Notes: a model not told the origin generated them from the sequence alone. Shown: positions 1-64,000, counted from the first letter of the stretch. The stretch is DNA of 64,000 bases from Roseateles oligotrophus (GCF_014204525.1 NZ_JACHLP010000006.1:166360-230359), one strand, 5' to 3'. Translations and numbers: made by a program.

Positions 1-2
1 AG

Positions 3-1718
3 ACTGTGACGGCCGGTGAGGTGGCCGTGGCGGCCAAGGTCTACGACGGCAATCGCAAGGCCGAAGTCAGCGGCGGCAAGCTGAACGGCTTGATCGAAGG
101 CGACCAGGTCGACACCACCCGCGCAGGCGAGTTCGCCGACAAGAACGCCGGCAAAGGCAAGGACGTGGCGGTGATGCTGGGCCTGAGCGGTGCCGATGCG
201 GGCAACTACCAGCTGGACGGCGCCCAGCGTCAGGCCAAGGGCGATATCACGCCCAAGACTGTGACGGCCGGTGAGGTGGCCGTGGCGGCCAAGGTCTACG
301 ACGGCAATCGCAAGGCCGAAGTCAGCGGCGGCAAGCTGAACGGCTTGATCGCTGGCGACCAGGTCGACACCACCCGCGCAGGCGAGTTCGCCGACAAGAA
401 CGCCGGCAAAGGCAAGGACGTGGCGGTGACGCTGGGTCTGAGCGGTGCCGATGCGGGCAACTACCAGTTGGACGGCGCCCAGCGTCAGGCCAAGGGCGAT
501 ATCACGCCCAAGACCGTGACGGCCGGTGAGGTGGCCGTGGCGGCCAAGGTCTACGACGGCAATCGCAAGGCCGAAGTCAGCGGCGGCAAGCTGAACGGCT
601 TGATCGCTGGCGACCAGGTCGACACCACCCGCGCAGGCGAGTTCGCCGACAAGAACGCCGGCAAGGCCAAGGACGTGGCGGTGACGCTGGGTCTGAGCGG
701 TGCCGACGCCGGCAACTACCAGCTGGACGGCGCCCAGCGCCAGGTCAAGGGTGATATCACGCCCAAGACCTTGCAGACCACGCCCCTGGTGGTGAAGGAC
801 AAGTACTTCGACGGTTCGCGCGAAGCGCAGCTGGAGTCGCCTGGTCTGATCGGTGTGGTGGCGGGAGACAGCGTGCAAGCCCAGGCCAAGGGTCAGTTCG
901 ATGATTTGCTGGCCGGTGAGGGCAAGCAGGTCAGCGTCAAGCTGAACCTGGACGGCGTCGATGCCGGCAATTACCAGCTGGCGCAGAACCCGGTCGAGGC
1001 TCGCGGCCGTATCCAGGGTCTGGATACGCAAGGCCAGACGGCCGGACTGGTGCTGAAGCCGCAGGGCGGCAATGGCACCGGTGGCGCGGGCCATGGCAAT
1101 GCGGGCGGGAATGGCGGTGGCAATGGCGGTGGCAATGGCGGCGCCAACGCGGGCGGCACCGTGGCCGGCTTGCAGGGCGCGAATGCCTTGCCGGCGACGG
1201 GGCCGGCATCGTCCTTGCTGGCGCTGGCCGACGGCGCGGGCGCGGGTGCGGCGGTGGCCGTTGACGGCAGCCAGCAACTGTTGCGCAACGGCGGCCAACT
1301 GAGCATGAGCCTGGCGGGCCATGCGCCGAGCGAAACGGTGCAGAACGTGTTGCCCCTGTTCCGCGACGCTGGCGCCAACGGTGGCCTGGATCGCCTGGGC
1401 CACTATCTGGTGCAAGACCAGGGTGACAGCCTGAGCCTGGTGCCGCGCAGCTTGGCCGAGGCCGAGCTGCCCCAGCTGGACAGCCAGGCCGTCAGCGCCC
1501 GCGCCGAGACCCTGCTCGATCTGGGCCGGGGCGAGACGGCCAGCATGACGCTGGAGCTGCTGGCCAATGGCACCTTGCGTGCCGCCATGCCGCCGCAGGC
1601 CGCGCAGCTGGGTACCGAGCTGCTCAGCGCCCATGGCTTGAGCGCGCTCAAGCGCAAGGCCGGCGTGTCGGTGGACCAGGTGCGCAGCATCGTGCTGCGC
1701 TTCGACGCCAAGCGCTAA
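3..1718 (+). CDS. YDG-repeat surface/adhesin protein, C-terminal part (5' end outside window)
   Basis: The frame is open at the left edge, so only the last 570 or so residues are present. They begin with three nearly identical 85-residue units, each with a KVYDGNRKAEV motif and ending near NYQLDGAQRQAKGDITPK, then a fourth diverged unit with KYFDGSREAQL. This is the YDG repeat found in large filamentous-haemagglutinin-like exported proteins. A Gly/Asn linker (GGNGGGNGGGNGG, about residue 370) follows, then a unique C-terminal domain of about 170 residues with no recognised motif. No membrane anchor is visible, which fits a two-partner-secreted or surface-attached adhesin. A hairpin with a T run lies just downstream. 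Family assignment is firm; the secretion route is inferred because the N-terminus is missing. Confidence 0.8.
   Translation, partial: TVTAGEVAVAAKVYDGNRKAEVSGGKLNGLIEGDQVDTTRAGEFADKNAGKGKDVAVMLGLSGADAGNYQLDGAQRQAKGDITPKTVTAGEVAVAAKVYDGNRKAEVSGGKLNGLIAGDQVDTTRAGEFADKNAGKGKDVAVTLGLSGADAGNYQLDGAQRQAKGDITPKTVTAGEVAVAAKVYDGNRKAEVSGGKLNGLIAGDQVDTTRAGEFADKNAGKAKDVAVTLGLSGADAGNYQLDGAQRQVKGDITPKTLQTTPLVVKDKYFDGSREAQLESPGLIGVVAGDSVQAQAKGQFDDLLAGEGKQVSVKLNLDGVDAGNYQLAQNPVEARGRIQGLDTQGQTAGLVLKPQGGNGTGGAGHGNAGGNGGGNGGGNGGANAGGTVAGLQGANALPATGPASSLLALADGAGAGAAVAVDGSQQLLRNGGQLSMSLAGHAPSETVQNVLPLFRDAGANGGLDRLGHYLVQDQGDSLSLVPRSLAEAELPQLDSQAVSARAETLLDLGRGETASMTLELLANGTLRAAMPPQAAQLGTELLSAHGLSALKRKAGVSVDQVRSIVLRFDAKR
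6..1009 (+). repeat. 255-bp tandem repeat array coding for YDG units
   Basis: The same GTGACGGCCGGTGAGGTGG start recurs at 6, 261 and 516 (with one C/T change just before the third), an exact 255-bp period of 85 codons. A diverged fourth unit starts at 771. The first three copies differ at only a few codons (IEGDQ/IAGDQ, AVML/AVTL, GKGKD/GKAKD, RQAK/RQVK). The array probably continues upstream of the window because the first unit begins at the edge. Confidence 0.95.
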
Positions 1719-1785
1719 GACGGCGCTGAGCCGCCCTCCTCACGCAGCCGGGTTGCAAGCGAGGCTGCCGCAGGAGGGCCCAGGC

Positions 1786-1830
1786 CCGGCCGCTCTTGCC
1801 TGTGTGAGCAGGTGAGGGCGGCCGGTTTTT
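1786..1830 (+). terminator. Rho-independent terminator after the YDG protein gene
   Basis: CCGGCCGC at 1786-1793 pairs with GCGGCCGG at 1818-1825 and is followed directly by TTTTT. The loop is long (24 nt) but contains a weaker inner stem. It lies 68 bp after the stop codon. Confidence 0.6.
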
Positions 1831-1930
1831 CGTTGGGGCTAGTCGGCCGATGCGTTTGGCCTGGACTTTTCGGCGGGCGACGAGAGGTTATCGTGGCGCC
1901 GCAAACCTTTCCGCCACCCATCGAGCCGCC

Positions 1931-2365
1931 ATGACGCAAGCCGACACCGAACTCACCCACCTGCTGCCGCAATTGCAAGCGCTCGAATGCGAGCTGCATC
2001 TGGACAAGACGGCGGCGGATTTGCCCCGCCTCCAAGCCCTGCTGCATCCAGACTTCCGCGAGATCGGCTACTCGGGCCGCAGCTACCAGCGCGAGGAGAT
2101 GCTGGCCTTGCTGATCGCCGCGGGCGCGGCGCCCGCGCCCAGCCTGCACCAGGTTCAGGCACGCAACTTCCAAGCTCAGCTGCTCGTGCCCGGCCTGGTT
2201 TTGTTGAACTACGAGTCCGCCCACTGCGACGCTCAGGGCCGCCTGCACCGGCATAGCCGTCGCAGCTCCCTCTGGCGCTTGGGAACCCAGGGCTGGCAGA
2301 TGCAGTTCCATCAGGGCACGCCTTGTGCGGACTGGGCGGCGGCGAATGGCAGTCCGGCAGAGTGA
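1931..2365 (+). CDS. NTF2-like / DUF4440-type small protein
   Basis: A 144-residue protein with an N-terminal helix (LLPQLQALECELHL), then LLHPDFREIGYSGRSY and later WRLGTQGWQMQFHQGTP. This is the usual layout of the SnoaL/DUF4440 NTF2-like fold, a cone-shaped single domain used for small-ligand binding or catalysis. The ATG at 1931 was chosen because an upstream in-frame codon at 1850 would add 27 Arg-rich residues not seen in the family. It has no signal peptide and is probably cytoplasmic. It stands alone between the YDG gene and the TonB-like gene. The substrate cannot be told from the sequence. Confidence 0.7.
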   Translation: MTQADTELTHLLPQLQALECELHLDKTAADLPRLQALLHPDFREIGYSGRSYQREEMLALLIAAGAAPAPSLHQVQARNFQAQLLVPGLVLLNYESAHCDAQGRLHRHSRRSSLWRLGTQGWQMQFHQGTPCADWAAANGSPAE

Positions 2366-2698
2366 AAATTGCCGCAATTTGTGCGAGGCGTGGCAATTTT
2401 GCACGTCGGGCTCATCACCCCCAATTTTGATGTTGACTTTTTTGTAAGCCACCCGGATTTCCTAGGGTTGACCCGAGCATCGCAACAGGGGCTTCCATTC
2501 ATACACTGCGAACCTTCCATCGCCCAGAGGGAGTCGCGGCAGGGAGGGCAAAAGTCAAAGAACTTCAGGTCCGCTGGCGCTTGGCCGACCGGTGGCGCCG
2601 CGTCAAAGCAGCGTTTGCGGGTCCAAGGTTCAGTCGCCAAGATCTACAGCCTAGCGATTCGGGGTGTTGGTTCAAGACCTGAGGGGGAGTGCTTGACC
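2366..2698. other. 333-bp non-coding stretch before the TonB-like gene
   Basis: This stretch is visibly more AT-rich than its surroundings around 2380-2460. It contains TTGACT at 2433 and TTGACC at 2468, but neither has a convincing -10 box 16-18 bp downstream. A strong Shine-Dalgarno sequence (GAGGGGGAG, 2681-2689) precedes the ATG at 2699. An in-frame extension back to 2369 exists but has no ribosome binding site and no family-like sequence. I see no RNA gene. Confidence 0.5.
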
Positions 2699-3649
2699 AT
2701 GCGCTTGTGTGCCGGCTCATCGCCGTTGAAATTTTTCTTTGCTTCATCTGCAGCGTCGTCGGCCCTGGCCCTGAGCCTGCTGATGGGCGCCAGCCTGGGG
2801 GTCTATGCGCAGGCGCCGGGCGCCACCAAGGCCAAGGCCGACACCGATGCCGACGCCGACAGCGCCGAGGAGCGCGCGAAAAAGACCGCCGACCGCGTGT
2901 TCACCTGGATTCGCTTCCATAACGAGGCCACGGCCAAGAAGCAGAGTGCTGCCGCCGCCGCAGCCGCTCCGGCGGCGACCGCCACGGCTACGGCGAGCGA
3001 TAAAGACAAGGACAAAGACAAGGCGGGCGCTTCGGCCCAGGGCAAGTCAGCCAGCAATAGCAAGACGGCCCCCGGCAATGCCTCGCGCAGCGAAGCCGAG
3101 CGGCTGGCCCAGGCGCATCGGGCCGCGCAGCAAGAAGGTGGCAGTGCAGCGGCCACGGCCGTCGCGGAGGTGCCAGCCGCGCGTGGCAACGGCAGCGGTA
3201 GCGGCAATGCGCAGGCGGCCACAACCGCCCCCGCGGCCCCTGCTGCGCCCGGCAGCAACGGCAGCGCCTTGGCCGCGGCCGAACCGGGCAAGGCCGCGCC
3301 TGCGACCCAGCTGGCCCTGGCTCCGGCCTCGGCCCGCCCGGCCGAGGCCAAGCCCTCCGCGGCCGCGCAGGCCGTCGCCGCGGTGGCGGACGAGGAGCCG
3401 GTGCTCAAGCTGATCCACCGCATCGAACCCCAGATCCCGCGCCGCTTGATGAAGGACTTCAACGGCGGCACCGTGCTCTTGCGTTTCATGGTGCAGACGG
3501 ACGGCAGCGTCAAGCAGGCCGAGGCCATGCGCTCGACCAGCAGCCGCCTCAGTGCGGTCGCCATCGAAGCCATTTCGCAATGGCGTTTCGAGCCCATTGC
3601 TCGGCCGCGCGAAGGCCGGGTCGAGGTGGGCTTCCGCCCGGCGGAGTAA
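2699..3649 (+). CDS. TonB C-terminal domain protein with Ala-rich linker
   Basis: A 316-residue protein starting with an N-terminal signal or membrane segment (SSALALSLLMGASLGVYAQA). A long low-complexity Ala/Pro/Gly stretch with a charged KDKDKDK patch follows, and then a TonB C-terminal domain over the last 85 residues. That domain shows IEPQIPRRLMKDFNGGTVLLRF, reported here as IEPQIPRRLM and GGTVLLRF, with the hallmark AIEAISQWRFEP near the end. TonB-C domains couple inner-membrane energy to outer-membrane receptors or act in envelope assembly. No exbB or exbD is nearby, so a stand-alone TonB-like role is likely. The start is fixed by the GAGGGGGAG ribosome site. Confidence 0.75.
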   Translation: MRLCAGSSPLKFFFASSAASSALALSLLMGASLGVYAQAPGATKAKADTDADADSAEERAKKTADRVFTWIRFHNEATAKKQSAAAAAAAPAATATATASDKDKDKDKAGASAQGKSASNSKTAPGNASRSEAERLAQAHRAAQQEGGSAAATAVAEVPAARGNGSGSGNAQAATTAPAAPAAPGSNGSALAAAEPGKAAPATQLALAPASARPAEAKPSAAAQAVAAVADEEPVLKLIHRIEPQIPRRLMKDFNGGTVLLRFMVQTDGSVKQAEAMRSTSSRLSAVAIEAISQWRFEPIARPREGRVEVGFRPAE

Positions 3650-3659
3650 GCAGCGGCTC

Positions 3660-5327
3660 TTAGCCGCGCGGCTGAGCCCCTCTGCGCGCCCGCCCTTGCC
3701 GCCAGGCCTCCTCGAAGGCGGCCAGGCCTTGGCCCGCGCCGGCCTCGGCGTCCAGCGCCCGCACCAGGCAGGCCGCCGCCGCACCCGCGGCGGCGCAGTC
3801 GGCCACCTGGGCCGGCGCCAGCAAGCCGCCGATGGCCACCACCGGCCGGCCCGCCATCCGCACCCACCAGGCCAGATTGCGCAGGCCTTGCGGCTGCCAG
3901 GGCATGTCCTTGGTCGTGGTGGCGCAGACCGGGCCGCAGGCGATGTAGTGCGGCGCCAGGCCGCGTGCCCGCGCCAGCTCCCACAGGCTGTGGCTGGAGA
4001 GGCCCAGCTTGGCGCCGCTGCGCAGGATCTGCGTGCGCTCGCCGGGCTTAAGCGCGGCCCAATCCTCCTGGCCCAGATGCAGGGCCGTGGCACCGGCGTC
4101 CAGGGCCAGGCGCCAGTGGTCATTGATCCAGAGCTGGCTGGCGCCGCGTCGATAGCCCAGGGTGGATTCCAGCGCGGTCTGGATGCCGTACTGCAGCGCC
4201 AGTTCCGAATGCGTGTGCTGGGCCTTGATGCGCAGCTGGATCTGGCGCAGGCCCAGGCCCACCAGTTCGGCCACGCGCTCGGCCTTGTCGGTGATGGCGT
4301 ACAGGCCCAGATCGAACTCCTCCTCTTGCTCGCCGCCCTCGCCGCGCAAGACCTGGGTCCAGCGCGCCAGGGTGCTGGCCTCGGGCGCCCACTCGTCATT
4401 GAAGCCCATCACCGGCATGCTGCGGGCGTCCTCGGCGAAGCCGCAGCTGGCCCTGACCGGCCCGGCCCCGGCGCCGGCGGCGGCACTGTTTTGCAGCGCC
4501 GACCAGCTCAGCATCTTGGCTAGCACCACGGCATCTGGCACCGGGTAGCCCAGGGCCAGGGCCCCGGCGGCCGCGCTGGCAAAAGTGCAGCCACTGCCGT
4601 GGTGATGGGGATTCCGCAGGCGCGGCAGGGCCAACCAGCCTTGCACGGGGGCGTTCAGCAGCTGTGCGTCCAGCCAGTCCAGTGACAGGCCTTCGGCGCC
4701 CGGCGTGCTGGCGATATCGTCGCCGCCGGTGATGCAGACCGCCTGTGCGCCCAGCTCGCGCAGGGCTTGCGCTAGCAGCGGCGTGGCCTGGCCTTGCTCC
4801 TCCCATTGCAGCAGGCGCAAGGCCTCGCGGCGATTGGGGGTGATCAGCGTGGCGCGGGGCAGCAAATGCTCGCGGTAGGCCTGGAGCAGATTGGCATCGG
4901 CGAAGGCCGCGCCACCGGCCGTGGCGCCCAGCACCGGGTCGATAACCAGGGCCACCGGCTCTTGCTGACGCAAATCATCGACGCACTGGGCCACGCAGGC
5001 GAGCGCCGCCGCGCTGGCCAGCAGGCCGCACTTGATGACGCGGGGGCGCAGGTCTTGGGCCAGGGCCTGCAGCTGCGCCCGCAACTGCTCGGGCGGCAGC
5101 GGGAAGACGGCGGCGACGCCCAGCGAGTTCTGCGCCGTCACCGCCGCCACGACGGGGCAGAGATGCACGCCCAGGGCGGCCGCCGCGCGCGTGTCGGCGG
5201 CCAGGCCGGCGCCGCCACCGCTGTCGGTGCCGGCGATGGCCCAGACGATGGGCGGTCTATCGTCCGGCGCTTCCGGCCAGGCCGGGGGCAGGCAGGGGCT
5301 GGGTAAATCATGAGTTATTTTTGTCAT
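3660..5327 (-). CDS. thiDE: Bifunctional HMP(-P) kinase / thiamine-phosphate synthase (ThiD-ThiE fusion)
   Basis: A 555-residue fusion catalysing the two last assembly steps of thiamine phosphate. The N-terminal ThiD domain (about residues 25-290) phosphorylates hydroxymethylpyrimidine and shows GTDSGGGAG at residue 33 and the GSGCTFASA nucleotide loop. After an acidic linker (GGEQEEEFD), the ThiE domain (about 340-540) shows LYAITD, QIQLRIK, WINDHWRLAL, ALHLGQEDW and GPVCATTTKD, the pyrophosphate/Mg and substrate loops of thiamine-phosphate synthase. It is the last gene of the thi operon and its ATG overlaps the thiG stop (ATGA, 5324-5327), indicating translational coupling. Fused ThiDE proteins are known in betaproteobacteria. 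Confidence 0.95.
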   Translation of the reverse strand: MTKITHDLPSPCLPPAWPEAPDDRPPIVWAIAGTDSGGGAGLAADTRAAAALGVHLCPVVAAVTAQNSLGVAAVFPLPPEQLRAQLQALAQDLRPRVIKCGLLASAAALACVAQCVDDLRQQEPVALVIDPVLGATAGGAAFADANLLQAYREHLLPRATLITPNRREALRLLQWEEQGQATPLLAQALRELGAQAVCITGGDDIASTPGAEGLSLDWLDAQLLNAPVQGWLALPRLRNPHHHGSGCTFASAAAGALALGYPVPDAVVLAKMLSWSALQNSAAAGAGAGPVRASCGFAEDARSMPVMGFNDEWAPEASTLARWTQVLRGEGGEQEEEFDLGLYAITDKAERVAELVGLGLRQIQLRIKAQHTHSELALQYGIQTALESTLGYRRGASQLWINDHWRLALDAGATALHLGQEDWAALKPGERTQILRSGAKLGLSSHSLWELARARGLAPHYIACGPVCATTTKDMPWQPQGLRNLAWWVRMAGRPVVAIGGLLAPAQVADCAAAGAAAACLVRALDAEAGAGQGLAAFEEAWRQGRARRGAQPRG

Positions 5328-6124
5328 GCCGACCCCAGCAGAAAGGCGTGGCCGCTGACCGGGGTGGAGGCCACGGCAAAGCTCTGCGGCGCCATCAGCC
5401 CGGCCAGAAAGCCTTGGCGGCCGCCACGCACCGCGTCGCGGAAGGCGGCGGCCATGGCCACCGGTTCGCGCGCCTGGGCGACGGCGGAGTTGAGCAGCAC
5501 GGCGTCAAAGCCCAGCTCCAGGGCCTGGGCCGCATGCGAGGGTGCGCCGAGGCCGGCGTCGACGATCAGCAGCGCCTGCGGCAGGCGCTCGCGCAGAGTG
5601 CGCAGGGCTTGCAAATGGATCAGGCCCTGGCCCGAGCCTATCGGCGCGCCCCAGGGCATCAGCACGGCGCAGCCGGCCTCGTCCAGCAGCCGGCGGCAAA
5701 GCACCAGATCGTCGGTGCAGTAGGGGAAGACGGTGAAGCCGGCGCGGCCGAGTTCGGTGGCGGCGGCCAGCAGCTCGAAGGGATCGGGCTGCAAGGTGTG
5801 CTCGTCGCCCACCACCTCCAGCTTGATCCAGTGCGTGCCGTAGAGCTCGCGCGCCATCTGCGCCACTTGCACCGCCTCGCGGGCCGTGCGGCAGCCGGCG
5901 GTATTGGGCAGCAGGCGCACGCCGCGGGCCTGGGCCGCTTGCAAGGCCTGGGCGACAAAGCCGTTGTCGCCCGCCAGCAGGGTGCGCTTCAGGCCCAGCG
6001 TCAGCACCGAGCATTGCGAGGCCTCGATTGCCTCTACCAAGGTTTGCGGGCTGGGATAGCCGGCCGTGCCGAGGAAGAGGCGGCTGCTCAGGCTGTGGCC
6101 ATCGATGATGAGAGCGTCTTGCAT
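5324..6124 (-). CDS. thiG: Thiazole synthase ThiG
   Basis: A 266-residue TIM-barrel enzyme that makes the thiazole phosphate of thiamine from deoxyxylulose 5-phosphate, dehydroglycine and the ThiS thiocarboxylate. The Schiff-base lysine lies in HWIKLEVVGD. FPYCTDDLVLCRRL and MPWGAPIGSGQGL match the conserved phosphate-binding part of the barrel. The ATG at 6124 gives the normal ThiG N-terminus (MQDALIIDG). An in-frame extension to 6211 would run through thiS and is rejected. The start lies 4 nt after the thiS stop, and the stop overlaps thiDE. Confidence 0.96.
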   Translation of the reverse strand: MQDALIIDGHSLSSRLFLGTAGYPSPQTLVEAIEASQCSVLTLGLKRTLLAGDNGFVAQALQAAQARGVRLLPNTAGCRTAREAVQVAQMARELYGTHWIKLEVVGDEHTLQPDPFELLAAATELGRAGFTVFPYCTDDLVLCRRLLDEAGCAVLMPWGAPIGSGQGLIHLQALRTLRERLPQALLIVDAGLGAPSHAAQALELGFDAVLLNSAVAQAREPVAMAAAFRDAVRGGRQGFLAGLMAPQSFAVASTPVSGHAFLLGSA

Positions 6125-6128
6125 GGCT

Positions 6129-6338
6129 TCAGCCTCCGACGATGGGTTTGAAGAGCAGGACCGAGTCACCTTCATGCAGTGGGGTGCCAGGTCTTGCCTC
6201 ACGCGGTACAAAGCGGCCGTTCAGCGCCGTGGCCACGCTCTCGGGGGCGCGCTGTGCGTGCGCCAGCAGCTGGGCCAGCGTGCTGCCGGCGGGCAGGGTC
6301 AGGGCTTGCTCGTCGAGTTGCAGGGTGATGGTGTTCAT
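6129..6338 (-). CDS. thiS: Sulfur carrier protein ThiS
   Basis: A 69-residue ubiquitin-fold protein ending in the diagnostic Gly-Gly (KPIVGG). That terminus is adenylated and converted to a thiocarboxylate to supply sulfur to ThiG. LNGRFVPRE and LHEGDSVLLFKP match the family. The ribosome site GGAG sits about 10 nt before the ATG. The gene lies between thiO and thiG with gaps of only a few nucleotides. The activating enzyme ThiF is not in the window. Confidence 0.95.
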   Translation of the reverse strand: MNTITLQLDEQALTLPAGSTLAQLLAHAQRAPESVATALNGRFVPREARPGTPLHEGDSVLLFKPIVGG

Positions 6339-6341
6339 CTT

Positions 6342-7394
6342 TCAGTTCTCCAGATTGCCCAGCGCCGTTTGCACGAGCAGCTGCTGCACCAGGGCCGGCG
6401 CTAACAGCCAGCCATGGCGGTACAGGCCGTTCAGGTGGATCAGGCCGGGCTCTGCTCGGGCCAGCGGCTTGTTATCGGGCAGGGCGGGGCGCAGATTGCG
6501 GTCCAGGCGCAGGATGCGGGCCTCGCTGAGCGCGGGCATGATGCTGTGCGCCGCCGCCATCAGCTCCACCGCCGATTGCAGGCTGACGGGCGAGCGGTCC
6601 TCGCTCTCGATCTCGCTGGCGCCCAGCACCAGCTCGTTTTGCGTGCGCGGCACCAGGTAGACGCGGTGGCGCGGGTGCAGCAGGCGCACCGGCCGGCGCA
6701 GGCCATGGGCCGGCAGTTCCAGGCCGATCACCTCACCGCGGACACCGCGCAGATTGCTCGTCAGCGCAGCGTTGCGGGCGCCCAAGCCGCGGCAATCGAT
6801 GACCCAGTCGAAGTCCAGCGCCTGGCCGTTTTGCAAGAGCAGGCGGCCGGCTTGCAGCTCGCGCACCGGGGTTTGCCAATGCCATTGCACGCCATGGGCC
6901 GCGGCCTGCAGCGCGGCCATGGCCTGGGGCGGGTGGATCAGGCCCTCGCCGGCCAGCAACCAGGCCTGCAGGCCGGTGTGCAGCAGGGCGGGCTCCAGCT
7001 CGCGCAGGGCGGCGGCGTCCAGCCGTTCGAGGCCCGCGCTATCCGCGCCCAGCCTGGCCAGCACGCGCTGGGCGGCCGCCAGGTCGGGGCGGTGGGCGAT
7101 CAGCAGGCTGCCTTCGCATTGCAGGCGAACGGGCGCGCTCAGGCGCGCAACGATCTGCGGCCACAGGCGCAGCGAGTCCCAGCCCAGCCGGGCGACCTCT
7201 TGCTCGGCCTTTTCCAGCTCCGCCAGCGGGCTCAGCATGCCGGCGGCCGTGAAGGCGGCCGCGCCCTGGCCGTCGAACAGCGGCGCCGGGCCGGGCCCGG
7301 CCTCGAAGACCTGCACCGCGTGGCCGGCCTGGCCGAGCGCCCAGGCAAACAGGCGGCCGGCCAGGCCGGCGCCCGCAATCGCAATGCGGGCCAT
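6342..7394 (-). CDS. thiO: Glycine oxidase ThiO (FAD-dependent)
   Basis: A 350-residue FAD-dependent amine oxidase of the DAO family. It has an N-terminal dinucleotide-binding motif (IAIAGAGLAGRLFAW, with GAGLAG) and the C-terminal PALPDNKPLARAEPG / NGLYRHGWLLAPAL region typical of ThiO. It oxidises glycine to dehydroglycine for ThiG, the oxygen-dependent alternative to the radical enzyme ThiH. The ATG at 7394 puts the Rossmann motif at the N-terminus, whereas the longer in-frame version would reach 51 codons into thiC. It starts 2 nt after the thiC stop. Confidence 0.93.
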   Translation of the reverse strand: MARIAIAGAGLAGRLFAWALGQAGHAVQVFEAGPGPAPLFDGQGAAAFTAAGMLSPLAELEKAEQEVARLGWDSLRLWPQIVARLSAPVRLQCEGSLLIAHRPDLAAAQRVLARLGADSAGLERLDAAALRELEPALLHTGLQAWLLAGEGLIHPPQAMAALQAAAHGVQWHWQTPVRELQAGRLLLQNGQALDFDWVIDCRGLGARNAALTSNLRGVRGEVIGLELPAHGLRRPVRLLHPRHRVYLVPRTQNELVLGASEIESEDRSPVSLQSAVELMAAAHSIMPALSEARILRLDRNLRPALPDNKPLARAEPGLIHLNGLYRHGWLLAPALVQQLLVQTALGNLEN

Positions 7395-7396
7395 GC

Positions 7397-9500
<2,104 letters not shown>

Positions 9501-9537
9501 GAAGCGCGAGTATAGGGCAGCGGCGCCGACCTCGGCC

Positions 9538-11994
9538 TCAAATGCCCGCAGGCTTGTTGAACCAAGTCGCCAGCTCCTGCGCCGACACGGCGGGGCTGTA
9601 CAGCCAGCCCTGCGCCTCCTGCACGCCCATGGCCAGCAGGAGCTCGCGTTGCTCGGCGCTTTCCACACCTTCGGCCGTCACGGCCAGGTCCATGGTGCCG
9701 GCCAGGGCGGCGATGGCGCGGGCGATGGCCAGGTCATTGGGGTCGCGGGCCAGGTCGCGGACAAAGCTGCGGTCGATCTTGAGCCGGTTGATGGGCAGCA
9801 TCTTGAGCATGGACAGCGATGAAAAGCCGGTGCCGAAATCGTCCAGCGCGAGTTGGACGCCCAGGGCGCGCAAGCCATGCAGGGCGCGCAGCACCGAGTC
9901 GCCGTTTTGCAAGCAGGACTCGGTCAGCTCCAGCTCCAGCTTCTCGGGCGCCAGCCGGGCCTGCCGCAGGGCGGCGTCCACCCGCTGGGCAAAGCCTTCG
10001 TGCTGCAGCTGGCGTGGCGAGACGTTGACGGCCACGCGCTCAAAGTGGCAGCCGGCCTGGAGCCAGCGCGCGGCCTGGCCGCAGGCTTGTTGCAGCACCC
10101 AGTCGCCGATGGCGTCGATCAGCCCGCTCTCCTCGGCCACCGGGATGAAGCGCTCGGGCGCGATGGGGCCATGCTCGGCATGGGTCCAGCGCAGCAAGGC
10201 CTCGGCGGCGCGGAGGCGGCCGTCGCGCATCGAGACCAGTGGCTGCCAGTGCAGCCGCAGCTCCTGCGCCGCCAGGGCACGGCGCAGGCCTTGCTCGATC
10301 TGCAGGCGCTCCACCGCGCGGGCCGAGAGGGCGGCGCTGTAGAAGGCGTAGCGGTCACGGCCGGCGGCCTTGGCGGCATACATGGCGCTGTCGGCGGCCT
10401 TGATCAAATCGTCCACGCTGGCGGCGTGGTCGGGGAAGAGGGCGATGCCCATGCTGGCCGAGACCTGCACCGCCTCGCCCATGCCCACATCGACCGGCTG
10501 GCGGACGGCGCCGAGCAGCTTGTCGGCCACGCCGGCCAGGTCATCGGGCCGCTGGATGGCGTGCAGCAGCAGCACGAACTCGTCGCCGCCCAGGCGTATG
10601 GGCACATCGCTGCTGCGCAGCTGGCGGCTCAGCCGGGCGGCGATCTCGATCAGCAGCAGATCGCCGGCCGCGTGGCCCAGGGTGTCGTTGATGGTCTTGA
10701 AGCCATCCAGGTCGATGAAGACCAGGGCGAAACTCTCGGGCGCCCCGCCGCCGGGGCCGCGGTTCATGCATTCGCGCAGGCAGTGGTTGAGGTGGTGGCG
10801 ATTGCCCAGGCCCGTCAGCGCGTCGTGGAAGGCGAGGTGGTGGATCTTCATCTCGGCATCGCGCAGGGCCGAGGTGTCGCTGAAGCTCAGCACATAGTGC
10901 GAGACCTGCTGTTCCTTGCCCAGCACCGGCGCCACATGCTCCCAGGCCGGGAAGATGCCGCCGTCGCGGCGCTGGCAGTAGACATCGCCCTGCCAGGGCG
11001 TGCCGGCCGCGCCCGCGGCCAGGCTTTCGCGCGCGGCCACGCGGTCGCTGGAGCGCTTGGCGTGCAGGAATTCGTCCGGGTGGCGGCCCTGCACCTCCGC
11101 CTGGCTCCAGCCGGTGAGGGCGCTGAAGGCGGGGTTGGCGGCCCGCACCCGGTAGGCCGCGTCCAGGATCATGATGGCCTCGGCGGCGGACTCGAACACG
11201 ACGGCCGCCTGCTGCAGGCGCTCCTCGTTATGGACCTGGGCGCTGACGTCACGGAACACGCCGATGACCTTGTCTTCGTCGGCGAAGTGGCTGGCATGGA
11301 TCTCCAGCCAGATCAACTCATCGTCATCACGCTGCCACAGGGCCAGGGTGTGGACCACGCCGCCCGGCTGCAGCAGGGAGCCGAGGCGCTCGCGCACCGC
11401 AGGTTCGACCAGGCGAGCCAGAAACTCCTGGCGCGAGAATTTGAAGCCCAGCGGGCTGCCGCGCATCAGGTGGGCGATGTGGCCGTCCAGCTCCAGGGTG
11501 TCGGTGTTGCGGTGGAACTCCAGCACGCCTAGGCTGGCGGCGTCCAGGGCCAGGCGGAAGCGCTGCTCCAGGCGTTCGGTCTTTTGCTCCACCTCGCGCC
11601 GGGCCAGGGCCATGCGCAGCGTGGCATTGAGTTCGCGCAGCTCAAAAGGCTTGAGCAGATAGCCATAGGGCGCGCTCAGGCCGGCGCGTTCCAGCGTCTC
11701 CGGCTCGGCGTAGGCGGTCAGGAAGATCACCGGCAGGCCGAACTCCTGCTTGAGCTGGTGGGCGGCCTGGATGCCGTCGCCGCCGCGGCCCAGATTGATG
11801 TCCATCAGCACCACATCGGGCCGCTCGCGCCGCACCTGGGCCAGGGCCTCGCTTTCGCTATTGGCCATGCCGGTGACGACAAAGCCCAGCTGCTGCAGAT
11901 TGAATTTGATATCGAGCGCGACGATGCGTTCGTCCTCGACGATCTGCACCCGCAGCGGCTTGCTCTGCGGCTTGTTTTCGATCAGTGCATTCAT
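9538..11994 (-). CDS. Response regulator with REC-PAS-PAS-GGDEF-EAL domains (c-di-GMP turnover)
   Basis: An 818-residue cytoplasmic protein. The receiver domain (about 15-130) has acidic residues VEDE at 19-22, phosphoacceptor Asp65 (VLMDINLG) and the LLKPF lysine. Two PAS-like regions follow (about 140-255 and 260-380). The diguanylate cyclase domain (about 385-545) has an intact LGGDEF near residue 470, and the phosphodiesterase domain (about 560-815) has AEALLRW, NVSPRQLQ, LELTES and LDDFGTGFSSL. Both catalytic sites look intact, so the net activity cannot be predicted. Its ATG overlaps the stop of the upstream kinase gene by 4 nt, so the two form a coupled pair. The REC domain resembles those paired with HisKA_2/HWE kinases. 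Confidence 0.93.
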   Translation of the reverse strand: MNALIENKPQSKPLRVQIVEDERIVALDIKFNLQQLGFVVTGMANSESEALAQVRRERPDVVLMDINLGRGGDGIQAAHQLKQEFGLPVIFLTAYAEPETLERAGLSAPYGYLLKPFELRELNATLRMALARREVEQKTERLEQRFRLALDAASLGVLEFHRNTDTLELDGHIAHLMRGSPLGFKFSRQEFLARLVEPAVRERLGSLLQPGGVVHTLALWQRDDDELIWLEIHASHFADEDKVIGVFRDVSAQVHNEERLQQAAVVFESAAEAIMILDAAYRVRAANPAFSALTGWSQAEVQGRHPDEFLHAKRSSDRVAARESLAAGAAGTPWQGDVYCQRRDGGIFPAWEHVAPVLGKEQQVSHYVLSFSDTSALRDAEMKIHHLAFHDALTGLGNRHHLNHCLRECMNRGPGGGAPESFALVFIDLDGFKTINDTLGHAAGDLLLIEIAARLSRQLRSSDVPIRLGGDEFVLLLHAIQRPDDLAGVADKLLGAVRQPVDVGMGEAVQVSASMGIALFPDHAASVDDLIKAADSAMYAAKAAGRDRYAFYSAALSARAVERLQIEQGLRRALAAQELRLHWQPLVSMRDGRLRAAEALLRWTHAEHGPIAPERFIPVAEESGLIDAIGDWVLQQACGQAARWLQAGCHFERVAVNVSPRQLQHEGFAQRVDAALRQARLAPEKLELELTESCLQNGDSVLRALHGLRALGVQLALDDFGTGFSSLSMLKMLPINRLKIDRSFVRDLARDPNDLAIARAIAALAGTMDLAVTAEGVESAEQRELLLAMGVQEAQGWLYSPAVSAQELATWFNKPAGI

Positions 11995-13820
11995 GCGGAG
12001 AGGCCCTCATGGCGGGGGACTTGCAGGCGCACCCGAGTCCCCGGGCCGGGCAGCAGGGCCAGGCTGGCCCCCATCTGATCGGCCAGCAGGGGGAGCAGTT
12101 GGAAGCCCAGGGAATTGGCGCTGGCCAGGCCCATGCCTTCGGGCAGGCCGATGCCGTCGTCGCTGACCTCGAGGGTCAGGGTCTTGCCCGGCGCCGCCGG
12201 GTCGTCGGCCGCGCAGACGCGGATCAGGCCGGCGCGGCCGCCGGGAAAGGCGTGCTTGAGCGCATTGACCACCAGCTCGTTCACCACCAGGCCGCAGGGC
12301 ACGGCGGTTTGCAGATCGATGTGCAGGCCCTGCTCGGGGGCTTGTACCTCCACCCGCACGCGCGAGGGCTGGCCCAGATAGGACTCGCACAGCAAGGTGG
12401 TCAGCTGATGCAGATATGGCCCCAGCTCCATGCCGGCGAAGTCCTTGCGCTCGTAGAGCAGCTGATGGGTCAGGGCCATGGCGCGCACCCGGGACTGGCT
12501 GTCCTGCAGGGCGGGGCGGGCCGCCTCGGGGGCATTGGCGGACTGCAGGCGCAAAAGGCTGGAGATGATTTGCAGATTGTTCTTGACCCGGTGATGCACC
12601 TCGCCCAGCAGGGCGGTCTTTTCTTCCAAGGCCTGCTGGATCTTGGTCTGCGCCGCGACGCGCTCGCTGACGTCGGAGACGGTGGCCAGCACCTCGGGCG
12701 GGTCGCTGCCGGGAATCGGGCTCAGGCCGACCTCCAGCGGGAACAGGCTGCCGTCCAGCCTCTGCCCATGCAGGGGCTTGCGCGCGGCCATGGGCCGCAC
12801 CTGGGGCGTGGCGAAGAAGCGGCCCACATGGCCGACATGGGCCTGGCGCATGGCGGCCGGCAGCAGCTCGTCGATGCAGCGCCCGGTCAGCTCGCCCGCC
12901 GCGTAGCCGAACAGGCGGTTCATGCTTGCATTGGCCAGCAGGATGCGGCGCTCGGCGTCCACCAGGGTCATGCCATCGGGCGCGGCCTCGAAGGCGCTGC
13001 GAAAGCGTGCCTCGCTGGCGCGCAGGGCACGCTCGCTGGCCACGCGGTCGGAGATGTCGATGGCCGAGGGAATCAGATGGGTGACGCGGCCCGCCTCGTC
13101 GCGCAGCGGGGCCAGCATGAAGTCGATGGTGACCAGCTTGCCGCCGGCCATGCAGACCTTGACCTCCTTGCGCACCAGGCCGCCGGCGGCCACTTCCTTG
13201 ACGGCCTGTTTGAGCCAGGCTTGCTGCCCGGCGTCGTGGCGCCACCAGTAGGTGTCCCAGACATACTGGCCCTGCACCTCTTCCAGGCTGATGCCGGCCG
13301 CCTCCAGCGGCGCGCGGTTGGCCTCCTGCAGCACGCCCTCGGGGCTCAGCACGCCCACCAGCACAAACAGGCTGTCCAGCACCCGGCGCACCCGCTCCTC
13401 GCTCTCGCGCTCGCGGCGCAGGGCCAGCTCCTGCACGGTGATGTTGACGGCCTGGACCAGGATGCCACAGGTGTGGCCCAAGTCATTCTTGACCGGCAGA
13501 TAACTCGCTTCCCACTCGGAGAGTTCGCCGGGAAAGCTGGGAACCTCGGCCTGGACGCGAAAGCCCTGCAGGCCGACGCCGCTGTCCAGCACCTGCTGCA
13601 GCAAGGGGCCCAGGGTGGCATAGGCCTCGGGCAGCACGGCTTTGACGCTGCGGCCCAGGGCCTGCTGGGCGGGCACGCCGTTGAAGTCCGCCAGCGTCTT
13701 GTTGATGCGGACGTAGCGGAACTCGGTGTCCAGCAGGGCCAGGCCCACGGGCAGCTCGGTGTTGAACAGCAGGTCCAGGCCCTGGCTGAGCAGGCTGGGG
13801 AAGGCAGTTGTCGCGTCCAT
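11991..13820 (-). CDS. PAS-domain sensor histidine kinase, HisKA_2 type
   Basis: A 609-residue kinase without a membrane segment, so the signal is probably cytoplasmic or redox/ligand through PAS domains. Three PAS modules can be followed: about 15-130, 140-265 (with EVQGQYVWDTYWWRHD) and 270-395 (with SAFEAAPDGMTLVDAERRI). The dimerisation/phosphoacceptor box is GEVHHRVKNNLQIISSLL near residue 405, the HisKA_2 signature rather than classical HisKA. The ATPase domain shows VVNELVVNALKHAFPGG and SDDGIGLPEG. The ATG at 13820 has GGGAG just upstream. The partner is the overlapping GGDEF-EAL regulator. Confidence 0.92.
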   Translation of the reverse strand: MDATTAFPSLLSQGLDLLFNTELPVGLALLDTEFRYVRINKTLADFNGVPAQQALGRSVKAVLPEAYATLGPLLQQVLDSGVGLQGFRVQAEVPSFPGELSEWEASYLPVKNDLGHTCGILVQAVNITVQELALRRERESEERVRRVLDSLFVLVGVLSPEGVLQEANRAPLEAAGISLEEVQGQYVWDTYWWRHDAGQQAWLKQAVKEVAAGGLVRKEVKVCMAGGKLVTIDFMLAPLRDEAGRVTHLIPSAIDISDRVASERALRASEARFRSAFEAAPDGMTLVDAERRILLANASMNRLFGYAAGELTGRCIDELLPAAMRQAHVGHVGRFFATPQVRPMAARKPLHGQRLDGSLFPLEVGLSPIPGSDPPEVLATVSDVSERVAAQTKIQQALEEKTALLGEVHHRVKNNLQIISSLLRLQSANAPEAARPALQDSQSRVRAMALTHQLLYERKDFAGMELGPYLHQLTTLLCESYLGQPSRVRVEVQAPEQGLHIDLQTAVPCGLVVNELVVNALKHAFPGGRAGLIRVCAADDPAAPGKTLTLEVSDDGIGLPEGMGLASANSLGFQLLPLLADQMGASLALLPGPGTRVRLQVPRHEGLSA

Positions 13821-13937
13821 CCATTCTCCCGATCCTTGCATGAGCATGGTTCTAACAGAGAAAGCCAGCGCAGCATACCGCTCTTCGTCCGCCCAGGCTC
13901 GCTGCTGCGCGGACGGATTTGGCGGGCCGCCGGGCCG

Positions 13938-14147
13938 TCAATCGCCGCGGCGCAGGCCCAGCCTGGCCAGCATGGACTCCAGCAGGCACCAGCGGCTGAA
14001 GCCGCTTTGCAGCAGATTGAAGCCCACAAAGGCGGTCAAGGCCAGCCACCCGCTGGAGTGGAAGATCGGGCTGCCGGGCAGGCCCAGCGCCAGTGACAGC
14101 AGGATGAAGCTGCCCGCGATGACGCGGACGATTTGCCAGGTGCTCAT
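13938..14147 (-). CDS. DUF2892 (YgaP-like) two-helix membrane protein
   Basis: A 69-residue protein that is essentially two hydrophobic segments (VIAGSFILLSLALGLPG and WLALTAFVGFNLLQSGF) followed by C-LLESMLARLGLRRGD. This is the DUF2892 transmembrane module that in Escherichia coli YgaP is fused to a rhodanese; here it stands alone. It begins 24 bp after the stop of the RND permease gene on the same strand and probably belongs to that operon. No rhodanese domain lies nearby. Confidence 0.82.
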   Translation of the reverse strand: MSTWQIVRVIAGSFILLSLALGLPGSPIFHSSGWLALTAFVGFNLLQSGFSRWCLLESMLARLGLRRGD

Positions 14148-14171
14148 GAGTTTATCCGTTTCACTTGAAAG

Positions 14172-17100
14172 TTATGTTGCCGTCTTGTTCCGGTAGGCCA
14201 GGTAGTACAGCAGCGGGATCACCACCAGGGTCAGCAGCGTCGAGAGGGCGATGCCGAAGATCAGGGAGATGGCCAGGCCGTTGAAGATGGGGTCGTCGAG
14301 GATGAAGAAGGCCCCCAGCATGGCGGCCAGGCCGGTCAGCAGGATGGGCTGGGCGCGGGTCGTGGCGGCGCTGACGATGGCTTGCTCGATCGCCATGCCG
14401 CCGCGCTGCTGCAGACGGATGAAGTCCACCAGCAGGATGGAGTTGCGCACGATGATGCCGGCCAGGGCGATCATGCCAATCATGCTGGTGGCCGTGTACG
14501 GCGCGCCCAGCAGGGCGTGGCCGGGCATCACGCCGACGAGGGTCAGCGGGATGGGGGCCATGATGATCAGCGGCGTCAGGTAGGAGCCGAACTGGGCCAC
14601 CACCAGCAGATAGATCAGGATCAGGCCCACGCCATAGGCCAGGCCCATATCGCGGAAGGTTTCATACGTGATCTGCCACTCGCCATCCCATTTGAGGCTG
14701 TAGTCGCGCAGGGCGTCGGAGGGGGGGCGGATGAAGAACTCCTGCAGCGTTCCGCCGCCCGGCGTCTGGATTTTCTGCAGCTCGGCACGCATGGCGAAGA
14801 GGCCGTACAAAGGGCTGTCGAGCCCGCTCTTGGCATCGGCCATATCGGCCGTCACATAGACCACCGGCAGCAGGTCCTTGTGGTAGACCGGCTGCTCGCG
14901 CACGGTGTCCGAGACCGTCAGCAGCTCGCGCAGCGGCAACAGGGTACCCGCGCGGCCGCGCACGCCCAGGGCCAGCAAGGCGTCCAGATCGCCCTGCGAC
15001 TCGGGCGGCAGCTGCAGCACGGCCGGCACCGGGTATTTGCTCTGCTCGTGCAGATAGGTGACGGCTTCGCCGGCCAGGCCGGCGCGCAGGGTGCTGACGA
15101 TCAGTTCCTGCGGCACGCCCAGCATGGCGGCCTTGCGGCGGTCTATCAGCAGCAGCTGGCGCGGGGCGGCGGCGATCAAGCTGTCGTCCACATCGACGAC
15201 GCCGGGCTGGCGCTCGAACACCGCGCGCACCTGGCGGGCCAGGGCCGCGCGGCCGGCCGCCTCGGGGCCGTAGATCTCGGCCACGATGGGGGCGAGCACC
15301 GGCGGGCCGGGCGGCACCTCCACCACCTTGATATTGGCCTCGAAGCGCTTGCCGATTCTTTGCAGCTCGGGGCGCAAGCGCATGGCGATGGCATGGCTTT
15401 GTTCCTTGCGCGCATGCTTGTCCACCAGATTGACCTGGATGTCGCCCTGATTCGGGTCGCTGCGCAGATCGTACTGACGCAGCAGGCCGTTGAAGTTGAT
15501 CGGCGAGGCGCTGCCGGCATAGGCCTGGTAATGCCTCACCTCGGGCACGCTGGCGAGGTAGGCGCCCAGCTCGCGCAGGGCGGCGGCGGTTTTCTCCAGC
15601 GGCGTGCCGGCGGGCAGGTCTACCACCAGCTGCAGCTCGGACTTGTTGTCGAAGGGCAGCATCTTCAAGAGCAGCAAGCCAGTGGCGGGCAGGGCCAGCG
15701 AGACCGCGATCAGGCCGGCCAGCCCCAGGCCCAGCAGGCCGCGATTGCGGCGGCCGCGCCGCGCGTCCAGCAAGGGCTGGAAGATGCGCTCGAACAGCGG
15801 TGCCAGCCGGGCACTGAGCCCGTGGACTTGCTGCGTTTGGGGCGACTCGGCGCTGGGCGGCAGGGGCTTCATCAAGAGCCGGGCCAACCAAGGCGTCACG
15901 GCGAAAGCGATGGCGAGCGACAGCAGCATGCCCAGGCTGGCGTTGATGGGGATGGGGCTCATATACGGGCCCATCAGGCCGGACACAAAAGCCATGGGCA
16001 GCAGGGCGGCGATCACCGTCAGCGTGGCCAGAATGGTGGGGCCGCCCACTTCGTCGACGGCGCCGGGGATGATGTCCTTCAGGCTGCGGCCGGGGTAGAG
16101 CTGCTGGTGGCGGTGGATGTTCTCCACCACCACGATGGCGTCGTCCACCAGGATGCCGATGGAGAAGATCAGCGCGAACAGCGAGACCCGGTTGAGCGTG
16201 AAGCCCCAGGCCCAGGAGGCAAACAAGGTGGCGGCCAGGGTCAGGATCACCGCCGTGCCCACGATGGCGGCCTCGCGGCGGCCCAGGGCGAGGAAGACCA
16301 GGGCCACCACCGAGGCGGTGGCGAAGAGCAGCTTGTGGATCAGCTTTTGGGCCTTCTCGTCGGCGCTGGCGCCGTAGTTGCGTGTCTCGCTGACTTCGAC
16401 ATCGGCCGGGATCAAGGTATTGCGCAGCTCATCCACCCGCTGCATCAAGGCATTGGCCACGTCGATGGCGTTCTCGCCCGCCTTCTTGGTGATGGCCAGG
16501 GTGATGGCCGGGTAGTTCTGCCCGCCCTCGCCGTGCCAGACATAACGCGTGGGCCGCAGGGGGCCGTCGCGCACCCGGGCCACGTCGCGCAGAAAGATGG
16601 GCTTGCCCTCCTGCACGCCGACGATCAGTTCTTCGAGCTCGCGCGCCGAGCCCAGCAAGGCGCCCGCCTCCAGCGCGATCGCCTGGTTGGCGCGCAGCAA
16701 GTCGCCGATGGGCGCACCGGCATTGGCCGACTGCAGGGCGCGGCGCAGATGGTCCACGCTCAGGCCGGTGCTGGCCATGCGGCCGGCGTCCATCTCGACG
16801 GTCACGCCGCGGCCCGGCCCGCCTATGCTGCGGACCTCGCGGCTGCCGGGCACGCGCTTGAGTTCGGCCTCCATGCTGTGGGCCACGCGCTCCAGATCGG
16901 CCGCGCCGATCTCCTCATTCGTCTTGCTGAACAGGGTCAGGCTGAGGATGGGCACGTCATCAATGCCCTTGGGCTTGATGATGGGGGGCAGGGCGCCCAG
17001 CTGGGCCGGCAGCCAGTCGGCATTGGCATCGACCGTGTCGTAGAGCCGGACCAGGGCCTCGGTGCGCGGCACGCCGACCTTGAACTGCACCGTCAGCACG

Positions 17101-17402
17101 GCCAGGCCGGGGCGCGAAAGCGACATCACATGCTCCACCCCGGCCATCTGCGCGAGCAGCTGCTCGGCCGGGCCGGCAATCATCTGCTCCACCTCGCCCA
17201 CGCCGGCGCCGGGGAAGGGCAGCAGCACATTGGCCATGGTGACCTTGATCTGCGGCTCTTCCTCGCGCGGCGTCACCAGCACGGCGAACAGGCCCAGCAG
17301 CAGGGCGACGAGGGCGAGCAAGGGCGTGATCTGGGCGCTCTGGAAGAAGGCGGCGATGCGGCCGCTGGCGCCCAGCCGGCTTGGGGTCTCAGGGGAATTC
17401 AT
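14172..17402 (-). CDS. RND-family efflux pump inner-membrane permease
   Basis: A 1076-residue permease of the AcrB superfamily, which exchanges protons for export of drugs, metals or other toxicants. It has one N-terminal membrane helix (LALVALLLGLFAVLV), two large periplasmic loops and two six-helix bundles. TM4 carries the proton-relay motif GILVDDAIVVVENI, typical of drug-type (HAE) rather than metal-type (HME) pumps. PREEEPQIKV and FPGAGVGEVEQMIAGPAEQ are typical of the N-terminal loop. The ATG at 17402 overlaps the stop of the membrane fusion protein gene (ATGA). No outer-membrane TolC partner is in the window. Confidence 0.93.
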   Translation of the reverse strand: MNSPETPSRLGASGRIAAFFQSAQITPLLALVALLLGLFAVLVTPREEEPQIKVTMANVLLPFPGAGVGEVEQMIAGPAEQLLAQMAGVEHVMSLSRPGLAVLTVQFKVGVPRTEALVRLYDTVDANADWLPAQLGALPPIIKPKGIDDVPILSLTLFSKTNEEIGAADLERVAHSMEAELKRVPGSREVRSIGGPGRGVTVEMDAGRMASTGLSVDHLRRALQSANAGAPIGDLLRANQAIALEAGALLGSARELEELIVGVQEGKPIFLRDVARVRDGPLRPTRYVWHGEGGQNYPAITLAITKKAGENAIDVANALMQRVDELRNTLIPADVEVSETRNYGASADEKAQKLIHKLLFATASVVALVFLALGRREAAIVGTAVILTLAATLFASWAWGFTLNRVSLFALIFSIGILVDDAIVVVENIHRHQQLYPGRSLKDIIPGAVDEVGGPTILATLTVIAALLPMAFVSGLMGPYMSPIPINASLGMLLSLAIAFAVTPWLARLLMKPLPPSAESPQTQQVHGLSARLAPLFERIFQPLLDARRGRRNRGLLGLGLAGLIAVSLALPATGLLLLKMLPFDNKSELQLVVDLPAGTPLEKTAAALRELGAYLASVPEVRHYQAYAGSASPINFNGLLRQYDLRSDPNQGDIQVNLVDKHARKEQSHAIAMRLRPELQRIGKRFEANIKVVEVPPGPPVLAPIVAEIYGPEAAGRAALARQVRAVFERQPGVVDVDDSLIAAAPRQLLLIDRRKAAMLGVPQELIVSTLRAGLAGEAVTYLHEQSKYPVPAVLQLPPESQGDLDALLALGVRGRAGTLLPLRELLTVSDTVREQPVYHKDLLPVVYVTADMADAKSGLDSPLYGLFAMRAELQKIQTPGGGTLQEFFIRPPSDALRDYSLKWDGEWQITYETFRDMGLAYGVGLILIYLLVVAQFGSYLTPLIIMAPIPLTLVGVMPGHALLGAPYTATSMIGMIALAGIIVRNSILLVDFIRLQQRGGMAIEQAIVSAATTRAQPILLTGLAAMLGAFFILDDPIFNGLAISLIFGIALSTLLTLVVIPLLYYLAYRNKTAT

Positions 17403-18514
17403 GGCTTGGGGCTGTGGAGGACACGGGCGGCGGCGGCCGGGTCGGTGGCAACGCGCTCGCCGGCGCTCAGGCCGCTCAGCACCTCCACCCACTCGCCCTG
17501 GGCCGCGCCCAGGCGCAGCTGGCGCAGGAGCGGTCGGCCCTGCTCGTTCAGCACATAGGCTGCTTGCAGCTCGGCACGGCGCAGCACCGCGCTGCGTGGC
17601 AGCAGCAGCTGCTGACCGGCCGGGGCGCTGCCGCTGTCGCTGAGCCAGACACGGGCGAACAGGCCGGGCGCATAAGCCTGGCTCAGGCCGGTGCTGCCGG
17701 TCCTGGGCAGGTCCAGGCGCAGCTGCACCGTGTGGGTGTTGGCGTCCACCCTGGGCAGGATCTGCACCTGGCTGGGCTGCACGCCGCTCTGGCCGTTCAA
17801 GTCCAGACTGAAGCTGGGTTTGGCGCTCAGGCCCGCCACCACGCTTTGCGGCAGATGGACCGTCACCCGCAAGGCGCTGGGGTCGTAGAGCGTCAGCAGG
17901 GGGCGGCCGGGTAAGGCCATATCGCCCAGGGCCACGGGCAGCTCGGAGACGATGCCCTCGTAAGGGCTGCGCAGCACATGCAAGTGGGTCTGGGTGCGCG
18001 CGCCGCCCGCCTGGGCCAACTGGGCATTGAGCTGGGCCTGGGTGGCTTTGAACTGGCTCTCGGCCTGCTCCAGCGCCGCCTGGCTGATATAGCGCTGCTT
18101 GAAGAGTTGCTGCTGGCGCTCGAAGTCGCGCGTGGCCAGTTGCAGGCTCGCGCGCGCGGCCTGCGCCTGGGCCTCGCTGGCCTGGGCGGCCTCCTGCGCG
18201 GCGCGGGCGTCCACCCGCAGCAAGACCTGACCCTTGGCGACACGGTCACCCACCTTGACATCGATCTGCACGATGGCGCCCGCCACCTGGGCGGCCAGCA
18301 CGGTCTGGCGCACGGCTTCCACCACCCCGTCAAAGCTGCTGCTGCGCTGCAGCCCGCCAGCCTTCAGCTGATAGCTGGCCAGCGGCGCTGCCGCCTGCGA
18401 CTGGGCCCGGACGGGCAGGGCGGGGGCGACAAGCCAGGCGAGCCAGCCACTGCCCATCAACAGGCCTAGCGCCACGGCCGAACGGCGGGCGAAGGAGGGA
18501 GGTGTTCTATTCAT
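17399..18514 (-). CDS. RND efflux periplasmic adaptor (membrane fusion protein)
   Basis: A 371-residue HlyD/AcrA-type adaptor linking the RND permease to an outer-membrane channel. It has an N-terminal signal segment (SAVALGLLMGSGWLAWLVAP), the first lipoyl half (GAIVQIDVKVGDRVAKGQVLLRVDA), a Glu/Ala-rich coiled-coil hairpin (about 100-165), the second lipoyl half (VLRSPYEGIVSELPVALG), beta-barrel and C-terminal domains. The ATG at 18514 was chosen because it gives the signal peptide. It is first in an operon with the permease and DUF2892 genes and diverges from the arsR-type gene, with a strong promoter/operator between them. Confidence 0.92.
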   Translation of the reverse strand: MNRTPPSFARRSAVALGLLMGSGWLAWLVAPALPVRAQSQAAAPLASYQLKAGGLQRSSSFDGVVEAVRQTVLAAQVAGAIVQIDVKVGDRVAKGQVLLRVDARAAQEAAQASEAQAQAARASLQLATRDFERQQQLFKQRYISQAALEQAESQFKATQAQLNAQLAQAGGARTQTHLHVLRSPYEGIVSELPVALGDMALPGRPLLTLYDPSALRVTVHLPQSVVAGLSAKPSFSLDLNGQSGVQPSQVQILPRVDANTHTVQLRLDLPRTGSTGLSQAYAPGLFARVWLSDSGSAPAGQQLLLPRSAVLRRAELQAAYVLNEQGRPLLRQLRLGAAQGEWVEVLSGLSAGERVATDPAAAARVLHSPKP

Positions 18515-18559
18515 GGCAATCGTTGATGACGCGAGTGTGACGATGTATTTCGTTAAATC

Positions 18560-18588
18560 ATTATTTGCACAATCATGCAAATAGTCAA
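18560..18588 (-). promoter_or_regulatory. Promoter of the RND operon with a palindromic operator in its spacer
   Basis: On the minus strand TTGACT (18588-18583), a 17-bp spacer and AATAAT (18565-18560) form a near-consensus sigma-70 promoter. The palindrome ATTTGCA-N6-TGCAAAT (18563-18582) covers the whole spacer and touches the -10 box. This is an ideal repressor position, most simply for the divergent ArsR-family protein. The predicted start lies about 40 nt before the adaptor ATG. Confidence 0.75.
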
Positions 18589-18668
18589 GCAAGCAGGAGT
18601 GCAAGCACTCATCTAAACTGCGCTCCTCCAATGAAGAAGACCCCGCTCTGGCGGGTTGAGAGCCGCCC

Positions 18669-19028
18669 ATGAAAGATCTACCTCCGGCCGCCCTGGTTCA
18701 GATCGCCGCCTATTTCCAGGCCCTGGCGGAGCCCACGCGTCTGCACATCCTCAATCTGCTGCGCCAGCAGGAGCGCAAGGTCGGCGAACTGGCCGAGCTG
18801 TGCGGTTTCAGTGCCGCCAATGTCTCGCGCCATCTGACCCTGCTGCAGCAGCATGGCCTGGTCTCGCGCGAGAGCCGTGGCACCAGCGCCTTCTACAAAA
18901 TCGCCGACCCCGCCGTTTACAAAATCTGCGATCTGGTCTGTGGGAATATTGCCCGGCAGAACGAGCGGGTGGCGCAGGAGCGTGCGGCCTTCTTCCCTCT
19001 CAAACCCGCTGCCGGCAGCAAGCGCTGA
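18669..19028 (+). CDS. ArsR-family winged-helix repressor
   Basis: A 119-residue ArsR/SmtB regulator. LAEPTRLHILNLL, VGELAELCGFSAANVSRHLTLL (recognition helices) and GLVSRESRGTSAFYKI (wing) are all present. It has cysteines at 45 (recognition helix region), 87 and 91, but not the ELCVCDL metal box of ArsR or CadC. It could therefore sense a metal, a thiol-reactive compound or a sulfur species. It is divergent from the RND operon and is the obvious candidate to bind the palindrome at 18563-18582. Confidence 0.9.
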   Translation: MKDLPPAALVQIAAYFQALAEPTRLHILNLLRQQERKVGELAELCGFSAANVSRHLTLLQQHGLVSRESRGTSAFYKIADPAVYKICDLVCGNIARQNERVAQERAAFFPLKPAAGSKR

Positions 19029-19208
19029 GGCGCCGGGCCGATCACAAATCGACGGGCCGGGCAGGCCGTCCCGGTTGACAGTGATCGACCCCTTGCGCGA
19101 TGCTGCGCCCGCATGAGCCGAGAGGCTCTGTCGGGTTGTCTTTCGACTTTTTGTGTTACGGGTCCACAGCGATCAAACGACCCGAGACCTTTTTCCTAGC
19201 GAGCACCC

Positions 19209-20210
19209 ATGACACATTTTTCTCATCGATTGGCTCTCACCGGCCTGCTGCTGTCTCTGTCGATGGCCGCTCAGGCCGCCAGCTTCTCCCAACTGGTCAT
19301 TTTTGGCGACAGCCTGTCCGATGCGGGCAATAACGCCACCCTGGTTGGCAATAGCGGCCTGGCGCCGCTCACCGATCAGGACTTCTCCAAGATTCCCTAT
19401 TTCTCCGGCCGCTACAGCAATGGCCCGGTGTGGAGCGAGTACTTCGCGGCCAAGCTGGGCCTGTCGGCCCAGGCCTCCTTGCTGGGCGGTACCAACTACG
19501 CCTTCGGCGGCGCCCAGACCGGCATCGATGGCAACGACGGCCCCGGCGGCTTCCCCTTCAGCCTGCGGACCCAGCTGAATATGTTTCTGGGCGACCCCAG
19601 CAAGGCGGTGACGGGCAGCCAGCTCTTCATCATCTCCGGCGGCGGCAACAATGTGCGCGCGGCCCTGGACGCGATCGCCGCCGACCCAGGTGCGGCGGCC
19701 GGCATCATAGGCTCGACGGCCACGGCCTATGCCCAGGACGTGGGCGCCATGGTGGATGCCTTGCAGGCCCGCGGTGCCCAGCACATCCTGGTCTTGAACA
19801 CCCCCAATTTCGGCCTGACGCCGGCGGCGGCCGGTGGCGGCCCGCTGGGCCAGGCGACGGCCTCCATCGCCTCGGCGGCGATGGACGCGGCCCTGGCCGC
19901 CCGCCTGAACGGCGAGGCCGGCGTGCAAACCTTTGATTTCTACGGCTTCCTGACCCATACGGTGAACTCGGCCAGCAGTCTGGGCCTGACGAACGTCAGC
20001 AATGCCTGTGGCCGCACGGACAATATCTGCGACCCCGCCACCTCGCTGTTCTGGGACTCCATCCACCCCACCACCAACGGCCACCGGCTGCTGGCCGATG
20101 CGGTCTTCGCCCAGGCCGTGCCCGAGCCCGCCAGCTACGGCCTGATGGCCCTGGGCCTGGTCGGCCTGGGCCTGCTGCGGCGCAAGCAGATGGCGACGGC
20201 AGCGGCCTGA
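19209..20210 (+). CDS. Secreted SGNH/GDSL hydrolase with PEP-CTERM anchor
   Basis: A 333-residue exported esterase/lipase-like protein. It has a signal peptide (LALTGLLLSLSMAAQAA), a GDSL block with the catalytic serine at residue 35 (FGDSLSDAGNN), a Gly block (GGTNYAFGGAQTG), an Asn block (ISGGGNN) and the Asp-His block FWDSIHPTTNGH. The C-terminus is a PEP-CTERM sorting signal (VPEPASYGLMALGLVGLG then LLRRK), recognised and cleaved by an exosortase encoded elsewhere. A TTGACA (19075-19080) with a weak GATGCT 18 bp downstream could be its promoter. Confidence 0.93.
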   Translation: MTHFSHRLALTGLLLSLSMAAQAASFSQLVIFGDSLSDAGNNATLVGNSGLAPLTDQDFSKIPYFSGRYSNGPVWSEYFAAKLGLSAQASLLGGTNYAFGGAQTGIDGNDGPGGFPFSLRTQLNMFLGDPSKAVTGSQLFIISGGGNNVRAALDAIAADPGAAAGIIGSTATAYAQDVGAMVDALQARGAQHILVLNTPNFGLTPAAAGGGPLGQATASIASAAMDAALAARLNGEAGVQTFDFYGFLTHTVNSASSLGLTNVSNACGRTDNICDPATSLFWDSIHPTTNGHRLLADAVFAQAVPEPASYGLMALGLVGLGLLRRKQMATAAA

Positions 20211-20213
20211 TTC

Positions 20214-20621
20214 TCAGGCCGCCAGCCCGTCCAGAATCGGGCAGTCCGGCCGCTCATCACCCTGGCAGCAACAGACCAGTTGCTCCAGGGTTTTTTTCAT
20301 CGCGCTCATCTCGGCCAGGCGGCGCTCCAGGTCCTCGATATGGTTTTGCGCGATGCGTTTGACATCGGCGCTGCTGCGGCGCCGGTTCTGCCAGAGCTTG
20401 AGCAGGTCGGCAATCTCGGCCATAGCGAAGCCCAGGTCGCGCGCCCGGCGTATGAAGCGCAGGGTGTGGACCTCGCGCTCGGAGTAGAGCCGGTAGCCCG
20501 CCTCGGTGCGCGCCACCTTGGGCAGCAGGCCCAGCGACTCGTAATGCCTCAGCATCTTGGCCGAGACGCCGGAGCGCGCCGCCGCCTCGCCGATATTGAA
20601 GAGTTCAGCCGCTGATTTCAT
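20214..20621 (-). CDS. cueR: Copper-responsive MerR-family regulator CueR
   Basis: A 135-residue MerR-type activator. It has an N-terminal helix-turn-helix ([19 protein letters not shown]), a long dimerisation helix, and a metal loop [11 protein letters not shown] in which Cys119 and Cys127 have the eight-residue spacing of the Cu(I)-binding pair of CueR. It activates copA and copZ when Cu(I) binds, by untwisting 19-bp-spacer promoters. Its ATG overlaps the copA stop (20618-20621), so it is autoregulated as part of the copA transcript. Confidence 0.93.
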
Positions 20622-23044
20622 GGTTTGGCCTTCCAGCGCTTGAGCAGCAGCGCATTGCTGACGACCGAGACGCTGGACAGCGCCATGGCCGCACCCGCCA
20701 GCATGGGGTTGAGCAGGCCCAGCGCCGCCAGCGGGATGCCGACCACGTTGTAGGCAAAGGCCCAGAACAGGTTCTGGCGAATCTTGCCTACGGTGCGGCG
20801 GCTCAGGTCTATGGCTTGCGCGACCAGGCGCACATCGCCGCGCATCAGGGTCACGCCGGCCGCGGCCATGGCCACATCGGTGCCGGTGGCCATGGCAAAG
20901 CCCACATCGGCGGCGGCCAGGGCGGGGGCGTCGTTGATGCCGTCGCCCACCATGGCCACGCGCAGATGCGGGCCCTGGCCCGCCAGTTCTTGCTTCAGCT
21001 CCGCCACGATGCGGGCCTTGTCGGCCGGCAAGACCTCGGCGCGCACCTCGTCCAGGCCTAGCTGCCGGCCCACAGCCTGGGCGGCTGCCTCGTTATCGCC
21101 GCTGACCAACAGGCTGCGCACCTCCAGCCCATGCAAGGCCTGGATGGCCGGGGCGGCGCTGGGCTTGAGCGCATCGCCAAAGGCCAGCGCCGCCAGCAGG
21201 CGGGGCGCGCCGCCCTCGCTGGGCGCCGCCTCGGCCAGCCAGGAGATGCTGTGGCCCTGGCTTTGCGCCAGATCGGCGGCCGCTTGCAGGGGCGCGAGAT
21301 CGGCGCCTAACTCCTTGAGATAGCGGCTGCTGCCCAGCAGATAGGCTCGGCCCCCCAGCTGGGCACCGAGGCCGCGGCCGGGCAGGGCGCGCAGCTGCGT
21401 GGCCTCGGGCACGGCCAGACTCAGCTGCTGCGCGCGCTCGCGCACGGCCTGGGCCAGCGGGTGTTCGCTGCCTTGCTGCAGGGCGGCGGCCAGGGCCAGG
21501 GCGGTGTTGTCCTCCAAGCCTTCGACGGCTTGCAGATGCATCAGCTTGGGCGCTCCCTGCGTCAGCGTGCCGGTCTTGTCAAAAGCCACCAGGCGGATCT
21601 CGGCGGCCAGCTCCAGGGCCTCGGCGTCCTTGACCAGAATGCCTTGGCGCGCCGCCACCCCGGTGCCGACCATGATGGCCGTGGGCGTGGCCAGGCCCAG
21701 GGCGCAGGGGCAGGCGATCACCAGCACGGCCACGGCGTTGAGGATGGCGTGCTCCCAGTCGCCGCTGGCCAGGCCCCAGGCCAGCAGGGTCAGCAGGGCG
21801 ATGCCCATCACCACCGGCACAAAGATGGCGCTGACCCGGTCCACCTGGCGCTGGATGGGTGCCTTCTTGGCCTGGGCCGACTCCACCAGGCGCACGATGC
21901 GGGCGAGCGTGGATTCCGCCCCCAGGGCCGTGGTGCGCAGCATCAGCAAGCCCTCGCCATTGACGGCGCCGCCCACCACCGTGTCGCCGGGGTGTTTGTC
22001 CACGGGCAGGCTCTCGCCGGTGATCAGCGACTCGTCGACCGGGCTTTCGCCGCTGATCACCTCGCCGTCCACCGGGATGCGTTCGCCCGGCCGCACGATC
22101 ACCTCGTCGCCCAGGCGCAGGGCGGCCAGGGGCAGCAAGGTCTCGACCCCTTCGCGGCGCACTCGGGCGGTCTCGGGGCGTAACTTCTTGAGTGCGCGGA
22201 TCGCCGCCGTGGTCTGGCGCTTGGCGCGCGCCTCCAGCCACTTGCCCAGCAAGACCAGGGTGATGACGACGGCGGCGGATTCGAAGTAGAGATTCATGCT
22301 CAGCGGCCCGCGCAGCCAGAGCTCGTAGACCGAGAGCCCAAACGCGGCCGAGGTGCCCAGGGCCACCAGCAGGTCCATATTGCCGCTGCCCGCCCGCAGC
22401 GCGGCCCAGCCGGCCTTGTAGAAGCGCGCACCCAGCAGGAACTGCACGGGCGTGGCCAGCAGCAGCTGCCACCAGCCGCTGAGCATCCAATGCCGGCCGA
22501 ACAGATCGCCCAGCATGGGGACGAGCAGGGGCGCCGACAGCAGGGCGGCCAGGGCCACCGGCCCGGCGCTATGCGACCAACTGGCGGGGGCGTTCTGTTC
22601 GCCGGGCGAGTGGGCGTCCAGGCGCTGCGCCGTGTAGCCGGCCTTGATGATGGCGCCCAGCAGCGCGTCCGGCTCCACCGTGGACAGGACGCGGACCACG
22701 GCCGTCTCGGTCGCCAGATTGACCTCGGCCTCCAGCACGCCGGGCAGCTTCAATAGCGCCTTTTCGACCCGGCCCACGCAGGAGGCGCAAGTCATCTCGC
22801 CCACCTGTAGCCTGTGGGTTTGTTCGCGCAGCGCGTAGCCGGCCTTCTTCACGCCGGCCTGCAGGGCCGCCAGCGTCAGCTCGGGCCCACCCTCGACGCT
22901 GGCCGTCTCGGTCGCCAGATTGACCTGGACCGAGCGCACGCCGGGCAAGGCCTTGAGGGCTTTTTCCACCCGGCCCACGCAGGAGGCACAAGTCATGCCC
23001 TCGACGGGCAGGGTCCAGGCGCTGTTTGCTTTGTTGATCATCAT
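20618..23044 (-). CDS. copA: Copper-exporting P1B-type ATPase CopA
   Basis: An 808-residue P1B-ATPase that pumps Cu(I) out of the cytoplasm. It has two N-terminal heavy-metal domains (GMTCASC near residue 16 and EMTCASC near 82), the membrane metal site [10 protein letters not shown], the phosphorylation motif DKTGTLT, TGES in the actuator domain, an HP motif (SEHPLAQ) and [10 protein letters not shown]. The start is one of two adjacent ATGs (23044 and 23041). The CueR-type -10 box ends only 6 nt upstream, so the message is probably leaderless. It is cotranscribed with cueR and diverges from copZ. Confidence 0.95.
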
Positions 23045-23050
23045 GGCGAC

Positions 23051-23081
23051 AGTATCAAGCTTGCCATGATGGCAAGGTCAA
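23051..23081 (-). promoter_or_regulatory. CueR-type promoter of copA
   Basis: On the minus strand TTGACC (23081-23076) and GATACT (23056-23051) are separated by 19 bp, the overlong spacer characteristic of MerR-activated promoters. The spacer holds the perfect palindrome CTTGCCA-TGA-TGGCAAG (23060-23076). Confidence 0.88.
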
Positions 23082-23116
23082 GCCCGCCCCCGGATGAGCA
23101 GAGATTTTTCTGTCGC

Positions 23117-23147
23117 TTGACCTTGCCATCGTGGCAAGGTCTATGCT
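23117..23147 (+). promoter_or_regulatory. CueR-type promoter of copZ
   Basis: TTGACC (23117-23122) and TATGCT (23142-23147) are separated by 19 bp. The spacer holds the palindrome ACCTTGCCA-TCG-TGGCAAGGT (23120-23140), nearly identical to the copA operator on the opposite strand 36 bp away. Transcription should start near 23154. Confidence 0.88.
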
Positions 23148-23179
23148 CCTGCCAATCCCAAAACTCAGGAGAGCCTTTG

Positions 23180-23392
23180 ATGAGCAATACCCTTCAAGCC
23201 CATGATTTCAAGCTGCCCGATATGAGCTGCGGCCACTGCGTGGCGGCCATCACCGCCGCGCTGGGCGAGCTGGACCCGGCCGCCCGGCTGGACTTCAAGC
23301 GCGACAGCCGCGAGCTGCAGGTGCAGAGCGGCTTGTCGCGTGAGGAGCTGGCGGCCGCCTTGGCCGAGGCCGGCTACCCGCCAGCGGCTTGA
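23180..23392 (+). CDS. copZ: CopZ-like copper chaperone (single HMA domain)
   Basis: A 70-residue protein consisting of one heavy-metal-associated domain with the Cu(I) motif MSCGHC near residue 15. It would carry Cu(I) to CopA and possibly to CueR. The Shine-Dalgarno AGGAGAG (23168-23174) fixes the ATG at 23180. It is divergent from copA under a matching CueR promoter. The domain is typical apart from a short acidic segment. Confidence 0.9.
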   Translation: MSNTLQAHDFKLPDMSCGHCVAAITAALGELDPAARLDFKRDSRELQVQSGLSREELAAALAEAGYPPAA

Positions 23393-23399
23393 CGCAGCT

Positions 23400-24302
23400 T
23401 CAGCCTTGCCGGCGCTTGCGCGCCAGGCCGGCCAGCAGGGCCAGGCCGCTCAGCGCCAGCGCGTAGCTGGCCGGTTCTGGCACGGCGGCGGTGGGGGCAA
23501 TGGTGACGACGCCGCCGCCAAAGCTCAGGCCGTTGTGGCCCACGGGCAGATCGGGGTCGCCGATCTGCGGCGGCAGGGGGTTGACGATGATGCTGTCGCT
23601 GCCCATGCGGGTGATCAGGGTCCAGGCCGTCTGGTCCGGGCCCAGCATCTTGCCGGCCTGGGCCTGGAAGCCGAAGCCCAGGCCCGCGCAACCCTCGTTC
23701 CACAGCATCAGCCCGCACTGGGTGCCGCCGAACTTGGCTTGCGCCTGAGGGTCGGCCATCGCTTCGCTCAGGGAGGTACGCGTCAGCCATTCGGAGGGAT
23801 GGATGGCGTGGTTGGCGATGTGCTCGATGGCATTGCTCGCGTTGGCGCTGTCCACATACCACTGCAGCAGGCGGTAAGGCTTGTCAAAACGTGCGTCGCC
23901 GGTGGTGTTGACCCAGGCGCCGGGCTCCTGGCTGAGGTCGATGAAGCGGTAAGACCAGCCCTCGGGCTGGAAGATGCTGCCCGGTTGGATGGCGTTCAGC
24001 GCAAACTCGCTCATGATGGGCGCCTCGTAGGTCCGCATCATGGGCGTGTCCGTGCGCCAATCGCGCTGCCAGCTGTTCGGGCCGGTCTGGGTCGTGCGCT
24101 CCTGATAGGCCACCGTGCCCAGATTGATCACCGCGTACTGGAACAGCTTGTTGCCCGCCCCCAGGTCTTCGGTGAACCAGGCGGTGGCGTAGTCCTGGGT
24201 ATAGGGGCCGGGGTTGGGGAAGAGTGTTTGCGGGTCTGCCATGGCAGCGGCACTGCAAACGCTCAGGCCCAGCAGGGATGTCTTCAGAAGGCTTTTGGTC
24301 AT
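23400..24302 (-). CDS. Exported PEP-CTERM protein of unknown function
   Basis: A 300-residue protein with a signal peptide (LLKTSLLGLSVCSAAAMA) and a C-terminal PEP-CTERM sorting signal (VPEPASYALALSGLALLAG then LARKRR). The body (DYATAWFTEDLGAGNKLFQYAVINLG and later regions) matches no enzyme family I recognise and has no obvious catalytic motif. It is expected to be exported and processed by an exosortase, then carried to the surface or the exopolysaccharide. It converges on copZ with a 7-bp gap. The ATG at 24302 was chosen because it gives the signal peptide. Confidence 0.8.
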   Translation of the reverse strand: MTKSLLKTSLLGLSVCSAAAMADPQTLFPNPGPYTQDYATAWFTEDLGAGNKLFQYAVINLGTVAYQERTTQTGPNSWQRDWRTDTPMMRTYEAPIMSEFALNAIQPGSIFQPEGWSYRFIDLSQEPGAWVNTTGDARFDKPYRLLQWYVDSANASNAIEHIANHAIHPSEWLTRTSLSEAMADPQAQAKFGGTQCGLMLWNEGCAGLGFGFQAQAGKMLGPDQTAWTLITRMGSDSIIVNPLPPQIGDPDLPVGHNGLSFGGGVVTIAPTAAVPEPASYALALSGLALLAGLARKRRQG

Positions 24303-24401
24303 GATGGGAGGCAAGAGTTGAGCCCGCATTCTGGCCAAACATTGCCCCCGCATAACCCCCTCTCTTTGGGGAGTTTTGCCTTCAAACTAGGGGTGATGCG
24401 G

Positions 24402-24417
24402 GCGGGCCCGGGCCCGC
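24402..24417. repeat. 16-bp GC palindrome after the molybdenum hydroxylase genes
   Basis: GCGGGCCC/GGGCCCGC is a perfect palindrome 7 bp beyond the stop codon of the large subunit gene on the minus strand. It lacks a T run, so it is at most a weak terminator or pause site. Confidence 0.35.
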
Positions 24418-24423
24418 GCGGCA

Positions 24424-26598
24424 TCAGGATTTTTTCAGCAAGCCTGGTTCGATCGGTAGCTTGCGTATGCGCACCCCCGTGGCCGCAAAAATGGCATTGG
24501 TGAGCGCAGGCGCGATCGGCGGGGTGCCGGGTTCGCCCACGCCGCCGGGGGCGGCCGTGCTGGGGAGGATGTGAACCTCGACCTTGGGCATCTCGCTCAT
24601 GCGCAACACCGGGTAGTCGTGGAAATTGCTTTGCTCCACCCGGCCGTCCTTCAGCGTGATCTGGCCGTAGAGTGCGGCGCTGAGGCCGTAGACGATGGCG
24701 CCTTCGATCTGGCGGGCAATGGTCTGCGGGTTGACGGTCTGGCCGCAGTCCACGGCGGCGACCACGCGGTGGACCTTGGGCCTGCCATCGCTTGAGACCG
24801 ACACCTCGGCCACCTCGGCCACAAAGCTGCCAAAGCTCTCGGCAAAGGCAATGCCGCGCTTGACGCCCGCTGGCAAGACCTGACCCCAGCCGGCCTTGGC
24901 CGCGGCGGCCTCCAGCACGGCGCGGGCGCGCGGCTGCTTGTCCAGCATCTGCAGGCGGTATTGCAGGGGGTCGGCCTTGGCGGCGGCGGCCAGCTCGTCG
25001 ATGAAGCTTTCGATGAAGAAGGCGTTCTGCGAGTGGCCCACCGAGCGCCAGAACCAGACCTGCGGGCCGGGCTCGGCGCGGCCGTAGGCGATGCGCTGGT
25101 TGGGGATGTCGTAGAGATGATCCGCCAGGCCCTCGACGGCCTGAGCGTCCACGCCACTCTCGGGCAGCTGCATGAAGCCGGAGCCGGCCATGATGGAGGG
25201 CGAGGCCACATCGGCGCGCAGCGAGCTGGCACGGCCGGCCTCGTCCAGCGCGGCCTCGAACTTGACCAGGGCCGCCGGGCGGTAATAGGCCGCCGCCATA
25301 TCGTCCTCGCGGCTGTAGATCAGCTTGACCGGTCTGCCGCTGAGTTTGGACAGCAGGGTGGCGTCGACGGTGAAGTCGGGTGCGAAGCGGCGGCCAAAGC
25401 CCCCGCCCAGCAGCAAGGTGTTGACCTTGACCTTGGCCGGCGTGACCTGGGCGATCTGGCCCAGAATGCCTTGCGCGGGGCCTTGGCTTTGGGTGCCGGC
25501 CCAGATCGTCACTTCATCGTTCTTGACCCAGGCCAGGCAGTTCAGCGGCTCCATGCAGGCATGGGCCAGATAGGGCACCTCGTAGCTGGCGCTCAGGCGC
25601 TGGGCCGAGTTGGCCGCGGCGTCCTTCAGATTGCCCTTGTCCACCGCGATGGCGCCGGCCGTATTGGCCGCGTCGTTCAGCATCTCGCTGATCTTGGCGG
25701 TGTTGAGCTGCGCTTTCTCGCCCAGCTCCCATTGCACGGCCAAGGCGTCCCGGCCCTGCTTGGCCGCCCAGTAGCCCTCGGCCAGCACGGCCACGCCCTG
25801 CGGGATGCTGATGATTTTCTGCACGCCCTTGATGGCGCGGGCCGCGCTCTCGTCCATGGACTTGAGCTTGGCCTCGGCAAAGGGGGCGCGCGCCATCACG
25901 GCGACCAGCATGCCCTCGATCTGCGCGTCGATGCCGAACCTGGCCTTGCCATTGACCTTGGCCGGCGTGTCCAGGCGGGCGGTGGGCTTGCCCAGGATCT
26001 TGAAATCGGCCCGGCTCTTCAGCAAGGGCTTGTCGGGCACAGGCTGGCGGCTGGCGGCTTCCACCAGGGCGCCGTAGCTGAGCTTTTTGCCGCCGGGCGC
26101 GATCACATGGCTGCGCTCGCTACGCAGGTGGCTAACGTCGATTTTGAGCTGCTCGGCCGCGGCGGCCAACAGCATCTCGCGCGCCGCCGCGCCGGCCTGG
26201 CGCAGCGGCGTCCAGTGCGCCCGTATGGTGGTGCTGCCGCCGGTGGCTTGCATGCCGAATAGGGGGTTGTTATAGGCCGTGTGGGCGGGGGCTTGTTCGA
26301 CGGCCACCAGTTTCCAGTCGGCATCCAGCTCCTCGGCCACCAGCATGGGGATGGCGGTCAGCACGCCCTGGCCCATCTCGGCCGCGCCGCACAGCACGGT
26401 GATGCGGTTGTCCGGCGTGATGCGCAGCCAGGCATTGGGGGCAAAGGTATTGGTTTGCGGCGCGCTGGCGGTGGCGGCCTGGACCTTGGCGGCCAAGCCG
26501 CCGGCCAGGGGCAGGCTGAAGCCGACGACCAGGGCCGAGCCGGCGCTACGTTGCATGAAGCCGCGGCGGGTGGTGCTCAAAGCGGTGTGGTCCTTCAT
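24424..26598 (-). CDS. Molybdopterin-binding large subunit, isoquinoline 1-oxidoreductase / aldehyde dehydrogenase type
   Basis: A 724-residue Moco-binding subunit of the xanthine dehydrogenase family. A twin-arginine signal ([16 protein letters not shown]) marks export of the folded, cofactor-loaded enzyme to the periplasm. [27 protein letters not shown] and a C-terminal [18 protein letters not shown] are family signatures, the last carrying the catalytic Glu. This two-subunit layout without a separate FAD subunit is typical of IorAB-type aldehyde or N-heterocycle hydroxylases. The partner 2Fe-2S subunit lies 1 bp upstream. The substrate is not evident, and no cytochrome or XdhC maturation gene is nearby. 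Confidence 0.88.
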
Positions 26599-26599
26599 C

Positions 26600-27088
26600 T
26601 CATGCTCCCACGGTCTTGACGGCTTTGCCGGACTTCAGCGTGTCGGCCGCCACATGGATGGCCTCGCGGATCTGGTTATAGGTACCGCAGCGGCAGAGAT
26701 TGCCGCTCATGGCGGCGTCGATGTCAGCGTCGTTGGGTGACTTTTTGCTGGCCAGCAGGGCACAGGCGCTCATGATCTGGCCGCTCTGGCAATAGCCGCA
26801 TTGCGGGACATCGATCTTGACCCAGGCCGCTTGCACGGCCCGTCCGGTCTTGCTGCTAGCCACGCCTTCGATGGTGGTGATTCTTTTACCGGCCGCGGCC
26901 GACAAGGGGGTGGCACAGGCGCGCACCGGCTGGCCGTCGAGATGCACGGTGCAGGCGCCGCACAAGGCCATGCCACAGCCGAACTTGGTGCCGGTGAGTT
27001 GCAGGTCTTCACGCAAGGCCCACAGCAGGGGTTCATTCGCGTCGGCATCCAGCGCGACGGCGCGGCCGTTGACGGTCAGTTTGATCAT
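26600..27088 (-). CDS. 2Fe-2S small subunit of the molybdenum hydroxylase
   Basis: A 162-residue protein with two iron-sulfur clusters. The plant-ferredoxin-like cluster is [16 protein letters not shown] with a further Cys in VRAC. The helical-bundle cluster uses [11 protein letters not shown] and [12 protein letters not shown]. It passes electrons from the molybdenum centre to an acceptor. It has no signal peptide and must be co-exported with the Tat-signal large subunit. It is the first gene of the pair. Confidence 0.93.
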
Positions 27089-27231
27089 GGCTGGGGCTCC
27101 GTGATTGAGGTTGTGGGCGGCGGCTGCGTCGGGCCTTGCTCGACAATGGCCGCAATTCGAGACGGGGAAGGCGGGCTAGAGCGTAACGCCTTCTGAGCAA
27201 ATCTGCTGGGGCGTGGGTGGTTGGCGGGACG

Positions 27232-28500
27232 ATGAATCTGGGGGGGCGAAGACTGTGGATCGCGTTGGCGCTGGGGGCGGCCCTGGCTGCGGGCTGGGCT
27301 TGCTTGCGCCCGCCGGCCGCCCTGGCCCTGAGCCAGGAGGCCTATATCTGGCAGATGCTCTGGCAAGAGCCCTTGCGCGCGGCCCTGCGTGAGGCTTCGC
27401 AGGCCGGGCAGGGTGCGCCGCTACGCCGCTGGCGGGTGCTGATGAGCCATATCGCCGCCGATGGCAGCCAGCGTTTTGCGGCCGTGGATGCCGCCGCCCT
27501 GCAGGCCACGGGCGGGGGCGTGGTGGCCGTCGTGCGCATCGAGGGCCAGTTGCAGCGCCTGGACCCGGCCCGCGTGCGCGCCGCCGTGCTGGCGACGCTG
27601 GCGCGTGCCCGCGCCCAGGGCCTGGCGCTGGAGGCGCTGGAGATCGACCATGATTGCGCCACCGCCCGCCTGCCCCAGTACCGCGAGTTCCTGCAAAGCC
27701 TGCGCGCCGAAGCGGCGCTGGCGGGCCTGCCGCTCTTCATCACCGCCTTGCCGGCCTGGCTGGGTTCGCGCGAGCTGCCGGCGCTGTGGCGGCAGGTGGA
27801 TGAGTTGACCTTGCAGCTGCATGCGGTGCAGAACCCGGGCCAGGGCCTGTTCGACCCGCTGCTCGCCCTGCGCTGGGCGCAGCAGATCGAGGCCATCGCC
27901 GCGGCAAGCCCCGGCCCGCTGCGCTATCGGCTGGCCTTGCCCACCTACTCGGCCCAGCTGCGCTTCGATGACTTCGGCAATCTGCTGGCGGTGGAGAGCG
28001 AGACGCCCTTGCTGGGCGGCGCCGCCGGCAGCGCCGAATGGGCGGTGGACCCGCAGCAGCTGCAGGACTTTGTGCACCAGGCCTTGCCGCGCGCCCGGCC
28101 GCGCCTGGCCCATCTGCAAGGCATCGTCTGGTTCCGCCTGCCCACGCTGGCCGACCAGCGCGCCTGGCATCCCGCCACCTGGCGCATGGTGATCAGCGGC
28201 GCGCCGCTGCGGCCCGGGCTGCGTGCGCAAGCCCAGGCGGATGTGAGCGCGCCGGGCCTGTATCGCCTGCAACTCGTCAACACCGGCACCAGCGATGCCT
28301 TGTGGCCCAGCCGTCTGGACCTGCCCGCCGATTGCGGCACGGTGCAAGGCCGCCTGGGCTATCGCAGCGTGATCGGCGAGCGCGGCGCCTGGCAGTTGCA
28401 GCGCTCAGGCAGCCGTTTGCTCAAACCGGGGGCGAGCAGCGAGGTGGCATGGCTAAGATGCTCGCGCTTTCCAGTGATAGAGATCCATGAAAACCGCTAA
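27232..28500 (+). CDS. DUF3142 domain protein, exported or membrane-anchored
   Basis: A 422-residue protein with an N-terminal hydrophobic segment (LWIALALGAALAAGWACL). The DUF3142 core includes EALEIDHDCATARLPQY and LPAWLGSRELP, and its TIM-barrel-like layout resembles glycoside-hydrolase-type folds, but no catalytic residues can be assigned with confidence. A GTG at 27217 is an alternative start. Its last 14 bp overlap the next gene, so the two are translationally coupled. Function unknown; probably acts at the cell envelope. Confidence 0.75.
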   Translation: MNLGGRRLWIALALGAALAAGWACLRPPAALALSQEAYIWQMLWQEPLRAALREASQAGQGAPLRRWRVLMSHIAADGSQRFAAVDAAALQATGGGVVAVVRIEGQLQRLDPARVRAAVLATLARARAQGLALEALEIDHDCATARLPQYREFLQSLRAEAALAGLPLFITALPAWLGSRELPALWRQVDELTLQLHAVQNPGQGLFDPLLALRWAQQIEAIAAASPGPLRYRLALPTYSAQLRFDDFGNLLAVESETPLLGGAAGSAEWAVDPQQLQDFVHQALPRARPRLAHLQGIVWFRLPTLADQRAWHPATWRMVISGAPLRPGLRAQAQADVSAPGLYRLQLVNTGTSDALWPSRLDLPADCGTVQGRLGYRSVIGERGAWQLQRSGSRLLKPGASSEVAWLRCSRFPVIEIHENR

Positions 28501-30904
28501 GAACAAAGAGAATAGACGCGCCGCATCCCCCTTGACCCGAGCCGCTTCCGACTTTATCCGCCGCCCCCTGTGGCTGGCTTTGGCCGCCAGCAGCGTGCTC
28601 GGTGTGGCCCTGGCTTGCGGGCCGGACTTCCAGGTCTACCTGAATTCGCGCGCCGTATTTTTGAAGGCCGCCATCCCCGGCAACTTCTTCCGCGATGCCG
28701 CCCAGCTGCACCCGGCGCCGGCCAAGAAGTTTCCCAGTGGACAGGGGCAGGACACGGCCGATGGCAAGGACGGCGAGCAGGACCCCGAAGGCCAGGGCCT
28801 GAGCGCGGCCCAGCGCAAACTGGTGCGCGAGATGCGTGCCGCCGAGCAAGGCGACCAGGCCTATGCCCTGGGTGCGGCCCTGCCCGCGGCCCTGCGGCTC
28901 TACACCGCCGCAGCGGTGGACTATCGCCGTGTCGTGCCCCTGTCCGGCGACGCTGAGGGCGAGCCCGAGGAAAGCAGTTGCGAGCTGGAGGCCGAGGCCG
29001 CGGAGACGCCCGCCTCGGCGGCTTCCCAGGCCGCCAGCCCGGATCAGGCCTGCCCCAGGCCCTGGCCCCACGCCCCGGGCCTGAGCGAGGCCGATAGCAA
29101 GCCCTTGCTGGCCAAGGTGCGCCAGCGTTTTGAGGCCGTCCTGATGCTGCCCGAGAAGGAGCGGGCGATACGGGCGACCTGGGCCGCCTATTCCCTGGGC
29201 CTGGTCGACATCGCCGAGGCGGGCGAGGGCTATCTGGCCAAGGCTGACGCCCATTTTGAGCTGACCCGCAAGCTGGCCGCCGCCGGCGCGCCCGACCCCG
29301 AGTTCCTGGGCCTGGACAGCTTCGGTGCCCAGGCCCGCGCCCATCTGCAGGCCGGCAACTACAGCCGCGCCACCGAGCTGTATGCCGAGCAGGCCGCGCA
29401 CGAGAGCTGGAAGCCGGGCGAGTCCTTGCTGATCGTCGCCCAGCGCCTGCTCAAGGACGAGGCCGGCCTGCAAGCCCATATCCAATCGGCCCTGGTGCAG
29501 CGCCTGCTGGTGGGCTATGTGCTGTCCTACGGCGCGGATGAACCCCATCTCGAGGGCGGTGACGGTGCCAAGCTGCGCCCGGCCTCGCCGCTGAATCGCC
29601 TGGTCAAGGCCTTGGACGCCGCCGGCATCCAGCAACCCGCCGCCGCCGACAAGCTGGCCGCCGCCGCCTACGCCAGTGCCCGCTACGATCTGGCGCGGCG
29701 TTATGTGGGCAATCTGCAGACGCCCACCGCGCATTGGCTGCGTGCCAAGCTGGCCCTGATGGCGGGCGACAGGAAAGCCGCCGCGGCCGCCTTCGCCAAG
29801 GCCTTGGAGGCCGAGCGGGCCGAGAAGGCTGAGGACAAAAAGCTGGCGGCCGAGGACGTGCAACTGCTGTCCGCCCAGTTCGCCGCGCTCAAGCTGGGCA
29901 GCGATGAATTCGTGCAGGCCCTGGACCTGCTCTACGGCCAAGGCCCCGAGTACTGGATTGATGCGGCCTATGTGGCCGAGCGCTTGCTGACGCTGGACGA
30001 GCTGAAGGCCTTTGTGGACCGGCGTGCCGCCAAGGCGGTGCCCGCCGCCGAGACGGGCTATGCCCAACTCAACAATGCCGGTTCCCTGCGTGATTTGCTG
30101 GCCCGTCGCCTGGTGCGCGAGCAGCGTTTTGACGAGGCCCTGGATTACTTCCAGGAGCGCGAATTGCAGGCCGTGGACGGCGGCGCCAAGCCCGAGCAGG
30201 CGCGCGTGCATGCCAAGGCCTATGCCAAGGCCTTGCGCGCCGCGGCCAAGGCCTGGACCCAGGTGGGCCGGGCCCAGTCCCTGTACGAGGCGGCCGAGAT
30301 CGCCCGCTGGCATGGCATGGAAATCATGGGCTATGAAGTCAACCCCGACTTCGCCATGGTCGGTGGCAACCACGACCTGGCCGGCATGGGGCCGGAGTCG
30401 GACAAGACGCGCACGCCCGCCGAGCGCCAACGCTTCCAGGCCACGCGGGGCGAGTTTGGCGACAAGCGCTTCCACTACCGCTTTGAAGCCGTCAAGCTGG
30501 CCAGCCAGGCGGCCGATCTGCTGCCCGCGCGTTCACGCACCTATGCCGATGTGCTCAGCAATGCCACGTCCTGGGTGATCCATCTGGACCCGGAACTGAG
30601 CCAAAGCCTGTACCGGCGTTACCTCAAGACGGGCGCCTATATCGCGCCCCAGGGGGATGAGCTGGACTTTCTGTTCGGCCAGCTCCAGCAAGAGCCCAAT
30701 TTCTGGCAGGCCCGCCGCTTTGTCGCCCGCCAGTCCCTGCAAGAAGCCCGGCTGTGGGCGCGTGAACATCGGCCCCTGGCCTGGGGGCTGATTGCGCTGG
30801 GCGGCTTTGGGCTGCTGGGTGCCTTGGCCTTGCTCAGGGGCTGCGTGAGGAAGTGCCGGGGCCTCGGGGCCAGGGCCGGCGCGACCAGGGAGACGCTGGC
30901 CTAA
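28487..30904 (+). CDS. Large uncharacterised envelope protein with helical repeats
   Basis: An 805-residue protein of unknown function. It has an N-terminal membrane or signal segment (LWLALAASSVLGVALACGPDF) with a cysteine that could be a non-canonical lipobox. The long Ala-rich alpha-helical body has TPR-like periodicity (for example YDLARRYVGNLQTP and KAAAAAFAKALEAERAEKAEDK). One C-terminal helix (LAWGLIALGGFGLLGALALL) is followed by basic Cys-containing residues. It would be anchored with most of the chain in the periplasm. It overlaps the DUF3142 gene by 14 bp, so the two products probably work together. Confidence 0.7.
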   Translation: MKTAKNKENRRAASPLTRAASDFIRRPLWLALAASSVLGVALACGPDFQVYLNSRAVFLKAAIPGNFFRDAAQLHPAPAKKFPSGQGQDTADGKDGEQDPEGQGLSAAQRKLVREMRAAEQGDQAYALGAALPAALRLYTAAAVDYRRVVPLSGDAEGEPEESSCELEAEAAETPASAASQAASPDQACPRPWPHAPGLSEADSKPLLAKVRQRFEAVLMLPEKERAIRATWAAYSLGLVDIAEAGEGYLAKADAHFELTRKLAAAGAPDPEFLGLDSFGAQARAHLQAGNYSRATELYAEQAAHESWKPGESLLIVAQRLLKDEAGLQAHIQSALVQRLLVGYVLSYGADEPHLEGGDGAKLRPASPLNRLVKALDAAGIQQPAAADKLAAAAYASARYDLARRYVGNLQTPTAHWLRAKLALMAGDRKAAAAAFAKALEAERAEKAEDKKLAAEDVQLLSAQFAALKLGSDEFVQALDLLYGQGPEYWIDAAYVAERLLTLDELKAFVDRRAAKAVPAAETGYAQLNNAGSLRDLLARRLVREQRFDEALDYFQERELQAVDGGAKPEQARVHAKAYAKALRAAAKAWTQVGRAQSLYEAAEIARWHGMEIMGYEVNPDFAMVGGNHDLAGMGPESDKTRTPAERQRFQATRGEFGDKRFHYRFEAVKLASQAADLLPARSRTYADVLSNATSWVIHLDPELSQSLYRRYLKTGAYIAPQGDELDFLFGQLQQEPNFWQARRFVARQSLQEARLWAREHRPLAWGLIALGGFGLLGALALLRGCVRKCRGLGARAGATRETLA

Positions 30905-31034
30905 CGCAATAGGGCCACAGATGCTCTGCATGTGGATACCGATGGTGATGGGCTTGGCTTCGGGGCGAGGGCTTGCGGATCGAGCTCGGGGATGTGAACT
31001 GCCGCCTGTTGGCGCGCCCGCATCGCATCAACCG

Positions 31035-31754
31035 CTACGCCCGTTGGCAGGCCTGGCCGCTGCTGCGCGACTTGAGTGGGCGGGCTCGCAGGATGAGGCA
31101 TTCGGCGACGGCCAGATTGAGGGCCCAGCCGGCCCCCATGCAAACCGTACGGGCCAGCTCCCCTTGGATGCCGGGAAATAAAAACCAGGGGATATGGGTG
31201 AAGACCTGGCTGCCCGCGCCGAGGCCTAGCGCGTAGGCCCGCATCATCCAGGCACGATGATCTTGGATGTCTCGCTGCCGGATGGCCCAGAACCCCCGGC
31301 CCAGGGCCAGCAGCATGGCGAGGCCAACCAGCAGCCTGATGACGAAGAGCCAGGGGCCATCGAAACTGGCCGGGGGCGATTCGACGCGGGGGTAGAACAG
31401 CGTCATCCACAGGCCTGAAGCGGCGCAGCCGCAGCCACCCAACAGCACCAGGCGGCCGGCGCTTCGGTGCAGCTTGGGGGCTTGGCTGCGCAGCCAGGGA
31501 CTGAACTGAAATGCGCCCAGAAAAGCAAAGACGCTGCTCGCCACGATGTGCACGACGATGGGCAGCGGGGCGGCCATGAAGCGCGCATTGGTGGCGCTGA
31601 GGTCGGTGCCGCTGGCCAATTGGGCCAGGCGCAGGGCGCCGACCAGCAGCGGCAAGGCCGCGAGCATCAGCAAGGCCAGCGGGACCAGATAGTCCGATTT
31701 TTTGAGGGCGTTTTCCTGGCGATTCGCAGCCGGCTTTTTGTTCGAGGAGTCCAT
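31035..31754 (-). CDS. DUF2306 multi-pass membrane protein
   Basis: A 239-residue membrane protein with about six to seven helices, including LVPLALLMLAALPLLVGAL and IVVHIVASSVFAFLGAFQF. LHRSAGRLVLLGG, AIRQRDIQDHRAWMMRAYAL and the His residues in helices are hallmarks of DUF2306, a family suggested to be haem- or redox-linked but not characterised. It lies 11 bp downstream of the hydrolase gene on the same strand and is probably cotranscribed from its operator-controlled promoter. Confidence 0.82.
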   Translation of the reverse strand: MDSSNKKPAANRQENALKKSDYLVPLALLMLAALPLLVGALRLAQLASGTDLSATNARFMAAPLPIVVHIVASSVFAFLGAFQFSPWLRSQAPKLHRSAGRLVLLGGCGCAASGLWMTLFYPRVESPPASFDGPWLFVIRLLVGLAMLLALGRGFWAIRQRDIQDHRAWMMRAYALGLGAGSQVFTHIPWFLFPGIQGELARTVCMGAGWALNLAVAECLILRARPLKSRSSGQACQRA

Positions 31755-31765
31755 CGGGGGCTTGC

Positions 31766-32575
31766 TCAGCGGCGCTCACGGATCAAGGCCAGCGCGGCTT
31801 GAATGGCGGCGATGACGGCGTCGGGGTTTTCGATCGGAATGGCGTGGCCGCCCTCGACCCAGATCTGCCTGGCCCCGGGGTAGAGCGTGGCAAGCTCGGC
31901 CCGCTTTTGGCGGGCAAATTGCGCGGCTTCCGAGTTGTCGCTGGGGTCCGCCTTGGCGCTCAGGATGAAGACCGGGATGCCCGTCACGGTGGGCAGGCCG
32001 AGCACCTGCTCACCGCTACGCTTCAGCAACTCAAGCTCTTGCCTGGCCGTGCCGGTGATCAGCAGCTTGAGTGCGCTGCGCACAAACAGAGACTGGTTTT
32101 CAAGCGCTCCCGCGCCCTCCAATTGTTGGGGATGGGTCGAGTCCACAAGAACCAGCGCGGCAACGTCCTGTGGATACTTTCTGGCGAATAGCTGCATATA
32201 AAGCCCGCCCAGCGAATGCCCGACCAGGACATAAGGCGGCTGCAGGCCTTGGCTTTGCAGCAGCTGGCGCAACTCGTCCACGATGGATTGCCCGTCGCGG
32301 GGCGTTTGCACCGGGCTGCTATTGCCATAGCCCGGCCGGTTGTAGGCAAACACGGCGGTTTCTTCGGCAATCCTGGGCAGGACCTTGCTCCACCACTCCA
32401 TGCGCCCGCCCAAGCCGTTTTCAAACACCACCACCGGGCCTTCCGCCATCTGTGCGACGAGTTCGATCTCGCGCTCGGCGAGCTGCGTCGTTTGCGCCGC
32501 CGGCAGGCTGGCGCAGCCCGATAGCGCGGCCAGCAGCGCCATGGCTAGCGTGGCAAGAAGAATGCGAAAAAGCAT
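31766..32575 (-). CDS. Alpha/beta hydrolase lipoprotein
   Basis: A 269-residue serine hydrolase. The ATG at 32575 gives a lipoprotein signal (LLAALSGC lipobox) and has the Shine-Dalgarno AAGAGGAG upstream. The core has ENGLGG (oxyanion region), AYNRPGYGNSSP, the nucleophile elbow GHSLGG, LVLVDSTHP, and the catalytic histidine in VEGGHAIPIENP. This is a typical esterase/epoxide-hydrolase-like fold attached to a membrane. A promoter buried in palindromes lies 60-90 bp upstream. Confidence 0.87.
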   Translation of the reverse strand: MLFRILLATLAMALLAALSGCASLPAAQTTQLAEREIELVAQMAEGPVVVFENGLGGRMEWWSKVLPRIAEETAVFAYNRPGYGNSSPVQTPRDGQSIVDELRQLLQSQGLQPPYVLVGHSLGGLYMQLFARKYPQDVAALVLVDSTHPQQLEGAGALENQSLFVRSALKLLITGTARQELELLKRSGEQVLGLPTVTGIPVFILSAKADPSDNSEAAQFARQKRAELATLYPGARQIWVEGGHAIPIENPDAVIAAIQAALALIRERR

Positions 32576-32635
32576 TGCAAATGACTCCTCTTGAGGCTCG
32601 TCCCGGAGCGCTGAGCGCAAGTCTTGGAACCCGGG

Positions 32636-32669
32636 CTTACAATGTAAGCTTACGGCGTAAGCTCGTCAA
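32636..32669 (-). promoter_or_regulatory. Hydrolase promoter overlapped by two palindromes (TetR-type operator)
   Basis: On the minus strand TTGACG (32669-32664) and TACATT (32646-32641) are 17 bp apart. The spacer is exactly the perfect palindrome AGCTTAC-GGC-GTAAGCT (32647-32663). A second palindrome, CTTAC-AAT-GTAAG (32636-32648), covers the -10 box. TTAC-N3-GTAA sites of this type are bound by TetR-family repressors. The TetR gene at 34465 is the nearest candidate. Confidence 0.78.
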
Positions 32670-32708
32670 GCATCGAGGTTTGGGATGTGGATTTGAGGGG
32701 AGGGGGGC

Positions 32709-33368
32709 TTAGAGCGGCCGCCGCGCGACGATGAAGGCGCGCCAGTCGCGGCGCTTGCTGCCATGCCGCTCCAGCGCTTCGATCGCAAAACCTTGCTGCT
32801 CCATGCGCTGGCAGAGTTGCTGGGCGTCGAAGCATTGCACCAGGGGGGCCTTGCCCAGCATGCGCATCAGCGGCAGGGCAAGACGGGGGATCAGCGGGTT
32901 CATCTCGTTCAGGCAAGCCGTCTTGCTGATCAGCAGGCCGCCGGGCTTCAAGAGCCGCAGCAGGGATTGCAAGGTCTTGTCCAGATCGTGCATGAGGTGC
33001 AGCAGATTGAAGGCCAGGACGATGTCATAGCCCGGTTCTTTGGCGGGCAGAGTCTCGGCATCCGCCTGCGCGAAGCGCAGGGGCGCCGGAGGCAGGGCAA
33101 GCTGTTTGGCTTGGGCGATGGCGATCATTTCTGCGGAGACATCGGTGGCCAGATAGCTGGCCGTGCCTGAGGCCAAACGCAGGGCCGTGCTGCCGGTTCC
33201 ACAGCCCAGTTCGAGTACGTGAAGGTGGGGCGCCAACAGGCCTTGCACCCGGGCCAAGGTTTTTTCATAGCCAGGCAAGTCGCAGATGGGGCTGGCGGCG
33301 TATTTGCGCGCGGCGCGGTCCCAGAACAGGGCTTTGTCGCTGGCGCTCAATTGCGGGCTGGAGGGCAT
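32709..33368 (-). CDS. Class I SAM-dependent methyltransferase
   Basis: A 219-residue methyltransferase of the Methyltransf_11/25 type. It has VLELGCGTGSTAL (SAM motif I), YLATDVSAEMI (acidic loop), DAETLPAKEPGYDIVLAFNLLHLM (motifs II/III) and LKPGGLLISKT. The ATG at 33368 lies 94 bp from the divergent LysR gene, which may control it. The substrate is unknown; a small molecule is likely. It lacks the N-terminal features expected of BioC. Confidence 0.85.
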   Translation of the reverse strand: MPSSPQLSASDKALFWDRAARKYAASPICDLPGYEKTLARVQGLLAPHLHVLELGCGTGSTALRLASGTASYLATDVSAEMIAIAQAKQLALPPAPLRFAQADAETLPAKEPGYDIVLAFNLLHLMHDLDKTLQSLLRLLKPGGLLISKTACLNEMNPLIPRLALPLMRMLGKAPLVQCFDAQQLCQRMEQQGFAIEALERHGSKRRDWRAFIVARRPL

Positions 33369-33462
33369 GGGGCGAGATGGGTTTGGATACGCTGCGCGAA
33401 GAGGCAGGGGGATGCTAATAATTCGTCCACAAATCGTCTTCACCCAGATTTGGATGTGCCCC

Positions 33463-34389
33463 ATGCGAAATTGCATTGACGACCTGGACTGGAACCAGCT
33501 CAAAGCCTTTTTGGAAACGGCGGAGTTGGGATCGCTGTCTGCGGCCGCGCGCAAGCTGGGCCTGGCCCAGGCCACGCTCAGTCGCCAGGTTGCCGCCATC
33601 GAGGCACAGCTGGGCCTGACCCTGTTTGAGCGGGTGGGCAAGGCCATGGCGATCACCGGCCCGGGCCTGGCCCTGCTGGAGCATGCGCGCGCCATGGGCG
33701 CGGCTGCCGAGGAATTGCGCTTGGCGGCCAGCGGCCAGTCGCAGACGGTGGAGGGCGTCGTACAGGTTTCGGCCACCGGGCCGGTCGCGGCCTATTTGCT
33801 GCCGCCGGTGTTGCATCGGCTGGCAGAGCTGGCGCCCAAGCTGCTCGTCGAGGTGATCAGTTCGGACGCCATCAGCGACCTGATGCGCCGCGAGGCCGAT
33901 ATCGCCGTTCGCCATGTGCGGCCGGAGCAGGCGGATTTGATAGGCCGCTTTGTCCGGCAGGCCAGTGCCGGCTTTTACGCCTCGCGCAGCTGGGTCAAAG
34001 CGCATGGCCGGCCGCGCACCGCGGCCGATGCCAGGCGCTGCGCCTTCGTCGGCGCGGAGCGCGATGGGCGCTACCTGGCCTATTTGCGCGGCCATGGCCT
34101 GGACCTGCAGGAAGCCAATTTCAGCTGCTATGGCGCGGACGCCGCGACCGGCCTGGCTTTGCTGCGGGCAGGCATGGGCATAGGCGCGATGATGGAGGAG
34201 ATCGCCGCTGAGATGCCCGATTTGCAGCGGGTGCTGGACGAGGTGGCGCCGATCCAATTTCCGATCTGGCTGGTGACGCATCGGGAGCTGCGCACCTCGC
34301 GTCGTATACGGCTGGTGTTTGACGTCCTGGCCGAGGTGCTGGGAGATCCTGGGCAGGCGCGCTGGAATTCGGTTGAAAATGGCGCTTGA
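33463..34389 (+). CDS. LysR-family transcriptional regulator
   Basis: A 308-residue LysR regulator. Its winged helix-turn-helix is NQLKAFLETAELGSLSAAAR / LGLAQATLSRQVAAIEAQLG in the first 60 residues. A type-2 periplasmic-binding-like effector domain follows from about residue 90 to 295. It belongs to the group with a reduced second subdomain and a GAERDG / YLAYLRGHGL region. An ATG at 33454 is an alternative start. The divergent arrangement with the methyltransferase gene suggests that gene is its target. Confidence 0.88.
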   Translation: MRNCIDDLDWNQLKAFLETAELGSLSAAARKLGLAQATLSRQVAAIEAQLGLTLFERVGKAMAITGPGLALLEHARAMGAAAEELRLAASGQSQTVEGVVQVSATGPVAAYLLPPVLHRLAELAPKLLVEVISSDAISDLMRREADIAVRHVRPEQADLIGRFVRQASAGFYASRSWVKAHGRPRTAADARRCAFVGAERDGRYLAYLRGHGLDLQEANFSCYGADAATGLALLRAGMGIGAMMEEIAAEMPDLQRVLDEVAPIQFPIWLVTHRELRTSRRIRLVFDVLAEVLGDPGQARWNSVENGA

Positions 34390-34464
34390 ACTGCCCAGCG
34401 CCCCGTTAGGGCAGTGGGTCTGTCAGCCAGGCTCAGGAAGGCGGTCGCGAGTTGCCCACAAAAC

Positions 34465-35205
34465 ATGACGCAGAAGAAATCTAGTCCGGACGGCTCGTTG
34501 CCGGCCCGGGTCCCGCTGTCCAAGGAAAGAATTCTCCAGGTCGCGCTGGACTTGGCGGATCAGGAAGGCCTGGATGCGCTGTCCATGCGCCAAATTGCCC
34601 AGGGCCTGGGCGTCGAGGCCATGTCGCTTTACAAGCATGTGGCCAATAAGGAGGCCTTGCTGGATGAGATGGTGGAATGGGTCGTTGCGGAAATGGGTGC
34701 CGCCGACCCGGCTGCGGAGTGGCAGGCGGCGCTGTTTGAGCGCGCGAGGACTTTGCGCCGCGTTTTGAATCTGCATCCCTGGGCGGCCAGCTTGATTGAA
34801 TCAAGAAGCTCGATAGGCCCGGAACGGCTGCGCCATAACGACCGCATGATAGGGATTCTCAGAAGTGCGGGCTTCTCCATCGAACTGGCCTTTCACGCCA
34901 TGATTGCGCTGACCAGCTATGTCTATGGTTTTGTGATTCTCGAAGAAGGGAATCGACGCAAAGGCCGGCCCAAGGCCGTGGATCATTTGCAGTCCGCCAT
35001 TTCCCCCAGCGACTACCCCTATCTCTTCGAAATGATCAAGTTCGCCTACTCGAAGAAGAGCGCGGATGCCGCTGCGGGGCAGGCGCAGACTGGCCCTCAA
35101 TTCGCCGACTTCGAGTTTGGGCTGCGGCATCTGGTCGCCGGGTTCGAGGCCGTATTGCGGGAGATGCAGAATCCGCCCAGCAAGGCTTGCGACAGGCCTG
35201 CTTAG
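34465..35205 (+). CDS. TetR-family repressor with TetR-like C-terminal domain
   Basis: A 246-residue regulator. The N-terminal helix-turn-helix is ILQVALDLADQEGLDALSMR / IAQGLGVEAMSLYKHVANKEALLDEM. The C-terminal ligand/dimer domain resembles that of TetR (TetR_C_1), with RRVLNLHPWAASLIESR and a central helix near YVYGFVILEEG. Such proteins bind TTAC-N-GTAA palindromes, as found in the hydrolase promoter at 32636-32669, which makes that gene a likely target. Its stop overlaps the convergent EamA gene by 4 bp. Confidence 0.88.
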   Translation: MTQKKSSPDGSLPARVPLSKERILQVALDLADQEGLDALSMRQIAQGLGVEAMSLYKHVANKEALLDEMVEWVVAEMGAADPAAEWQAALFERARTLRRVLNLHPWAASLIESRSSIGPERLRHNDRMIGILRSAGFSIELAFHAMIALTSYVYGFVILEEGNRRKGRPKAVDHLQSAISPSDYPYLFEMIKFAYSKKSADAAAGQAQTGPQFADFEFGLRHLVAGFEAVLREMQNPPSKACDRPA

Positions 35206-36155
35206 CGCTGCCCTCGCTGGCTCCACAAGACCCCCGCCGCGATCAGCAGCATGCCGATGATGGTGGCCAGATCGGGCCGCTCGCCGAACAGCGGCAGGGC
35301 CAGCAAGGTGGCCAGCACGGGCGTCAGCGCGCCGGCGGTGGCGCTGCGCTGCGCCCCCAGCCTGGCCACGGCAAAGCTATAACTCAGCGTGGACACCAGG
35401 CCCACGCCTATGCTTTGAATGCCCAGTTGCAGCAGCAATTGTTCTGTTGCGATGCCGGGCAAGGCCAGGCTGCCCAGGCCTTGCTGGCCGACCTGCCACA
35501 GCAGCCAGGGCAGGAGCAAGGCCAGGGATACGCTTGAAATCAGGGCGGCGGCTTCAATCGGCGCCAGCCTGGCTTCACGCAAGGCCAGGGTGTAGGCCGA
35601 CCACATCAGGCTGCCCAGCAGGAACAGGGCATAACCCTGGGCCAGATCGGCATGACCGGCCTTCAGGGCCAGCAAGGTGGCGATGCCCGCGGCGATGCAG
35701 AGCAGGGCGGGCCAGCGCGCCAGCGCCGCGCGGCCATGCAGGGCCGCCGCCAGCAAGGCGGTGAACAGGGGCAGGGTGCCGGGGATCAGGGTGGCGCCAT
35801 CGGCCACCGGCGCATGGCGCATGCCCCAGCCGGCGATCAGAAAGTAAGGCAGGCCGGCGCCGGCGACGATCAGCAGCCAGAGCCTGGCCGGCACGGCCGC
35901 CAGGCGCGCCCGGCGCCGCCACAGCAGGGGTGCCAGCAAAAGGCCGGCCGGCCCGAAGCGCAGCAGGGCCAGCTCGGCCGGCGGCAGGGCCGCGCGGGCG
36001 CCGGCGCGCAGGGAGATGAAGAAGGCGGCCCAGATGCATAGCGTCAGGGCCAGGGCGGCCCAGCCGGCCAGTTCGGCCCGCTGGAGCCGTGGCGCAGTTG
36101 CGAGCGAAGGGGTGGCGGGAGCAGAGGAAACCGTCGAGACAACTGGCGTGGGCAT
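35202..36155 (-). CDS. EamA-family (DMT) metabolite transporter
   Basis: A 317-residue inner-membrane protein with ten predicted helices in two EamA repeats, starting with LALTLCIWAAFFISLRAG. FFISLRAGARAALPPAELALLRF, GATLIPGTLPLFTALLAA and the second-repeat ATAGALTPVLATLLALPLFGE are typical of drug/metabolite exporters. The ATG at 36155 avoids a 60-residue non-hydrophobic extension. It is divergent from an Lrp/AsnC gene, a common pairing for amino-acid exporters, so an amino acid or related metabolite is the likely cargo. Confidence 0.86.
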   Translation of the reverse strand: MPTPVVSTVSSAPATPSLATAPRLQRAELAGWAALALTLCIWAAFFISLRAGARAALPPAELALLRFGPAGLLLAPLLWRRRARLAAVPARLWLLIVAGAGLPYFLIAGWGMRHAPVADGATLIPGTLPLFTALLAAALHGRAALARWPALLCIAAGIATLLALKAGHADLAQGYALFLLGSLMWSAYTLALREARLAPIEAAALISSVSLALLLPWLLWQVGQQGLGSLALPGIATEQLLLQLGIQSIGVGLVSTLSYSFAVARLGAQRSATAGALTPVLATLLALPLFGERPDLATIIGMLLIAAGVLWSQRGQR

Positions 36156-36339
36156 GGGAAGGAAAGAGAGGGGGCGCTCAGACTGCGGAAAAGGATGCCG
36201 CGGCCCTTGAGGGCCAGGGCGGCGGTCGGCAGAATTTTCCGGCGCAAGCTCGGGTGATATTGGGCGTGTGCTGCGTTGCCGCGCCGGGAATTGAGTGCTT
36301 ATCGCCAATAGAATTTGGAAAATTGGTGAAAACAAGCGT

Positions 36340-36801
36340 ATGGACCGAATCGATATTCAATTGCTGGAGCTGCTGCAGCGCGAGGGACGCCTCAGCGTGG
36401 CCGAGCTGGCCGAGCGGGTCGCCCTGTCGCAAAGTCCTTGCGCGCGCCGCCTCAAGCGCCTGGAGGAGGACGGCTTCATTGCCGGCTACCGTGCGGTGCT
36501 GGATCGCAAGGCGGTGCAACTGGCCACCACGGTGTTTGTCAATGTGCGCCTGATGCACCACCGGGAAGACGCCGTGCTGCAGTTCGAGGCGGCGATGCAG
36601 GCCATGGCCGAGGTGGTGGCCTGCCATGTGGTGTCGGGCGCGCACGACTATCTGCTGGAGGTGGTGGTGAACGAGCTGAGCAGCTACGAACACATCGTGC
36701 GCCGTCTGCAAGTCCTGCCCATGGTGCAGGACATCACCAGCAACTTCGCCATCCGCTGCGTCAAGAGCGGGGCGCCACTGCCTTTGAAAATGGGCGGCTA
36801 A
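36340..36801 (+). CDS. Lrp/AsnC-family transcriptional regulator
   Basis: A 153-residue regulator. The N-terminal helix-turn-helix is DIQLLELLQREGRLSVAELAER / VALSQSPCARRLKRLEEDGFI. The C-terminal RAM ligand domain includes VVSGAHDYLLEVVVNEL. The ATG at 36340 gives the standard short Lrp N-terminus. It diverges from the EamA exporter, which it probably regulates in response to an amino acid. A palindromic repeat lies immediately after its stop. Confidence 0.9.
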   Translation: MDRIDIQLLELLQREGRLSVAELAERVALSQSPCARRLKRLEEDGFIAGYRAVLDRKAVQLATTVFVNVRLMHHREDAVLQFEAAMQAMAEVVACHVVSGAHDYLLEVVVNELSSYEHIVRRLQVLPMVQDITSNFAIRCVKSGAPLPLKMGG

Positions 36802-36879
36802 GAAATTAATGGGGTCAGAAGAAATTAATGGGGTCAGAGTCATTTAATTGAAGTAATTAAATGACTCTGACCCCATTAA
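36800..36879. repeat. REP-like palindrome plus tandem 19-bp repeat
   Basis: A 25-bp arm at 36825-36849 pairs perfectly with 36855-36879 around a 5-nt loop; each arm contains GGGGTCAGAGTCATTTAATT. The outer part of the arm is also present as a direct repeat (AAGAAATTAATGGGGTCAGA at 36800 and 36819). Such GGGGTCAGAGTC palindromes are scattered in proteobacterial genomes, often with REP-associated tyrosine transposases. No transposase is present here. It lies between two converging genes and could act as a bidirectional terminator. Confidence 0.85.
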
Positions 36880-36913
36880 ATCCAGGGCGGCGGGCGCGGG
36901 AGCAGCGGGGCCT

Positions 36914-37681
36914 TCAGGCCCCGCCTTCCAGCAGGGCCCTGAGCCCCGCCTTCATTTGCCGCAACTCGCCCAGCTCCTGTTCGGGTGCCTGCAGGGCGGG
37001 CCAGAGCAGGGCGACCAGATCGCGGGCGCTGCTGGCGATGTCGATCTGCCGGCCGGTGGCGATCACCTCCCACAGCATATGCTCCATCGGGCCGAAGACC
37101 AGGGAGCGCATCAGGCGTAACGGGATGTCCTGTCGCACGGCGCCACTGGCCTGGCCGCGCACCAGCAGGTCCATCAGCGGGGCGGTGTAGTGGCGCTGCA
37201 GCTCGACCAGGGTCTGGCCCAGCTCCAGGCCCTGGCCCTTGGTGCGGCCTTCGGACAGAACCAGGGCGCACAAGCCCGTGCCCTGGATCAGGAACAGGCG
37301 CAGATGGGTCTGCACCACAAACTCCAGCTGCTCGCGCACGCCGGCCTGGCGGGGCAGGCCGGTTTCTATCGTGTCGATGATCTCGTCGTACCAGTCGCCG
37401 ATGACCCGCATGCACAGATCGCGCTTGCTGTGGAAATAGGTGAAGACGGTGGCCTCCGAGATGCCCAGGCGCTGGGCGATCTCGATGGTGGTGGCGCGCT
37501 CGAAGCCGCGCTCGGCAAACACCTCACGGCCCACGCGCAAGATGTCGCGCACCCGCTGCTCGGCCTTGGCGCTGGCCGGCGAGCGGCGTTGCGGGGCGGC
37601 GGCCGCGCGTGGCTTGGCCGCCTTGCTGGCGGCACTGCCTGCGGATTTGGGTTTGCTGGCGATCAGGGTGGGTGCGTTCAC
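36914..37681 (-). CDS. TetR-family regulator next to the leucine-degradation genes
   Basis: A 255-residue TetR-type regulator. It has a basic Ala/Pro/Lys-rich N-terminal tail of about 35 residues, then VRDILRVGREVFAERGFERATTIEIAQ / RLGISEATVFTYFHSKRDL, and a helical effector domain. It is divergent from the methylcrotonyl-CoA carboxylase beta gene across 165 bp that hold three palindromes. It is therefore the likely regulator of leucine/isovalerate catabolism, probably by sensing an acyl-CoA. A TetR regulator (LiuQ) is known to play this part in some betaproteobacteria. Confidence 0.86.
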   Translation of the reverse strand: MNAPTLIASKPKSAGSAASKAAKPRAAAAPQRRSPASAKAEQRVRDILRVGREVFAERGFERATTIEIAQRLGISEATVFTYFHSKRDLCMRVIGDWYDEIIDTIETGLPRQAGVREQLEFVVQTHLRLFLIQGTGLCALVLSEGRTKGQGLELGQTLVELQRHYTAPLMDLLVRGQASGAVRQDIPLRLMRSLVFGPMEHMLWEVIATGRQIDIASSARDLVALLWPALQAPEQELGELRQMKAGLRALLEGGA

Positions 37682-37701
37682 GGCCGCATTCTGCGCAATA
37701 A

Positions 37702-37825
37702 TTGAGTAAAGCTCAAGTAGTGGCTTGTGCGTCGATTCCGCTTGGAATATCCTTCGCCACTCGATTTGCTTAGAAATAGCCGCTGGCTACTCAATAAATA
37801 TTGAGCTGCACTCAAAATGGAGTGC
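37702..37825. promoter_or_regulatory. Palindrome cluster between the TetR gene and the MCC beta gene
   Basis: There are three inverted repeats. TTGAG-N5-CTCAA lies at 37702-37716, the perfect CTCAATA-AA-TATTGAG at 37790-37805, and GCACTC-N6-GAGTGC at 37808-37825. The first two share the TTGAG/CTCAA half-site, as expected for two copies of one operator, one near each divergent gene. A clear sigma-70 promoter was not recognised. Confidence 0.65.
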
Positions 37826-37846
37826 GATGCTCTGGATGGAGACCCC

Positions 37847-39475
37847 ATGGCCGCTCTCACGACCAAGCTCAACGCCCGTTCCGCCGACTTCAAGGCCAAT
37901 GCCCAGGCCATGCAAGGCCTGCTGGATGATTTGAACCAGCGCCTGGAGCGCATCGCCCAGGGCGGCGGCGAGGCCGCGCGGGCCAAGCATACGGCACGCG
38001 GCAAGCTGCTGCCGCGCGAGCGGGTGGAGATGCTGCTGGACCCCGGCACGCCTTTTCTGGAGCTGGCACCGCTGGCCGGGCTGAATATGTATCTGGATAA
38101 AGATGGGGTCGGCGCGGCCCCCGGCGGCGGCCTGATCGCTGGCATCGGCCGGGTCAATGGTGTGGACTGCATGATTGTGTGCAATGACGCCACCGTGAAG
38201 GGCGGCACCTACTACCCCATCACCGTCAAAAAGCATTTGCGTGCGCAAGAGGTGGCCCAGCAAAACCGCCTGCCCTGCGTCTATCTGGTGGACTCGGGCG
38301 GCGCCAATCTGCCCAATCAGGACGAGGTCTTCCCGGACCGCGACCACTTCGGCCGCATCTTCTACAACCAGGCCAATCTGAGCGCCCAGGGCGTGCCGCA
38401 GATCGCCGTCGTGATGGGATCCTGCACGGCCGGCGGGGCCTATGTGCCGGCCATGAGCGACGAGACCATCATCGTCAAGAACCAGGGCACCATCTTTCTG
38501 GGTGGCCCGCCCCTGGTGAAGGCCGCCACCGGCGAGGTGGTGACGGCCGAAGACTTAGGGGGCGGCGATGTCCACACCCGCCTCTCCGGCGTGGCCGACC
38601 ATCTGGCCGACAACGACACCCACGCGCTGGCCCTGGCCCGCCAAAGCATCGCCGGCCTGAACTGGCGCAAGCTGGGGGTGGATCAGCTGCTGAGCCAGGC
38701 GCCGCGCCCACCGCTGTTTGACGCGGCCGAGCTGCACGGCGTGATCCCCACCGACACGCGCAAGCCCTTCGATGTGCGCGAGGTGATTGCCCGCGTGGTC
38801 GATGGCTCGGACTTCGACGAATTCAAGGCCCGCTACGGCGCCACTTTGGTCTGCGGCTTTGCCCATATCGAGGGCATGCCGGTGGGCATCGTCGCCAATA
38901 ACGGCATCCTGTTTGCCGAGAGCGCCAACAAGGGCGCCCACTTCATCGAGCTGTGCTGCCAGCGCAAGATCCCGCTGGTGTTCTTGCAGAACATCACCGG
39001 CTTCATGGTCGGCCGCAAGTACGAGAACGAGGGCATTGCCCGCGCCGGCGCCAAGATGGTGACGGCCGTGGCCTGCGCCCAGGTGCCCAAATTCACCATC
39101 ATCATCGGCGGCAGTTTTGGCGCCGGCAATTACGGCATGTGCGGCCGCGCCTACTCGCCGCGCTTCCTGTGGATGTGGCCGAACGCCCGCATCTCGGTGA
39201 TGGGTGGCGAGCAGGCCGCCTCGGTGCTGGCCACCGTCAAGCGCGACGGCATCGAGGCCAAGGGTGGGGCCTGGAGCGCCGCGGAGGAAGAGGCCTTCAA
39301 GGCCCCGATCCGCCAGCAGTACGAGGATCAGGGCCACCCCTATTACGCCTCGGCCCGGCTGTGGGACGATGGTGTCATCGACCCGGCCGATACCCGCCGC
39401 GTGCTGGCCCTGGGTCTGAGCGCCGCGCTGAATGCGCCGCTGGCGGAGACCAAGTTCGGCGTCTTCCGTATGTAA
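37847..39475 (+). CDS. liuB: Methylcrotonyl-CoA carboxylase beta subunit (carboxyltransferase)
   Basis: A 542-residue carboxyltransferase, the normal MCC beta length. It transfers carboxyl from carboxybiotin to 3-methylcrotonyl-CoA in leucine degradation. Acyl-CoA and carboxybiotin sites are marked by [50 protein letters not shown] and the C-terminal [20 protein letters not shown] / [17 protein letters not shown] and the FMVGRKYE loop distinguish MCC beta from propionyl-CoA carboxylase beta. The ATG at 37847 was chosen over an upstream in-frame start. The biotin-carrying alpha subunit is encoded 9 kb downstream. Confidence 0.93.
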
Positions 39476-39504
39476 GCACGTGGCGAAGAGCGGTCTTGTC
39501 ACGC

Positions 39505-40776
39505 ATGCAGTACTTGCTTTTGAGCTGGAAGAAAGTCGCCGGATCGCGAGCTCTTGTCAGCATCGGCCTAACCCTGGCCGCGAGCGGCTTGCTGGCCCAG
39601 ACCGCGACCTTGCAAAAAGACGTGAATGAAGAAGTCATCCAGGTGCCGGCCAGCGTCAAGGACGCGTTCGGACGCGAAATCAGCGGCGACTTGACGGTCA
39701 CCGTGTTCCACCCCGAGGGCCCCGGCCCGCACCCGCTGGCCATCATCAGCCATGGCCGCAGCAGCGATGCCCGCAAGCAGTACGGGCGCCAGCGCTATGA
39801 ATCGGCCGCGCGCTTCTTGCTGCGCAAGGGCTTTGTGGTGGCCGTGCCCCTGCGCCTGGGCTATGGCGAGACGGCGGCCCTGGGCGACCCGGAGGACAGC
39901 GTCTCCTGCGCTGCGCCACGCTACGGCGCCGCCGCGGCCGCCGCGGCCCAGCAAATCCTGCGGGTGGCCCAGTATCTGGCGGCCGAGCACTCGGTGGACC
40001 CGACCCGGCTTTTGTTGATGGGCCAGTCGGTGGGCGGCTTTGCCACCATCGCGGCGGCGGCCCTGCGGCCGCCCGGCCTGGTGGCCGCCGTCAACTTCGC
40101 CGGTGGCCATGGCGGCAGCCCCACGGCGCACCGGGGCGAGCCCTGCCAGGTCAGCTTGCTGACCAAGTTCTATGCCCGCCTGGGCGAGATGAATGCCAGA
40201 AGGCCGGCAGGCGCTGCATCGGCCGGTGCAGCTGCGGGCCAGGAGTTCGATTCCGCCTTGATCAGCGGCCTCAACCCCCAGGGGCCGACGCCCACCTTGT
40301 GGGTCTATACCGAGAACGACCAGTACTTCGCGCCGCACTACTCGCGCGCCTGGGCCGAGGCCTATGCCGCCAGCGGCGGCCAGGTGGACTATCGCCTGCT
40401 GCCCGCGATTGGCGACGATGGCCACCGCCTCTTCATCGCCGGCAACGAGGTCTGGCAGCCGCTGGTGGATGAGTTCCTGATCAAGCAAGGCTTCAGCCAG
40501 CCCGGCGCGCTCAAGCCTCCGGCAGCCAGTGGTTTTGCCGCCCTGCGGGATGAGGATGCGCTGCCCGCCAAATCGCCCGCCCTGATCGAGGGTTACCGCA
40601 AATTCCTGCAGTCCAAGCCGCCGCGCGCCTTTGTGCTCAATGACCAAGGGCAGTGGGGCTATTCCTCGGGCGACGACTACCTCTCGCGGGCGCTCAGCAA
40701 CTGCCAGCGCCGCAGCGGTGAGCCCTGTTTTTTTTACGCCGTCAATGACGACGTGGTCTGGAAAGCCAAGCAATGA
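39505..40776 (+). CDS. Exported alpha/beta hydrolase (dienelactone-hydrolase-like)
   Basis: A 423-residue protein with a signal peptide (ALVSIGLTLAASGLLAQ). The hydrolase core has PLAIISHGRSSDARKQYGR, the nucleophile elbow MGQSVGGF, a candidate acid in WVYTENDQYF and a histidine in GDDGHRLFIAG. The C-terminal 120 residues are a less typical extension. It lies 29 bp after the MCC beta gene and its stop overlaps the next ATG (40773-40776), so it is cotranscribed with leucine-degradation genes. A periplasmic hydrolase has no obvious step in that pathway. Confidence 0.82.
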   Translation: MQYLLLSWKKVAGSRALVSIGLTLAASGLLAQTATLQKDVNEEVIQVPASVKDAFGREISGDLTVTVFHPEGPGPHPLAIISHGRSSDARKQYGRQRYESAARFLLRKGFVVAVPLRLGYGETAALGDPEDSVSCAAPRYGAAAAAAAQQILRVAQYLAAEHSVDPTRLLLMGQSVGGFATIAAAALRPPGLVAAVNFAGGHGGSPTAHRGEPCQVSLLTKFYARLGEMNARRPAGAASAGAAAGQEFDSALISGLNPQGPTPTLWVYTENDQYFAPHYSRAWAEAYAASGGQVDYRLLPAIGDDGHRLFIAGNEVWQPLVDEFLIKQGFSQPGALKPPAASGFAALRDEDALPAKSPALIEGYRKFLQSKPPRAFVLNDQGQWGYSSGDDYLSRALSNCQRRSGEPCFFYAVNDDVVWKAKQ

Positions 40777-41597
40777 CAAGCATGATGCCTAGCGCAGAGG
40801 CGTCCTTCGAGACGATCGCACTCACCACCCTGGCCGGTGTGGCCCGCGTCACCCTCCGGCGGCCCGAGGTCCGCAATGCCTTCAACGAGGCGGTGATCGC
40901 CGAGCTGACGGCCGCCTTCGCCCGGCTCGGCGCCGACCCCGAGGTGCGCGTCATCGTGCTGGCGGCCGAGGGCAAGGCTTTTTGTGCCGGGGCCGACCTG
41001 AACTGGATGAAGGCCATGGCCGGCTATAGCTGGGCCGAAAACAAGCTTGACGCCGAGCGCCTGGCCCAGATGCTGTGGACGATTTACAGCTGCCCCCAGC
41101 CGGTGATCGCCCGCGTGCAGGGCGATGCCTACGCCGGTGGCGTGGGGCTGCTCGCGGTGTGCGACATCGTGGTGGCGGTGGAGACGGCGGGCTTCTGCCT
41201 GTCCGAAGCCAAGCTGGGCCTCTTGCCCGCCACCATCGCGCCCTACGTCGTGCGTGCCCTGGGCGAGCAGGCCTCGCGCCGCTACTTCCTCACGGCCGAG
41301 CGTTTCAGCGCGCAAGAGGCCTATCGCCTGGGCCTGGTCCATGAGCTGGCCGATGCCGAGGCCCTCGATGCGAAAATAGCCGCCCTGGCCGGCGCCATCA
41401 GCGCCAACGGCCCGGCCGCCGTGCGGGCCTGCAAGCGGCTGGTGCAGGACGTGGCTCACCAAGCCATCACAGCCGAATTGCGCGATGACACGGCCCGCCG
41501 CATCGCCGACATCCGGGCCAGCTCCGAAGGGCGCGAAGGCGTGCAGAGCTTTCTGGGCAAGCGCGCGCCGAACTGGTTGATGCCCACTAACGACTGA
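40773..41597 (+). CDS. liuC: Enoyl-CoA hydratase family, probable methylglutaconyl-CoA hydratase
   Basis: A 274-residue crotonase. It shows VTLRRPEVRNAFNEAVI, LAAEGKAFCAGADLNWM (oxyanion hole) and ARVQGDAYAGGVGLLAVCDIVVA (second oxyanion strand), and also SEAKLGLLPATIAPYVV. The DLNWMK motif is common in AUH/LiuC-type methylglutaconyl-CoA hydratases, which act between MCC and HMG-CoA lyase in leucine breakdown. The context fits, since genes for both neighbouring steps are in the cluster. Its start overlaps the hydrolase stop. Confidence 0.88.
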   Translation: MTSMMPSAEASFETIALTTLAGVARVTLRRPEVRNAFNEAVIAELTAAFARLGADPEVRVIVLAAEGKAFCAGADLNWMKAMAGYSWAENKLDAERLAQMLWTIYSCPQPVIARVQGDAYAGGVGLLAVCDIVVAVETAGFCLSEAKLGLLPATIAPYVVRALGEQASRRYFLTAERFSAQEAYRLGLVHELADAEALDAKIAALAGAISANGPAAVRACKRLVQDVAHQAITAELRDDTARRIADIRASSEGREGVQSFLGKRAPNWLMPTND

Positions 41598-41623
41598 ATC
41601 CGACGAGCCCCAGCGCTCACACC

Positions 41624-42274
41624 ATGAACCTGCCATCCCTGCCCTTTGACCTGCCGCACGCCTGGTCCAGCCTGACATCCGCTCAGCTGCTGGCCTTGGC
41701 CGCGGCCGTGGGCTGGGCCAGCGGGCTGCGTCTGTATCTGGTGGTGTTCCTGCTGGGCTTCAGCGGTTTCATGGGCTGGCTGCCGCTGCCGCCGGGCTTG
41801 CAAGTGCTGGCCTCGCCCTGGGTGATGGGGGCCGCGGGCCTGATGCTCTTCATCGAGTTTTTTGCCGACAAGATCCCGGGCCTGGACTCGCTCTGGGACG
41901 CCGTCCACACCTTCATCCGCATCCCTGCCGGCGCGGCCCTGGCCGCCGGCATGCTGGGCACCGACTCGCAGACCTGGGGCCTGATGGCCGCGCTGATGGG
42001 CGGCACCCTGGCCGCCACCGCTCATGCGGCCAAGGCCAGCACGCGGGCGGTGGCCAATACCTCGCCCGAGCCTTTTTCCAATATCGCCCTGTCCCTGGGC
42101 GGCGACGCCCTGGTGCCCAGCATGCTGTGGCTGGCTTACACCAGCCCGCTGTACTTCTTTGGCGCGCTGGCCGTGCTGCTGCTCGTGATGGGGGTTTTGA
42201 TCGTCGTGCTGTTCCGTTTTCTATCCGCTGGGTTTCGCCGTTTGACCGGCCGCCGCCTCTCGCCCTCTCCATGA
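41624..42274 (+). CDS. DUF4126 membrane protein
   Basis: A 216-residue membrane protein with about five helices, including LLALAAAVGWASGLRLYLVVFLLG and FGALAVLLLVMGVLIVVLF. ASGLRLY near the N-terminus, FFADKIPGLDSLWDAVHTFIR and HAAKASTRAVANTSPEPFSN are signatures of DUF4126, a family without a known function. It lies 26 bp after the hydratase gene, and its stop overlaps the bioA start (ATGA at 42271). It is thus a physical bridge between the leucine and biotin parts of the cluster. Confidence 0.85.
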   Translation: MNLPSLPFDLPHAWSSLTSAQLLALAAAVGWASGLRLYLVVFLLGFSGFMGWLPLPPGLQVLASPWVMGAAGLMLFIEFFADKIPGLDSLWDAVHTFIRIPAGAALAAGMLGTDSQTWGLMAALMGGTLAATAHAAKASTRAVANTSPEPFSNIALSLGGDALVPSMLWLAYTSPLYFFGALAVLLLVMGVLIVVLFRFLSAGFRRLTGRRLSPSP

Positions 42275-43629
42275 GCCAATCTCCCCATTTTTCACCCGCC
42301 GGCGCCGACTGGCAGCAGCGCAGCCTCGCCGCCGTCTGGCACCCCTGCACCCAGATGGCCCGCGCGGCCCAGCTGCCGCCCCTGGCCATCGCGCGCGGCG
42401 CCGGCCCCTGGCTGTATGACTACGAGGGCCGGCGCTATTTCGACGCCAACAGCTCCTGGTGGGTCAATCTCTTCGGCCATGCCGATGCCGGCATCAACGC
42501 CGCCATCAAGCAGCAGCTCGACACCTTGCCCCATGTGATGCTGGCAGGCTGCACCCATGCGCCCGCCGTGCGCCTGGCCGAGCGTTTGAGCGCGCTGACC
42601 GGCGGCGCCCTGGGCCATGTCTTCTACGGCAGCGACGGCGCCAGCGCGGTCGAGATCGCGCTCAAGCAAAGCTTCCACAGCTGGCGCAACCGCGGCCGTT
42701 CCGACAAGCGCGAGTTCGTCTGCCTGAAGAATGGCTATCACGGCGAAACCATAGGTGCCCTGGCCGTCACCGACGTCAAGGTCTTCCGCGATGCCTACGA
42801 CCCGCTGCTGATGCGGGCGCATATCGCTCCGTCTCCCGACGCCCGCCTGGGCAACGAGGCCCAGGCCCTGGCCGCCATGCGTGACTTGTTCGTTCAGCGG
42901 CATCAGCAGCTCGCCGCCCTCATCATCGAGCCCCTGGTGCAAGGCGCCGCCGGCATGGTGATGTATGGGCCCGAGTATCTGCGCGGCCTGCGGGCGCTGT
43001 GCAGCGAGTTCGAGGTGCATCTGATCGTCGACGAGATCGCCATGGGCTGTGGCCGCACCGGCACCTTCTTTGCATGGGAGCAGGCCCAAGCCCCTTGGCC
43101 CGACTTCATCACGCTTTCCAAAGGCATCACCGGCGGGACGTTGCCGCTGTCCCTGGTGCTGACGACCGAGGCCGTCTACCAGGCCTTCTGGAGCGAGGAT
43201 GTGGCGCGCGGTTTTCTGCACTCGCATTCCTACACCGGCAATGCCCTGGCTTGCGCGGCGGCCAATGCGGTGCTGGACCGTTTCGAGGCCGGCCAGCTGC
43301 AGGCGATTGCCGCGCAGGCCGAGCTGCTGCGTGCCGCTTTTGCGCCGCTGGCGGCGCACGCCCGGGTCAGGCATCTGCGCCAGCAAGGCATGGTGCTGGC
43401 CTTTGATGTGCAGGACGGCGGCCTCCGCTTCGCCGAGCGCTTCCATCTCACCGCCCGCACTCACGAGCTGCTGATTCGCCCCATCGGCAACACCGTCTAC
43501 CTGATGCCGCCCTATGTGATCGACGCCGAGGCGGCAGCCTTCCTGGCGCGTGCCGTCACATTGACCCTGGACGAAGTCCTGTCCCAATCCATAGCGTCCG
43601 ATTGCCCGGACCAGCCCCATGTTGCTTGA
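42271..43629 (+). CDS. bioA: Adenosylmethionine-8-amino-7-oxononanoate aminotransferase BioA
   Basis: A 452-residue fold-type I PLP aminotransferase that converts KAPA to DAPA using SAM as amino donor. It has WHPCTQM at the N-terminus, NSSWWVNLFGH (substrate loop), FYGSDGASAVEIALKQ, NGYHGETIGALAVTD, DEIAMGCGRTG (PLP Asp) and the PLP lysine in LSKGITGG. HSYTGNALACAAAN completes the set. The ATG at 42271 overlaps the DUF4126 stop, and the gene end overlaps bioF by 11 bp. Confidence 0.95.
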   Translation: MSQSPHFSPAGADWQQRSLAAVWHPCTQMARAAQLPPLAIARGAGPWLYDYEGRRYFDANSSWWVNLFGHADAGINAAIKQQLDTLPHVMLAGCTHAPAVRLAERLSALTGGALGHVFYGSDGASAVEIALKQSFHSWRNRGRSDKREFVCLKNGYHGETIGALAVTDVKVFRDAYDPLLMRAHIAPSPDARLGNEAQALAAMRDLFVQRHQQLAALIIEPLVQGAAGMVMYGPEYLRGLRALCSEFEVHLIVDEIAMGCGRTGTFFAWEQAQAPWPDFITLSKGITGGTLPLSLVLTTEAVYQAFWSEDVARGFLHSHSYTGNALACAAANAVLDRFEAGQLQAIAAQAELLRAAFAPLAAHARVRHLRQQGMVLAFDVQDGGLRFAERFHLTARTHELLIRPIGNTVYLMPPYVIDAEAAAFLARAVTLTLDEVLSQSIASDCPDQPHVA

Positions 43630-44848
43630 ACACCTGAGCGCCAAGCTGCGCACCATCGAGGCCCAGAGCCTCACCCGTTTTCTGCGCCAGGCCGAGAGCG
43701 TCACCGCCCCGCGCCAGCAGGTGCGCGCTAACGACGGCCGCACGCGCGAGCTGCTGATGTTCTGCTCCAACGACTATCTGGGTCTGGCCGCCGAGCCGCA
43801 GATCCACGCCGCGCTGATCGAAGGCGTCAGGCTGTACGGCGGCGGCTCCGGCGCCTCGCCCCTGGTCAGCGGCCACAGCCGCGCCCACGAGCAGGTGGCC
43901 GAGACCCTGGCCACCATGCTCTCGCCCCACATCCCCCAGGCCCGCGCCCTGGGCTTTTGCACCGGATACATGGCCAATCTGGCCGTGGTGACGGCGCTGG
44001 GCGAGGAGGGCGCGGAGATTTTTTCCGAGTCCTGGAACCATGCCTCGCTGATCGACGGCACCCGTCTGGCACGCGCCGAGGTCAAACGTTACGGCCATGC
44101 CGATGTTGCCGGCTTGCGCGAGCTGCTGGCCGCCAGCCGAGCCAAGATCAAGCTCATCGTCACTGACGCTGTCTTCAGCATGGACGGCGATCTGGCGCCC
44201 CTGCCCGAGCTGCTGGCCCTGGCCGAGGAATTCGACGCCTGGCTGATCGTGGACGACGCCCATGGCTTCGGCGTGCTGGGCGAGCAGGGCCGCGGCTCGC
44301 TGGAGCATTTCAATCTGCGTAGCGAGCGCCTGATCCTGGTCGGCACCCTGGGCAAGGCCGCGGGCCTGGCCGGCGCCTTTGTGCTGGCCCATGCCACCAT
44401 CACCGAATACCTCTTGCAGGCGGCGCGCAACTACATCTTCTCCACCGCCTCGCCGCCGGCCGTGGAGCATGCGCTGCTGACCAGCTTCGCCCTGATCAGC
44501 GGCGAGCTGGGGCAATCAAGACGCGCCCGGCTGCGCCTGCTGCAAGCGCGCTTGCGTCAAGGCATTGAGGCGCTGCTGCAGCGCCACCCGGCCCTGGGCT
44601 GGCGCCTGAGCCCCTCGGATAGCCCCGTCCAGCCCCTGATCATCGGCGGCAATGCCGAGGTCATGGCCCTGGCCGCGCGCCTGGAGGCCGGCGGCATCCG
44701 CGTGCCCGGCATACGCCCGCCCACCGTGCCCAAGGGCGAGGCACGCCTGCGCATCACCCTGTGCGCCACGCATACCGAGGCCGATGTGGATGAGCTGGTC
44801 GCTGCCCTGGCCGCTGCCGCGCGCGACATGGACAAGGCCGCCGCATGA
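43619..44848 (+). CDS. bioF: 8-amino-7-oxononanoate synthase BioF
   Basis: A 409-residue alpha-oxoamine synthase that condenses pimeloyl-thioester with alanine to KAPA. It has FCSNDYLGLA, GGGSGASPLVSGHSRAHEQ, the cofactor residues DDAHGFGVLGEQGRG and the PLP lysine in GTLGKAAGLAGAF, with SPPAVEHALL downstream. It overlaps the bioA end by 11 bp. An inverted repeat separates it from bioD by 163 bp, the only large gap inside the bio block. Confidence 0.95.
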   Translation: MLLEHLSAKLRTIEAQSLTRFLRQAESVTAPRQQVRANDGRTRELLMFCSNDYLGLAAEPQIHAALIEGVRLYGGGSGASPLVSGHSRAHEQVAETLATMLSPHIPQARALGFCTGYMANLAVVTALGEEGAEIFSESWNHASLIDGTRLARAEVKRYGHADVAGLRELLAASRAKIKLIVTDAVFSMDGDLAPLPELLALAEEFDAWLIVDDAHGFGVLGEQGRGSLEHFNLRSERLILVGTLGKAAGLAGAFVLAHATITEYLLQAARNYIFSTASPPAVEHALLTSFALISGELGQSRRARLRLLQARLRQGIEALLQRHPALGWRLSPSDSPVQPLIIGGNAEVMALAARLEAGGIRVPGIRPPTVPKGEARLRITLCATHTEADVDELVAALAAAARDMDKAAA

Positions 44849-44907
44849 GCATCCGAAGCCCCTGGCGGCACCCCCCGTTCGCGGAGAAATTTTCAATTCA
44901 ATTTCAA

Positions 44908-44987
44908 CCACAGAGACACAGAGACACAGAGGTGGATCGGATTTTTGGCTTGCATTGCTATTTCTCTGTGTCTCTGTGTCTCTGTGG
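44908..44987. repeat. 24-bp inverted repeat of CAGAGACA units between bioF and bioD
   Basis: The arm at 44908-44931 (CCACAGAGACACAGAGACAC, then AGAG) is a perfect inverted copy of 44964-44987, separated by a 32-nt AT-richer loop. Each arm is itself a short tandem of CAGAGACA. In bioF-bioD RNA it would fold into a long hairpin. It has the look of a small dispersed repeat. Confidence 0.9.
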
Positions 44988-45011
44988 TCGTATTTCGGAG
45001 TTTTGTTTCTC

Positions 45012-45707
45012 ATGAAGGGCTTGTTCATCACCGGCACCGACACCGAGATCGGCAAGACCTGCATCACCGCTGCCCTGACGCACAAGCTCTCGCAGCAAGG
45101 CCTGCTCGTCACCCCCATCAAGCCCCTGGCCGCCGGCCAGGACTTGGTGGAGGGCGTTTGGATCAACGAGGATGTGCAGCAGCTGCACGCCGCGCAGAAC
45201 ATCGGCATGCACCCGGATCAAGTCGGCCCGCTGCAGTTCCGTGCCGCCTGTGCCCCGCATATCGCCGCCGCGCTGGAAGGGCGCTCGATTGAGCGCGCGC
45301 CCCTGCTGGCCGCCATCCGCACCAGCGCCGCCCTGGGCGACTTCGCCCTGGTGGAAGGCGTGGGCGGCTTCCGCGTGCCCTTGTGCGCCGGCTTTGATAC
45401 CGCCGATCTGGCGGCCGAGCTGGCCCTGCCCGTGCTGCTGGTCGTGGGCCTGCGCCTGGGCTGCATCAACCACGCCCTGCTCACGGCCGAGGCCATACGC
45501 GCCCGCGGCCTGAGCCTGGCCGGCTGGGTGGCGAACACGATTGACGCCGGCATGCCCCATGTCGCCGACAATCTGGCCGCGCTGGAGGCCGCGCTGGCCG
45601 CGCCTTGCTGGGGCCATGTGCCTCGCTTACCTCTCCCCTCAGCGGCGGCCGTGGCCGCCCATCTGACTACACCGTCTTTCTCGCCCGTCCTGGAATCATC
45701 GCTATGA
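45012..45707 (+). CDS. bioD: Dethiobiotin synthetase BioD
   Basis: A 231-residue ATP-dependent carboxylase that closes the ureido ring of dethiobiotin. The P-loop is GTDTEIGKT at residues 7-15. PIKPLAAG carries the substrate lysine, and [11 protein letters not shown] is the conserved second nucleotide segment. [20 protein letters not shown] and GWVANTID are also typical. It starts 24 nt after the inverted repeat, and its stop overlaps the bioB ATG (45704-45707). Confidence 0.95.
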
Positions 45708-46804
45708 GCCACCCTCTGCACAGCCAAACCGCCAATCAAATTCAGTCCTTGACGCCCACGCGCGACGAAGACCGCCGCAACGCCAAGCCCTGGACGGTGA
45801 ACGAGGTGGCCGCCCTGTACGACCTGCCCTTCAACGACCTGATGTTCAAGGCCCAGAGCGTGCACCGCCAGTACTTCGATGCCAATGCGGTGCAGCTCTC
45901 CACCCTGCTGTCCATCAAGACCGGTGGCTGCGAGGAGGACTGCAAGTACTGCCCGCAGTCGGCTCATTTCGACACCGGCCTCAAGGCCGAGAAGCTGATC
46001 CCCCTGCAAGAGGTGCTGGAGGCCGCCCGCGCGGCAAAAGACAACGGCGCCACCCGCTTCTGCATGGGCGCGGCCTGGCGCGCGCCCAAGGAGCGCCATC
46101 TGGAAGCCATCGGCGAGATGGTCAGAGAGGTCAAGGCCATGGGCCTGGAGACCTGCCTAACGGCCGGCATGCTCGGTGACGGCCAGGCCGAGCAGCTGCG
46201 CGAGGCCGGCCTGGATTACTACAACCACAACCTCGACACCTCGCCCGAGTTCTACGGCCAGATCATCACCACCCGCACCTACCAGGACCGGCTGGACACC
46301 CTGGACCGTGTGCGCAATGTGGGCCTCAAGGTCTGCTCCGGCGGCATCGTGGGCATGGGCGAGACCCGCCGCCAGCGCGCCGGCCTGATCGTGCAACTGG
46401 CCAATCTGAACCCTTACCCCGAGTCGGTGCCCATCAACAATCTGGTGCAGGTCGAAGGCACGCCCTTGAGCGGCACCGAGGCCCTGGACCCCTTCGAGTT
46501 CATCCGTTCCATCGCCGTGGCCCGCATCACCATGCCGCGCGCCATGGTGCGCCTGTCGGCCGGCCGTGAAGAGATGCCCGAGAGCATGCAAGCCCTGTGT
46601 TTCCTGGCCGGTGCCAACTCCATGTTCTACGGCGACAAGCTGCTGACCACCAGCAACCCGCAGGCCGAGAAGGACCGTGCCTTGCTCAAACGCCTGGGCA
46701 TGCACTGCGCGACCGAGGCCGATCTGGCCGCCGAGGGCAAGATCGATTTGTGCCGCAACAAGGTGGACTCTGCCGAGCAGGGCCAAGCCTGCGCCTCGCA
46801 CTGA
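45704..46804 (+). CDS. bioB: Biotin synthase BioB
   Basis: A 366-residue radical-SAM enzyme that inserts sulfur into dethiobiotin. The 4Fe-4S motif is [16 protein letters not shown] (CX3CX2C). [21 protein letters not shown], and the C-terminal [15 protein letters not shown] carry residues for the second cluster and SAM. A Gln/Cys-containing tail (EQGQACASH) is slightly longer than usual. Its ATG overlaps the bioD stop, and its own stop overlaps the GNAT start (TGATG). Confidence 0.96.
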
Positions 46805-47265
46805 TGGCCGCCGCGCCCGGGATGAAAACCCGCCTCGCCACGCTCGCCGATCTGGACGCCCTGGCGCCCTTGTTCGACGCCTATCGCCAGTTCTACGAGC
46901 AGGCGCCGGATCTGGACTCGGCGCGCGAGTTTCTGCGTGCCCGCATGGCCGCGGCCGAGTCGGGGCTGATCGTGCTGGAGGCTGGGAATGAGCTGCTGGG
47001 TTTCTGTCAGCTCTATCCCAGCTTCTGCTCGGTGCTGGCCCGGCCCATCTTCGTGCTCTACGACCTCTTCGTGAGCCCTTCCGCGCGGCGCGGTGGTGGG
47101 GCCAGCGCCTTGCTGCAAGCCGCCGTAGACCTGGCGCGGCAGCGCGGCAAGGCTCGCATGGATCTGACGACGGCCCGCACCAATCACCAGGCGCAGGCGC
47201 TGTATGAGCGCATGGGCTGGCGCTTGGATGAGGTGTTTTTGGCTTATCAGCGGGAACTGAGCTAA
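46804..47265 (+). CDS. GNAT-family N-acetyltransferase
   Basis: A 153-residue acetyltransferase. It has an N-terminal TRLATLADLDALAPLFDAYRQFY, a central FCQLYPSFCSVL strand, the acetyl-CoA loop VSPSARRGGGASALL and TARTNHQAQALYERMGW. The start at 46804 overlaps the bioB stop, although MKTR at 46822 is an alternative. The substrate is not known. The position suggests it travels with the biotin genes, but no biotin role is established for it. Confidence 0.87.
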   Translation: MAAAPGMKTRLATLADLDALAPLFDAYRQFYEQAPDLDSAREFLRARMAAAESGLIVLEAGNELLGFCQLYPSFCSVLARPIFVLYDLFVSPSARRGGGASALLQAAVDLARQRGKARMDLTTARTNHQAQALYERMGWRLDEVFLAYQRELS

Positions 47266-47316
47266 AGCGGGGCTAGACCCGCCAACCCAAGCCTCGCGCA
47301 TCCATCGAATCCAACC

Positions 47317-47613
47317 ATGCTCTTCATCGTGCACTTCGTCGACCACCCTCAGCGGCAGGCGCTTCGCCAGTTGCAGATGGCGGCGCATTTACTCTGGTTG
47401 AACGAACATCAAGAGACTGTTCTGCAGGCTGGCTCATTGCGTGAGCGAGTGGATGAGCCGGCAAAGGGCGGCCTTTGGATTGTTGATGCCGCCGACAAAG
47501 AAACGGTGCTAAGCCTGCTCAAGACGGACCCGTTTTGGATTCATGGGTTGCGGGCGTCGGTAGAGGTTTTGCATTGGTCCAAGGCGTTTGAGGATCGAAA
47601 GGTCTTGATATGA
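47317..47613 (+). CDS. YciI-family protein
   Basis: A 98-residue single-domain protein of the YciI fold. It shows VHFVDHPQRQALR, LWLNEHQETVLQAGSL, GGLWIVDAADKETVLSLLKTDP and VEVLHW, with the conserved His-Asp pair (H5/D8 region) of this ferredoxin-like family. The biochemical role of the family is largely unknown. It is the last gene before the 0.6 kb inverted-repeat element. Confidence 0.85.
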   Translation: MLFIVHFVDHPQRQALRQLQMAAHLLWLNEHQETVLQAGSLRERVDEPAKGGLWIVDAADKETVLSLLKTDPFWIHGLRASVEVLHWSKAFEDRKVLI

Positions 47614-47644
47614 GTTTTGACCCTGTTTGTGTCAGTTGTTTTGG

Positions 47645-48257
47645 TGGCAAGGCCCAGCCGGGTGTTCGGCCCGGCGGCCGACCTACTTTCTTTGCTTCGC
47701 CAAAGAAAGTAGGCAAAGAAAGGCGACCCGAATGCCTGGCCCCTGCGGGGTCCGCTGCGGTGCTCGAATTCGCCGGCCCGCGCCGAACTCACTGCGCTAC
47801 GCTCCGTTCAGACATGCGGCGCGAGCTAGAAGTTGAGGGCGCTGCGCGCCGCCCGTCGAATTCTGTGCTCCTCGCCCAGGCAACACGGGGAATGCGAACC
47901 CCACTCGGCTCGCTGCGCGTCGCCTCGATGACGCGGCAGCTAACGCTGCATGCTCCTGGCGCATGCAGCCCTTCAAGCCGATGCGTAGCGAGGCGTGTCG
48001 GTATTCAAATCCCGTTGAGACTGGGTGAGGAGCGGAAGCTTCGCTGGGCGTCGCGAAGCGACCTCAAGGACTGGCTTCGCGCCCCTTGTCTGAACGGAGC
48101 GTAGCGCAGTGAGTTGGGCGCGGCCCAGTGAAGCTGAGCACCGCAACGAACCCCGAAGGGGCCAGGCGTCGGGTCGCCTTCTTTTGCTTACTTTTCTTGG
48201 CGAAGCAAGAAAAGTGAGTCGCCCGCCGGGGCGAACTCCCGGCATGGGCCTTGGCAA
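47645..48257. repeat. 0.6 kb dispersed element with long imperfect inverted-repeat arms
   Basis: This fills most of a 736-bp gap without a gene. The left arm, about 47645-47813, reads as an imperfect inverted copy of the right arm, about 48088-48257. Both run from a GCAAGGCCCA-type end through a hairpin and GGCGACCCGA to CGCTACGCTCCGTTCAGAC. The left-arm hairpin pairs CCTACTTTCTTTG (47682-47694) with CAAAGAAAGTAGG (47701-47713). The right-arm hairpin pairs ACTTTTCTTG (48190-48199) with CAAGAAAAGT (48206-48215). The 270-bp centre has no convincing gene. It resembles a non-autonomous mobile or structured repeat family of Burkholderiales. Confidence 0.8.
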
Positions 48258-48349
48258 CACCGCATCCAGGTGCGAAGCCCAGGCGGAACTGGTTGATTGA
48301 ATGCATGTCAGTCTGGGATGAATTCCAGGCCCTGAAGGAGACAAACAAA

Positions 48350-50359
48350 ATGTTCAAAAAAATTCTGATTGCGAATCGCGGCGAAATCGCCTGCCGCGTC
48401 GCCGCCACCGCCCACCGCATGGGTGTCAAGACCGTGGCCGTCTACTCCGAGGCGGATGCAAAAGCCAAGCATGTGCAAGCCTGCGACGAGGCCGTCCTGA
48501 TCGGCGGCGCCGCGCCCAAGGACTCCTATCTGCAGTGGCAGCGCATCATCGATGCCGCCAAGGCCACCGGCGCCCAGGCCGTGCATCCGGGCTATGGCTT
48601 CTTGAGCGAGAACGAGGACTTTGCCAATGCCTGCGCGACGAACGGCCTGGTCTTCATCGGCCCGCCGGCCGCGGCCATTCTGGCCATGGGCCTGAAGGCC
48701 GAGTCCAAGCGCCTGATGGAAAAAGCCGGCGTGCCCCTGGTGCCCGGCTACCACGGCGCCGATCAGGATGCCACCCTGCTCAAGCGCGAGGCGGAGCGCA
48801 TCGGCTTCCCGGTGCTGATCAAGGCGAGTGCGGGCGGCGGCGGCAAGGGCATGCGAGCGGTGTTCGCGGCCGAGGAATTCGACGCCGCCCTGGCTTCCTG
48901 CAAGCGCGAGGCCATCAATAGCTTTGGCGACGATGCGGTGCTGATCGAGCGTTATGTGCAGCGCCCCCGTCATGTGGAGATCCAGGTCTTTGGCGACAAC
49001 TTCGGCGACTGCGTCTACCTCTTCGAGCGCGACTGCTCGGTGCAGCGCCGCCACCAGAAGGTGCTGGAAGAAGCGCCCGCCCCCGGCATGAGCGAGGCTC
49101 GCCGCCAGGCCATGGGCGAGGCGGCGGTGGCCGCGGCCAAGGCCGTGGGCTATAGCGGCGCGGGCACGGTGGAATTCATCTGCGAGCACGACTTTGTTGA
49201 GTCTGGCCGCTTCTACTTCATGGAGATGAACACCCGCTTGCAGGTCGAGCATCCGGTGACGGAAGCCATCACCGGCCAGGACCTGGTGGAGTGGCAGTTG
49301 CGCGTGGCCGCCGGTGAGCCCTTGCCGCTCAAGCAGGGCGAGCTGAAGATGCAGGGCCACGCCATCGAGGCCCGCATCTGTGCCGAGAACCCCGAGGCCG
49401 GCTTCCTGCCCGCCACCGGCGCCTTGGCGGTGGCGCGCTGGCCCGAGCATGTGAAGTTCGAGCGTGGCCATGTCCGCATTGACGCCGGTGTGGGTGAGGG
49501 CGATGAGATCAGCCCCTTCTACGATTCCATGGTGGCCAAGCTCATCGTCTGGGGCGAGGATCGCGCCCAGGCCCTGGCCCGGCTGGACGCGGCCTTGCGC
49601 GACACCCATATCGTCGGCCTGCAGACCAATGTGGCCTTTCTGCGCCGCTGTGCCGCCACCGCTTCTTTCTCTCAGGCCGATCTGGACACGGCCTTGATCG
49701 AGCGAGAAAAAGAGGCCTTGTTCGGCCAGGCCGGCCTGGCGACGGACATCACGGCCGCCGCCGTCGTCGCCCACAAGCTGGCCCAGGAGGCGCAAGCGCA
49801 AGACAGTGACCCCTGGAGCCGCCGCGACGGCTGGCGCCTGTACGGTGCCTCGGTGCGCCGCTTCGATCTGCGCGTCGGCGAGGCCAAGCTGCAGGTCAGC
49901 CTGTCTCGTCACCATCAAGGCGGCATGCAACTCGAGGTAGAGGGTCAGGTCTTGCCCTTCGCCGTCAATTCGCGTAGCCTGGAGTCGCATGAGCTGCTCT
50001 TGGGTGAAGGTTTGGCCCAGCGCCGCGTGGTGGTCAATAGCTATGCCCAAGGCGAGACGATTGCCGTCTTCGCGCCGCAAGGCTCGGCCCTGGTGACCGA
50101 GATCGACCCGATTGCCCATGCGGGTGACGGTGCCGCTGAAACCGGCCGTTTGACGGCGCCCATGCCCGGCAAGCTGGTGTCCTTCCTGGCCCAGGTGGGC
50201 GATAAGGTGGCCAAGGGCCAGGCCCTGGCGGTGATGGAGGCGATGAAGATGGAGCACACCATCCTGGCGCCGCGTGACGGTGTCGTCAGCGAGCTGCTGT
50301 TCGCCGTCGGCGACCAGATCGGCGACGGCGCCGAGTTGCTGAAACTGCAGGAGGCTTGA
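48350..50359 (+). CDS. liuD: Methylcrotonyl-CoA carboxylase alpha subunit (biotin carboxylase plus biotin carrier)
   Basis: A 669-residue protein matching MCC alpha. The biotin carboxylase domain (1-445) has MFKKILIANRGEIACRV, the ATP-grasp KASAGGGGKGMR, EMNTRLQVEHPVTE and EARICAENPE. A BT linker follows. The C-terminal biotinyl domain has the biotinylated lysine in EAMKMEH, about 35 residues from the end. Shine-Dalgarno GAAGGAG precedes the ATG. It depends on biotin from the upstream bio genes and assembles with the beta subunit encoded at 37847. The repeat element upstream suggests it may need its own promoter. Confidence 0.94.
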   Translation: MFKKILIANRGEIACRVAATAHRMGVKTVAVYSEADAKAKHVQACDEAVLIGGAAPKDSYLQWQRIIDAAKATGAQAVHPGYGFLSENEDFANACATNGLVFIGPPAAAILAMGLKAESKRLMEKAGVPLVPGYHGADQDATLLKREAERIGFPVLIKASAGGGGKGMRAVFAAEEFDAALASCKREAINSFGDDAVLIERYVQRPRHVEIQVFGDNFGDCVYLFERDCSVQRRHQKVLEEAPAPGMSEARRQAMGEAAVAAAKAVGYSGAGTVEFICEHDFVESGRFYFMEMNTRLQVEHPVTEAITGQDLVEWQLRVAAGEPLPLKQGELKMQGHAIEARICAENPEAGFLPATGALAVARWPEHVKFERGHVRIDAGVGEGDEISPFYDSMVAKLIVWGEDRAQALARLDAALRDTHIVGLQTNVAFLRRCAATASFSQADLDTALIEREKEALFGQAGLATDITAAAVVAHKLAQEAQAQDSDPWSRRDGWRLYGASVRRFDLRVGEAKLQVSLSRHHQGGMQLEVEGQVLPFAVNSRSLESHELLLGEGLAQRRVVVNSYAQGETIAVFAPQGSALVTEIDPIAHAGDGAAETGRLTAPMPGKLVSFLAQVGDKVAKGQALAVMEAMKMEHTILAPRDGVVSELLFAVGDQIGDGAELLKLQEA

Positions 50360-50361
50360 AC

Positions 50362-51270
50362 ATGACACTCCCTACCCGAGTCAGCCTCGTCGATGTCGGC
50401 CCGCGCGACGGCCTGCAGAACGAGAAAGAACCCGTCTCCACGGCGCACAAGGCTCAGCTGGTTGCCATGCTGCAGGCCGCCGGCCTGAAGGAGATCGAGG
50501 TCACCAGCTTTGTCTCGCCCAAATGGGTGCCGCAGATGGCGGACAACGTGGCGGTGATGGCCGCCATCGAGCGGCGTGCCGACGTCAGGTACTCGGTGCT
50601 GACGCCCAATCTCAAGGGACTGGAGGCGGCGTTGCCCACCCGGCCCGATGAGATCGTCGTCTTCGCCGCTGCGTCCGAGGCCTTCAGCCAGAAGAACATC
50701 AATTGCAGCATTGCCGAGAGCATTGAGCGCTTCGCTCCCGTGGTGCAGGCGGCGCATGCGGCCGGCATCAAGGTGCGCGGGGCCCTGTCCTGCGCTCTGG
50801 GCTGCCCGTACGAGGGCGAGATCAGCCCCGACAAGGTCGAGCGCGTGGCGGGCCTGATGCGCGCCATCGGCGTCGATCATCTGGGCGTGGCCGACACGAT
50901 TGGCGTGGGCACGCCGCGCAAGGTGCAGGCTGCGCTGGAGCGTGCCCTCAAGCACTTCCCCCTGCAGGAGCTGAGCGGTCATTTCCACGACACCTACGGC
51001 CAGGCCCTGGCGAATATCTACGCCAGCCTGGAGCTGGGCGTTCACACCTTCGACGCCAGCGTGGCCGGCCTGGGCGGCTGCCCCTACGCCAAGGGCGCCA
51101 CGGGCAATGTGGCGACCGAAGATGTGGTCTTCATGCTGAACGGACTCGGGATTGAGACGGGTGTTGACCTCGACAAGCTGGTCGATGCCGGTGCCTTCAT
51201 CAGCGGCGTGCTGGGCCGCCCGCCGGTCTCGCGCGTGGCGCGGGCGGTCTTGGCCAAGCGGGTGGGCTAA
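50362..51270 (+). CDS. liuE: Hydroxymethylglutaryl-CoA lyase
   Basis: A 302-residue HMG-CoA lyase that cleaves HMG-CoA to acetyl-CoA and acetoacetate, the last step of leucine breakdown. It has VDVGPRDGLQNEKE, EVTSFVSPKWVPQMAD, a metal-binding SGHFHDTYGQALAN and the catalytic-cysteine loop GLGGCPYAKGATGNVATED. The ATG at 50362 lies 2 nt after the MCC alpha stop, with GGAGG upstream. The gene converges on the next membrane-protein gene with a 4-bp overlap. Confidence 0.94.
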   Translation: MTLPTRVSLVDVGPRDGLQNEKEPVSTAHKAQLVAMLQAAGLKEIEVTSFVSPKWVPQMADNVAVMAAIERRADVRYSVLTPNLKGLEAALPTRPDEIVVFAAASEAFSQKNINCSIAESIERFAPVVQAAHAAGIKVRGALSCALGCPYEGEISPDKVERVAGLMRAIGVDHLGVADTIGVGTPRKVQAALERALKHFPLQELSGHFHDTYGQALANIYASLELGVHTFDASVAGLGGCPYAKGATGNVATEDVVFMLNGLGIETGVDLDKLVDAGAFISGVLGRPPVSRVARAVLAKRVG

Positions 51271-51737
51271 CGCACTAGCCGAACGGCCGCGATGGCCAGC
51301 CAGCCCAGGGCGAAGTTGAGCATGACTAACTTCTGGATCAGGGCGGCCGATTGCGCGGCCTGAGTCCATTCAGCCGCGGCCACGCGCCGCTTGAACCTGG
51401 CAAAGCCGGCGAAGTAGATGTGGCCGAAGACGGCGAACATTAGCAGGCCGATGCCCAGCATCAGGTTCCAACCCAGCGGCACGCTGCCCGCGCCGGTGGC
51501 GGCCTTGACGGCGCGGAAGGCCGTCGTGTACAGATTCATGCCGCTGAAGAACAAGACCAGCACCGAGACCGCTGCGGCGGCGAAGAAGCGCTGCCACACG
51601 GCCACCATCAGCCGCGCGCGCGGCTGGCCTTCCAGGGCCAGGGCGGCGGCGGGCCGCAGCGCGAAGAGCATGAAAGTCATGCCACCCAGCCAGACGATGG
51701 CGGCGGCCAAGTGCAGCAGTTTGACGAGTTCGTACAT
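51267..51737 (-). CDS. CopD-like four-helix membrane protein
   Basis: A 156-residue membrane protein with four helices. LLHLAAAIVWLGGMTFMLF starts with the His-Trp-Gly-Gly motif of the CopD/DUF-type family, followed by VLVLFFSGMNLY, LMLGIGLLMFAVFGHIYF and MLNFALGWLAIAAVRLV. CopD relatives are linked to copper uptake or haem, but small solitary versions like this are not characterised. It is convergent with the HMG-CoA lyase gene. Confidence 0.72.
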   Translation of the reverse strand: MYELVKLLHLAAAIVWLGGMTFMLFALRPAAALALEGQPRARLMVAVWQRFFAAAAVSVLVLFFSGMNLYTTAFRAVKAATGAGSVPLGWNLMLGIGLLMFAVFGHIYFAGFARFKRRVAAAEWTQAAQSAALIQKLVMLNFALGWLAIAAVRLVR

Positions 51738-51843
51738 GGTGGTCTTTCAATCAGTTGTCCATGGCAATGTGAGTCACCCCCAGCCGATGAAACAAGGGTA
51801 TTGCGGGCCGAGCGCCGGGCCGCTCCCAAGCCGGTCCGCGCTG

Positions 51844-51931
51844 GCGATGTGCTTGGCGGTCGATCCGCCAAGCATCGCCGTCCCCCCGGGGGACCGACCA
51901 GTCTTGCCCGCGTTCAGCGGGGCAAGACTGG
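51844..51931. repeat. Two adjacent hairpins between two minus-strand membrane-protein genes
   Basis: The first runs from GCGATGTGCTTGGCGG to CCGCCAAGCATCGC (51844-51878, imperfect by two bases). The second is CCAGTCTTGCCC (51898-51909) pairing with GGGCAAGACTGG (51920-51931). They lie in the 212-bp gap and neither has a T run. They may be terminator-like or small repeats. Confidence 0.55.
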
Positions 51932-51949
51932 GCGAGGGGTAGTTTCACG

Positions 51950-52666
51950 TCAGGACTTGCGTAGGCAGTCTTCCAGCGTCAGCCCGGTCAGGCGGCGGAT
52001 ATTGCGGGCCAGGTAGAACAGCACGCCGAGGGTCAGCAGGGTGGAGGGGATGACGATAACGGGCCAGCTGAGCAGATTCATGCGGCCCAGCTCGGCATTG
52101 AAGGCCTCGCTGCCGGCCGGGCTCTGCACGATCCAGCGTGCCAGGCCGTAATTCATCAGGCTTGAAAAAGCAAAGCTGCCGGCCAGCATCAGCGTGCCCA
52201 GGCGCAGGCTGCGCTCAAAGGCGGCGCTGGCCCCTCGCTCGGCCAGGGCGGCTTCAATACGCGGCACATCCATCAGCTGTGGGCTGAATACCAGCAGATG
52301 GACCAGCGGTCGTTTGGTCAAGGCCGAGGCGGCCACCACCAAGCCGATCACGCCCGGCACGGCGGCCTCCTTGACGGCCAGCCACTGCGGGTCCAGGGCC
52401 AGCAAGCCGATGCCGCCGGTCAGCAAGGTGCTGAGCACGCCCAGGCCCGCCATCCAGCTGAAGCGGCGCTCGCGCCAGGCGGTGTAAGCGGCCCAGCCCA
52501 GGGGCAGGGCCAGGGCCAGCAGCAAGGCGCCCACGGCGCCCAGGCGGGCGGGGCTGCTGAGTTGCATCAAGACCAGGGAGGGCGCCAGCAGCGTCACCAT
52601 CAGCTCGGTCATGGTATTGGGCTGGCTGGGCGCGGGGCGGGAAGCGTGGGGGTGAGGGACAGACAT
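51950..52666 (-). CDS. VC0807-family membrane protein
   Basis: A 238-residue inner-membrane protein with about six helices. LALALPLGWAAYTAWRERRFSWM, GVLSTLLTGGIGLLALDPQWLAVKEAAVPGVIGL (with the motif LTGGIGLL...KEAAVP) and YGLARWIVQSPAG are typical of the VC0807 family. A downstream ATG at 52612 (MTELMV) is an equally plausible start, since the first 18 residues are polar and Pro-rich. The family has no known function. It has no clear partner. Confidence 0.8.
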   Translation of the reverse strand: MSVPHPHASRPAPSQPNTMTELMVTLLAPSLVLMQLSSPARLGAVGALLLALALPLGWAAYTAWRERRFSWMAGLGVLSTLLTGGIGLLALDPQWLAVKEAAVPGVIGLVVAASALTKRPLVHLLVFSPQLMDVPRIEAALAERGASAAFERSLRLGTLMLAGSFAFSSLMNYGLARWIVQSPAGSEAFNAELGRMNLLSWPVIVIPSTLLTLGVLFYLARNIRRLTGLTLEDCLRKS

Positions 52667-52837
52667 GCCTGCAATGTAAGGGCTTGCCCACTGCGTTCAA
52701 GCCGGCATTCGCCCGCTGGCGTGTGGGCGAAAGGATTGGTGCGAATGCCGGAGTTGGGGGAGGGCTCGGCGAATGCTCTTGGGCCCCCTTGATAATCAAG
52801 ACCTTTCCCCGCTTGTTCGAGACGCTTGCCTTTCATC

Positions 52838-53323
52838 ATGGATAAATTCTTGCTGCAGCAGCAGGTGCTGGAACGGCTGGCCGTTGACCTGCTGCAAGTC
52901 GAACAGGCAGCACGGGCGGCCCATGAAACGGCGACTCACGAAGAAAACATCGCCGAGAACAAGTACGACACCCTGGGTCTCGAAGCCGCCTATCTGGCCA
53001 GCGGCCAAGCCCGTCGCGCCGAAGCCATCCGCCAGGTCATGGTCGATTGGCGCCAATTCCGCCCGCGCCCCTACGAGGCCAGCAAAGGGATACAACTCGG
53101 CGCCCTGGTCTGCCTGCTTGATGCCGACAACAACAAGCAGCAACAGCTCTTTCTAGGCCCAGCCGGTGGCAGCATGAAGCTGCTCGGCGGCACTCAACCC
53201 GTTCAGGTCATCAGCAGCGAGGCGCCCTTGGGCAGGGCCTTGCTGGGTAAGTGCGAGGGCGATGAAGTGGCGATTCAGGTCGCTGCAAACCGGCAGCAGT
53301 TTGAGGTGCTGCGGGTTTGTTGA
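52838..53323 (+). CDS. GreA/GreB-family transcription factor
   Basis: A 161-residue Gre-like protein. The N-terminal helical hairpin contains HEENIAENKYDTLGLEAAYLASGQARR, whose EEN/AEN tip corresponds to the acidic residues that reach into RNA polymerase. The C-terminal FKBP-like domain shows LGALVCLLD, FLGPAGGSMKL and SSEAPLGRALLGKCEGDEV, matching the conserved Gre C-terminal motif SPLGRALLGK-GDEV. It probably binds the polymerase secondary channel. It is shorter and more diverged than true GreA or GreB, so an accessory role is likely. The ATG at 52838 was preferred over one 4 codons upstream. Confidence 0.82.
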   Translation: MDKFLLQQQVLERLAVDLLQVEQAARAAHETATHEENIAENKYDTLGLEAAYLASGQARRAEAIRQVMVDWRQFRPRPYEASKGIQLGALVCLLDADNNKQQQLFLGPAGGSMKLLGGTQPVQVISSEAPLGRALLGKCEGDEVAIQVAANRQQFEVLRVC

Positions 53324-53526
53324 GTTGCGGGTGAGTTCATGCCGAATTGATTTGCAATGAGCCGCCCCAATCCCTTTAGGGACGTGCTGCGCAAGGCCTG
53401 GCCAGCGTACGGCGCTTGTCAGTGCTTTCGGCCTCGGGTATATCAACTCACTGCGGGGGGAGGGGGTGTTGACGGCGAGGTTGAGCGGTGCCCACATCTG
53501 AATTTCGAGGCGCTCTAAGGATGGCG

Positions 53527-53561
53527 TTGAAGCATTCATGTTTGCATTCCTATAAAATGCA
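53527..53561 (+). promoter_or_regulatory. Promoter and operator-like palindrome of the HipA-family gene
   Basis: TTGAAG (53527-53532) and TATAAA (53551-53556) are 18 bp apart. The palindrome TGCATT-N7-AATGCA (53543-53548 and 53556-53561) brackets the -10 box. A second pair, GCATTCC (53544-53550) and GGAATGC (53578-53584), spans the start codon. This fits autorepression. Confidence 0.6.
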
Positions 53562-53580
53562 CTGAACTATTCACAAGGGA

Positions 53581-54948
53581 ATGCGGGTGAGCGCCAAAAA
53601 GAGTCAATCGAACGTCGAACTGTCTCAGGAGATTGAGCGGCAGCTTCGGTACGGGAGTCGTACTGCTGCGCAACTCATTTCCGCGCTCGGAATCAGTCAA
53701 TCAACACTCTCTCGAACTATTCATGGGCTATCTCTCACGGTGACGAGCTTTCGTGTGACGGGGGTTCGTACGCCGATGTACGGCCTTCTGCGTCAACTTC
53801 CCATGGGCCTGAGTGCGCGCCAGCGAATTTACCGGCATATGCGCAAAGGCAATATTGAGCCGTTTGCCGACGTCGAGTTCCTGGCTGGTGGCGCCACTGT
53901 CGAGCGTATCGGCGACGTGACACGCCTCTATGAAGGCTTGCCGCCATACATGCTCTTCGCAGCACCCTCTGGCTTCCTGGGGCGGCAACTGGTACATGAG
54001 GTGGCGAGAAATCAGCCGTTCCCGATCAGCCTCAAGGACTGGAACGACGACCACCGGGTTGCATACCTCTTCACGCAGGGCCTGAACCTGCCCGGCAACC
54101 TGATCTTCGGTGATGCCCCTCTTGCAAGGGAGCTGGACTTCCGGGCCGTCGATCCAACGTCAGCCGAGGACAAGATCGACTATTACGTCGGCATGGCCAC
54201 CGCTTTGCGGGGTGCTGCCTATGGTTCCAGTGCAGGCGGCGAGCAGCCAAAGTTCCTCTGGCTGACGGAGGGCATCGGGCATGTCATCGTCAAGTTCGCC
54301 AAGGTCGGTAGCCGCATGGCTGAGCTTTTGCCGCTTGAGTACCTGGCCCTGCGGTCTCTGACCGAGGTCGGCGTTCCCGCGAGCAGCACTCAGTTGCTTG
54401 CAGGAGGCGACTATGTTTTCCTGGAAGTGCAGCGTTTCGACCGCATCGACTTGAATGGCCGAGTCGGCATGCTTTCAGCCGGCTCCGTCGACGACGAGTT
54501 CTTCGGGATGAGGGATACCTGGTCCGAGTTCGCAGCACGCTGCGAGCAAAAGCGCTACCTCACCGCCGAAGATGCGAGGAACATCGATGTCATGGCCGCC
54601 TTCAGCGAGCTCATTGGCAACAATGACCGGCACTTCGAGAACATCTCGTTGCTCATCCGCGAGGATGGTGAATACCAAGGCGTCGCGCCGGCCTACGACA
54701 TCCTCCCGATGCGCTACGCCTCGTTAGGCGGCGGGGTGGACCCGGACCTGACTCCCATCGAGCCGAAGGTCGGCGCCATCGGTGCCCAGCCCGAGGTGTG
54801 GGCACGCGCGGCCGCAGCGGCTGAACGGTTCTGGATGGCTGCAATGCAGGAGGATCTGCCGGTCCCTCTGTCGCAGGAGATGCGTCAGCTGGCTCACGAG
54901 AATCTGAGGGCCGCCTTGGCGTTTGTGGCGCCACTCCTTCCGCGCTGA
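53581..54948 (+). CDS. hipH: Solitary HipA-family protein kinase of the YjjJ/HipH type
   Basis: A 455-residue protein with an N-terminal winged helix-turn-helix (SRTAAQLISALGISQSTLSRTI, about 25-50) and a C-terminal HipA kinase. The kinase has the conserved Gly-rich GGEQPKFLW, FAKVGS (ATP-binding lysine region), the catalytic NNDRHFENISLL (N-D-R-H and N) and YDILPM (metal Asp). HipA kinases phosphorylate translation components and slow growth. YjjJ/HipH types carry their own DNA-binding domain instead of a HipB partner, and no hipB lies next to it. Its base composition is less GC-rich than its neighbours, suggesting transfer. Confidence 0.88.
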   Translation: MRVSAKKSQSNVELSQEIERQLRYGSRTAAQLISALGISQSTLSRTIHGLSLTVTSFRVTGVRTPMYGLLRQLPMGLSARQRIYRHMRKGNIEPFADVEFLAGGATVERIGDVTRLYEGLPPYMLFAAPSGFLGRQLVHEVARNQPFPISLKDWNDDHRVAYLFTQGLNLPGNLIFGDAPLARELDFRAVDPTSAEDKIDYYVGMATALRGAAYGSSAGGEQPKFLWLTEGIGHVIVKFAKVGSRMAELLPLEYLALRSLTEVGVPASSTQLLAGGDYVFLEVQRFDRIDLNGRVGMLSAGSVDDEFFGMRDTWSEFAARCEQKRYLTAEDARNIDVMAAFSELIGNNDRHFENISLLIREDGEYQGVAPAYDILPMRYASLGGGVDPDLTPIEPKVGAIGAQPEVWARAAAAAERFWMAAMQEDLPVPLSQEMRQLAHENLRAALAFVAPLLPR

Positions 54949-55167
54949 AATGGACGGGGCGCTGTCGCCAGTAGCGAACCGCTTGCTTCCCGCCTGTGCC
55001 GAAGGGATTGCGCCATGAAACCCAGTCGACACGGTTTCTGGCCGCGCCTTTGGTCATGCTGACCGTCAGCCCTGGAGATGTACTTCGGCTTTTGGCGCAA
55101 AGCCACCGAATCATGCCTCCGTATTCAAACTGGCCACTTAGCACCAAAACCAGCTCTCACCCAGCCC

Positions 55168-55626
55168 TCAAGCCGGATCCCGCACCCTCTGCGTGAACCA
55201 CCACATATGTCCGTCCGGGTCTTTGGCGCCGTAGCTGCGGTCGGCCCAGTACTCGGGGCCGTAGTCGTGCAGCGTGGGCTCGGCGATGATTTCGGCGCCC
55301 GCGGCGCGGGCTTGTTCGCAGTGGGCGTCGACATCGTCAACAAACAGCATCAGGCATTGGCTGTTGGCGCCGCCCAGCTGCAGGGGGCTGCGGCAGGGGA
55401 TGCCGAACTTGGGCTCGCGGTGGGCGCCGCCTTCGCCCACCATGATCAGCGCCTCGCCGAACATCAGCTGGCTGTGCAGCACATGGCTGCCGTCGGGGCT
55501 CATCACCTTCAGGGCGATCTCGAAGCCGAAGGCCTCGACCAACCAGTCAATCGCGGTTTCGGCCTTGTCGTAGAACAGGGTGCTGCTCAGGCGCGGCCAG
55601 CCGGCCGGTGGGTTTTTCATCGACAT
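55168..55626 (-). CDS. VOC-family (glyoxalase/PhnB-like) protein
   Basis: A 152-residue protein with paired beta-alpha-beta-beta-beta modules. It shows STLFYDKAETAIDWLVEAFGFE, HSQLMFGEALIMVGEGG, LMLFVDDVDAHCEQARAAGAEI and GAKDPDGHMWWFTQ. The DPDGHMW motif is typical of PhnB/glyoxalase-resistance relatives whose substrate is often unknown. An ATG at 55620 is an alternative start. The 219 bp between it and the HipA gene hold nothing I can identify. Confidence 0.87.
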   Translation of the reverse strand: MSMKNPPAGWPRLSSTLFYDKAETAIDWLVEAFGFEIALKVMSPDGSHVLHSQLMFGEALIMVGEGGAHREPKFGIPCRSPLQLGGANSQCLMLFVDDVDAHCEQARAAGAEIIAEPTLHDYGPEYWADRSYGAKDPDGHMWWFTQRVRDPA

Positions 55627-55664
55627 GGTGGGTGCTCCGGTGGGTGAATCTGCGAGCAGGCATG

Positions 55665-57713
55665 CTACAGCTGGAATACTTCAACCGGCGCCTCGCGCCC
55701 GCGCACATGGACCTCGCCCAGGCTTTCGCAGGGGCGGCTCAGCGGCCAGTGGCTGGAATCTTTGGCGATGGCGGTCTGGGTGCTGGCACCGATCAGGATG
55801 CCAGCGCCGCGCTCGGCGCACAGGGCTTGCAGGCGGGCGGCGAGGTTGACGGCGTCGCCCAGCACCGTGTAGGCGCGGCGTTGGCGCGAGCCCAGATCGC
55901 CCACCACCATATGGCCGGTGTTGATGCCGATGCTGATGGCCAGGCGGGGCCAGCCGCGGGCGGCGAAGCGCAGGTTCAGCTCGCTCAGGCGTTCATGCAT
56001 GGCCAGGGCCGCCTCCACGGCGTGGCGGGCGTGCTGGGCGTCGGCCAGGGGGGCGCCCCAGAAGGCCATCACCGCGTCGCCCATGAATTTGTCCAGCGTG
56101 CCGCGATGGCGGCCGATGACGCCGGCCATCGCCGTGAAGTATTCATTCATCAGCTCGGCCAGCTCGCTGGGCTTGAGGTGTTCGGACAAGCCGGTAAAGC
56201 CTTTGACGTCGACGAACATGACGGTCAGCTGGGCGCTGCGGCTGGCCATGGTGTAGCGCTCGGGGCTGCGGCTCATCTCCTCGACCAGGGCGGGGGGCAG
56301 GTAGTGGCCGAACAAGCGCGTCAGTTGCCGGCGCGCACCGCGGGCGCCGAAGTTGGCGATGACCAGTTGCAAGGTGGCCATGCCCGCCAGCAGGCACAAG
56401 GGTCCGGCCAGGGGCCAGGCCTCGTGCCAGCCTTGCCAGGCCCAGAGATTGAGCGCCAGCAGGCCCAGCAACAGGCCGGCCAGCAGGGCCGCGCTTTGCG
56501 CCAGGCTCATGCGCGGCGAGGCCAGCAGCAGGGGCAGGCCGATCAGCAGCAGCAAGGCCACTTCCATCAGGGGCGCATGGTCGGGCGTGTGGGCCAGGCG
56601 GCCGTCCAGGATGCCGCTGAGCATGCTGGCATGCACGGCCACGCCAGCGTAGGAGGGTTGCAAGGGCGTGGCGCGCTGGTCCAGCAGGCCGGGTGCGCTG
56701 CTGCCCAGCAGCACGATGCGGCCGCGCAGGGCGTCCGGTGGCAGGCGGCCGGCCAGCACATCGGCGGCGGAGTAGTGCGCGTAGTCGCCGCTGGCGGCGC
56801 GGAAGGGGATCAGGGCCGCACCCTCGGCGTCGCTGCGCAGGGCCAGGGGGCCGCGCGGCGTGTTGAGTTGCAGGCCCAGCCAGTGGCCGTCTGCGGCGTA
56901 CAGGGCTTGCATGGGGGGCTGCATGCTGCTGGTGCCCAGCAGGGTCTGGGCCAGCACCAGGGGCAGGGAGGCGTAGACGCCACCGTCCTGGCGCGCCAGC
57001 AGCAGGCTGCGGCGGGTGATGCCGTCTTCGTCCGCCACCGCGTTCAGAAAGCCGGCTTGGCCGGCGGCGGCCTGCAGCCGGGCCAGGTTGCCGCCATGGC
57101 CTTCCCAGCCGGGCAGGGCCTGCAGGGCGGGGCTGGAGGCGGCCATGGCCGGGGCGGGCAGGGCGGCGCTGCGGGCGGAGTCGCTGCCGGCCGAGAAATA
57201 AAAGCCCAGCACCACCGGATGCGCTTGCATCACCTGGGCCAGGCGACCGTCTTCGTCCAGCTTGGGGCGCAGCAGGGCGAGCTGATCGGCGAAGGCGGCG
57301 TTGGCGCGCAAGGGGCCGGCCTCCAGGCGTTCGAGCGCCAGCAGGCCGGAGCTTTCGTCGGCCTCGGCCAGGATCAGGTCCAGGCCCAGCAGCAGGGCGC
57401 CCTGGTCCTTGAAGCTGGTCTCGATCAGCTCGGCGATCAGGCCGCGGCGCCAGGGCCAGCGCCCATGCTCGGCCAGGGCGCGCTCGTCGATGTCGACGAT
57501 GACGATGCGCGGGTCGGGCTTGGTGGGCGCCAGCAGGGCCAGGCGGGCGTCGTAGAGGTAACGGTCCAGTGCCTGTACCGGCGCCAGCGTCAGGTAGTGG
57601 GTGGCATGCGCCAGCAGCAGCAGCAGCAGGGCGCTGCCGCCCAGCCAGCGCAGCCAGGCCAGGACTTTGTAGGATCGGCTGCGCGCCTTGTTAGCGGAGC
57701 TTGATTTCGACAC
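55665..57713 (-). CDS. CHASE2-domain adenylate/guanylate cyclase (class III)
   Basis: A 682-residue membrane cyclase. An N-terminal helix (WLRWLGGSALLLLLLAHAT) leads to a periplasmic CHASE2 sensor (about 40-370, with IVIVDIDERALAEHGRWPW and GRIVLLGSSAPGLLDQRATP). Three helices follow (MEVALLLLIGLPLLLA, LLAGLLLGLLALNLWAW, PLCLLAGMATLQLVI). The cytoplasmic class III cyclase has metal aspartates in FVDVKGFTGLSE and KFMGDAVMAFWG, and the transition-state Asn/Arg segment VLGDAVNLAARLQ. The site looks active. The GTG at 57713 was preferred; it overlaps the ompA-like gene by 23 bp. It is last in a FecR-OmpA-cyclase operon. Confidence 0.9.
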   Translation of the reverse strand: MSKSSSANKARSRSYKVLAWLRWLGGSALLLLLLAHATHYLTLAPVQALDRYLYDARLALLAPTKPDPRIVIVDIDERALAEHGRWPWRRGLIAELIETSFKDQGALLLGLDLILAEADESSGLLALERLEAGPLRANAAFADQLALLRPKLDEDGRLAQVMQAHPVVLGFYFSAGSDSARSAALPAPAMAASSPALQALPGWEGHGGNLARLQAAAGQAGFLNAVADEDGITRRSLLLARQDGGVYASLPLVLAQTLLGTSSMQPPMQALYAADGHWLGLQLNTPRGPLALRSDAEGAALIPFRAASGDYAHYSAADVLAGRLPPDALRGRIVLLGSSAPGLLDQRATPLQPSYAGVAVHASMLSGILDGRLAHTPDHAPLMEVALLLLIGLPLLLASPRMSLAQSAALLAGLLLGLLALNLWAWQGWHEAWPLAGPLCLLAGMATLQLVIANFGARGARRQLTRLFGHYLPPALVEEMSRSPERYTMASRSAQLTVMFVDVKGFTGLSEHLKPSELAELMNEYFTAMAGVIGRHRGTLDKFMGDAVMAFWGAPLADAQHARHAVEAALAMHERLSELNLRFAARGWPRLAISIGINTGHMVVGDLGSRQRRAYTVLGDAVNLAARLQALCAERGAGILIGASTQTAIAKDSSHWPLSRPCESLGEVHVRGREAPVEVFQL

Positions 57714-58305
57714 GTCGGTTGCGCGCCTCGGCCACCTCATCGGCGGTGGCCACCAGGGGCTCGCGCTCGCCGCGGCCGACCACGGTGATCTTTTCGCGCG
57801 GGATGCCTTGGCGCACCAGCAACTCGCGCACCGTTTCGGCACGCACCAGGGAGAGCTTGTCGTTGGCCTCCAAGCTGCCGACCCGGTCGGTGTGGCCGAT
57901 GACGACCAGCTCGCCGCCCTGGAGCGCCGTCAGGGCCTCGCGCACCAGGGCCACGATGGGCGCGGTCTCCACCGTCAGCTCGTTGGAGTTGCTGCTGAAG
58001 TTAACGACAAAACTGCGCGGCTTGGCGGGCTGCATGGCGAGCAGGCTGCCGTACTCTTTTTGCACCGTCTCGGCATTGCTCTGGCCGGGCTTGAGTTCAC
58101 CGGCCGTGCCCGCATCCACCTGGGCATAGCTTTGGTCCAGGCGCAGGCTGGCGCCGGTCTTGGACTGCACCGTCACCACGCCGCTGGGGCTGCCATCGGC
58201 CTTGGGCAGGAGGATCACCCGCTCGCGCGGGGTCTGGCAGCCCAGCAGGCCCAGCAGCAGGGCCGCGGCCAGGGCGGACTTGAGAGAAAAGGTCAAGGCG
58301 GGCAT
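57691..58305 (-). CDS. OmpA-family lipoprotein (peptidoglycan-binding)
   Basis: A 204-residue outer-membrane-type lipoprotein. The signal ends at the lipobox LLGC near residue 23. A short middle region (RERVILLPKADGSPSG and later) leads to an OmpA C-terminal domain from about residue 95. That domain has NFSSNSNELT, VVIGHTDRVGSLEANDKLSLVRA (the Asp and Arg that grip diaminopimelate) and GRGEREPLVATADEVAEARNRRV. It would tie the membrane to peptidoglycan. Its ATG overlaps the FecR stop by one base (TGATG), and its own end overlaps the cyclase gene. Confidence 0.9.
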   Translation of the reverse strand: MPALTFSLKSALAAALLLGLLGCQTPRERVILLPKADGSPSGVVTVQSKTGASLRLDQSYAQVDAGTAGELKPGQSNAETVQKEYGSLLAMQPAKPRSFVVNFSSNSNELTVETAPIVALVREALTALQGGELVVIGHTDRVGSLEANDKLSLVRAETVRELLVRQGIPREKITVVGRGEREPLVATADEVAEARNRRVEIKLR

Positions 58306-58775
58306 CAGCTCTCGTCTCCGGGGGCGTCGATGATGAATTCGGTACCGCGCACGCCCAGCACCACGCTGCGGGCCTTGAACGTTACCTTGTCGGGCGCCTT
58401 TTTGGTGATCAGGCCGCTGACCACGTGCAGGCTGCCGTGCGCGAGGGTGGCGTTCATACCGCCCTCGTGGGTGGTGGGGTTGAAGCTGAAGGCGCTCAGC
58501 AGCAGGCTGCTGTTAGGCCCGGCGGTCAGCAAGGTGTCGTCGTTGAGCGTGAGCCCGGCCGCGCCGTCGGCGCCGGTGCGCAGGCGGTCGCCCTGCTGCA
58601 GCACCATGCCCACCTGCACGGGCAGGGTCTGGCCGGCACGGTCCAGGCTGACCTGGCCGCTGAGGCGTTTGACACGGCCTATGCCTTCGTCGGCCTGGGC
58701 CACACCGCAGGCCAGCAAGGCCAGGGCGCAGGCGGCCAGGCCACGGGCAAAAAATGGCGTATTGAAATTTTTCAT
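58305..58775 (-). CDS. Exported FecR-domain protein
   Basis: A 156-residue periplasmic protein. A signal peptide (GLAACALALLACGVAQA) is followed by a FecR domain with GRVKRLSGQVSLDRAGQTL, GMVLQQGDRLRTGADGAAGLTLND and VTFKARSVVLGVRGTEFIID. VRGTEF is the hallmark of the family. Here FecR has no anti-sigma helix-turn-helix or sigma factor beside it. This form occurs as a secreted domain of unknown ligand. It is the first gene of the FecR-OmpA-cyclase operon. Confidence 0.9.
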   Translation of the reverse strand: MKNFNTPFFARGLAACALALLACGVAQADEGIGRVKRLSGQVSLDRAGQTLPVQVGMVLQQGDRLRTGADGAAGLTLNDDTLLTAGPNSSLLLSAFSFNPTTHEGGMNATLAHGSLHVVSGLITKKAPDKVTFKARSVVLGVRGTEFIIDAPGDES

Positions 58776-58855
58776 GGCAATCCCTGAGGGAGTGAGGGGC
58801 TCAGTCTAATTCCTCCTCGTGCCTCTGCAGGCCCTTGTTTGGGATGATGGCTTTG

Positions 58856-60079
58856 TCAAACGCCAGCGGGGTGCAGGATCTTGGCCACCGGATTGGGCCG
58901 CAGGCGGAAGGCGTCGGGCATGCCCGAACCCAGCAGGGGGCGCAGATAAAGCCGGAAGGCATCGGTCACATCGGTGCCACTGGCGGCGATGAAGGCGTCC
59001 TCCATCACCCGGGTTTTGCCGGCCACGGCGGCCAGGGGTAACAGTTCGTAATCGACCGAGTAATTGCCCACCCGCTTGATGGCCACCGAGCCGTCGCGAT
59101 GGCCGTGGAAGGCGAACTGCACCGCCTTCTCGCCCACCTCGCGGGCCTCGCGCTGGTCCACGTCCGACACGCAACCGATGAAGCTGCGCTGCAGATAGCC
59201 AAAGGTGTCGCCGCGCACCCGCTTGATCTTGAGGCGGGACTTGATCTGTTCGCAGAGCAGATCGGCCAGGGCGCCGGTGCCGGAAAGCTGCACATTGCCG
59301 TGGGCATCGCGCTCCAACTGGGGCGCCAGCTGGGCCAGGATGGGCTCGCCGGCGGCATCGTGTATGCCCTCGGAGACGGCGATGACGCAGCGGCCGTGGC
59401 GCTCGTACATCAGCTTCACATCGGCCAGAAAGCGCTCCAGCTCGAACACCCGCTCGGGCAGATAGATCAGGTGCGGGCCATCGTCGGGGAACTTCTTGCC
59501 CAGGGCCGCGGCCGCCGTCAGAAAGCCCGCGTGCCGGCCCATCACCACGCCCAGGTAGACGCCGGGCAGGGCGGCGTTGTCGAGGTTGGCACCGGCAAAG
59601 GCCTGGGCGACGAAGCGGGCGGCCGAGGGAAAGCCGGGCGTGTGGTCGTTTTCCACCAGATCGTTGTCTATCGTCTTGGGAATATGGATGCAGCGCAATG
59701 GGTAGTTAGCGGCGACTGCCTCCTCGCTGACGATGCGCACGCTGTCGGAGGAGTCGTTGCCGCCGATATTGAAGAAGTGGCTGATGCCGTGGGCCTGCAG
59801 CACCTGGAAGATCTGGCGGCAGTAGGCGGCGTCGGGCTTGTCGCGGGTGGAGCCCAGGGCGGAGGAGGGCGTGCCGGCCACCAGTTCCAGGTTGTGGCTG
59901 GTTTCCTGCCCCAGGTCGACGAAGTCCTCGTTGAGGATGCCGCGCATGCCGTGCCAGGCGCCGTAGACGGCCTCGACCCGGGCCTGGCGGCGCGCCTCCA
60001 GCACCACGCCCACCAGGGACTGGTTGATGACGGCGGTGGGGCCTCCCCCCTGGGCGACGAGGATCTTGGCTGGTTTCAT
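58856..60079 (-). CDS. pfp: Pyrophosphate-type 6-phosphofructokinase
   Basis: A 407-residue phosphofructokinase of the PPi-dependent group. GGGPTAVINQSL is the N-terminal phosphate loop. GGNDSSDS replaces the ATP-type GGDGS; an acidic or Asn residue here disfavours ATP. HIPKTIDNDL carries the PKTIDND motif, whose lysine is the second PPi determinant. GVVMGRHAGFLTA is the fructose-phosphate loop. PPi-dependent enzymes act reversibly in glycolysis and gluconeogenesis. It stands alone, divergent from alanine dehydrogenase. Confidence 0.92.
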   Translation of the reverse strand: MKPAKILVAQGGGPTAVINQSLVGVVLEARRQARVEAVYGAWHGMRGILNEDFVDLGQETSHNLELVAGTPSSALGSTRDKPDAAYCRQIFQVLQAHGISHFFNIGGNDSSDSVRIVSEEAVAANYPLRCIHIPKTIDNDLVENDHTPGFPSAARFVAQAFAGANLDNAALPGVYLGVVMGRHAGFLTAAAALGKKFPDDGPHLIYLPERVFELERFLADVKLMYERHGRCVIAVSEGIHDAAGEPILAQLAPQLERDAHGNVQLSGTGALADLLCEQIKSRLKIKRVRGDTFGYLQRSFIGCVSDVDQREAREVGEKAVQFAFHGHRDGSVAIKRVGNYSVDYELLPLAAVAGKTRVMEDAFIAASGTDVTDAFRLYLRPLLGSGMPDAFRLRPNPVAKILHPAGV

Positions 60080-60175
60080 GAGCAGACTCCTTGGCTGATG
60101 GCGCCAGTGTGCATGCCACGTCGGGCCGGCCGCACATCAGTTTCCCTTATGCCGCTGAAGCGGTGCAGATGCTGC

Positions 60176-60204
60176 TTCACATAATTGGGCGCTAGTCGTA
60201 CAAA
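60176..60204 (+). promoter_or_regulatory. Candidate promoter of the alanine dehydrogenase gene
   Basis: TTCACA (60176-60181) and TACAAA (60199-60204) are 17 bp apart in an AT-richer patch of the divergent region. The start would lie about 40 nt before the ATG, and AAGGAG precedes the ATG. Confidence 0.4.
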
Positions 60205-60248
60205 TCAGCCTCCTAACAAGCAAGGGCCGCAGCGCCAAGGAGACAAGC

Positions 60249-61364
60249 ATGCAGATAGGTTGCCCCAAGGAAATCAAGAACCATGAGTACCGCGTGGGCC
60301 TGACGCCCGCCAGCGTGCGCGAGCTGACGGCGCGCGGGCACTCGGTGCTGGTGCAGACGGGGGCGGGTGCCGCCATCGGCTTGCTGGACGAGCACTATGC
60401 GGCGGCCGGCGCCACGCTGGCGCCCGACGCGGCCACGGTGTTTGCCCAGGCCGAGATGATCGTCAAGGTCAAGGAGCCGCAGCCGCAGGAATGCGCCATG
60501 CTGCGCCCGGGCCAGATCCTCTACACCTATCTGCACCTGGCTCCCGACCCCGAGCAGACGGCGGCCCTGGTCAAGAGCGGTGCCATCTGCATCGCTTACG
60601 AGACCGTCACCGGCCCCGGCGGCGGCCTGCCCCTGCTGGCGCCGATGAGCGAGGTGGCGGGGCGCATGTCCATCCAGGCCGGTGCGGCCCATTTGGAAAA
60701 AAGCAAGGGCGGCATGGGCGTGCTGCTGGGCGGCGTGCCCGGCGTCGCCCCGGCCCATGTGGTGATTCTGGGCGGCGGCGTGGTCGGCACCCATGCCTTG
60801 CAGATGGCGGTGGGCATGGGCGCCCGCGTTACCGTGCTGGACAAAAACGTGGACCGTCTGCGCCAGCTGGATCTGGTGTTCGGCAACCGCATCGCCACCC
60901 AGTACTCCAATGTGGCGAGCGTGGAGGAGGCGGTGCTGGCGGCCGATCTGGTGATTGGCGGTGTGCTGATCCCGGGCGCGGCCGCGCCCAAGCTGGTCAG
61001 CCGTGCCCTGATCGCGCGCATGAAGAAGGGCGCGGTGGTGGTGGACGTGGCGATCGACCAGGGGGGCTGCTTCGAGACTTCGCATGCCACCACCCATGCC
61101 GAGCCGACCTTTGTGGTCGACGGCGTCGTGCACTACTGCGTGGCCAATATGCCCGGCGCCGTGGCGCGCACTTCCACCTTCGCCCTCAATAACGCGACCA
61201 TAGGCCATGCAGTGGCCCTGGCCGACAAGGGCTGGCGGCAGGCGCTCAAGGACAACCCCCATCTGCGCGCCGGCCTGAACGTGGCCCAGGGCCATATCAC
61301 GTATGAAGCCGTGGCGCGGGACTTGGGATATGCCTATCTGCCCCCAGATAGTCTTTTGGCCTGA
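60249..61364 (+). CDS. ald: Alanine dehydrogenase
   Basis: A 371-residue NAD-dependent enzyme interconverting alanine and pyruvate plus ammonia. It starts with [18 protein letters not shown]. The catalytic lysine is in [10 protein letters not shown] and the histidine in YTYLHLAP. The NAD Rossmann motif is [20 protein letters not shown], and [19 protein letters not shown] is the family signature. The length matches other hexameric Ald enzymes. A good Shine-Dalgarno (AAGGAG) precedes the ATG. Its product supplies carbon and nitrogen from alanine when the cell grows on amino acids. Confidence 0.95.
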
Positions 61365-61468
61365 GCTGGGTTATGGTCGGCTCGGCGCATGCATCCTGGC
61401 CGGCCCGCAAGGCGCCGGGCTTTGCCCTGGGCCGGCTTTCTTCAACAAGAGCTCAAGGAGTGATCCCC

Positions 61469-61780
61469 ATGAATGAAATCAACACCGTTTCCAAGGACCG
61501 TTTGATGGCCGATCTGCATGCCGTGGTGGCCGAGGCCGAAAGCCTTTTGCGTGCCACGGCGGGCTCGGCGGGCGAGGGGGCCTCCGAGCTGCGCGCCAAG
61601 GTGCAGGCCAGCCTGGACCGGGCCAAGCACAATCTGGCCGAGCTGCAGGATGCGGCCGTCGAAAGAGCCAAGGCCGCCGGCCGCGCCACCGATGCCTATG
61701 TGCATGAGAACCCTTGGCAGTCCATCGGCGTCGCCGCCGGTGTGGGCCTGCTGCTGGGCATGCTGATCGCCCGGCGCTAA
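61469..61780 (+). CDS. DUF883 (ElaB/YqjD-like) membrane-anchored protein
   Basis: A 103-residue protein with a long amphipathic helix (AVVAEAESLLRATAGSAGEG to AELQDAAVERAKAAGRATD). The usual C-terminal VHENPWQSIGVAAGVGLLLGMLIARR follows as one membrane helix with the ENPWQ motif. ElaB/YqjD proteins bind ribosomes at the inner membrane in Escherichia coli and rise in stationary phase or stress. AAGGAG (61455-61460) fixes the ATG at 61469. It follows ald by about 100 bp. Confidence 0.92.
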   Translation: MNEINTVSKDRLMADLHAVVAEAESLLRATAGSAGEGASELRAKVQASLDRAKHNLAELQDAAVERAKAAGRATDAYVHENPWQSIGVAAGVGLLLGMLIARR

Positions 61781-61837
61781 GTTCCATGATGCGGGGCAGC
61801 GCCCCGGATCCTGGAGCACTTCCACATCAAGCCTGGC

Positions 61838-63250
61838 TCAAGCGCCTGCGCCACTGCCCGCGGGCAGACGCAGGCGCAGGCCGATGCCGCGGCCGCCCAG
61901 GCCGGCCACAAAGTCCAGTTCGGCCTGCATGCGGTCGGCCACGCGCTTGACGATGGCCAGGCCCAGGCCCGTGCCCTGCTCGCTATTGCCAGGGATGCGG
62001 TAGAAGCGCTCGAACACCTGTTCGCGCTGGGCCTCGGGAATGCCGCGCCCGTCATCGCGAACGCTGAAAATCAGCGCATCACCATCGGCCTCCAGGCTCA
62101 CCTCGACCCGGCCGCCCGGGGCGGTGTAGCGGATGGCGTTGTCGATCAGGTTGTCGACGATGGAGCAGAACCCCTCGCGCTCCAGGCAGAACAGCAACTG
62201 CTCGGGCGCTTGTAGCGACAGCTCGATGCCGCGCGGCCTGGCCAGGCCGGCCAGCAGGGCAACGCGGGCGCGCAGCAGGTCGGCGGCGTCCAGCCGGCTG
62301 GGGGTCCAGGGGCTTTGCTGGGCCTCGGCACGGGCCAGGCTCAGCAACTGGCTCAGCAGATGGGAAACCCGTGCAATGCCCTGCCTGAGGGCGGTGGCGG
62401 CACCCTGCCTGGCCTGCCCATCCTGTTCGCTGAGCAGCAAATGGGCCTGGGCGTTGACGGCGGCCAGCGGTGTGCGCAGCTCATGCGCGGCGTCGGCCAG
62501 GAAGCGGCGTTCGGCCTCCAGGCGCTGGGCTTCGTGGGCCAGCAGCTCGTTGAGTTCCTTCAGCACCGGCGCCGTCTCGGCATACAGGCGGTCCACTCGC
62601 AGAGGTGCCAGGTCGCCGGAGCGGCGTTGCGAGATGCGCTGCGCCAGCTGGCGCAGCGGCGCCAGGCCGCTGCGCACCGAAAACCAGATCACCAGGCCGT
62701 GCCAGAGGAAGACGCCCAGCTGGCCCGTTAGCACATTGGCCAGCACCGGCAGCACGGCGGCCAGGCTCAGCGTCTCGGCCTCGGCCACCTGCAACCACAG
62801 CCGGCCCTGGCTGTCCGCCAGGCTGAGTACCCGCCAGGCCTGGCCATCATGGTGGCTCTGGCTTTCGGCCTCGGCCAGGGCGGCCAGGGCCTGCTCAGGC
62901 GCACCGGCGCTGCGGTAAAGCAGGCGGCCCTCGCGGCTCCAGACCTGATAGATGGGCGCACCGGCGGCGCCCAGCAGATCGCGGCTGCTGGCCTGCAGCA
63001 GGGCTTGCTCCGTCAGGCGCAAGCTGTTGTGCAGCGCCGGCCCGGCCGCGGCATTGGCGCTGGCGGCCTCGGCCAGGATGCGGGCCTGCTGCTGCAGGCG
63101 CGCCTGTACCGTGCTGCGGTCGCCCTGCAAGGCCTGCCAGCTGATGAGGGCCGCGAGCACCAGCCAGGCCAGCACCAGGGCCAGGGCCTGCCAGGCGATC
63201 AGCCGCGAGATCAGCGAGGGATGCGGGCCCGGCCGCTGCCCGGCCTTCAT
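61838..63250 (-). CDS. Sensor histidine kinase of the QseC/EnvZ type
   Basis: A 470-residue membrane kinase. TM1 (ALALVLAWLVLAALISW) and TM2 (VLTGQLGVFLWHGLVIWF) bracket a periplasmic sensor loop of about 150 residues. A HAMP-like segment (SGLAPLRQLAQRI) leads to the phosphoacceptor box ADAAHELRTPLAAV near residue 260. The ATPase domain has DNLIDNAIRYTAPGG, RDDGRGIPEAQ, and GTGLGLAIVKRV. The ATG at 63250 overlaps the response-regulator stop (ATGA). Confidence 0.92.
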   Translation of the reverse strand: MKAGQRPGPHPSLISRLIAWQALALVLAWLVLAALISWQALQGDRSTVQARLQQQARILAEAASANAAAGPALHNSLRLTEQALLQASSRDLLGAAGAPIYQVWSREGRLLYRSAGAPEQALAALAEAESQSHHDGQAWRVLSLADSQGRLWLQVAEAETLSLAAVLPVLANVLTGQLGVFLWHGLVIWFSVRSGLAPLRQLAQRISQRRSGDLAPLRVDRLYAETAPVLKELNELLAHEAQRLEAERRFLADAAHELRTPLAAVNAQAHLLLSEQDGQARQGAATALRQGIARVSHLLSQLLSLARAEAQQSPWTPSRLDAADLLRARVALLAGLARPRGIELSLQAPEQLLFCLEREGFCSIVDNLIDNAIRYTAPGGRVEVSLEADGDALIFSVRDDGRGIPEAQREQVFERFYRIPGNSEQGTGLGLAIVKRVADRMQAELDFVAGLGGRGIGLRLRLPAGSGAGA

Positions 63251-63936
63251 ACCGGCTGCACCGGGCATTCTTCGGCGGCCGGCAGATCCAGCACATAGCC
63301 CACGCCGCGCACCGTGCCTATCCAGGCATTGCCGAGTTTTTTGCGCAGCTTGCAGACATGCACATCGGTGGCATTGCTGTCCAGAGTGTCGGCAATGCTG
63401 TGGCTGGCTTCGATCTGGGCGCGCGTCAGCACACGGCCGGGCTCGGCGGCCAGGGCCAGCAGGATTTCGTACTCGCGCACCGAGAGCTTGACCTCCTGCC
63501 CACTCAAGCAAACGCGGCGCCGGCTGGTGTCTATGCTCAGCGGACCCAACTGCCAGACATTGCTGGCCTGGCCGCTATTGCGGCGCAGCAGGGCGCGTAC
63601 GCGGGACAGCAGCTCCTCCATCGCAAAAGGCTTGCCCAGATAGTCGTCGGCACCCGCGTCCAGGCCCAGCACCCGCTCGCCCACGCTGTCGCGCGCGGTG
63701 ATCATCATCACCGGCATGGCCCGCCCGAGCTGGCGGAACCAGGCCAGCAGATCCAGGCCCAGCTCGTCGGGCAGGCCGATGTCCAGCAGCAGCAGGGCGT
63801 AGTCGGTGGTGATCAGAAAGCGCCTGGCGTCGCCGCCATTGCGCAGCCAGACCACCTGGTAGCCGGCCATGGTGAGCACCCGCTGCAGCGAGGTGCCCAG
63901 GGGAATATCGTCTTCAACAAGAAGGATGTTGGGCAT
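63247..63936 (-). CDS. OmpR-family response regulator
   Basis: A 229-residue regulator. The receiver domain (1-120) has acidic pair VEDD, a phosphoacceptor Asp near residue 52 (LLLLDIGLP), MMITARD and a lysine in LGKPF. The winged-helix DNA-binding domain (about 130-225) has VKLSVREYEILLALAAEPGRVLT and TVRGVGYVLD. The spacing matches QseB/TctD-like regulators. It is cotranscribed with and overlaps the kinase gene. No clear target is in the window, which ends 64 bp upstream of the gene. Confidence 0.93.
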   Translation of the reverse strand: MPNILLVEDDIPLGTSLQRVLTMAGYQVVWLRNGGDARRFLITTDYALLLLDIGLPDELGLDLLAWFRQLGRAMPVMMITARDSVGERVLGLDAGADDYLGKPFAMEELLSRVRALLRRNSGQASNVWQLGPLSIDTSRRRVCLSGQEVKLSVREYEILLALAAEPGRVLTRAQIEASHSIADTLDSNATDVHVCKLRKKLGNAWIGTVRGVGYVLDLPAAEECPVQPV

Positions 63937-64000
63937 GCGGGGCCGTGTTCGTGGATGCGTCTAGAAACGCTGTTACTGATTGCAGCGGCGGATTCTAGAA

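Follow-up and report, generated by a model that had tools for sequence, protein, structure and literature searches.

The window, a 64,000-nucleotide stretch of Roseateles oligotrophus DNA (NZ_JACHLP010000006.1:166360-230359), contains an operon of fecR-like, ompA-like and CHASE2-cyclase genes, all on the minus strand and reading from 58775 to 55665. The features of the operon are as follows (coordinates in the window):

58305..58775, minus strand: fecR-like gene, encoding an exported 156-aa protein with a signal peptide and a single FecR domain (Pfam FecR)
57691..58305, minus strand: ompA-like gene, encoding a 204-aa lipoprotein (lipobox LLGC, Cys23) with an RVILLPxxDG N-terminal segment and a C-terminal OmpA domain (Pfam OmpA)
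55665..57713, minus strand: gene for a predicted CHASE2-class III adenylate cyclase of 682 aa (Pfam CHASE2 and Guanylate_cyc; AF2 model; catalytic residues)
57691..57740, minus strand: overlap of the ompA-like and cyclase genes, 23 bp from a GTG start at 57713 or 50 bp from an in-frame ATG at 57740

The fecR-like and ompA-like genes meet in a TGATG junction with an overlap of 1 bp, and the ompA-like gene overlaps that of the cyclase by 23 bp if the GTG start is used. The in-frame ATG is a second candidate for the start of the cyclase. The VSKSSSA sequence at its N-terminus is dictated by the overlapping OmpA C-terminus (RRVEIKLR), and the conservation of this stretch is therefore uninformative on the true start. 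Scans for promoters and terminators at the operon gave no signal above chance. Coordinates, Pfam matches and alignment confirm the description given in an earlier note on this DNA, comprising three genes, the TGATG junction, the 23-bp overlap, the domains and intact cyclase residues.

The cyclase protein matches both Pfam CHASE2 (E 1.2e-53, 182.8 bits) and Guanylate_cyc (E 6.9e-23, 81.6 bits) above cut-off, and thereby joins a CHASE2 ectodomain to a cyclase domain of class III. An N-terminal transmembrane helix is followed by the CHASE2 ectodomain (aa 40-393), three transmembrane helices and the cyclase domain (aa 491-675). The AF2 model, a single chain like that of the FecR protein discussed below, has a mean pLDDT of 89 and presents one N-terminal helix of membrane-spanning length, a large ectodomain, three more long helices and the cyclase. 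A Foldseek search with the whole model listed structures of the cyclase domain alone and is thus uninformative on CHASE2, for which a PDB sequence search found no structure. Across 32 homologues there is no variation at D502 and D546 (metals), at K542 and D620 (purine specificity) or at N623 and R627, which provide the metal-binding Asp pair, the Lys/Asp specificity pair and the transition-state Asn/Arg of a class III adenylate cyclase. A Lys/Asp pair denotes ATP-type (adenylate cyclase) specificity in class III cyclases. With K542/D620 forming such a pair, cAMP is the expected product, and the window enzyme is predicted to be an adenylate cyclase. The same pair rules out a guanylate cyclase; cGMP, which the earlier note had listed as a possible product, is not supported by residues that predict ATP use. 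The window gene lies outside the ordinary CHASE2 cyclase operon of Burkholderiales (STPK-PP2C-FHA-cyclase-phosphodiesterase), which holds most of its 40-45% relatives. In that conserved operon (for example L055:1567-8726), two CHASE2 receptors of different output occur together, the order being a CHASE2 Ser/Thr kinase, a PP2C phosphatase, an FHA protein, a CHASE2 adenylate cyclase, a metallo-beta-lactamase-fold (phosphodiesterase-like) protein and GAF-containing kinases.

The FecR protein matches Pfam FecR with E 1.2e-7 (32.5 bits against a cut-off of 24), and Pfam shows no other domain in its 156 residues. A FecI-type anti-sigma factor, as in FecIRA surface signalling, was rejected, as the protein has a signal peptide and FecR alone in Pfam, with no cytoplasmic anti-sigma domain. 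Its orthologues from 10 triplets were aligned, and the AF2 model (mean pLDDT 84, above 90 in the FecR part) was compared with solved structures. The closest, and the sole convincing one, is 5ix9, the domain by which an antifreeze adhesin is anchored at the cell surface and a retention domain of the LapA/MpAFP type (profile E 3.6e-11 and 4.7e-6; Foldseek E 1.6e-3, TM 0.75 on the target). The window FecR also has a match, below cut-off, to the NCBIfam LapA retention model. The retention-type fold would fit a periplasmic docking role, as judged from profiles and model, and leaves little appeal to the view of FecR as an (iron-)signal relay. The same likeness allows for a different role, in which FecR and OmpA form an anchoring pair under CHASE2 control.

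The OmpA protein (Pfam OmpA, E 2.9e-18) has Gln at +2 of its lipobox cysteine, and the Asp/Arg pair that binds peptidoglycan through diaminopimelate (D140 and R155) is invariant in 18 members from across the phylum; lipobox and Asp/Arg pair together identify a peptidoglycan-binding lipoprotein. The OmpA partners form one subfamily, with a common N-terminal segment, roughly V-I-L-L-P-x-x-D-G, before the OmpA domain. A profile of this subfamily run on 299 genomes gave 21 full-length matches (129-234 bits), separated by a clear gap from matches confined to the OmpA domain (at most 117 bits). Ten of the 21 are loci that had served as profile seeds, and for the other 11 a FecR neighbour was not a criterion. 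FecR adjoins all 11 of these, and CHASE2 is also present at five. Four of the six loci lacking CHASE2 lie near contig ends.

Within the genus, Roseateles koreensis has the same three-gene set at the same chromosomal site, with a cyclase 72% identical to that of the window. A close copy of the cyclase occurs in 4 of 18 Roseateles genomes (the window's own included), making the set accessory in the genus. The genome of the window encodes one CHASE2 gene, three class III cyclase domains, 13 FecR domains and 14 cNMP-binding domains, counting domains above cut-off, and CRP-like proteins are among the last.

Searches with single FecR or OmpA sequences reached the triplet only close to home, and iterated profiles were needed for a view of the phylum. 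Profiles from the closest cyclases located the triplet in two more genera of the family and in bins assigned to Rubrivivax and to Zoogloeaceae, one each. In related triplets the FecR/OmpA overlap is 1 or 4 bp in 10 of 10 cases, and the 23-bp OmpA/cyclase overlap recurs in 7 of 10. The repetition of gene order and overlaps in other genera places the arrangement beyond chance. Among the fetched loci, 26 distinct FecR-OmpA-CHASE2 sets, each with its own CHASE2 protein, were found across proteobacteria, in varied flanks and orientations that include convergent and divergent ones. Conservation of the triplet beyond close relatives, on which the earlier note had staked its proposal, therefore holds.

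We also compared FecR and CHASE2 positions across 55 genomes, hand-picked from those with matches in the phylum-wide CHASE2 search and thus not independent. Among the matches listed for these genomes, a FecR gene lies within 5 kb of 49 of 94 CHASE2 genes, as compared with 0.75 expected from FecR density (approximately sixty-fold), and is upstream on the same strand in 37 of the 49. Among the matches listed, roughly every second CHASE2 gene sampled lacks a FecR gene within 5 kb, and FecR-OmpA pairs occur with no nearby CHASE2 at three loci (L245, L294 and L301), so that neither part strictly requires the other. CHASE2 is the usual, though perhaps not the sole, reader of FecR-OmpA. At one of these loci (L294:6974-13627), the FecR-OmpA pair belongs to the same subfamily and lies downstream of genes for a GGDEF-EAL protein and a hybrid histidine kinase, either of which may be another reader.

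The output domain of the 26 sets was found to vary: it is a cyclase in 16, HD-GYP in 4, a histidine kinase in 3 and a SpoIIE phosphatase in 3. A CHASE2 tree with 101 rows needs 6 changes to account for the FecR+OmpA label, as compared with 23.3 for shuffled labels, and none of 500 shuffles was as low. One fully supported CHASE2 clade, in which every member has FecR and OmpA, holds both kinase and HD-GYP outputs. Three genomes carry two sets each, with differing outputs. For two sets of the same output in different genomes (L254 and L255), the identities of FecR, OmpA and CHASE2 are 69, 55 and 60%, while two sets of one genome (L254 and L297) share 40, 41 and 33%. In the two-set genomes, FecR, OmpA and CHASE2 thus track each other and not the host genome, a comparison that controls for species history and not for plain co-inheritance of the operon. 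The distance matrices of the three proteins correlate at 0.85-0.91, part of which is accounted for by the co-inheritance of a tight operon. The core of the earlier note's proposal, a functional link of FecR and OmpA to the CHASE2 receptor, gains strong comparative support from the phylum-wide triplet, the exchangeable outputs and the matched inheritance.

Other front ends combine FecR with CHASE2 in different ways. FecR fused to LysM is found beside CHASE2 with kinase or GGDEF outputs, and FecR also occurs beside CHASE2 together with TPR proteins that match the SlipAM surface-lipoprotein family. The common theme, as far as domain content indicates, is a FecR protein, a partner predicted to be tied to the wall or outer membrane, and CHASE2. 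At L237:3465-9265, the gene directly before a CHASE2 cyclase encodes a protein of 1,273 aa, possibly an NsrA-like receptor, that combines FecR with TPR repeats and a TonB-receptor-like C-terminus. Several Oxalobacteraceae loci (including L104:7845-17765 and L087:1-10244) carry a CHASE2 adenylate cyclase, an Omp85/TpsB-like protein, a giant secreted protein and FecR on one strand.

The closest parallel in layout among known systems is YfiBNR (TpbB) of Pseudomonas aeruginosa, whose single operon likewise encodes a lipoprotein that is OmpA-like and binds peptidoglycan, a small protein of the periplasm and a nucleotide cyclase that sits in the inner membrane and has a periplasmic domain (PMC3375315, PMC4655355, PMC4887326). 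There, YfiB is anchored in the outer membrane and bound to peptidoglycan, and it frees the inner-membrane cyclase YfiN by drawing away the repressor YfiR (PMC3375315, PMC4655355). The window operon instead has FecR in place of YfiR, CHASE2 in place of the YfiN PAS domain and a class III cyclase in place of GGDEF. In Pfam, its FecR matches FecR alone and not the YfiR family (DUF4154/PF13689), and its output is Guanylate_cyc and not GGDEF, while its OmpA scores 69.5 bits on the NCBIfam YfiB model (cut-off 128). By this analogy, the likeness to Yfi would be one of working manner and not of descent.

Clusters of FecR with CHASE2 have been described in two settings. A CHASE2-adenylate cyclase cluster of Campylobacterota also includes a FecR-domain protein, but lacks OmpA and contains genes for a cAMP phosphodiesterase and a TPR protein (PMC9239204); with the profiles used, no phosphodiesterase or TPR gene was detected in the vicinity of the window set. 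The BiofilmReg operon of Burkholderia contaminans also places a secreted FecR protein with a peptidoglycan-binding domain beside a CHASE2 receptor (PMC5192318). In that operon, however, the FecR protein carries a fused LysM domain, a histidine kinase and a response regulator form the output, and an OmpA lipoprotein is missing, whereas Pfam finds no LysM in the window FecR and a cyclase as output. While these narrower clusters are already known (PMC9239204, PMC5192318), the OmpA triplet with exchangeable outputs may be new: neither the triplet nor its output exchange was found described in the open-access literature searched.

Two further systems bear on CHASE2 cyclases. In Sinorhizobium meliloti, the outer-membrane protein NsrA, with a barrel at residues 600-1200 (PMC7529298), is required for signalling through the CHASE2 adenylate cyclases CyaK, CyaD1 and CyaD2 to cAMP (PMC7529298, PMC13001267), which is a precedent for the module proposed here. 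NsrA is a beta-barrel receptor for external signals, in contrast to the OmpA lipoprotein of the window; the barrel-type FecR protein at L237 invites comparison with it. In Magnetospirillum gryphiswaldense, the exported protein MtxA is also encoded just before a CHASE2 adenylate cyclase (PMC4439547). It was described as having no homologues, and its deletion gave no clear phenotype (PMC4439547). The N-terminal part of MtxA (PDB 4z29) matches the window FecR with E 0.04-0.06, below significance, and two other profiles did not recover MtxA. It differs in having Ig-like and TPR domains after the FecR-like part, and its solved residues (after 141) lie outside the matching part.

Taken together, the three genes very probably form one functional module. 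FecR is probably a direct partner of CHASE2, as gene order and matched inheritance suggest, and the reading we prefer, on balance, is a tripartite envelope-sensing module with cAMP as its output. In such a module, OmpA would sit in the outer membrane and grip peptidoglycan, and the small FecR would shuttle between, or bridge, OmpA and the CHASE2 ectodomain, taking the part of YfiR with CHASE2 in that of the YfiN ectodomain. CHASE2 may restrain the cyclase at rest, a view supported by CyaD1, which makes cAMP constitutively when CHASE2 is missing (PMC5498481). A changed state of the wall or outer membrane would alter FecR-CHASE2 binding, the cyclase would make cAMP, and one of the CRP-like proteins of the genome could then read it. 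The logic would be that of YfiB-YfiR-YfiN, with a different messenger and with no relation to Yfi in the periplasmic and inner-membrane parts. That OmpA sequesters FecR in the Yfi manner is conceivable but rather doubtful; FecR may equally well be an activator presented by OmpA, as the sign is not readable from sequence.

The main rival makes FecR and OmpA the effector: a pair anchored to wall or surface, whose deployment is regulated while CHASE2 senses something else. This agrees with the resemblance of the FecR fold to the LapA/MpAFP module that retains adhesins in the outer membrane (5ix9), with the Oxalobacteraceae CHASE2 cyclases that neighbour Omp85/TpsB-like transporters, giant secreted proteins and FecR, and with the existence of FecR-OmpA pairs apart from CHASE2. 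We consider it unlikely, as regulated cargo would not be expected to stay in an overlapping operon with the receptor over many lineages while the output changes. Moreover, the window FecR has no adhesin part, and the three-way matching takes in the CHASE2 ectodomain.

It is also rather improbable that the proteins serve the same process without contact, with OmpA and FecR modifying or reinforcing the envelope and CHASE2 reading a small molecule such as a wall fragment. Conserved operons often group functions in this way, and a general CHASE2 ligand is not described in the open-access papers found; however, specific contact accounts better than a shared process for the matching of paralogous sets in one genome, and FecR is the immediate upstream neighbour of CHASE2 in 37 of 49 cases among the matches listed. 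Neighbourhood by chance or shared transcription alone, for which the patchy occurrence in the genus (4 of 18) and the single site kept in Roseateles might speak, is very hard to reconcile with recurrence across the phylum in varied flanks and orientations and with FecR at 11 of 11 OmpA and, among the matches listed, 49 of 94 CHASE2 genes.

The preferred reading of a tripartite envelope sensor has consequences for CHASE2 signalling at large. The conserved FecR-OmpA partner pair offers a direct hypothesis for the CHASE2 stimulus, and the natural input-output swaps offer a means to test it. If true, the cAMP, HD-GYP and SpoIIE systems would join the tripartite sensors that connect outer membrane to cytoplasm, for which YfiBNR is the worked example. 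We tentatively extend this to the suggestion, for which the odds are somewhat short of even, that CHASE2 domains are largely receptors for FecR-type periplasmic proteins and not for small molecules. FecR with an envelope anchor (an OmpA lipoprotein, LysM or a TPR/beta-barrel protein) would then be their general input, and cAMP, c-di-GMP turnover, a phosphatase or a kinase the output. Should this be so, the stimulus of CHASE2 would be explained and a new class of trans-envelope module established. The same front end, coupled to different outputs across proteobacteria, is a candidate for a widespread signalling device.
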